From an uncultured Marinosulfonomonas sp. (GTDB lineage Bacteria; Pseudomonadota; Alphaproteobacteria; Rhodobacterales; Rhodobacteraceae): DNA of 39,233 bases. The notes beneath the pieces are model-generated. The model was not told the DNA's origin and searched no databases. It worked only from the letters and a program-made list of their open reading frames with translations. Location: positions 1 to 39,233 of the forward strand of contig CAMZKY010000037.1 of assembly GCA_947311455.1 (NCBI GenBank), read 5' to 3'. This document shows, one piece after another, positions 1-39,233 of the stretch. Each line of letters opens with the position of its first letter. The stretch's first letter is position 1. The position numbers were made by a program, and so were the translations under genes.

Positions 1-2
1 AC

Positions 3-1079
3 ATCGCCCCTTTTGCCCGCGATTGGGAAAAGGCTGGCGACATCCCCAAGGATTTATGGCCTAAATTGGCAGAACTTGGGTTTGGCGGCTTGTATGTGTC
101 TGAGGAAAACGGAGGATCAGGGCTAACCCGTTTGGACGCGACGTTGGTGTTTGAGGCGCTTTCGATGTCCTGTCCCTCGGTTGCGGCATTCCTGTCGATC
201 CACAACATGTGCGCGGCGATGATTGATAAATTCGCCAGCCCCGCGTTGCGCGACAAATACCTTCCCAAAGCGATCACCATGGAAACCGTGTTTTCCTATT
301 GCCTGACCGAACCCGCGTCAGGATCGGATGCGGCCGCGTTGAAAACCAAAGCTGTAAAAACCGATACGGGCTATGCCCTGACCGGCACCAAAGCTTTTAT
401 TTCGGGCGGCGGATATTCCGACGCCTATATCGTTATGGCGCGCAGCGGCGACGCGGGGCCAAAAGGTATTTCGGCGTTTATCGTTGAAGATGGCACAACG
501 GGCATTTCCTATGGCGGTCTTGAGGAAAAAATGGGTTGGCGAAGCCAACCGACACGCCAAGTGCAATTGGACGATTGCAACATTCCCGATGAAAATTTAA
601 TTGGTGAACTGGGCAAAGGTTTCACATATGCGATGAAAGGCCTGGATGGCGGGCGTTTGAATATTTCCGCCTGTTCCCTTGGCGGGGCGCGCGCCGCCCT
701 TGATGCGACGCTGGAATATATGGGTGAACGTCAGGCTTTTGGTAAGCCGATTGATCAATTTCAGGCACTGCAATTTCGCCTTGCCGATATGGAAATCAAA
801 CTGGCCGCCGCGCGTGTATTCTTACATCAAGCCGCCTCAAAGCTGGATCAAGGTGCGCCGGACGCGACCAAACATTGTGCAATGGCCAAGAAATTTGTCA
901 CCGAAGCCGGATCAGAAATTGCCAATCAATGCCTGCAACTCCATGGTGGCTATGGCTATCTGGCGGATTACGGCATCGAAAAACTGGTGCGCGATTTGCG
1001 GGTGCATGAAATCCTTGAGGGCACCAATGAAATCATGCGCCTGATTGTGGCGCGTCAAATGCTGGCGGAGCGTGGTTAA
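3..1079 (+). CDS. acyl-CoA dehydrogenase (isobutyryl-CoA dehydrogenase-like), 5'-truncated by window edge
   Basis: Frame is open from base 3 (IAPFARDWEKAGDIPKDLWPKLAELGF...); contains ACAD motifs (CLTEPASGSDAAALKTKA, LQLHGGYGYLADYGIEKLVRDLRVHEILEGTNEIMR). The ORF-track start at 66 is an internal TTG. Confidence 0.93.
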   Translation: MAPFARDWEKAGDIPKDLWPKLAELGFGGLYVSEENGGSGLTRLDATLVFEALSMSCPSVAAFLSIHNMCAAMIDKFASPALRDKYLPKAITMETVFSYCLTEPASGSDAAALKTKAVKTDTGYALTGTKAFISGGGYSDAYIVMARSGDAGPKGISAFIVEDGTTGISYGGLEEKMGWRSQPTRQVQLDDCNIPDENLIGELGKGFTYAMKGLDGGRLNISACSLGGARAALDATLEYMGERQAFGKPIDQFQALQFRLADMEIKLAAARVFLHQAASKLDQGAPDATKHCAMAKKFVTEAGSEIANQCLQLHGGYGYLADYGIEKLVRDLRVHEILEGTNEIMRLIVARQMLAERG

Positions 1080-2116
1080 TGGCAGAGGTAAACATACGGG
1101 TTGAAGGCGCGGTTGGCCGTATCACGATCAACCGCCCCGATGCCCTGAACGCGATTTCCTATGATATGTGTATGGAGATCGAAAAGGCGCTGGATATGTG
1201 GCGCGATGACAATTCCGTGGAAATGCTGTTAATTGATGCCGCTGGTCCGCGCGCCTTTTCGGCGGGTGGCGATATTTCGGTGATCTATGACGCCGCCAAA
1301 AACGGCAAAATGGACTACGTGCAAACCTATTGGCGCGATGAATACCAGATGAACGCCAAATTATATGAATATCCCAAACCCACAGTCAGCTTTATGCAAG
1401 GTTTTACCATGGGGGGCGGCGTTGGTGTTGGCTGTCATTGTTCGCATCGGATTGTTGGCGAAAGCAGTAAAATCGCCATGCCGGAATGCGGCATTGGGCT
1501 GGTGCCGGATGTTGGCGGCTCAATGCTGCTGGCCAATGCGCCGGGACATTGCGGAGAATATATGGGCACAACAGGCACGCGCATGGGGCCTTCGGATGCG
1601 ATTTTTGCAGGGTTTGCCGATCACTATGTACCCGAAGACGACTGGCCTGCCCTGATGGCGGTTTTGTTGGAAACCGCCGATCCGGTTCATGCGGAAAATG
1701 CCAGTGTAACGCCGCCAAAAGGCAATCTCCCTGATAATCGCGATGAAATTGATCAGCATTTCGGCGGGAAATCATTGCAGGAAATCCTGGCTTCGCTTGA
1801 GGGATCGCAAACGGAATTCGCCACAAATGCACGTAAATTACTGCTGCGCAGCGCGCCTCTTTCAATGGCCTGCACCCTTGAAATCATTCAGGAATTACGC
1901 GGCACAGATGATATTCGCAAGGCGCTGGAATTGGAATATCGCTTTACCTATCGCTCGATGCAAGATGGCGATTTTATCGAAGGTATCCGCGCGGCAATTA
2001 TCGATAAAGATCGCAACCCGAATTGGCAACACTCAATACATGACGACATTGCCGACGCGGTAAAAAACATGCTGGCCCCGCTTGGCCCCGACACCCTGAC
2101 ATTTGAGGAGAGATAA
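1079..2116 (+). CDS. enoyl-CoA hydratase/isomerase family, 3-hydroxyisobutyryl-CoA hydrolase-like
   Basis: Crotonase-fold motifs (ITINRPDALNAIS, AFSAGGDI, GFTMGGGVGVGCHCSHRIV, MPECGIGLVPDVGGS); TAATG overlap with upstream gene; mmsB follows. Confidence 0.88.
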   Translation: MAEVNIRVEGAVGRITINRPDALNAISYDMCMEIEKALDMWRDDNSVEMLLIDAAGPRAFSAGGDISVIYDAAKNGKMDYVQTYWRDEYQMNAKLYEYPKPTVSFMQGFTMGGGVGVGCHCSHRIVGESSKIAMPECGIGLVPDVGGSMLLANAPGHCGEYMGTTGTRMGPSDAIFAGFADHYVPEDDWPALMAVLLETADPVHAENASVTPPKGNLPDNRDEIDQHFGGKSLQEILASLEGSQTEFATNARKLLLRSAPLSMACTLEIIQELRGTDDIRKALELEYRFTYRSMQDGDFIEGIRAAIIDKDRNPNWQHSIHDDIADAVKNMLAPLGPDTLTFEER

Positions 2117-2117
2117 G

Positions 2118-2990
2118 ATGAAAGTAGGATTTATTGGCTTAGGCAATATGGGTAGCCCGATGGCAGAAAATCTGGCCAAAGCCGGCCATGAGGTCACAGG
2201 GTTTGATCTTGCTGCACCCTGCCCCGATGGTGTGCGCAAAGCCGATACCGCAGCTGAAGCCGCCAAAGGCCAAGACGTGGTGATCACCATGTTGCCAAAT
2301 GGCCAAATCCTGCGCGCTGTTGCAGAAGATATCATCCCCGCCATGCAAAACGGTGCGGTTTTGCTGGATTGTTCCACTGTGGATGTGGATAGCGCGCGTG
2401 CCGTTGCCGAACAATGTGACATGGCGGGTTTGATGGCGGTTGATGCCCCTGTTTCTGGCGGTGTTGGTGGTGCTTCTGGTGGTACGCTTACCTTTATGGC
2501 GGGTGGCTCGGATGATGCTTTTGCCAAGGTATCGCCCCTGTTTGATGTGATGGGGCAAAAGGCCGTGCATTGTGGTGCCTCCGGCGCGGGGCAATCCGCT
2601 AAAATTTGTAATAATATGATCCTTGGTGCCACCATGATTGTCACCTGCGAGGCTTTTGCGCTGGCCGATAAACTGGGCCTTGATCGTCAGAAAATGTTTG
2701 ACGTGGTTAGCACCTCATCCGGTTATAGCTGGACAATGAACGCCTATTGCCCCGCCCCGGGTGTTGGCCCGACATCGCCTTCCGATAACGATTACCAACC
2801 TGGATTTGCCGCCGAATTGATGCTGAAAGATTTGCGATTATCCCAACAAGCGGCAGAATCTGTGGACGCAGACACGCCAATGGGGCAAAGTGCAACCAGG
2901 CTTTATGAGCAATTTGTCGAAAACGAGGATGGAAACGGTATGGACTTTAGTGCGATGCTACCTCGATTTGAAAAGCGTTCGCGCGGGTAA
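2118..2990 (+). CDS. mmsB: 3-hydroxyisobutyrate dehydrogenase
   Basis: MKVGFIGLGNMGSPMAENLAKAGHEV NAD-binding start, DAPVSGGVGGASGGTLTFMAGG substrate motif; GAGGAG RBS before ATG at 2118 (the ORF-track start at 2103 is an upstream TTG). Confidence 0.93.
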   Translation: MKVGFIGLGNMGSPMAENLAKAGHEVTGFDLAAPCPDGVRKADTAAEAAKGQDVVITMLPNGQILRAVAEDIIPAMQNGAVLLDCSTVDVDSARAVAEQCDMAGLMAVDAPVSGGVGGASGGTLTFMAGGSDDAFAKVSPLFDVMGQKAVHCGASGAGQSAKICNNMILGATMIVTCEAFALADKLGLDRQKMFDVVSTSSGYSWTMNAYCPAPGVGPTSPSDNDYQPGFAAELMLKDLRLSQQAAESVDADTPMGQSATRLYEQFVENEDGNGMDFSAMLPRFEKRSRG

Positions 2991-3643
2991 TGGGCTGGGT
3001 TGCCACCTCTGCTGGCCTTGCGGGGCTAGATTATGATGCGGCGGCACGTTTAAATCAGCTGCCCCCGATGGAAGTGCCGTCAGGAACTGTTTTGTTTTCA
3101 CCTGGCGATGCGGTCAAAGGCTATGTGATTGTGTTAAAGGGGCGGGTTTCGGTATCTTTAACGGGTGTATCGGGGCGCGAAATGCTGCTTTATGCGGTGA
3201 CACCGGGCCAATCCTGCATTCAAAGCACCTTGGGCCTAATGGGCGGCGAAGATTATACAGCCGAAGCCATGACTGAGGAGCATTGCACTTTAGTTATGCT
3301 TCCTAAGCCACTGTTTCTTAGTCTTTTAAATGAATCTAGTGCCTTTCGGTCCGTGGTATTTTCCGCTTTTGCAGAGCGTATGCAAACTATGATGCATCTA
3401 CTTGAAAAGGTGGCTTTTCAGCGGGTTGAATGCCGATTGGCGGCGCATCTTTTGGATCGTGCGGTTGACGGAACTCTTTTGGCAACACAACAGGAATTGG
3501 CCGTGGCCGTGGGCAGCGCACGTGAGGTTATTTCGCGCCGCCTAGATGCATGGTCGCGCCATGGATGGGTGAAAACGTCACGCGGAACGGTGGAAATTAC
3601 CGATAAAGAGGCGCTGCAGGCCTTGGCCGATGAAACTGTGTGA
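2990..3643 (+). CDS. Crp/Fnr family transcriptional regulator
   Basis: cNMP-binding-like N-terminal domain and C-terminal HTH (ATQQELAVAVGSAREVISRRLDAWSRHGWV); TAATG overlap with mmsB stop. Confidence 0.88.
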   Translation: MGWVATSAGLAGLDYDAAARLNQLPPMEVPSGTVLFSPGDAVKGYVIVLKGRVSVSLTGVSGREMLLYAVTPGQSCIQSTLGLMGGEDYTAEAMTEEHCTLVMLPKPLFLSLLNESSAFRSVVFSAFAERMQTMMHLLEKVAFQRVECRLAAHLLDRAVDGTLLATQQELAVAVGSAREVISRRLDAWSRHGWVKTSRGTVEITDKEALQALADETV

Positions 3644-3662
3644 CACCGTCACAGACGGGGGA

Positions 3663-3677
3663 TTAAGAATCGCTTAA
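3663..3677. promoter_or_regulatory. inverted repeat TTAAG-N5-CTTAA between Crp/Fnr gene and DUF2892 gene
   Basis: Exact 5-bp arms (ttaag aatcg cttaa) about 33 bp upstream of the ATG at 3710; function inferred. Confidence 0.4.
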
Positions 3678-3709
3678 GAAAGGTCCAAGCAACTTATTGG
3701 AGAATTCTC

Positions 3710-3910
3710 ATGCTTAAGAAAAATATTGGCAATTTAGACCGTATCGCCCGTGTTGTTATCGGTGCCGCCCTGTTAATCGCCTATTTCGTTATGGATAACG
3801 CCAGCCCGTTCTTGCTGGTTGGTATTATTCCTTTGGCCACTGGCCTTATGTCATCCTGCCCACTGTATTCGATCTTTGGCATGAGCACTTGCCCAATGAA
3901 TGACGACTAA
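3710..3910 (+). CDS. DUF2892 / YgaP-type small inner membrane protein
   Basis: MLKKNIGNLDRIARVVIGAALLIAYF...GIIPLATGLMSSCPLYSIFGMSTCP typical of DUF2892; GGAG RBS. Confidence 0.85.
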   Translation: MLKKNIGNLDRIARVVIGAALLIAYFVMDNASPFLLVGIIPLATGLMSSCPLYSIFGMSTCPMNDD

Positions 3911-3943
3911 AAAAAACTGCTATATTTTTTAACGTTAACAATA

Positions 3944-3973
3944 GAGAGGCGCATTTTTGCGCCTCTTTTTTTT
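3944..3973 (+). terminator. Rho-independent terminator after DUF2892 gene
   Basis: AGAGGCGC-attttt-GCGCCTCT stem followed by a T run. Confidence 0.9.
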
Positions 3974-4213
3974 GGCCGTGTTTTCAATTTTTGGTGACGG
4001 ATTTCAATTGCCTTATTCCCTTACTAAAATAGCGCAGTAGTTTAATTGAGTCGGAATAAAATCTATAGTTTACAATAGCTAATATGGATGTGTGAAGGTA
4101 TTTTAGGCTTGGAAAATATAACGGGAACGATCCACGGCTTTGCCGACTGAGCGCCGGGAAATTATGTGCTTATTACATATTTATGGATCACTTAATCCGA
4201 AAAAACAAACCCG

Positions 4214-7048
4214 TTAAAGCATGTCTTTCAAATACTGCCCCGTATAGCTGGCCTCGTTCTTGGCCACCTCTTCGGGCGTGCCCACAGCAACAATTTCGCC
4301 GCCGCCATCACCGCCTTCGGGGCCAATATCAATGATCCAGTCGGCGGTTTTTACCACATCCAGATTGTGCTCGATCACCACCACGGTATTCCTTTGATCA
4401 ACCAGCTCGTGCAACACCTCAAGCAGCTTGCGCACATCTTCGAAATGCAGGCCTGTGGTGGGTTCGTCCAGAATATAAAGCGTGCGCCCCGTGGAACGTT
4501 TGGCCAGCTCTTTTGAAAGTTTCACGCGCTGCGCTTCGCCGCCTGATAGCGTCGTCGCTTGCTGGCCCACTTTGATATAACCCAGACCAACCCGCATCAG
4601 CGCATCCATTTTATCGCGGATGGTAGGAACCGCAGCAAAAAATCCTTGGGCTTCTTCAACCGTCATATCAAGAACGTCTGCTATACTCTTGCCTTTAAAC
4701 AATATTTCCAATGTTTCACGATTGTATCTTTTGCCGCGGCAGGTTTCACATTCCACGTAAACATCGGGCAAAAAGTGCATCTCGATCTTGATCAAACCGT
4801 CGCCTTTGCAGGCCTCACAGCGCCCGCCTTTGACGTTAAATGAAAACCGCCCGGGTTTGTAGCCGCGGGTTTTGGATTCCGGCAGCCCCGCAAACCAGTC
4901 ACGGATCGGGGTAAAGGCTCCGGTATAGGTGGCCGGATTAGAGCGCGGCGTGCGCCCGATAGGCCGCTGATCAATGTCGATCACCTTGTCCAGATATTCC
5001 AGCCCTCTAATCGTTTCGCAGGGTGCAGGCGTTTGACGTGCACCGTTCAGGCGCATGCTTGCAGTTTTGAACAGGGTTTCGATTGTAAGGGTTGATTTAC
5101 CGCCCCCCGACACCCCCGTCACACAGGTGAATTTTCCCAACGGAAATTCCGCTGTAACCGATTTCAAATTGTTGCCCGTGGCGTTTACAATTTGAATTTT
5201 CTTTTTATTACCTTTGCGCCGTTCATTTGGCACATCAATCTTGCGGGTGCCTGCCAGGTATTGCCCCGTCAGGGATTTTTTATTCTTGATCACTTGCTTT
5301 GGCGTGCCTTCGGCGACCACTTCACCACCGTGCACCCCTGCCCCTGGGCCGATATCGAACACATAATCTGCAACGCGAATGGCCTCTTCGTCATGCTCTA
5401 CCACAATCACCGTATTGCCTTGATCGCGCAGGTTTTGAAGTGTTTCAAGCAGCCGCCCGTTATCGCGTTGATGCAAGCCGATGGATGGCTCGTCCAGCAC
5501 ATATAGAACACCCGTCAGCCCAGAACCAATCTGGCTGGCCAGCCGGATACGTTGGCTTTCACCACCGGACAACGTACCGGAATTGCGGCTAAGAGTGAGG
5601 TAATCAAGGCCGACATTGTTCAAAAAGCCCAGCCTTTCACGGATTTCTTTCAGGATGGCATTGGCAATCGCATTCTGTTGCTTGGTCAGGGTGTCGGGCA
5701 CTTGTTTGCACCAGTCAAACGCCTCTTTGATTGACATTTGCACCACCTGCCCTGCATGCATGTGATCGATTTTCACGGCCAAGGCCTCGGGGCGCAGACG
5801 GTAGCCGCCGCAGGTTTTGCAAGGGCGATTGTTTTGGTACCGTTCAAATTCTTCGCGGATCCAATTGCTATCGGTTTCGCGGTAACGCCGTTGCATATTC
5901 GGGATCACCCCCTCAAACCCGCGCGTGACCTCATAAACCCGCCCGCCTTCGTCGTAACGGAATTTGATTTCCTCGTCGCCGGAACCGTGCAGAAATACAT
6001 TCTGCACCTTTTTAGGAAGGTCTTTCCAGGGGGTGTTTTTGTCAAACTCAAAATGGCGTGCAATGGCCTCAATGGTTTGCAAAAAATATGGAGATTTCCC
6101 TTTACGCCAAGGCGCCAAGGCCCCGTTATATAAGGTTAAAGTTTGATCTGGCACCACCAGACGTTCATCGAAAAACAGCTCAGCCCCAAGCCCGTCACAA
6201 TCTGGGCAGGCCCCAAATGGTGCGTTAAACGAAAACAGCCGAGGCTCGATTTCGGGGATGGTGAAGCCCGACACGGGACAAGCGAATTTTTCGGAAAATA
6301 CGTGGCGATCCGGCTCGCTCTCTTTGGGAACCGTTTCCAAAATCGCGATGCCATCTGCCAGATCAAGGGCTGTGCGCAGGCTATCGGCAAGCCGCGTTTC
6401 CAGCCCTTCGCGAATGATAATCCGATCGACTACCACATCAATATCGTGGCGGAATTTCTTGTCCAGCGTGGGGGGATCTTCCAGTTCATAGAACGCGCCG
6501 TCAACCTTGATGCGTTGAAAACCCTGCTTGCGCAATTCGGCAAATTCCTTGCGGTATTCGCCTTTGCGATCCCGCACAATCGGAGCCAAAAGATAGGCGC
6601 GCAGCCCCTCTTCCATTCCCATGATCCGATCCACCATATCCTGCACTTGCTGGGCCTTGATCGGTTTGCCTGTGGCGGGGCTATAGGGGGTGCCAACGCG
6701 AGCAAACAGCAGGCGCAAATAGTCGTAAATTTCCGTAACCGTGCCAACAGTTGATCGCGGGTTTTTGCTAGTGGTTTTTTGTTCAATCGAAATCGCAGGG
6801 GACAGGCCGGAAATGTGATCCACATCCGGTTTTTCCATCATATCCAGAAATTGGCGTGCATAGGCGGACAAGGATTCAACATAACGGCGCTGCCCCTCGG
6901 CATAGATTGTGTCAAAGGCCAGCGAGGATTTTCCAGAACCGGACAGGCCAGTGATCACCACCAACTGATTGCGCGGAATATCCACGTCGATGTTTTTCAG
7001 ATTATGTTCGCGTGCACCGCGCACTTCGATGTTTTTTAACTCACCCAT
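4214..7048 (-). CDS. uvrA: UvrABC system protein A
   Basis: 944 aa; [38 protein letters not shown], paired LSGGE signatures, Zn-finger Cys motifs. Confidence 0.99.
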
Positions 7049-7113
7049 TTCGCGCCCTTTTCATGGTTAATTTATCCATAAAGAAACCCGCAAGGAACGC
7101 AATCGAAAAATAG

Positions 7114-7128
7114 GAACAATAGGCGAAC
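7114..7128 (-). promoter_or_regulatory. putative LexA (SOS) box upstream of uvrA
   Basis: + strand GAAC-AATAGGC-GAAC, i.e. GTTC-N7-GTTC read toward uvrA, 66-80 bp upstream of its start; matches the alphaproteobacterial LexA direct-repeat motif. Confidence 0.75.
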
Positions 7129-7319
7129 AAATAAGCTGCCTAAGGCTTAAACCGGTTTAACCAGGCTAACTGATTTCTAGCCTATGCCCACTGACGCGTC
7201 TTCTGCCCCGGCAACTTTGGCCTGCGAATTGGCTGTCGGCAAAACAGGGATGAAAATCCAAGTGCGGATACGAGGCCGCGCCAGAAACGCAAATTTTTCA
7301 ATAATATCGAAATCGGTTC

Positions 7320-7342
7320 TTGACATATTCATTATATTGAAT
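7320..7342 (+). promoter_or_regulatory. promoter -35 (TTGACA, 7320-7325) with overlapping ATTC-N8-GAAT operator (7327-7342)
   Basis: ttgaca t ATTC attatatt GAAT; exact inverted half-sites matching the recalled SqrR/BigR-type consensus, just upstream of the rhodanese gene. A convincing -10 hexamer was not identified. Confidence 0.6.
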
Positions 7343-7404
7343 ACATACGGCTTGTAACAGCAACAATACCCGCATCTGCAGGTCAATTGAACAGGAACAT
7401 TTTA

Positions 7405-7767
7405 ATGTTTAATCTATTCTCTCGCGGCCCTGCCGCTGGTCAACTTTCGGCAGCTGACGCGATCAAACTGGTTGCGGACGATGAAATGGTTTTGATTGAT
7501 GTGCGTGACATCAACGAAGTGAACCAAACGGGCCGAGCTGAAGGTGCGATCCATATCCCTTTGATGATGCTACGTTTTCAAGCCGATCCTCGCAATCCCG
7601 ACTTTAACAAAGCCTTGGATGTCAATAAAAAAGTTGGCGTTTACTGTGCAACGGGTGCCCGTTCCGGTATGGCTGCACAAATGCTGGGTCAGCTTGGATT
7701 TACCGATGTGCATAATATTGGCGGCCTCCAAAGCTGGTATGCGGCTGGTGGTAAAATCACCCGCTAA
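7405..7767 (+). CDS. rhodanese-like domain protein (single domain)
   Basis: VLIDVRDINEVNQTGRAEGAIHIPLMML; active-site loop CATGARS; ATG at 7405 preferred over the 7387 start. Confidence 0.9.
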   Translation: MFNLFSRGPAAGQLSAADAIKLVADDEMVLIDVRDINEVNQTGRAEGAIHIPLMMLRFQADPRNPDFNKALDVNKKVGVYCATGARSGMAAQMLGQLGFTDVHNIGGLQSWYAAGGKITR

Positions 7768-7792
7768 ACCAACCTGAATTTCCTCCCCCATA

Positions 7793-7825
7793 AAAGGGTC
7801 GCACACTTATTGTGCGGCCCTTTTT
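7793..7825. terminator. terminator between convergent rhodanese and lpd genes
   Basis: AAAAGGGtCGCACA-cttat-TGTGCGgCCCTTTTT stem-loop with A/T tails on both sides. Confidence 0.88.
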
Positions 7826-7827
7826 CT

Positions 7828-9222
7828 TTACATATGGATCACACGCCCATAAGCGTCCAATATGCTTTCGTGCATCATTTCCGACAGGGTTGGGTGCGGG
7901 AATACAGTGTTCATCAAGTCTTCTTCAGTGGTTTCAAGCTGGCGCCCCACCACATAGCCCTGAATCAATTCCGTCACTTCGGCACCAACCATATGTGCGC
8001 CCAGCAATTCGCCGGTTTTGGCGTCAAACACAGTTTTCACCATACCTTCAGGTTCCCCCAATGCGATGGCTTTGCCGTTGCCCATAAACGGAAAACGCCC
8101 GACTTTGATTTCATATCCCAATTCTTTGGCTTTTGCCTCGGTATAGCCTACGCTGGCCACCTGTGGCGTACAATAGGTGCAGCCCGCGATGCTTTCGGGG
8201 CGCACCGGATGGGGTTTACCGCCGGCGATCAATTCGGCCACCATAACGCCTTCGTGGCTGGCTTTGTGGGCAAGCCACGGTGCGCCGGCGATATCGCCAA
8301 TGGCAAACAAACCGTCCACACCCGTGCGGCAATACTCATCGACCACAACATGGGTGCGATCCAGTTTTACGCCTAAGGCTTCTAGCCCCAAATCTTCAAC
8401 ATTACCGACAATCCCCACCGCAGAAATCACCGTGTCAAATTCCATGGTTTCAACTTTGCCGCCAGTTTCAATATGGGCAACCACCTTGGATTTGCTGCGA
8501 TCCAGCTTTTTGACCATGGCTTTTTCCATGATTTTCATGCCTTGTTTGACAAACTGCTTTTTGGCGAATTTGGATATTTCCACATCTTCCACAGGCAGGA
8601 CACGATCCATCACCTCAACCACCGTGGTTTCAGCCCCCAGCGTGTTGTAAAAACTGGCAAATTCAATGCCAATCGCGCCCGATCCAATCACCAACAGCTT
8701 TTTGGGCATGTGTGGTGGATTCAAGGCGTGTTTATACGTCCAAACCCGTTCGCCGTCGGCCTCAAGCCCGGGCAATTCGCGCGCGCGCGCGCCAGTGGCA
8801 AGGATGATCGCAGGGGTGGTTAATTCTTCAACAGTCTTTTCAGTTTTCACCGTCACGCGGCCCTTGGCGGGGAGATGCGCCTGCCCCATCAGGACAGTGA
8901 TTTTGTTCTTTTTCATCAAATGGCCGATGCCACCAGATAGCTGCCCTGCCACCTGACGTGAACGTTTAACAACCGCGTTTAAATCAAAGTCAATTTTCGT
9001 GGCAGACAGTCCAAATTCCTTGGCGCGGTGCATCAGGTGAAACACTTCGGACGAGCGCAGCAAGGCTTTTGTTGGAATACAGCCCCAGTTCAGGCAAATG
9101 CCGCCCAGATGCTCGCGTTCAACAATAGCAACCTTTTTACCCAGTTGCGCAGCCCGAATAGCCGCAACATATCCGCCCGGGCCAGCCCCGATTACAATCA
9201 CATCATAAGCCGTTGTCGCCAT
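7828..9222 (-). CDS. lpdA: dihydrolipoyl dehydrogenase
   Basis: GGICLNWGCIPTKALL redox-disulfide motif, FAD/NAD GxGxxG motifs, C-terminal HPTLSEMMHE. Confidence 0.97.
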   Translation of the reverse strand: MATTAYDVIVIGAGPGGYVAAIRAAQLGKKVAIVEREHLGGICLNWGCIPTKALLRSSEVFHLMHRAKEFGLSATKIDFDLNAVVKRSRQVAGQLSGGIGHLMKKNKITVLMGQAHLPAKGRVTVKTEKTVEELTTPAIILATGARARELPGLEADGERVWTYKHALNPPHMPKKLLVIGSGAIGIEFASFYNTLGAETTVVEVMDRVLPVEDVEISKFAKKQFVKQGMKIMEKAMVKKLDRSKSKVVAHIETGGKVETMEFDTVISAVGIVGNVEDLGLEALGVKLDRTHVVVDEYCRTGVDGLFAIGDIAGAPWLAHKASHEGVMVAELIAGGKPHPVRPESIAGCTYCTPQVASVGYTEAKAKELGYEIKVGRFPFMGNGKAIALGEPEGMVKTVFDAKTGELLGAHMVGAEVTELIQGYVVGRQLETTEEDLMNTVFPHPTLSEMMHESILDAYGRVIHM

Positions 9223-9291
9223 GTCTATCTCTCCGGTTTTGAAACAGGTTTGATATTAAACTACTTTTTGAGCGGGGACAATGCGCCCATA

Positions 9292-9322
9292 GAAAAAGCG
9301 GCCTGCATTTATACAAGCCGCT
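9292..9322 (-). terminator. Rho-independent terminator downstream of the DUF924 gene
   Basis: On minus strand AGCGGC-ttgtataaatgcag-GCCGCT followed by TTTTC. Confidence 0.65.
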
Positions 9323-9340
9323 GATTTATCGACATATTAT

Positions 9341-9925
9341 TCAGGCTTGAACAGCTGCAACAGCCGCGCCATATCCACCTTGATCAAGGAATGCAGCCTC
9401 GGGCGCGGTGATTTTACGCTCCAATGCGGTATTGCGATAGGGGAATCGGCCAAATTTCCGGATCACTTCGCGGTGGGCTTTGGCGTGGATAAGCTGGGTT
9501 GGCCCAGCATCCGGCATACGCTTGGTCATCAGGCAAACGCATTTTTCCTGATCGGTAAGGCATTCGGAATGCATCAGGGGAAGGTAGAAAAACTGGCGCT
9601 CTGGCTCGGATACCCGCAAATCCATTTTCTTATCAATTGCTATTTTTGTGGCGGCCCGTGCAATTTTATCCGTTGAATAGGCTCGGCCGTCTTCGCGAAA
9701 CATATTGCGTGGGAACTGATCGGTCAGGATCAGATAGGCCAAGGTAGACCGGCTTTTGGAAAGCCAGTCTTTTAAGCCACCATTCTTGGCAATTTCCCAA
9801 GTTTTCTGGAATTTGTCGCGAATTTTTCGATCAACAGATGAGTTCACTTCATACCAGCCGCTTGGGCCAATTTCATTTAACCAAAACTCTAAAATCTCGT
9901 TCGCAATTCCGTCTGGGCTGGCCAT
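9341..9925 (-). CDS. DUF924 family protein
   Basis: EILEFWLNEIGPSGWYEVNSSVDRKIRDKF..., LILTDQFPRNMFR, FFYLPLMHSE motifs; start at MASPDGIANEI preferred over 9991. Confidence 0.85.
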   Translation of the reverse strand: MASPDGIANEILEFWLNEIGPSGWYEVNSSVDRKIRDKFQKTWEIAKNGGLKDWLSKSRSTLAYLILTDQFPRNMFREDGRAYSTDKIARAATKIAIDKKMDLRVSEPERQFFYLPLMHSECLTDQEKCVCLMTKRMPDAGPTQLIHAKAHREVIRKFGRFPYRNTALERKITAPEAAFLDQGGYGAAVAAVQA

Positions 9926-10014
9926 TGGTCTCTCCTCACCTATATCCGCTCCCGTTGAAATTACCGTTGCAAATGTTTTTCCAATTAGCAACGAGTTTCT
10001 TCATTTATTGTAAA

Positions 10015-11265
10015 TCAGTTTTCTTCGTCCAGCTCAATTTCAATCGAGACCTCTTGTGAAAGTTCAACAACAACAGGCGATGCGGTGGGGGAAATCGGGA
10101 TGTAGGTCCCCGTATCCTCAACAGCAATCGCAGCACGTTGTGTCATGCGGTAGCCTGCATAAATTGCCAATGCGACAAGCATAATCGCGATATATACAAA
10201 GAAACCGCCAGGCCCGATGATCCCCATAATCCAACCAATAACCATCGGCCCTGAAACCGCCCCCAAACCGGAAATAAAGATCAACCCGCCCGATGCTGCG
10301 GCCATATCATCGTGATCCAGAAAATCATTGGTATAGGCGATAAACAGCGCATAAAGCGGACTAAGGATCCCGCCGATGACAAACATAATTGCTGTTTGAA
10401 TAACAAAATCGTTTTCAAATATTGCACCCAACATGGCCAACGTGCCGCCTATGGTAGCCAGAATCGCGATGAGAAAACGGCGATCCATGCGATCAGACAC
10501 CCAGCCGATGGGATATTGCAAAACAACAGCCCCGACAAACCCCGACGATACAAACATAGAAATCTGTGCAAGGCTTAGCCCCAGCAGTGTTGCATAAACA
10601 GCAGACATGGCAAACATGGCCGACCACGCCCCGCTTTGCAAAAACATCCCCACACATCCAAGTGGCGAGATCTCAAACAATCGTCGCAGGCTCATGGCTT
10701 GGGTTGTTTCAAAGGCGGGTGTCGGGCTGATTGACAGCAAAATAGGCGCAAATGAAATGGAGACCAGAACCGAAGCAATGATAAACAACACATATCCAGA
10801 AGGATCCCCAATGGCCAATATCCCCTGCCCCATGACAACCCCGAGCATTTGCACAATCATATATACTGACAACGCTTTGCCGCGGTTTTCATTGCTTGCC
10901 GAATTGTTGAGCCAGCTTTCCGCGGTGACATAAACGCCCGAAAAACAGAATCCTAAAATGACCCGCCCCACGGCCCAGGCAAAGGATTGTGGAATAGCGG
11001 GGTATAGGATCAAAACAGCCGAGATAAACGAGGCAAGCGCTGCAAACACCCGCACATGCCCCACGCGCCGGATCAAATCCGGCGTCATCCGTGAGCCAGC
11101 CATAAGGCCCAGATAGTATCCCGACATCACCACAGAAATTTCGAAGGTTGAAAATCCTTCCATCCCACCTCGGACACCTAACAAGGTGCCCTGAAGGCCA
11201 TTTCCCACCATCAGCAACAGCAAGCCTAACAGCAAAGCCCAAGAGCCTTTTATGACTTCAATCAT
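10015..11265 (-). CDS. MFS transporter
   Basis: About 12 hydrophobic segments; GSRMTPDLIRRVGHVRVFA, QYPIGWVSDRMDRR motifs. Confidence 0.88.
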   Translation of the reverse strand: MIEVIKGSWALLLGLLLLMVGNGLQGTLLGVRGGMEGFSTFEISVVMSGYYLGLMAGSRMTPDLIRRVGHVRVFAALASFISAVLILYPAIPQSFAWAVGRVILGFCFSGVYVTAESWLNNSASNENRGKALSVYMIVQMLGVVMGQGILAIGDPSGYVLFIIASVLVSISFAPILLSISPTPAFETTQAMSLRRLFEISPLGCVGMFLQSGAWSAMFAMSAVYATLLGLSLAQISMFVSSGFVGAVVLQYPIGWVSDRMDRRFLIAILATIGGTLAMLGAIFENDFVIQTAIMFVIGGILSPLYALFIAYTNDFLDHDDMAAASGGLIFISGLGAVSGPMVIGWIMGIIGPGGFFVYIAIMLVALAIYAGYRMTQRAAIAVEDTGTYIPISPTASPVVVELSQEVSIEIELDEEN

Positions 11266-11335
11266 GATATTCTCCGCGCGATTTTTTGAAATCCTGTCAC
11301 AGAATCATCTAATCTGCGGCGTTCAGAGCGACGCT

Positions 11336-12400
11336 TTAATGTCGCAATTCTTCTTTGGGAAATAAAATCGACGCATCCCCATAGGAAAAGAACCGATATT
11401 CATTTTCAATGGCATGATCATAGATTTTATCAATGATATCTTTGCCCATTAAGGCCGACACAAGCATCAAAAGCGTTGATTTGGGGAGGTGAAAATTTGT
11501 CATCAGCGCGTCGGCCACATTAAATCGAAACCCCGGTTTGATGAAAATATCGGTGCTACCGCGCCACGGCTCAATTTGGCCTGATCGCGCGGCTGTTTCG
11601 ATCAAACGCAACGCCGTGGTGCCAACGGGAATAATGCGCCCACCCTGCTTTTGGGTTTGGCGAATTTCGTCGGCGGCTTTTTGCGTTACTTCACCGCGTT
11701 CCGAGTGCATTTTGTGCTGGCTGACATCATCCACCTTCACCGGAAGAAATGTGCCCGCCCCGACATGCAAAGTAACATAGGTAAAATCAACGCCCATTTG
11801 CGTAAGCTTCTCAAGTAAAGGCCTATCAAAATGGAGCGACGCCGTCGGAGCGGCCACGGCGCCTTTGTTTTGGGCAAAAACGGTTTGATAATCCTCGGCA
11901 TCTTGGGTGTCGGCGGGGCGCAAGGCCGCAATATATGGGGGCAGTGGCATCGCCCCCACATTGTTTAAGGCGGTGTCAAATTCATCGCCGGTTAGATTAA
12001 ATTCCAAAACCGCTTCGCCGGCCACTTTTTCAACCAAACGGGCCTTGAAATCATCGGAAAAAACAATTTCCTCGTTTTCTTTCAACTTTTTTAGCGGCTT
12101 AATCAAAGCCAGCCACGTGCCATCGCTTCGCGGTTCGAGCAGCGTAACCTCGATCTTTGCTTGCCCCGCCCCTTGGGCTGACATCCGGTGACGCAAGCCA
12201 AACAAACGGGCGGGAATAACCTTTGTATCATTCAACACAAGCCGATCTCCGGCCTGCAAAACATCAACAAGATCAAAGACATGGCGATCAGAAATCCGGT
12301 CGCCTATGGCCACCAACAAACGCGAAGACGGGCGCGGTTTGGCCGGACGGGTGGCAATCAGGCTTTCCGGCAACTCAAAATCAAAATCCGAAAGCTTCAT
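11336..12400 (-). CDS. queA: S-adenosylmethionine:tRNA ribosyltransferase-isomerase
   Basis: [23 protein letters not shown]..., [33 protein letters not shown] overlap with upstream gene. Confidence 0.98.
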
Positions 12401-15400
12401 GGCGCGAGCTTTGGGGGGCGTTTGCGAAACAGATTCCGGAACATCCCGGGCGTAAGGAGCGAAAGCGGGTTCACTTTGATCTGAGGATCATCAGCAGAGC
12501 CCACCATCTTATAGTTAAACCCGATCAAGCCCTCGCCTTTACGCGTGAGAATGGCTCCGACACCGTTCAAGATATAAATCGGTGAAATCACGCCGCGCAT
12601 ATCAAGTGTTGAATTTTGCAAATTATAAATCCCGTCCATAGAAACCCCTATCGAGGCGCCGATTGCGCTGGCCGATGTGACGATCACTTGCTTTGGGGTC
12701 AAGCGAAATCGGCCTTCGTAACTATTAAAAACAATTCCTTGCCCGTTTAATTGTTCGAGCAGGCCAACAATACTGATCGCGCCAAGAATTCCAGCCATTG
12801 CCGGTGCACCGATGATTTTGATGTTTTTGCCTGCAAGGCTGCCATCATAAACCCCGTTTTCGCCTTTGCGCGGGATCAATGTCATATCCAGCGTGCCGCC
12901 ATGCGCCCGATCTAAAACCCCTGCAGATCGGTAAACACCGCCTGCATCCTTGGAAAGAATACGCACAGCGCTGCCGCCTTTGGTGGGTGTAACGGTTCCG
13001 CGTATACGCGCTCCGCCATTGATCCGTGCGGTGAACTTGCCGTTAAATCCGGGGTGCCGTTTGAATTCACCGCTAAAGTTGCTTAGAACAATACCTTCGG
13101 AAACGATAAGGCTGTCTAAATTCAGCACAAGTGTGGAATTTGATCTGCCCCCCCCGCCAGCTCCGCCAAAGCTGGTTTTTCGAATATCAACCCTTCCCGA
13201 CGACACAACAATATTTGGTGTTCTGTTTTTGCCGCGCCCAACAAGCTCAACCGCTGCATCCAACCACCCCGCCAGCCGAACACGTGAAAACCTTGCCGAT
13301 TTCAGGTCTCCGTTGGACGTGAGTGTCACTGAGCCTTTTGCTTTCAGGCCCGCGCCCTCCAAAACCAGATTATCAATATGTGGCACGTCGCCTAACGTAC
13401 CCGAAACATCAAGCAATCCTTTGCTGTTTTTGGCCATGCGCCACGCCAAATCCGCGATCCGAAGGCCAATGCGGTTTAAATCCGAAATCAAATGAAATTT
13501 CGGGGCCGCACCGCGCGCCAGATCAATTTCGATACGCGCTTGGCCCGCGCCTGAGACGCTTCCTTTCGGTAATCCGATGCCAAATTCAGTGACAAACCGT
13601 TGCGACAGCTCGATTGTGCCTTCAACGCGCGAATGACCATCGGATTTAGGCCCCAGTGCCTGACGCCACGCGCCCTGAATAGGCACCGTTCCAATCTGGC
13701 CTTTTCCTGCAATGACAATTTTTGTCGGGGTTGCGGTGACGGAAAGACGATCTGCGTGTAACACGCGGCCTTTGATGATCTTGTCGGTGCTTACATTGCG
13801 CAAAATCGCATCAACGTTGTAATCTACATCTTGTATTTCTATTTTTTTGGCCAACACCAGCCGGATTTGCGCGTCAATTTGTGCAACCCCTGTGGCTAAA
13901 TCAACCGGCTGACCTGCCTTTGACATTATGTTAAACGGTTTTTCATCCAGCAAAGACAGCGCCGCTGTTATCGGCCCTTTGGCTTTTAGAAACACATGCG
14001 CTTTTGCCGGAATTTGATTAATATCCGGGATTTGAAAAACAGTGCCCGCCGCATTAATCCGTCCGCCTTTGGGGGCCGTCACCACGCCTTGTGTCACGGT
14101 TAAGGTAAAGGTATTGTCGGTGATGGCAGCGTGTCCTTTGCCATGCTGAATCGGCGGAAGCGTTTTGACAAACCGCACATTTGCATCGTCTATCTCAAAG
14201 CTAAGGCCATAAATGGGTTTTTCGTGCGGTTTTAGCCGTAAAGCACCAATAACATTGAAAATATTTGCAGAATTTACGTTTTGTTCAAGCCAGGTTCGGG
14301 TTGGCGGAATGGCAACAACCGGCCATAATTCAAGCAGGCGCACAGGATCGATATTTGGCGCTTTTGCGTTCAATGAAACCTGCCAGCCGTTTGGCACCAC
14401 GCTGATCTCGCCATCGGCTTGATAAATGTATTCATCGTCTTCCAACACCAACTGCCCAATCGAAAGCGAGAACGGATCGAAATCCAGCTTCATATCAATC
14501 GCCCCGCCCGACATATTGATAGGGACGGCAAAGACACCATCAGGGTTTGCTGAAAGTTCGCTTATCCTGAATTGCCCCAGCAACGTTTTTGGAATGCCTT
14601 CTTCCAAATTACGAAGAAAGCCGGAGCCTTCTAAAACCAGGCTGCCTATTTCAGTTTTTACAGACAGTTCGTTAAACTCGATTTTTTGATGTTCGGCGTC
14701 GAACCCAAAATAAGCCCGTCCCGAATTAAACCCGAACGAGCGAGCGGTCTCGCTGGGTTTTAACAGCCCTTTGCCGATTTCAAGCGTGCCGTTTAGGCGG
14801 GAAATAAACCCATCCGTGCCTACTTCTGCTCTTAAAGCGCCAGAAATCGGGGCTTCCAATACGCCAAGCCACGCCAATGCAGGCACTTGGCTGGCCAAAT
14901 CGCGGGCCGCTATTCCATCCACCTTGGCGCCAATCAGGGCTTCTAATTCACCGATTTTCTTTTCGAAACTAAATTCTGTTGTGGCCGCTTGGTCTGATCC
15001 ATACCTGATATCAAATCCAACATTCACTTCGACCCGATCTTTGTCGTGAATAAGATTAAATCGCCCCTGCGAAATCAGCCAGTTTCGATCCACGCGCAAA
15101 TCTTCGTAGGCAACGGTAAGAGATGTGATATTCACCGTTTCCAAAGCCGCCATTTCGGGAATTTGGAACAACTTGTCAATCGTTTGCATGACGCGCGATA
15201 ACGAAACCTTTTCGATCGCCTGGTTGGTTGGCTCTATTTCTACATCCACACCAAAATCCAAAACGCCGTTTTGCGCACGGCGCACACTCACTTCGACGCC
15301 CGATAATTCAATCTGTCTCGGATGAAATTCACCCCGCAAAAGCGCTGATTTCGATAAAGACGCCTGAACCTTTTCGGAGCGGGAAATCAAAACGCCATCG

Positions 15401-15705
15401 GTATTGCGTCGTTCCAAATTGGTTACGGTGAAATTTGGGCGGAATTCCCGATCAAAATGAAGAAATATGTCGCCAAATGTTATTTGTCCATTGGGCGAGA
15501 TGATATCAAGCTGCTCTTGCACTTTTGCCCGCACCCATTCAGGGGTCGAAACCGATTTTCCGGATAAAACAAATGCCCCAAACCCAAGAAGCAATAGAAA
15601 GAACAACACCTTAAGAAATGGCCAAAGCCCAAAATACCTTGGCCCACGGCGTTTGCGGCGGGGCATCTTTTTTGCCGTGGTTTCTGGGGTGTTCTCGTTG
15701 CTCAT
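12397..15705 (-). CDS. AsmA-like / YhdP-type (DUF3971) large envelope protein
   Basis: 1102 aa; basic N-terminus plus a single TM ([20 protein letters not shown]), repeated beta-rich body, C-terminal AsmA-like region ([28 protein letters not shown]). Confidence 0.8.
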
Positions 15706-15851
15706 TTACTTTGAATACGTATTTTCCTGATACTTGTCATTGCATTAATCGATCTGATCCGCAAAAGCATTCGATTTTCTGATACTTGGCAAAAACAAGC
15801 CGAGGCGCTTGTTTGTTGACGAAAAACCTGAAATGCATAATAAAAACCTAA

Positions 15852-16685
15852 TTGGGGAATATGATGGGCGTACTGACACTTTCTGAAATGGCGGTTGATG
15901 TTCTAAACTGCACCGATGCAGCTGAAAAAGCATCTCTTTCAAGGGAATACGCTAAAATATGGTTTGCGGCGCGCGAATCTGACAGCACCTCAATCCCTTT
16001 GGGAAATGCCACCCCCCCTCCAAACCCAGCGCGCCCTGATAAGCCTGATCTTTTGTCGCCGCGCGATGTTCCTAAACGCAAAATCGGCACAGAAAAAGGG
16101 CGCACGGCCTTACTGCATGCGATTGCCCATATTGAATTGAATGCGGTTGATTTACATTGGGATATTATTGCGCGGTATTGTGATACTGAAATGCCAATCG
16201 GGTTTTATGATGATTGGGTTAAGGCGGCGGATGAAGAAGCCAAGCATTTCGGCCTTTTATGTGATTGCCTCGCCACCTACGGTAGCCATTATGGCGCACT
16301 TCCGGCTCATGCGGGCATGTGGCGTGCGGCGATTGACACAGCGGATGATTTCATGGGGCGGTTAGCGGTTGTGCCAATGGTGCTTGAGGCGCGCGGGCTG
16401 GATGTAACACCCGCAATGATTGATATTTTCAAAGGCATCAAAGACGAAAAAACTGTAGAGGCCATGGCGGTTATCTATCAAGAAGAAGTTGGCCATGTTG
16501 CCTATGGCTCAAAATGGTTTCACTTTCTGTGTGGTCGCCACAATCTGGATCCCAAAGATGAATTTCATCGTTTGGTGCGTAAATATTTCCATTCAAAACT
16601 AAGCCCGCCTTTTAACGAAGAGAAACGTGCCGAAGCCGGGCTTCCGCCGGATTTTTATTGGCCATTAACCAAAGATCAAAGCTAA
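15852..16685 (+). CDS. DUF455 family ferritin-like protein
   Basis: LLHAIAHIELNAVDLHWDIIARY, DEEAKHFGLL, YQEEVGHVAYGSKWF conserved Glu/His motifs. Confidence 0.9.
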   Translation: MGNMMGVLTLSEMAVDVLNCTDAAEKASLSREYAKIWFAARESDSTSIPLGNATPPPNPARPDKPDLLSPRDVPKRKIGTEKGRTALLHAIAHIELNAVDLHWDIIARYCDTEMPIGFYDDWVKAADEEAKHFGLLCDCLATYGSHYGALPAHAGMWRAAIDTADDFMGRLAVVPMVLEARGLDVTPAMIDIFKGIKDEKTVEAMAVIYQEEVGHVAYGSKWFHFLCGRHNLDPKDEFHRLVRKYFHSKLSPPFNEEKRAEAGLPPDFYWPLTKDQS

Positions 16686-16909
16686 AGGCCGGAAATATGT
16701 GCTCATACGGGCGGTTCTGTTCGCTTTGTTTCGGCAAATTATCGCCTAGTATCCGCAGGTTATCCTCTATTTGCGGCTGGAAAACAGGTAAATAAAACTT
16801 GATCCAATGTTTAGCAATCGTTAGGAATGCATGGTAGCAACGTTTGGGGACGTGGCTTTGAGTATTTTTGGGATGGGGCAGAAATTTGACATCTATCATT
16901 ACCAGCAAA

Positions 16910-18211
16910 ATGAATGCCATAATTGGCAAGCGTTTCCCGGAACGGCGCGTATTTTTACGCACCGATAGGGAAACAAAATTCATCCGGCTGACGCCTGTCG
17001 CACAGCTTTTAGGCTGGGTCTTTAGTGCGTCTGTATTTGCCTGGGCCATTATTGCGACAGCCGTTATTCTTATGGATAATGTTGGATCCGGAAATGTTCG
17101 CGAGCGCGTAAAACGCGAACAGATCGCCTATGAAACACGTTTGAACGCCCTCTCTGGTGAGCGCGATACCCGTGCAAAAGAGGCCGGATTAGCCCATGAT
17201 CGGTTTGCCGTCGCCCTATCGCAGATCTCGCAGATGCAAACAGCTCTGTTAGCATCAGAAGAACGCCGCACTGAGCTTGAAACCGGAATTGATGTAATAC
17301 AATCAACATTGCGGCGCACGATTAAAGAACGCGATACCGCGCGTTTGGATGCAGAAAACCTTTCCTTGGCGTTAAATGACACTTCGCAAAATGCCAAAAC
17401 CGATGCAGGCCGTGCCACCGATGCTATTGGAACCGTTGATTTTTTGACGGCATCGCTTGGGCAAACTGCGGCAGAGCGTGATGCGATGGCCGTTCAGGCG
17501 GGTGTTGTGCGCGATCAGATGGCAGATCTGCAACTGCAAATGCAGCTTGAACAGCAGCGCACCGAACAGGTTTTTACGCAACTTGAAGACGCGCTCACCA
17601 TTTCGGTGAAACCGCTTGATAAAATGTTCAAAGCCGCCGGCCTGTCCAGCGAACGCCTGATCAGTCAGGTGCGCGCCAGATATTCCGGCCAAGGCGGGCC
17701 ATCCATGCCGTTGTCCATTTCCACCATGGGTCAATCCGATGTTGATCCTGAAACGTTGCGGGCTAACGGCATTTTGTCCACGCTGGATAAATTGAACCTG
17801 TATCGCATCGTCGCACAAAAAGCCCCGTTTTCCCTCCCTGTCAAAAGTGCATTCCGTTATACCAGCGGATTTGGCCGCCGTTGGGGGCGTATGCATAAAG
17901 GCACTGATTTTGCCGCGCCGATCGGTACTCCGGTTTATGCCACAGGCGATGGTGTGGTCACAAAAGCCGACTGGGGAACGGGATATGGCCGTGTAGTCTA
18001 TATTCAGCATGACTTTGGTCTTGAAACCCGTTATGCTCACTTATCAAAAATCCGCGTCAAAAAAGGACAACGCGTCGCCCGCGGCCAGCGCATTGGCGAT
18101 ATGGGCAACTCTGGACGTTCAACCGGCAGCCATCTACACTATGAAATCCGCGTAGGTGGCCGCGCAATCAACCCGATGACATATATTAAGGCAGCTAAAA
18201 ATGTTTTCTAA
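16910..18211 (+). CDS. M23 family metallopeptidase (coiled-coil plus LytM domain)
   Basis: GRMHKGTDFAAPIGTPVYATGDGVV ... GNSGRSTGSHLHYEIRV; long coiled coil upstream. Start ambiguous (16868 TTG vs 16910 ATG). Confidence 0.93.
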   Translation: MNAIIGKRFPERRVFLRTDRETKFIRLTPVAQLLGWVFSASVFAWAIIATAVILMDNVGSGNVRERVKREQIAYETRLNALSGERDTRAKEAGLAHDRFAVALSQISQMQTALLASEERRTELETGIDVIQSTLRRTIKERDTARLDAENLSLALNDTSQNAKTDAGRATDAIGTVDFLTASLGQTAAERDAMAVQAGVVRDQMADLQLQMQLEQQRTEQVFTQLEDALTISVKPLDKMFKAAGLSSERLISQVRARYSGQGGPSMPLSISTMGQSDVDPETLRANGILSTLDKLNLYRIVAQKAPFSLPVKSAFRYTSGFGRRWGRMHKGTDFAAPIGTPVYATGDGVVTKADWGTGYGRVVYIQHDFGLETRYAHLSKIRVKKGQRVARGQRIGDMGNSGRSTGSHLHYEIRVGGRAINPMTYIKAAKNVF

Positions 18212-18728
18212 ATCACGTATCAACGAACCCGGACCTAAAAAAGCTGGCGAAAGCGAAGCCGATAAACCCGCAGCGCCCGCCGCCGCCCCGAAAAGCGATT
18301 TTCAAACGTCCGCTCCAAAACCCAAACCAACCGCATCTTTGATCTCGTCGGATCTGCATATTACCGGTAATTTACGTACAACTGGTGATATTCAGGTTGA
18401 AGGCCAGATTGATGGCGATATCCGCGCCCACCTTTTAACGGTTGGTGAAGGCGCAACAATTAAAGGCGAAGTGATTGCTGATGATGTTGTGGTAAATGGC
18501 CGCGTTAAAGGCACTGTTCGTGGCCTTAAGGTGCGACTAACATCAAGTGCGCAAGTGGAAGGTGATATCATTCACAAAACCATTGCTATTGAATCCGGAG
18601 CGCATTTTGAAGGATCCGTTCAACGTCAAGACGATCCTCTTTCAAACGGAAAACCCGCAGTACCAGCGGCGGCAGCTGCGGCAAAACCTGCAGCTGCTCC
18701 GGCCAAACCCGCCCCAAAAGCTAGATAA
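18201..18728 (+). CDS. bactofilin (polymer-forming cytoskeletal protein)
   Basis: LISSDLHITGNLRTTGDIQVEGQIDGDIRAHLLTVGEGATIKGEVIADDVVVNGRVKGTVRG repeat; 11-nt overlap with the M23 gene. Confidence 0.94.
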   Translation: MFSKSRINEPGPKKAGESEADKPAAPAAAPKSDFQTSAPKPKPTASLISSDLHITGNLRTTGDIQVEGQIDGDIRAHLLTVGEGATIKGEVIADDVVVNGRVKGTVRGLKVRLTSSAQVEGDIIHKTIAIESGAHFEGSVQRQDDPLSNGKPAVPAAAAAAKPAAAPAKPAPKAR

Positions 18729-18748
18729 GTATTCAAACCAACAAAAAT

Positions 18749-18778
18749 GGCGCCCTGCACTCTGCGGGCGCCTTTTTT
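18749..18778 (+). terminator. Rho-independent terminator after bactofilin gene
   Basis: GGCGCCC-tgcactctgc-GGGCGCC followed by TTTTTT. Confidence 0.92.
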
Positions 18779-18794
18779 CGTGTTTACAGAACGG

Positions 18795-19467
18795 TTATTC
18801 TGGGTCGGTTAGTGCCAAACGGTACAGATGCCATTTTGCATGGCCTAGAACGGGAAACACCACCAACAATCCCAGGAATGCCGGTATCATTCCGACAAAA
18901 ACCAAAGCTGACAGCATAACAGGCCAAACAAGCATTACCGGAAGATTTTGGAAAACTGTCTGAAAGCTTAAGATCATCGCCGTAACAAAATCAATTTCAC
19001 GATCAAGCAAAAGTGGCATACCCATCACGGTGATTGAATATAACAACATCGCCAAAAGCCCAGAACATAAAGATCAACAAAACGACCATTATCATTGATG
19101 GAAGCTGCCGGTTTCTTTGGCGATATGCCATTGCCAGTAAGGGGACGAATTTAACCCGCTCGCCCTTCTCCCGTGTTCGGCTGATTTCACATAGGCCAAT
19201 CGCTGCAAATGGGCCGATGATCAACGGGAAACCAAAACCGGCGATAAACACCCAATAGGTTTCGCCGGTCATTGTTGTTAGTATATAGATCAGCAATCCG
19301 CCAACAACATAAAATCCACCAAAAAACATGCCATACAGCGGACAGTCGGTGAAATTTTTCCACCCTTTGCGTAACGCTTCGCTTAACATCGCCATCGCCA
19401 TCGCCATCGTCACCGTTTCAATTTCAGGAACGACCGATGCTTCTAAATGTGTGTCCCTTACCGTCAT
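18795..19467 (-). pseudogene. DUF2189 family integral membrane protein, disrupted (frameshift with probable internal deletion)
   Basis: ORF 19003-19467 carries the DUF2189-like N-terminal part; ORF 18795-19055 in another frame carries the C-terminal part (ITVMGMPLLLDREIDFVTAMI...FLGLLVVFPVLGHAKWHLYRLAL). Confidence 0.7.
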
Positions 19468-19533
19468 TTTTATGTATCCTCCCGATTGTTTTATGGAAAG
19501 GCTACGGGTTGAACACGGAAATCAGCAAGGGGT

Positions 19534-19553
19534 AATTTGATCTAGATCAAATT
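19534..19553. promoter_or_regulatory. FNR/FnrL box within perfect 20-bp palindrome AATTTGATCTAGATCAAATT
   Basis: TTGAT-CTAG-ATCAA at 19537-19550; centre about 76 bp upstream of the DUF2189 ATG (19467, minus strand). Confidence 0.8.
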
Positions 19554-19562
19554 AAAACGGTG

Positions 19563-20690
19563 TTATTCGTCATTTTGGGCCTCGGCGCGCGATTTTCCGG
19601 CGACATTCATCGCCAAAGTCGCGGCCATAAGTCCGTCAAGATCACCGTTCAAAACGCCTTGGGTGTCGGATGTTTCAAAATTTGTGCGCAAATCTTTGAC
19701 CATTTGATAGGGTTGCAGAACATAGGACCGTATCTGATTGCCCCATCCAGCATCGCCTTTATTCTCGTGGGCATCGTTGATTGCCTGATTTCGGCGATCA
19801 AGCTCGATTTGATATAAACGCGATTTCAATGCTTTCATTGCGATATCACGGTTTTGGTGCTGTGATTTTTGTGAACTGGTGACAACAATATTTGTTGGAA
19901 TATGGGTGATCCGAACAGCGGAATCCGTGGTATTTACGTGCTGGCCACCTGCCCCGCTCGAACGATATGTATCAATGCGGATGTCAGACGGATTGATATC
20001 AATTTCAATATTGTCATCCACCACAGGATAAACCCAAACCGAGCTAAAAGATGTGTGCCGTTTGGCGGCGCTGTCAAACGGGGATATGCGCACCAAACGA
20101 TGCACGCCGCTTTCGGATTTTAACCACCCGTAGGCATTGGGGCCACTGATCTTGTAAGCAACCGATTTAATCCCGGCTTCTTCGCCCGGCGTTTCGGATT
20201 GCAATTCTACTTTATAGCCTTTCTTTTCGGCCCACCGAATATACATGCGCGCCAGCATGCTGGCCCAGTCACAACTTTCTGTGCCCCCTGCCCCGGAGTT
20301 GATTTCCAGAAAGGTATCGTTGCCATCGGCTTCACCATCCAGCAACGCTTCTAATTCCTTTTTGGCGGCAGTTTTGGCCAAAGCAAGCAAGGCTTTTTCA
20401 GCCTCATCCACCATGTTTTGGTCTTCTTCCATTTCCGCCAATTCGATCATTTCGACATTGTCGCGCATTTCTGTGCCGATATCCTCATATGTTTTAATCG
20501 CATCCAATAACGACTGCCTGTCGCGCATCAATTTTTGGGCTTTGTCGGGATCATCCCATAGCGTCGGGTCTTCGACGCGGGCATCAAACTCTTCCAAACG
20601 ATGTTTGGCGCTATCCCAATCCATGCGTTGGCGCAGTAATTCAAGTGATTTTTCGATTGCTTGGACTGTGTTTTCGATTTCTGCGCGCAT
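19563..20690 (-). CDS. prfB: peptide chain release factor 2
   Basis: [27 protein letters not shown] (GGQ motif); 375 aa in one continuous frame. Confidence 0.97.
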
Positions 20691-20774
20691 GTTGTAAACC
20701 TTGGTTTTATGTATCTGCTTGGGTCATAGCAATCGGCACCCACAGGGGCAATAGAGCGTAATCAAAGGAATTGG

Positions 20775-23318
20775 TTAATACAAGCCGCCAGAGGACAATG
20801 ATCCAAAGTTGGCTTTTCCGCCCAGTGTAACGGCTTGACCCGTTGATGTGGTCACCTGTGTTGCGTCTTGAACTTCATTAAACAAAGGCAAGTCGGCCCC
20901 CATCGCAAAGCCACCATCAAACATCAAACCAAAAACAGGTTCTTCTCCGTCCCGAAAATATTCGGCAATCACATTTGGGCCTGAGGCACTATCAGAAAGA
21001 CGTTCACCGGAATAGCGATCAATTTTAAGGAAATGCCCCCCCGGAGGCACAGCAAACGGGCCACCACCATATTTTTTTGTCGCGACTTTCATGAATTCGT
21101 TAAACACAGGCGCACACATGGATCCCCCAAAGGCACCTCTGCCCAAGGTTCTAGGGGTATCAAACCCCATATAACAGCCGGCAACGATATTTGAGGTAAA
21201 TCCTGTGAACCAAACATCTTTGGCTTCATTGGTCGTACCGGTTTTACCAGCGACAGGTACACCAAGATTAATGCGGCCTTTTGCCGTTCCGCGCAAAACC
21301 ACACCCTGCATCATCGAGCGGATCTGGTAGGCCGTAATTGCATCAATAACACGCTCCCGATTCGATATAACACGCGGTGCGCGCCCTGCTTCCAAATTGG
21401 CAATACTGCATTCATCGCACACGCGCTTGTCTTGACGAAAGACGGTATTCCCATAGCGATCCTGCACGCGGTCAACCAGTGTCGGCTCAATACGTTCGCC
21501 GCCATTTGCAATCATCGCATAGGCCGTTACAATCCGCATCAAGGTGGTTTCCTGACTGCCTAAGGCATTTGAAAGATACGGGTTCATCCGGTCATACACC
21601 CCAAAGCGCTCCGCATAAGAGGCCACGACATCCATACCGATTTCATTTGCCAAACGAACAGTCATCACGTTACGAGATTGCTCAATTCCGGTGCGTAACG
21701 GTGTGGGGCCATAAAACTTCTTAGAGGAATTTAGCGGGCGCCAAATGCCTTGCCCTGTAGAAATTTCTAGCGGTGCATCCACAACAATCGTGGCTGGCGT
21801 ATAGCCGCTATCCAATGCAGCGGCATAGACAAACGGCTTAAAGTTTGATCCGGGCTGACGCAGGGCTTGGGTTGCGCGGTTAAACACCGAGTTTTGATAC
21901 GAAAACCCGCCTTGCATGGCAATCACGCGGCCTGTGTGAACATCCATCGCCATAAATCCACCCTGAACCTCGGGGATTTGGCGTAATGTCCAGCGGATAA
22001 AGCTGCCGTCGCTGTCTTTGGTCATGGCACGCACCAGAACAACATCCCCCACATCCAAAAGATCGGATGCTTTGCGCGCTTTGCGGCCCAGTTTGCCGCT
22101 TGCAAGGCGTTTACGCGCCCATGTCACATCTTTGGCGATAATCCAGTGGCCATCAGAATCTTCTTCAATGCTTTCGATACCGATCCGCGCATTGTTGCCC
22201 GAAATCGCCAAAACCACTGCGGGATGCCAAACGCTGTTCAAATTCACGTCACGCGCAATCTTCACTTTGGCAAGCGCCGCACGCCAGCTTTCTTCGCTGG
22301 TGAGCAGATCTGCTGCCAGCGTTTTACCAGTGCCGCGCCATACGCCTTTTTGGCGGTCATATTTCTCAAGGCCACGGCGCAAGGCTTCGGCGGCTTTGAC
22401 TTGCAAATCAGGATCAACAGTGGCGCGAATACTAAGGCCACCGGAGAAAAATTCGCCTTCACCAAAATCACGGGTTAACTGGCGGCGAATTTCATCGGTG
22501 AAATAATCGCGTGGTGGCAATGATTTTTTAAATCCGTCGAAATCGCCGTTTTGCACTGTTAGTAATGGCGCTTCTTTGGCGCTTTCGTAGACGCCTTTTG
22601 TGAGATACCCGTTTTGGAACATTTCGCGCAAAACATAATTTCGCCGGTTAATTGCCCGCTCGTGTTGGCGCACCGGATGATAATTAGATGGCGCTTTGGG
22701 CAACACAGCCAGATAGGCGGCCTCTTGTGGATTCAGTTGATCCAGTGTTTTGTTAAAATAGGTTTGTGAGGCTGCGGCAACGCCATAGCTGTTTTGACCT
22801 AGAAAAATCTCGTTCAAGTATAATTCAAGGATTTTGTCTTTGCTTAGTGTGCCTTCCAACCGTGTTGCAAGAATCAATTCCTTGATTTTACGCTCGGCTT
22901 TTCTGTCGGAACTAAGCAGAAAAATCTTCATAACCTGTTGCGTAATCGTTGAGGCCCCGCGGGCACGCCCGCCTTTTGCCGCGTCAATCGCCGCGCTTAC
23001 AATCCCGCGCACATCATAGCCCTTGTGGGTATAAAAGTTTTTATCCTCGGCCGAAATAAAGGCTTGGCGCACCAGTGGTGGGATTTCCTCGATTGGGGCA
23101 AACAGGCGTCGTTCCTTGGCGAATTCATCAATAATACGCCCCTCACCCGAATAAATCCGGCTGATGGTGGGCGGTGTGTATTGCGCCAGCGATTCATGGC
23201 TGGGCAAATCCTTGCTATACATCCAGAAAATCGCGGCCAAGCTGAGCGCTCCGAAAAACGCGGCGATGGTTAGCCACGAAAATATTGCGCCAAAAAATGA
23301 TAATATTGCCCTGAGCAA
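20775..23318 (-). CDS. mrcA: penicillin-binding protein 1A (bifunctional transglycosylase/transpeptidase)
   Basis: ISAEDKNFYTHKGYDVRGI, GASTITQQVMK, RQPGSNFKPFVYAAAL, AGKTGTTNEAKDVWF motifs. Confidence 0.96.
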   Translation of the reverse strand: MLRAILSFFGAIFSWLTIAAFFGALSLAAIFWMYSKDLPSHESLAQYTPPTISRIYSGEGRIIDEFAKERRLFAPIEEIPPLVRQAFISAEDKNFYTHKGYDVRGIVSAAIDAAKGGRARGASTITQQVMKIFLLSSDRKAERKIKELILATRLEGTLSKDKILELYLNEIFLGQNSYGVAAASQTYFNKTLDQLNPQEAAYLAVLPKAPSNYHPVRQHERAINRRNYVLREMFQNGYLTKGVYESAKEAPLLTVQNGDFDGFKKSLPPRDYFTDEIRRQLTRDFGEGEFFSGGLSIRATVDPDLQVKAAEALRRGLEKYDRQKGVWRGTGKTLAADLLTSEESWRAALAKVKIARDVNLNSVWHPAVVLAISGNNARIGIESIEEDSDGHWIIAKDVTWARKRLASGKLGRKARKASDLLDVGDVVLVRAMTKDSDGSFIRWTLRQIPEVQGGFMAMDVHTGRVIAMQGGFSYQNSVFNRATQALRQPGSNFKPFVYAAALDSGYTPATIVVDAPLEISTGQGIWRPLNSSKKFYGPTPLRTGIEQSRNVMTVRLANEIGMDVVASYAERFGVYDRMNPYLSNALGSQETTLMRIVTAYAMIANGGERIEPTLVDRVQDRYGNTVFRQDKRVCDECSIANLEAGRAPRVISNRERVIDAITAYQIRSMMQGVVLRGTAKGRINLGVPVAGKTGTTNEAKDVWFTGFTSNIVAGCYMGFDTPRTLGRGAFGGSMCAPVFNEFMKVATKKYGGGPFAVPPGGHFLKIDRYSGERLSDSASGPNVIAEYFRDGEEPVFGLMFDGGFAMGADLPLFNEVQDATQVTTSTGQAVTLGGKANFGSLSSGGLY

Positions 23319-23460
23319 ATCCGCTCTCCGTTCACTGCTTACGCACTATATAGGGTGTCTGGGTCATAGGGTCAAAACACCATCTGCACAAAACACACCT
23401 AATTTACCAATTTTTTGCCAAGGGCGGTGAAACAAGCATAGTCTTGCCGATCATCCCGCT

Positions 23461-24672
23461 TTATTGGCGCATCCGTTTTCTAAGTTGTTCATCGGAGCTG
23501 GCCCAATGCTCTAGTGCGATCCGAATCCCCAAAGCCGCGCGCGCGCGCCACACCTGCGATCCAAGGTTTAAAAAATCAGCATCATCCGACATAAATCCAA
23601 GTTCGATCAAAACAGATGGGAAATCCGCCGCCTTTAATACCGCAAAACCGCCCGATTGTAGCGGCTTGCGATGCATGCGCCCAATTGAGGCGCGCAATCC
23701 TTCAACCAGTTCTTTAGCCAGCTTTTCCGATCTGGGCGCTGTTTCCACACGGGCCAGATCAATCAACACGGTGGCAATTTCATCGCCCTGCTGCGCCAGA
23801 TCAATACCTCCTAAAATATCATCGCGCTTGTGCCGTTCAACCAGAATTTCGGTGGCGCGATCACTGGATTTTTCTGCAAGCACATAAACAGTTGCCCCCG
23901 CTGCCCCGCCGGATTCCAGAATGTCGGCATGTAACGAGATGAAAACATCAGCAGAGGCCGCGCGCGCAAGACTGACGCGGGTTTCTAATGGTATAAATTC
24001 ATCTTTATCCCGTGTCAAAACCACATCGAATGCACCACTTTTGATCAGCTCGTCCTTAAGGGAGCGCGCAAATCCTAGCATCAGTTTGGCTTCGCTTACC
24101 CCGTCTCGCTCTGCGCCGGGATCAAGGCCGCCATGCCCGGGATCAAGCACCACAACCAAACGTTTTCGCGGCACAGGTTTGCGCGATATGATCCGGGCTG
24201 GCGCCTTATCATCCGGTGCGCCGGAATGTGCGGTAAACGCGGCAAACGTTGCCTTTTCAAGCGTTATTCTGGCCGTTGCTGCACCACTATTCACGTTGGT
24301 TTGCATTTGCACCAAGCGAATTGTCATCGGGCCGTTTAAATCTACAACCATACGCGACCAGCTGTCTTGATAGCGGCCAAACCTTACATTTTTAGCGGCA
24401 CCTTGCGTTAAAATGCCTGCTGAATTCGCCTCACCCCATTGAATTTCTTTGAAATCCGCAACCAATCGCGGCGGATCTGTCAGAGTGAACACCCGATAGG
24501 GCACCGGCTGGGACAGCGACAATTCAATCGTTAAATCTCTGCCAGCCATCCGAATAGATGATCCAACGGGATTATACCGAGCAAGGGCGGTGAAATCTTG
24601 TGAAATACTTGGAAGCACACCAATAATATTCCAAAAGAACACCGCCATAATCGTGTAAAATACAGTTTTCAT
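23461..24672 (-). CDS. N-acetylmuramoyl-L-alanine amidase (AMIN + Amidase_3)
   Basis: VVVLDPGHGGLDPGAERDGVSEAKLML, FISLHAD, SVLIELGFMSDDADFLNL. Confidence 0.95.
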   Translation of the reverse strand: MKTVFYTIMAVFFWNIIGVLPSISQDFTALARYNPVGSSIRMAGRDLTIELSLSQPVPYRVFTLTDPPRLVADFKEIQWGEANSAGILTQGAAKNVRFGRYQDSWSRMVVDLNGPMTIRLVQMQTNVNSGAATARITLEKATFAAFTAHSGAPDDKAPARIISRKPVPRKRLVVVLDPGHGGLDPGAERDGVSEAKLMLGFARSLKDELIKSGAFDVVLTRDKDEFIPLETRVSLARAASADVFISLHADILESGGAAGATVYVLAEKSSDRATEILVERHKRDDILGGIDLAQQGDEIATVLIDLARVETAPRSEKLAKELVEGLRASIGRMHRKPLQSGGFAVLKAADFPSVLIELGFMSDDADFLNLGSQVWRARAALGIRIALEHWASSDEQLRKRMRQ

Positions 24673-24723
24673 TTGCTCGTCTTTTTTATCAAGCCTATCA
24701 GCACAAGAAAATTCAATCCAGCC

Positions 24724-25869
24724 TTAACCACGGGTATCCATAAAGGCTTGCAGCCGCTTTAGCCCTTCAACGATGTCTGTGGTCGCCCGCGCATAGGAAA
24801 ACCTAAGCGTGGTTGCGCCGCGTTTGCTATCAAAATCCAGCCCCGGCGTCACGGCAACGCCAGCTTTTTCCAGAATTTCCGCCGCAAATGCGCGGCTGTC
24901 ATTGGTAAGGCTGGAAACATCCGCATAAATATAAAAGGCCCCGTCGGGAGGCGCAAAAGAATTGAAACCTGCTTTGGGTAACCCATCCAGCATAAGCTGA
25001 CGGTTTGTTGAGTAAACCAGCAAGTTTTCTTCCAGCTCTTCTATACTGTCCATCGCCGCCAAAGCCACAATTTGCGATGCATGCGAAGCGCAAATAAACA
25101 TATTTTGCGCCAGCCGCTCAATTGTGCGCACATGATCCGGCGGCACAATCATCCAGCCAACCCGCCAGCCCGTCATAGAGAAATACTTAGAAAACGAATT
25201 GACCACATAAACATCATCACTGATTTCAAGCGCCGAAACCGCCCGTCCCTCATATTGGATACCGTGGTAAATTTCATCCGAGATGAAACTGATATCTTTG
25301 TCATGGCACGCCTTGATCAAGGTTTTCAGCGCCGGCTTATCCAGCATTGTGCCCGATGGATTGGCCGGCGAAGCACAGATCAGCCCTTGCAGATTTTGAT
25401 CAACCAAATCATCTGCAACCGGCTGCAAGCGGTTTTCTGCTGACGTTTGTAAGCCAACGGGCATCAGATCAAGCGCGCTTAGAATTTGCTTATAAGATGG
25501 ATAGCCAGGCTCCCCCAAACCAACACGCGCGCCGGTATCAAACAGCGTGGTAAAGGCCAAAACAAAGGCACCCGAAGATCCCGCCGTCACCACAACACGC
25601 GCCGGATCAATTGTGACATCATACCAGCGTTTATAAAGGCCTGCGATCTTTTCACGCAGTGCAGGTAATCCAAGCGCAACGGTGTATCCCATCGCCTGAT
25701 CCTGCATCGCATCTGTTAACGCTTGCCTCGCAACCAAAGGCGCGGGCGTGCCGGGTTGGCCGACTTCCATATGGATAATGTGGCGGCCATTTTCTTCGGC
25801 CATGCGCGCGGCTTCCATAACGTCCATCACGATAAAGGGATCAACCACACTTCGACTTGATGTTTTCAT
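24724..25869 (-). CDS. PLP-dependent class I/II aminotransferase
   Basis: VTAGSSGAFVLAFTTLFDTG, SPANPSGTML, SFSKYFSMTGWRVGW (PLP Lys), LRFSYA. Confidence 0.93.
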   Translation of the reverse strand: MKTSSRSVVDPFIVMDVMEAARMAEENGRHIIHMEVGQPGTPAPLVARQALTDAMQDQAMGYTVALGLPALREKIAGLYKRWYDVTIDPARVVVTAGSSGAFVLAFTTLFDTGARVGLGEPGYPSYKQILSALDLMPVGLQTSAENRLQPVADDLVDQNLQGLICASPANPSGTMLDKPALKTLIKACHDKDISFISDEIYHGIQYEGRAVSALEISDDVYVVNSFSKYFSMTGWRVGWMIVPPDHVRTIERLAQNMFICASHASQIVALAAMDSIEELEENLLVYSTNRQLMLDGLPKAGFNSFAPPDGAFYIYADVSSLTNDSRAFAAEILEKAGVAVTPGLDFDSKRGATTLRFSYARATTDIVEGLKRLQAFMDTRG

Positions 25870-25938
25870 AAAAACCTCCCTAAACTACGCCAATGGTTGG
25901 GGCTTTGTTCCAGCGTGATAAGCAAAGGTCAAGCACCG

Positions 25939-27270
25939 ATGAAACCCGTTTGGAACAGTTTTTTATCCATAATTGTGCTGCTTCTTTCTATTGTACAGGC
26001 GCAAGCACAAGGATTGATCCGCGATGCCGAACTTGAATATGCCTTAAACCGTTTGGCGCGCCCGGTTTTATCTGCCGCCGGGTTAAGTGCGGGGCGCATT
26101 AATATTCTGGTTATTCACGATAGTTCTTTAAACGCGTTTGTTGCCGATAGCCGCCATATTTTTATTCATTCGGGTTTGATCTTAAAACTGGACACCCCCG
26201 AAAAACTGCAAGCTGTCATTGCCCATGAAGCGGCGCATATTGCCAATGGCCATCTCACTCAGCGTGTGGGAAATATGCGCAATGCGCGCACTGCTGCGGG
26301 CCTAGGATTGTTACTGTCGGCGGCGGCAATAGCCTCTGGGCACGGCGAGGTCGCCGCAGGTATTGCGCTTGGAACACAAAACAGCGCCAAGCGCGTTTTC
26401 CTATCACACACACGCGGCGAAGAAGCCGCGGCAGATCAATCAGGCGCGCGCTATATGGCGAGTGCGGGATTGGATCCGCATGCGATGATTGATGTTCTTG
26501 ATATTTTTCGTGGCCAAGAGGCCCTGTCTGCCCGCCACCGGGATCCATATGTTTTGTCGCATCCGTTATCACGTGATCGGATCAGAGCAGTTCGCGGATA
26601 CGCGGCTGCCTATAAACCACGTGGCAAACCCGATCCAAATTCCGGTTATTGGTTTGCGCGTTCCCGTGGAAAACTGGGGGCCTTTATTCGAAATTACCGC
26701 TGGGCCTTGCGCGAAGCCAAACGCACCAAATACCCAGAGGTGCGCATGATGATGCAAGCGGTGGCCTATCATCGCCAGCCCAACGTTAAAAAGGCCTTAA
26801 CAGCGGTGAATGCCCTCATTAAGTCACGACCCAAAGATCCTTATTATCAAGAGCTTAAAGGCCAAATCCTGCTTGAATCCCGCCAAACAGCAGCGTCGGT
26901 AAAAGCCTATAGCCGTGCGGTATCCTTGGCCCCGAAAAATGCGCTTATTCTAGCCGGATACGGGCGTGCGCTTTTGGCCCAAAATAGCCGCTCTAGTATA
27001 AAGAAAGCCCTTGGTATTCTCGAAAAAGCCCGCGCGCGTGATTCTTTTGATCCGCGTATGTTGCGTGATCTCGCTGTGGCTTATGCAAAATCAGGGAATA
27101 ATGGCATGGCATCCCTGTCAACCGCCGAACGATACGCCGTCCTTGGACGGCTAAAAGACGCAGCCATTCACGCAAAACGCGCCGAGGGCCTTTTGCCGCG
27201 TGGATCAACAGGCTGGCGTCGTGCACAAGATATATTAATCGCGGCGAAAAACGCCCCAAAACGGAGATAA
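25939..27270 (+). CDS. M48 family metalloprotease (BepA-like with TPR-like C-terminus)
   Basis: HEAAHIANGHL zinc motif, GEEAAADQSGARYMASAGLDP; ATG at 25939 followed by a signal-like sequence. Confidence 0.92.
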   Translation: MKPVWNSFLSIIVLLLSIVQAQAQGLIRDAELEYALNRLARPVLSAAGLSAGRINILVIHDSSLNAFVADSRHIFIHSGLILKLDTPEKLQAVIAHEAAHIANGHLTQRVGNMRNARTAAGLGLLLSAAAIASGHGEVAAGIALGTQNSAKRVFLSHTRGEEAAADQSGARYMASAGLDPHAMIDVLDIFRGQEALSARHRDPYVLSHPLSRDRIRAVRGYAAAYKPRGKPDPNSGYWFARSRGKLGAFIRNYRWALREAKRTKYPEVRMMMQAVAYHRQPNVKKALTAVNALIKSRPKDPYYQELKGQILLESRQTAASVKAYSRAVSLAPKNALILAGYGRALLAQNSRSSIKKALGILEKARARDSFDPRMLRDLAVAYAKSGNNGMASLSTAERYAVLGRLKDAAIHAKRAEGLLPRGSTGWRRAQDILIAAKNAPKRR

Positions 27271-27276
27271 ACCTAT

Positions 27277-28029
27277 ATGAAACGCACCCTTTTTGCGACG
27301 GCAATGGCCTTGGCCAGCTTTGCCTTGCCTGCAAATGCCTTTGATGTGAACGCCATGACAGATGCCGAGCGCACCAGCTTTCGCGCTGAAATACGCGCCT
27401 ATTTGATGGAAAACCCTGAGGTACTGCTAGAAGCCATTCAGGTTCTGGAAGATCGTCAAGCCGCCTCCCAAGAAGGCGATGACGCGGCATTGTTGTTGGC
27501 CAATTCTGACGAAATCTATGACGATGGTGTCTCTTTTGTAGGCGGCAATCCCGATGGTGATATCACCATTGTTGAATTTTCGGATTATCGCTGCGGTTAT
27601 TGCAAAAAAGCCCATCCTCAAGTGAATGAGCTGTTAAAATCGGATGGAAACATCCGTATGATTTACAAAGAATTCCCCATTCTTGGCCCCGATTCATTGA
27701 TTACCGCCCGTTTTGCACTGGCAATCCTGCTGACCAAACCGGACGCATATAAAGAAGTAAACAATGCCTTGATGACATTGCGTGGCTCACCCAGCAAAGA
27801 TGTTCTCAGCGCGTTGGCTGAAAAAGTGGGCGCGGATCCTGATGTGATTGTGGCAAAGATGGATTCAGAAGAGGTGACAGGCATCATTCAAGCCAATCGC
27901 GCGCTTGGCCAACGTATGAAGATTTCCGGCACACCTTCGTTTATTTTCGGTAGTCAAATGGTGCGCGGATATGTGCCTTTGGAGGCGATGCGCCAATTGA
28001 TTAAAGACGAACGCGAAAAACAAAACTAA
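27277..28029 (+). CDS. DsbA family thiol:disulfide oxidoreductase, secreted
   Basis: Signal peptide; VEFSDYRCGYCKKAHPQV (CGYC), GTPSFIFGSQMVRGYVPLEAM. Confidence 0.93.
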   Translation: MKRTLFATAMALASFALPANAFDVNAMTDAERTSFRAEIRAYLMENPEVLLEAIQVLEDRQAASQEGDDAALLLANSDEIYDDGVSFVGGNPDGDITIVEFSDYRCGYCKKAHPQVNELLKSDGNIRMIYKEFPILGPDSLITARFALAILLTKPDAYKEVNNALMTLRGSPSKDVLSALAEKVGADPDVIVAKMDSEEVTGIIQANRALGQRMKISGTPSFIFGSQMVRGYVPLEAMRQLIKDEREKQN

Positions 28030-28055
28030 ACTACGTATATTTTTCACTGAATTAC

Positions 28056-28086
28056 AAAAAAGCCTCGCTTAATGGCGGGGCTTTTT
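28056..28086. terminator. bidirectional terminator between dsbA-like and ispG genes
   Basis: AAAAAAGCCtCGC-ttaatg-GCGgGGCTTTTT between convergent genes. Confidence 0.85.
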
Positions 28087-28090
28087 CGTT

Positions 28091-29236
28091 TCAGGATTCT
28101 GTCGTGGCTTCAGCAGATTCTTTTGCGGAAATTTCCTTGTCAATTTCGGCGGCTTTGGTTTCGACCTGTTCAACAATATGCTCAATCATCTGATCATTGC
28201 TTAACTTGTGACTTTGTGCACCTGCAAGATAAACCATCCCACTGCCAGCCCCGCCACCAGTAAAGCCGACATCCGTCATCAACGCCTCCCCCGGGCCATT
28301 GACCACACAGCCAATAATACTCAGGCTCATCGGGGTTTTGATATGTTCCAGCCGTTTTTCCAGTGTTTCCACAGTTTTGATCACGTCAAACCCTTGGCGC
28401 GCGCAAGACGGGCAGGAAATCACATTCACGCCGCGATGGCGCAATCCAAGCGATTTAAGGATATCATATCCCACTTTTACTTCTTCGACCGGATCGGCAG
28501 ACAGGCTAACGCGCAGGGTGTCGCCAATGCCCATCCATAACAGGTTGCCCAGCCCAATCGCCGATTTAACAGTTCCCGTCATTAATCCACCCGCCTCAGT
28601 CACGCCTAAATGGATAGGCGCATCGGTAAGATCAGCAATCTGCTGATAGGCAGCCGCCGTCATAAACACATCAGATGCCTTAAGCGAAATTTTGAATTCA
28701 TGGAAATCATTGTCTTGCAGGATTTTGATATGATCCATTCCGCTTTCAACCATCGCATCTGGACACGGCTCGCCGTATTTATCCAATAGATGCTTTTCAA
28801 GTGATCCGGCATTCACTCCGATCCTGATTGAGCAATTGTTGTCTTTGGCGGCTTTGATCACTTCGCGCACCCGTTCGGGTTTGCCAATGTTGCCGGGATT
28901 AATACGCAAACACCCCGCCCCCGCCATGGCCGCCTCAACACCGCGTTTATAGTGAAAATGGATGTCGGCCACAATCGGCACAGGGCTTTCTTTGACGATC
29001 TCTTTCAACGCTGCCGAGGATTCCACATCCGGAACAGACACGCGCACGATATCGGCACCGGCCTCGGCACAGGCGATGATTTGTTTGATCGTGGCACTGG
29101 CATTATGGGTTAACGTGTTGGTCATGGTCTGCACCGCAATCGGCGCCCCCCCGCCAATCGGCACATTGCCCACATGAATTTGACGCGAGTCTCGGCGATA
29201 AATATTGCGCCACGGACGAATAGGATTCAGCGTCAT
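28091..29236 (-). CDS. ispG: 4-hydroxy-3-methylbut-2-en-1-yl diphosphate synthase
   Basis: [41 protein letters not shown] Fe-S cysteine motifs. Confidence 0.98.
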
Positions 29237-29311
29237 GTCGACAGCCTTTTGGTTTGGAATTTTCTGGATGTATAAATCTTAAATACCGCTCTTACAACGG
29301 AGCAGCACAAA

Positions 29312-30532
29312 TTATTCAGCAGGGGCAATCGGTGTTTCAGGCTCTAACGTTTTAAGAGCGGCAACAACGACGGCAAGTTCCTTGTGATCATTCAGATCGG
29401 CCACCGCGAAATTGGCCTGAATTTCTTCTTGGCCTAACGGAATACGCTTTACCACGGATGCACCATCACCAAGCGGGCCGTATGTTTCACCATTTAGCGC
29501 CAGATAAACCGCACCAGCATATCCTGTGCGCAATTTGGGTGGCTCTTCGGTGTTCGGCAGCACAAACATTTCACCAGCTTTCATCGTGCCATCGTACAAA
29601 ACCGTGCCATCGGCGGCGGTGATGCGTGTCCAGGATGGATAAACGGCAATGATTGCTACATCCGCGCGTTCAAATTCGGAGACGCGAGCAACAGGAATAT
29701 CGCCCGTTCCACTGGCAATATCGAAAGGCTGGTCTGTACTGGTGATTGTATTGGGAACCAGCGCGCCAATGCTTTGCGGATTAAGCGAAGAAATCGGGCC
29801 ATCGCGCGCAATCATAACCGGCGCATCCAGCGATGGCGGACGATACAAACGATCCAGCGCATCAGGTGTTGGGGCGATAAATCCGGAATTCTGATCTGCA
29901 GCGGCCAGAATTGTATCTGTGACAGTCGGTGTTTCAATTTCCGCTGTGATACCAGGAGATTGTTCAACAGGCGCAAACTGAACGCGCTGCACCTCCTGCA
30001 GAACTGACCAGCCGCCATATCCAATGCCGCCGATTAATGCGACCAAAACCATCATTGGGCCAATCGCGCTTAAATCGAAACTGGAAATCATCGCTTCTTG
30101 ATGAGGGGCAAATTTTACGCTGGGGGCAAGGAAAGGATCATGAGCCTCACCCGGTTTGCGCATAGATTTTTCTTGGGCTTTGGTGGCCGAGATGCTTGAA
30201 GCACCTGCTGACATACCATGCGCCATCTCATAATTACTTTCGGTGCAAAAGGCATTATATGCCCATTCCGGATCAAGTCCGAGGTAGCGCGCATAAGACC
30301 GCACATAACCAGCGATAAATCCGGGGGTATCAAAAGCAGCGGGATCGGCATTTTCAATCGCCGCAATATAGGTGGCTTTGATCTTCAATTCACGTTGAAC
30401 ATCCAAAAGGGATTTACCAATGGTTGCACGTTCACCACGCATAACATCGCCAAGACGCAACTCATACGAGTCAAATCCCGATGCTTCAACCTCTTGTGTT
30501 TCCTCTTTGGACGAGAATATGCGTCCGATCAT
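29312..30532 (-). CDS. RodZ-like protein (N-terminal HTH, TM segment, DUF4115)
   Basis: LGDVMRGERATIGKSLLDVQRELKIKATYIAAIENADPAAFDTPGFIAGYVRSYARYLGLD; TM; C-terminal PSWTRITAADGTVLYDGTMKAGE; upstream of ispG. Confidence 0.88.
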   Translation of the reverse strand: MIGRIFSSKEETQEVEASGFDSYELRLGDVMRGERATIGKSLLDVQRELKIKATYIAAIENADPAAFDTPGFIAGYVRSYARYLGLDPEWAYNAFCTESNYEMAHGMSAGASSISATKAQEKSMRKPGEAHDPFLAPSVKFAPHQEAMISSFDLSAIGPMMVLVALIGGIGYGGWSVLQEVQRVQFAPVEQSPGITAEIETPTVTDTILAAADQNSGFIAPTPDALDRLYRPPSLDAPVMIARDGPISSLNPQSIGALVPNTITSTDQPFDIASGTGDIPVARVSEFERADVAIIAVYPSWTRITAADGTVLYDGTMKAGEMFVLPNTEEPPKLRTGYAGAVYLALNGETYGPLGDGASVVKRIPLGQEEIQANFAVADLNDHKELAVVVAALKTLEPETPIAPAE

Positions 30533-30618
30533 TTACCTGCCCCACTTACGACTGGCCCATTCCCCAACAAGACCCGCGATTCGATATTTTGAACCTATCG
30601 CGCAATATGTAGCATATG

Positions 30619-30632
30619 GCAATTCGAATTGC
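30619..30632. promoter_or_regulatory. perfect 14-bp palindrome GCAATTCGAATTGC upstream of RodZ-like gene
   Basis: Exact self-complementary sequence in the hemA/rodZ intergenic gap, 87-100 bp upstream of the RodZ-like start; role inferred. Confidence 0.4.
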
Positions 30633-30645
30633 ACGAATTCTATGA

Positions 30646-31869
30646 CTAACCGGTTAATTCGGCACGATTTAGCGCACATTGTGACCATAGGTCATCCAGC
30701 GCGTTTACCAGGGCGTCCAATTCTTTTGGCCCATGCACAGGCGACGGGGTAAAACGCAAGCGCTCGGTGCCGCGCGGTACTGTCGGGTAATTGATTGGTT
30801 GAACGTAAATGCCATAATTTTCCAGCAAAAGATCCGACAGCATTTTACATTTCACCGGATCACCCACATGCACCGGCACAATATGGCTGCCGTGATCATC
30901 CACAGGCATGCCCAAAGCAATCAAACGATCTTTAAGTATACGCGCATGTTTTTGTTGCAATTCACGCAAATGCGGATCGGTTTTCAGATGTTTTACAGAG
31001 GCCGCCGCCCCCGCCGCAACCGCGGGTGGCAAGCTGGTGGTAAAGATAAACCCGGGTGCATAAGAACGGATCGCATCCGCCATTTTGGCGCTGGTAGCAA
31101 TATATCCGCCATGCACACCGAAGGCCTTGCCCAGAGTGCCATTAATAATATCAACCCGATCCATCAAACCATCGCGCTCACACACGCCAGCACCGTGCGC
31201 GCCATACATGCCAACCGCATGCACTTCGTCGATATAGGTTAAGGCGTTAAATTCATCAGCAAGATCCAGGATTTTCTCAATCGGGCCGAAATCACCGTCC
31301 ATAGAATAGATCGATTCAAACGCAATCAGTTTTGGCGCGTCGATGTCAATGCTTTCCAGCAATTCGCGCAAATGATCGGTGTCATTGTGACGCCAGATTT
31401 TCTTTGGGCAGTTGCCATGGCGAATGCCTTGGATCATCGAAGCGTGGTTCAGCGCGTCTGACAGAATTGTCAGGCCTGGAAATAAAATAGGCAGGGTTGA
31501 AAGCGTTGCATCATTGGCAATATAAGCCGACGTAAAAACCAATGCTGCCTCTTTTTGGTGTAAGTCGGCCAATTCGGATTCAAGGTTTTTGTGATAAACC
31601 GTTGTGCCGGAAATGTTGCGCGTCCCGCCCGAGCCAGCGCCTGTGGCATTCAGGGCGTCGTGCATCGCTTCCAGCACATGCGGATGTTGTCCCATGCCCA
31701 GATAATCGTTGCCGCACCACACCGTAATCGGCTTGTCTGTTCCGTCAGGACGTCGCCAAATTGCGTGAGGGAAAGCGCCTTTGCGCCGTTCAATATCAAT
31801 AAACGTCCGATATCGACCTTCATCATGCAGGTTTTGCAGGCTTTCGTCGATTTTAGCAGAATAGTCCAT
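30646..31869 (-). CDS. hemA: 5-aminolevulinate synthase
   Basis: [59 protein letters not shown]. Confidence 0.98.
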
Positions 31870-31985
31870 TGATCACTCCGGTTTATGACAGGCGCAGCGC
31901 GCGTTGCCCTTTTGTATCGCTCGAAAAGCGAAACAAATAGGCTACAAATTGCCGCTCCTTAAATTTTTGTTATACTGTTGATCAT

Positions 31986-32561
31986 TCAATCCGAAATCAC
32001 GATTTCGCAATCATCTGCATCGCAGGCGGTTATGGCCGCATCTTCAGCGCCGTCTCCATTGGAAATAGCGTATTTTCCGGTGAGCTGCGAAATTGCAAAT
32101 ATCCGCGGTTTGCCGCTACGCAGATAGGATTTTTTAAACGCCACAGTCGCATCCAGACTAAGCTGAAAACCGGTTTCTTTCCAGCCTTTGGGCCGGATCA
32201 ACGCCACAATCACACAGCTTGCCCCACCATTACGCGCCGCATCGCATCCCTTCAAAGCAAAAGTTTTCGCCGGATCGAGACTATGGAAATCTGCCCCCGC
32301 AACCGTGGCCTTTGAGGCCAGCCCTTCGTCGGGCGCCATTGCAATCGCGCCGTAATACTTTTGCTGAACGCCCACGGCAACCAACACTTGTGCATCCTGA
32401 TCGCTCAGAAAATCATGCGGTAACACCTCAACAACAGCACCTTTGGGTTTTACCAGCAGTTTTTTCGCTTGCCTGCCCGAAAGAGGATCGGCAAACGCGT
32501 CGCTTGAAAACAAACACACAGCAAGGCCAACACCGGCTACAATTTTACATAATCTACACAT
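31986..32561 (-). CDS. hypothetical secreted protein
   Basis: 191 aa with signal-like N-terminus (MCRLCKIVAGVGLAVCLFSSDAFA); no recognised domain; upstream of hemA on the same strand. Confidence 0.75.
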   Translation of the reverse strand: MCRLCKIVAGVGLAVCLFSSDAFADPLSGRQAKKLLVKPKGAVVEVLPHDFLSDQDAQVLVAVGVQQKYYGAIAMAPDEGLASKATVAGADFHSLDPAKTFALKGCDAARNGGASCVIVALIRPKGWKETGFQLSLDATVAFKKSYLRSGKPRIFAISQLTGKYAISNGDGAEDAAITACDADDCEIVISD

Positions 32562-32697
32562 GAATCACTCCTCTTGTTGGGTCTTTTTAACGCTTTGGAT
32601 TTGGAATGACTAGGCGGGAATACAGGGAATGCCGCTAAGCGCGGGGCAGTCATACCTTAAAAGATGTGATTCAAATACGGCAAATAGGGTGCATTGA

Positions 32698-32718
32698 GGA
32701 ATCCAGGATTCCGGAATC
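32698..32718. repeat. nested palindromes GGAATCC-A-GGATTCC-GGAATC
   Basis: 32698-32712 is a 7-bp-arm palindrome; 32707-32718 GATTCCGGAATC is also self-complementary. Confidence 0.6.
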
Positions 32719-32833
32719 GTGGTTTAATGAACGATGCATAACACGCCCCATTTTCATATTGATTTTCATATTCCGCTAGACTCCACATATTGGGCTGATA
32801 GGCTTTGAAAAACACCCAAACCGGAGCAAAAAA

Positions 32834-34207
32834 ATGACCCTAAACGCTGTTCTCGATCGCATCGACGCCCAAATGCCTGACGCCACCGAACGCTTGCTTG
32901 ATTTGTTGCGCATTCAGTCCATTTCCACCGATCCCGCCTATAAAGCCGATTGCGACAAGGCCGCTGATTGGCTGGTCGAGGATCTGAAATCTATCGGTGT
33001 TGATGCCAGCAAACGCCCGACCACAGGCCATCCGATGGTTGTCGGCCATGCCAAAGGCACAGGTAAACACGTGCTGTTTTACGGGCATTATGATGTGCAA
33101 CCCGTTGATCCGCTTGATCTGTGGGATACCCCGCCGTTTGAACCATCCTTGGAAGAAACCGACAAAGGCACCGTTATTCGCGGACGCGGGGCCAGCGATG
33201 ACAAAGGCCAGTTGATGACATTTGTCGAAGCCTGCCGCGCGTGGGTTGCGGTGCACGGCGAACTGCCGATCAAGGTGTCGTTTTTCTTTGAAGGCGAGGA
33301 AGAGTCCGGTTCGCCGTCTTTGGTGCCCTATATGAAAGAGAACGCCAAAGAGCTTACCACGGATATCGCGTTAATCTGTGATACCGGGCTATTTTCATCG
33401 GCAGTGCCTGCAATCACCACCCAATTGCGCGGCATGGTGACCGAAGAATTTACCATCAAAGGGGCCGCGCGTGATCTGCATTCGGGTATGTATGGCGGAC
33501 TTGCCGGAAATCCCATCCATGTTCTTTCTAAAATTGTGGCCGATTTGCATGATGAAACCGGTGCTGTCACGCTGGACGGGTTTTACGATGATGTGCCCGA
33601 ACTAGATGATCAAACCAGATCCATGTGGCAAAATTTGGCCTTTGACCACGCCGATTTTTTAGGCGAAGTGGGGCTTTCAATGCCTGCGGGCGAACAGGAT
33701 CGCACCCCGCTGGAAATGATCTGGTCGCGCCCCACCTGCGAAGTAAACGGTATTTGGGGGGGCTATATTGGTGACGGGTTCAAAACTGTTCTGCCTGCCG
33801 ATGCCCACGCAAAAATAAGCTTTCGTTTAGTTGGCCAACAAGACCCGGATAAAATTCATGCCGCCTTCAAGGCCCATGTGGAAAGCCGCCTGCCCGATGA
33901 TTTTACCGTCGAATTCAAGCCATCGCGGGGTGCTGCCGCCTCACAAATGTCCACAGAAGATCCGGCTTTTGAAGCTGCCATCGGCGCGCTGTCAGATGAA
34001 TGGCCCCGCAATGGTTCTTATATCGGTTGCGGCGGATCAATCCCGATTGCCGGATATTTCAAAGACATCCTCGGAATGGATGCGATGCTGATCGGGTTTG
34101 GAAAAGACGATGATCAAATCCATTCCCCGAACGAAAAATACGATATGGAAAGCTTTCACAAAGGCACGCGCAGCTGGGCGCGGATATTGCACGCGCTGTC
34201 AAAATAA
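32834..34207 (+). CDS. M20 family peptidase / dipeptidase
   Basis: VLFYGHYDVQPVDPLDLWDTPPFEP, GRGASDDKGQLMTFVEA, FFEGEEESGSPSL metal-binding motifs. Confidence 0.95.
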   Translation: MTLNAVLDRIDAQMPDATERLLDLLRIQSISTDPAYKADCDKAADWLVEDLKSIGVDASKRPTTGHPMVVGHAKGTGKHVLFYGHYDVQPVDPLDLWDTPPFEPSLEETDKGTVIRGRGASDDKGQLMTFVEACRAWVAVHGELPIKVSFFFEGEEESGSPSLVPYMKENAKELTTDIALICDTGLFSSAVPAITTQLRGMVTEEFTIKGAARDLHSGMYGGLAGNPIHVLSKIVADLHDETGAVTLDGFYDDVPELDDQTRSMWQNLAFDHADFLGEVGLSMPAGEQDRTPLEMIWSRPTCEVNGIWGGYIGDGFKTVLPADAHAKISFRLVGQQDPDKIHAAFKAHVESRLPDDFTVEFKPSRGAAASQMSTEDPAFEAAIGALSDEWPRNGSYIGCGGSIPIAGYFKDILGMDAMLIGFGKDDDQIHSPNEKYDMESFHKGTRSWARILHALSK

Positions 34208-34214
34208 ACTGTAG

Positions 34215-34232
34215 GGCGGGGTTCATCCCGCC
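34215..34232 (+). terminator. GGCGGG-gttcat-CCCGCC hairpin after M20 gene (terminator or REP-like)
   Basis: Perfect 6-bp GC stem 8 bp after the stop codon, followed by TTATACTTCTTTTGTATA. Confidence 0.55.
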
Positions 34233-34256
34233 TTATACTTCTTTTGTATAAACACG

Positions 34257-35630
34257 CTATTTTACCAGCTGCCCCCACAAATCATATTCCCCCGCTTCGT
34301 CCACTTCTACGCGGACAATATCCCCCACTTTTATCCCCTCATACCCTTCGTCAATGAACAGATTCCCATCAATTTCGGGGGCATCGGCCATGGTGCGGCA
34401 GGTGGCGGCATCGTCATCGATTTCATCGACAATCACATCAATCGCCTTACCCACTTTGGCCTCCAGTTTGGCCTCGGAAATGGTTTGGGCTTTGGCCATA
34501 AACCGTTCCCAGCGGTTTTGCTTTATGTCGTCTGGCACGTGATCCGGCAACGCATTGGAACGCGCACCATCCACATTTTCATACTGAAAACAGCCAATGC
34601 GATCCAGTTGTGCCTCTTCCAGCCAGTCTAGCAGATTTTCAAATTCAGCCTCGGTTTCGCCGGGATAGCCCACAATAAACGTGGAGCGCAGGGTAATGTC
34701 CGGGCAAATATCACGCCACGCCGTGATTTCATCCAGTGTTTTGGCCGCAGCCGCAGGACGCGCCATGCGCCGCAAAACATCAGGGTGGGAATGTTGAAAC
34801 GGAATATCCAGATAGGGCAGGATCAATCCCTCGGCCATCAGCGGAATAAGATCGCGCACATGCGGATAGGGATAGACATAATGCAGCCGAACCCACGCGC
34901 CCAAGCTGCCCAAATCGCGGGCCAAATCGGTGATATGGGCGCGGTGGCCTTTTTCGTCAGCATATTTGATATCCAGACCATAAGCCGAAGTATCCTGTGA
35001 AATCACCAGCAGTTCTTTCACCCCGGCATCCACCAAACGTTCGGCCTCGCGCATCACCGCATGGGCGGGGCGCGACGCCAGTTTGCCACGCATATCGGGG
35101 ATAATGCAAAACTTGCACTTGTGGTTGCAACCTTCTGATATTTTTAGATAACTATAGTGCCGTGGCGTTAATGTGACGCCGCTGGCCGGCAGCAAATCAA
35201 TAAAGGGATCGGGATTAGGTGGCACGGCGGCATGCACCGCATCCAGAACCTGTTCATACTGGTGTGGACCGGTAACGGCCAGAATGCGCGGATGGTGCCT
35301 GCGAATATAATCCGGCTCGGCGCCCAGACATCCCGTCACGATCACACGCCCGTTTGCGGCGAGTGCCTCGCCAATCGCATCAAGGCTTTCGGCTTTGGCT
35401 GAATCTAGAAATCCGCAGGTGTTCACGATAACCGCGTCCGCGCCCGCGTAATCCGGTGAAATCGCATAGCCTTCAGCACGCAGACGGGTCAAAATCCGTT
35501 CACTATCCACAAGCGCCTTGGGGCATCCCAACGACACCATACCAATACGGGGCTGCCCATCGCGGGCGGGTTCATTCAGGCGGGCCTTTGGCGCAAGATC
35601 AGGGCGCAGGGAGGGAGGATTTGTAACCAT
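34257..35630 (-). CDS. rimO: ribosomal protein S12 methylthiotransferase
   Basis: [27 protein letters not shown], radical-SAM [21 protein letters not shown]-terminal TRAM-like region. Confidence 0.97.
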
Positions 35631-35782
35631 AGGGCCGCGTATAAATTACGCAGCCCAAAAGGGAAAGATATCGATTGCGGACAAACCGGTTTCTATTGGT
35701 TGGCAGGGCCGATTTAAACTGGAAATTATACGTAATTAGGGGTTTGGTATTACGGAAATTTCCTGATTTTTGGCCGATGGAC

Positions 35783-36796
35783 TTACCCGTTGGTTGCTGC
35801 CGCAAGCCCTTGAACCTTGGTTAAGGCGGCACCGCTATCAATGCTCTCAGCTGCCATTTCCACGCCTTGCTTTAGATCGCTTGCACGATCCGAAATCATC
35901 AATGCTGCTGCCGAATTCAACAAAACCGCATCACGGTAGGCTGATTTTTCACCGTCCAGTAAAGCCCGAAAAGCCGCGCCGTTTTCTTCGGGGCTGCCGC
36001 CCATGATATCTTTGAACGGATGCACAGGCAGGCCTGCATCTTCAGGATTTATTTCAAATTCAGTCACCTTGCCATCAACAAGTGCGGCAACCCAAGAGAC
36101 ACCACAAATGGTGATTTCATCGGTTCCATCCGATCCATGCACAAGCCATGCTTTTTCCGAGCCGAGTTCGCGTAGGGTTTCAGCCATGGGGCGAATCAAA
36201 TCGCGGGTAAACGCACCGGTAAGTTGGCGTTTGGCCCCCGCTGGATTGGTAAGCGGGCCAAGTATATTGAAAATTGTGCGCGTGCCCAATTCGGCGCGGG
36301 TTGGCATCACATGGGCCATAGCGGGGTGGTGCATCGGGGCCATCATAAAGGCAATGCCAATATCCTTGAGCGCCTTTTCAACCACATCCACCCCAACCAT
36401 CACGCCAATACCCATCTGGCCCAATACATCGGCCGCACCGGATTTAGACGATAGATTGCGGTTGCCATGTTTGGCCACAGGCACCCCTGCCCCCGCCACC
36501 ACAAACGCCGTCGCCGTTGAAATATTCAAGGTGCCTTTACCATCGCCCCCCGTGCCAACAATATCCATCGCCCCCGCAGGCGCATTCACCTTGTGGCACT
36601 TTGCCCGCATCACGGCGGCGGCGGCGGCGAATTCTTCAACCGTTTCGCCGCGCGTGCGCAGTGCCATCAGCAATCCGCCAATCTGGCTGGGCGTCGCATC
36701 ACCGTTAAACAGGATTTCAAACGCAGTTTCAGCCTCTTGGCGGGTTAACGCACGATCAGAGGCAATTCCAATCAGGGGTTTTAGCGCGTCACTCAT
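35783..36796 (-). CDS. trpD: anthranilate phosphoribosyltransferase
   Basis: [48 protein letters not shown]. Confidence 0.98.
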
Positions 36797-37380
36797 GCGT
36801 TTACCTTTACGTTTGCGATTTTAAGGAAGTTTTCAAGTAGCTTATGCCCATGTTCGGTTTTAATCGATTCAGGATGAAACTGCACCCCGTGCATGGGCAA
36901 ATCTTTGTGATGCATGCCCATAATCGTGCCATCCTCAAGTTCGGCGTTTACCACCAGACATTCCGGCAGGGTTTCGCGTTCCACAATCAAAGAATGATAC
37001 CGCGTGGCCGTAATCGGGCTATCCAACCCTGCAAACAACCCCGTTGCATCATGGCGCATTTCACCGGTTTTACCGTGCACAATTTCATTACAGCGCACGA
37101 TCTTGCCGCCAAAGGCCTCGCCAATGGATTGATGGCCCAGACACACGCCTAAAAGCGGTTTTTTCGCGTCCGCAGCGGCTTTGGTAAGATCCAGGCAAAT
37201 GCCGGCTTGGGCCGGATCGCATGGTCCGGGCGACAGCACAATCGCCTCGGCCCCCATGTTCATGGCCTCATCAACAGAAATCTTGTCATTGCGTTTTACC
37301 ACAACATCCGCGCCAAGCTCGCCCAGATAATGTACCAGATTATAGGTGAAACTGTCGTAATTATCGATCAAAAGCAACAT
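36793..37380 (-). CDS. trpG: anthranilate/aminodeoxychorismate synthase glutamine amidotransferase component
   Basis: [59 protein letters not shown] overlap with trpD. Confidence 0.96.
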
Positions 37381-37524
37381 TTTCGCCTATTTCCCGTGTT
37401 TGTTAACTTCAAATTAAGAAGAGGGGGTGAACCCGCGTTCCAGTCGCGCTATACATGCCCTTGAAGGCGGCGCCGGGTCAAGACCCACAGCGCCGGTTTG
37501 GCAAGAACAATAACGGAGTGACCA

Positions 37525-39156
37525 GTGGGACGCGGATTTATCTTAGGGGCTCTTTGGGGGCTATTGGTAGCAATTATCACTGTTTCAATCACGTCTCTGA
37601 TGCAGGGAGGCGCGCGGATAGCTGTGACGGCTCCGCAGGCAAGTACAGTTGACGTTCCGGTGGGAACGCCGTTCAATGCCCCGAAACCGGAACAAATAAC
37701 CGTTGTTCCTCAAGTAGATAGCGCAATTTCGGGAGAATCAAATCCGGCCACCCTTGCGCAAACCAGTGATGATCAACAACCCACAGCAGATATCTCGGCA
37801 TCATTGGAGCGCCCCAGCACAAGCCAGACAAATACCCAAGGTATGATCGCGCCAACGATCGAAACTGATTCGGGGTCTGCGATGGTCGACAATCCCGCCG
37901 TGGAGGATGACACGGCAGTTTCTACAGCGCCAGCTTCGCCTGATATGGTTGCGGCGCATAACGATTCTAACCGGATACCTCCGTCACAATCTGCCCCGGC
38001 GCCCGTTGACGTGCTAACCGATGTGCAATCCTTACCGGATGTGCAAGACCCCGCCACCGAACAGCCTACACCTGTCGAAACGGCTACCGCCCCTGAGCCT
38101 GCCCCTGCAGCCACACTAGAAACAAGCACGATCCAGGCGCAAACAGACCCAGAAGCGCAACCCGTAATGCAATCAGAGCCGGCCGCGCAGGAAATTACCC
38201 TGCCGGATACAGAAACCCCTATCGCCCCCGCAACCGAGCCACGCCCGCAAGCGCCAGAAACGGCAATCGCAAGCGAAACCCCGCCCGCAACCATGCCTGA
38301 AGAAACCGAAAAGCCCAGTGTCATTGCCGAAACAGAAGCGCCCACCACAATTCGCTCCCCTGTGTTTGATATGGGAAATCTTGCGCCAAACATCCCGACA
38401 ACGCGCCTACCTTCCATTGCGAAAACATCAACCACTGCAACCACCGAAAATGCGACGATTGAACCAAGCCCCCCGAAAGGCGCGTTATTCAATAATAGCG
38501 TGCCCTATGATGTCGCGCCCGAAACATCATTGATGTCGATCATCCTGATTGATGATGAAAATAACCCGATTTCCGATGCAACCTTGCATGAATATCCTGT
38601 CCCTGTTGCGTTTGCGATTGATGCCTCACGTGATGATGCGGGGCGTGCGGCCAAACGCTATCGGGATGCCGGATTTGAAGTGTTGATGCTGACAAACTTT
38701 CCTGTTGGGGCCACGCCGGCAGATATAGAGCAGGCGTTCCAGGCCTATGAGGCCGCCATGCCCGAGGCGATTGCGGTGCTGGATCAAGATAAAAACGGAT
38801 TTCGCCGTGGTCGGGATGTTATTACGCAAATTGCTGAAATCCTTGCGCAAACAGGTCATGGCTTGGTGACGCAGGATCGCGGATTAAACACGCCCCAAAA
38901 AATCGCCCTCAAAGAAGGCGTGCCAGCGGCCTTGATTTATCGCGGCATTGACGACAAAGACGAAAACGCAACGGTGATCCGGCGCTACCTGAACCGGGCG
39001 GCGTTTCAGGCCACCCAAAAAGGTAATGTCATTCTAGTGGGGCGCACGCGTTCTCAAACAGTGGAAGCGTTGCTTTTATGGTCGACCAATGACAAGGCCA
39101 GCACATTAGAGCTTGCACCAGTGTCTTCCATTCTTAAGGCAGCACCAACAAAATAA
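37525..39156 (+). CDS. divergent polysaccharide deacetylase family protein with long low-complexity linker
   Basis: GTG start with GGAG RBS; N-terminal TM (GRGFILGALWGLLVAIITVSITS), Pro/Thr/Glu/Ala-rich linker, C-terminal Polysacc_deac_2/YibQ-like domain (MSIILIDDENNPISDATLHEYPVPVAFAIDAS). Confidence 0.85.
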   Translation: MGRGFILGALWGLLVAIITVSITSLMQGGARIAVTAPQASTVDVPVGTPFNAPKPEQITVVPQVDSAISGESNPATLAQTSDDQQPTADISASLERPSTSQTNTQGMIAPTIETDSGSAMVDNPAVEDDTAVSTAPASPDMVAAHNDSNRIPPSQSAPAPVDVLTDVQSLPDVQDPATEQPTPVETATAPEPAPAATLETSTIQAQTDPEAQPVMQSEPAAQEITLPDTETPIAPATEPRPQAPETAIASETPPATMPEETEKPSVIAETEAPTTIRSPVFDMGNLAPNIPTTRLPSIAKTSTTATTENATIEPSPPKGALFNNSVPYDVAPETSLMSIILIDDENNPISDATLHEYPVPVAFAIDASRDDAGRAAKRYRDAGFEVLMLTNFPVGATPADIEQAFQAYEAAMPEAIAVLDQDKNGFRRGRDVITQIAEILAQTGHGLVTQDRGLNTPQKIALKEGVPAALIYRGIDDKDENATVIRRYLNRAAFQATQKGNVILVGRTRSQTVEALLLWSTNDKASTLELAPVSSILKAAPTK

Positions 39157-39173
39157 ATCCGACACAATAAAAA

Positions 39174-39231
39174 GGGGGCGCGATGCCCCCTCAGACCACT
39201 GACAAACCCCGTCATTTTTTGGCGGGGTTTT
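39174..39231 (+). terminator. two tandem terminator-like hairpins
   Basis: GGGGGC-gcgat-GCCCCC (39174-39190), then AAACCCCGTC-atttttt-GGCGGGGTTT followed by T. Confidence 0.8.
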
Positions 39232-39233
39232 CT

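Follow-up and report, generated by a model that had tools for sequence, protein, structure and literature searches.

The window, that is, the whole stretch of 39,233 nucleotides that was analysed, contains a stand-alone gene for a small rhodanese between uvrA and lpd. The genes and sites of this locus are the following.

7320 to 7325, plus strand: -35 hexamer TTGACA of the rhodanese promoter, read from the sequence; a TTnACA-like sequence is common at the same place in orthologous promoters.
7327 to 7342, no strand assigned: ATTC-N8-GAAT operator (ATTCATTATATTGAAT), predicted for an ArsR repressor of the SqrR/SoxR/BigR group from an exact match, conservation and the published deduced RcSqrR site.
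7342 to 7349, plus strand: weak -10 region, either TACATA (16 nt from the -35) or CATACG (18 nt from it), assigned by sequence and position.
7405 to 7767 (stop included), plus strand: single-domain rhodanese (sulfurtransferase) of 120 amino acids with the loop CATGARS and catalytic Cys81 (Pfam PF00581).
4214 to 7048, minus strand: uvrA, the divergent neighbour (UvrA Pfam domains).
7828 to 9222, minus strand: lpd (dihydrolipoyl dehydrogenase), the convergent neighbour (TIGR01350, 569 bits against a cut-off of 408.8).
7114 to 7128, no strand assigned: GAAC-N7-GAAC box, an exact match, assigned to the divergent uvrA promoter and not to the operator.

The rhodanese starts with the ATG at 7405 and its product matches PF00581 with 59.4 bits in the Pfam profile search (cut-off 22.2), the nearest solved structure being 2hhg. 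The codon of the catalytic Cys81 lies at 7645-7647, and Cys81, Gly84 and Arg86 are invariant among nine aligned rhodanese orthologues. For comparison, 121 genomes of the family were searched and the 30 best rhodanese loci (window gene included) kept, almost all from different genera. uvrA is divergent from the rhodanese in 28 of these 30 loci and lpd is convergent with it in 20, and because of the convergent lpd the rhodanese forms a single-gene unit. The palindrome that concerns us here is 16 bp long, lies about 60 bp upstream of the gene and consists of ATTC (7327-7330), the spacer ATTATATT and GAAT (7339-7342). A single base separates it from TTGACA, which places it in the spacer between the -35 and the -10 element, upstream of the start codon. 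It should be noted here that the -10 of the window is weak. Its best hexamers match at three of six positions each by eye, and a promoter scan of the window gave no plus-strand sigma-70 call at the rhodanese promoter. Most relatives have a TATA-like sequence at the -10 place, unlike the window, whose right flank and -10 (ACATAC) deviate from the family consensus. The first-pass annotation, made from the letters alone, had described a single-domain rhodanese with an intact CATGARS loop, which the PF00581 match and the invariant Cys81 bear out, and had placed TTGACA directly before the palindrome, which holds with all its coordinates. The SqrR/BigR consensus named in it is the same as the published site, since ATTC-N8-GAAT is cited as the deduced RcSqrR recognition site, with a similar sequence in the ygaVP promoter (PMC9774250).

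A match to this motif is no evidence by itself, as a single one is expected by chance. Shuffles of the 39-kb window gave 1.25 matches on average and at least one match in 67 of 100 cases. The host genome (2.6 Mb in 332 contigs, 85% complete) has 58 matches against about 84 expected when the shuffle rate of the window is scaled up, so that no genome-wide enrichment was found, and many of the matches inspected fall inside genes. These counts are what would be expected if a 4-N8-4 palindrome had simply arisen in AT-rich promoter DNA, and the case for an operator thus rests on conservation. Conservation in orthologous promoters had been proposed as a check, and it was found that 25 of the 30 promoters carry the exact box and four more carry it with one mismatch, so that 29 of 30 have it with no more than one mismatch. 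Shuffling these 200-bp regions 500 times with dinucleotides preserved gave 0.2 of 30 on average and never more than 2. Common descent means that the 30 promoters are not fully independent, yet they represent different genera and have diverged in the rest of their sequence. An unbiased count of every 4-Nk-4 dyad (gaps up to 20) put ATTC-N8-GAAT in first place with its 25 promoters. The next 18 loci by score (L177-L194) gave nine exact boxes and, when one mismatch is allowed, 12 in all; of the six boxless loci, three (L189, L192 and L194) have an N-terminus that suggests a different rhodanese group, though this was judged post hoc. The promoters of 20 lower-scoring paralogous rhodaneses (L197-L216) contain no exact box at all. 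Chance origin of the operator is refuted by the shuffle comparison, and with the paralogues also speaking against it we regard it as extremely improbable.

Position-specific counts over the orthologous promoters show a fixed core, a preference for A/T in the outer flank and an AT-rich stretch past the right half-site, and a TTnACA-like -35 overlaps or abuts the left half-site. These conserved surroundings indicate that the box occupies the promoter spacer, a position from which a bound repressor would exclude RNA polymerase. The same intergenic region contains the GAAC-N7-GAAC box at 7114-7128, which we take to be of the alphaproteobacterial LexA (SOS) type. Since it is kept with the divergent uvrA in 25 of the 30 loci, the region holds two conserved regulatory sites for two genes. 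Such a conserved box close by could mean that the rhodanese is mainly under SOS control. However, the box is much nearer to uvrA, 66 bp upstream of its start, than to the rhodanese -35, which is over 190 bp away, and in other loci it likewise occurs with a divergent uvrA; this makes SOS control of the rhodanese very improbable. A second GAAC-N7-GAAC at 14283-14297 (minus strand) lies within a large ORF (12397-15705) and is probably due to chance.

The host genome gives seven HTH_5 (ArsR-type) matches, and two of these proteins, encoded on contigs C157 and C201, belong to the SqrR group. The C157 regulator gene sits within soxV-soxS-soxR-soxT and the C201 gene adjoins soxB-soxC-soxD, the sox genes being named from sequence. 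Their ArsR helix-turn-helix (PF01022) scores 42.5 bits in C157 and 39.6 bits in C201 (cut-off 22), and over the aligned part they are 65% and 68% identical, respectively, to Rhodobacter capsulatus SqrR. The best solved relatives of both are the ArsR chains 6o8k-6o8o and 13ct (E = 7e-39 for C201, about 5e-35 for C157), which we take to be R. capsulatus SqrR, the structure table labelling them only as ArsR family. Alignment to 6o8k/13ct shows that both sensing cysteines (C41 and C107 of SqrR) are kept in the two proteins. In the recognition-helix segment STRQAAVSQQLARLRLEGLV the C201 protein is identical to RcSqrR at 20 of 20 positions and the C157 protein at 18 of 20. Both stay below the cut-off (155 bits) of the NCBIfam BigR equivalog NF040642, with 92.5 and 93.4 bits, and thus belong to the wider group and are not BigR in the strict sense. 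The sqrR/bigR homolog that the first-pass annotation had wished to see elsewhere in the genome is therefore present as two intact candidate repressors of the SqrR/BigR group. A complete genome of the same genus (G003) has the same two regulator genes about 11 kb apart, flanking one sox cluster. A regulator match was found in 29 of the 30 rhodanese-bearing genomes; G019 (91% complete), whose rhodanese site has one mismatch, gave none in the genome, and G068 (76% complete) gave a weaker match only. In the host, neither an exact box nor one with a single mismatch is seen in the promoter of the C201 regulator itself; the G003 counterpart has a one-mismatch box.

Conservation alone names no protein, and a transcription factor of a different family could be reading the palindrome. 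Against this, the palindrome and the deduced SqrR site in the literature are the same (PMC9774250), sulfur-metabolism genes as well as soxX next to soxR have the box in front of them, and the ArsR match accompanies the rhodanese in 29 of 30 genomes. We consider another family unlikely. Judging from sequence and conservation, the 16-bp palindrome with high probability serves as the operator for an ArsR repressor of the SqrR/SoxR/BigR group that senses persulfides, and the rhodanese would be derepressed under reactive sulfur. In R. capsulatus the rhodanese rcc01557 is regulated by SqrR and goes up more than 10-fold with sulfide or upon disruption of sqrR, and SqrR is released from DNA after forming a tetrasulfide link (PMC9995734). 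From R. capsulatus we infer repressor binding, persulfide sensing and induction at the present locus. Without reactive sulfur, the reduced repressor dimer would block RNA polymerase by occupying the spacer between -35 and -10 of the rhodanese promoter. With rising levels of persulfides or polysulfides, the repressor's two conserved cysteines would become linked to each other by sulfur atoms, the cross-linked repressor would come off the DNA and the rhodanese would be produced, which in turn could move or drain sulfane sulfur.

The acting repressor may be the C201 protein (beside soxBCD), the soxS-linked C157 protein, or both. The operator had been called SqrR/BigR-type in the first-pass annotation. 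The assignment to the group stands, but the specific naming of SqrR does not, as sox-linked paralogues appear to share the box. Among 51 soxW-bearing SoxR loci, 36 have an exact ATTC-N8-GAAT to the soxX side of soxW, and the sox-linked paralogue (C157) very probably also reads this sequence, so that the box would not be SqrR-specific. With a box apparently common to paralogues of the SqrR/SoxR group, the operator alone cannot name SqrR over its sox-linked sister, a caution for any reading of the site. The sox-cluster sites (L061-L127) lie about 1.9 kb upstream of soxR. A variant palindrome, ATATTA-N8-TAATAT, is seen between soxV and soxS on host contig C157 (L013, about 176-198).

It could even be that only the sox-linked paralogue (SoxR, in soxV-soxS-soxR-soxT of C157) reads the box, which would put the rhodanese in a thiosulfate/sulfane-sulfur sox regulon and not in a separate SqrR regulon. 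The soxX-side boxes in the 36 loci imply that SoxR-context proteins very probably read the ATTC-N8-GAAT core; one genome (G060) has a single regulator, in sox context, together with an exact rhodanese box; and in a tree of 112 regulators, which are short proteins, those in SoxR context were not separated from the others. On the other side, C201 gives the host a second repressor, complete and with a DNA-reading helix that does not differ from that of RcSqrR, and SqrR of R. capsulatus controls a rhodanese (PMC9995734). The outer flanks also differ, being AAATTC...GAATTT at soxX-side sites and mostly ACATTC/ATATTC...GAATGT/GAATAT at rhodanese sites, and this difference is a possible discriminator between the sister repressors. 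Exclusive reading by SoxR is thus a serious possibility, though we think it rather doubtful. It is likely that both sister repressors read one box, for which there is a parallel in Hyphomicrobium.

In the host, intergenic exact boxes also precede genes for a TsoY-family protein, a PDO/Blh-like protein, an Mrp/ApbC paralogue, an EF-hand protein and a fructose-1,6-bisphosphatase-like protein, the last named from its sequence. The TsoY-family membrane protein matches NF047644 with 498 bits and its box is at G000:C66:1535-1550 (L135). The PDO/Blh-like metallo-beta-lactamase has Blh as its best NCBIfam match, under the cut-off of that model. In G003 exact boxes are found again before the orthologues of the rhodanese, PDO, TsoY, Mrp, EF-hand and FBPase genes, and further before TauE-like, YeeE/YedE-type (Sulf_transp, PF04143), periplasmic rhodanese, RND membrane-fusion-like and multihaem cytochrome-like genes, some of these G003 genes being named on the same basis. 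Across the family, TsoY promoters (L238-L256) carry an exact box in 14 of 19 cases, and in six there are two tandem boxes about 24-26 bp apart. The box of the Mrp/ApbC paralogue is at G000:C62:1550-1565 (L134), before a gene whose divergent neighbour in the host is rsgA-like, and the four closest orthologues of this C62 gene (L257-L260) have an exact box, while the common Mrp/ApbC copies across the family have no exact box in their promoters. Of 30 PDO promoters from across the family, only three have an exact box, two of these in same-genus genomes. Exact-box control of PDO is thus not family-wide and is largely limited to the genus. On balance we lean towards a family-wide persulfide regulon under two sister repressors with a common box; its core would consist of the uvrA-lpd rhodanese, TsoY (for which tandem boxes are frequent) and a dedicated iron-sulfur carrier, the Mrp/ApbC paralogue. 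If so, TsoY and an iron-sulfur carrier join the reactive-sulfur response.

The rhodanese operator adds a well-supported case to a known type of control, and only a few of the target genes are new. New are the conservation of the operator across the family at this uvrA-rhodanese-lpd locus and the prediction that TsoY and the Mrp paralogue are targets; in the literature searched we found no earlier report of family-wide operator conservation or of TsoY/Mrp targets, and no reported function for TsoY. The operator on a stand-alone rhodanese is a trait of the whole family and no peculiarity of a single genome, and its well-defined profile can be used for finding regulons in further genomes. For the TsoY family and the specialised Mrp paralogue, the predicted membership would be a first functional hint, towards the reactive-sulfur response.

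Among known systems, R. capsulatus SqrR with rcc01557 (PMC9995734) is alike in repressor type, sensing cysteines, DNA-reading helix, operator core and rhodanese target, the host rhodanese being a putative counterpart of rcc01557. The host differs from it in having two paralogous repressors near one sox cluster. YgaV of E. coli (PMC9774250) is likewise an ArsR repressor of the group; an ATTC-N8-GAAT-like box lies over the ygaVP promoter, and a rhodanese, YgaP, is among the targets. There the rhodanese is inside the operon of the repressor, whereas the host gene stands alone, flanked by uvrA and lpd. BigR of Xylella and Agrobacterium with Blh (PMC5823870), compared by repressor and target gene, is a related repressor and has a counterpart of its target in the PDO/Blh-like gene of the host, but the host PDO gene lies away from the repressor gene. 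Hyphomicrobium denitrificans, with SoxR and sHdrR (PMC12423496), also has two related sulfane-sulfur repressors per genome. The two Hyphomicrobium proteins bind the same fragments, as sHdrR attaches to DNA in which SoxR sites are present as well (PMC12423496). The second repressor of H. denitrificans serves the sHdr system, whereas the second copy of the host stands beside soxBCD, with the box on the rhodanese.
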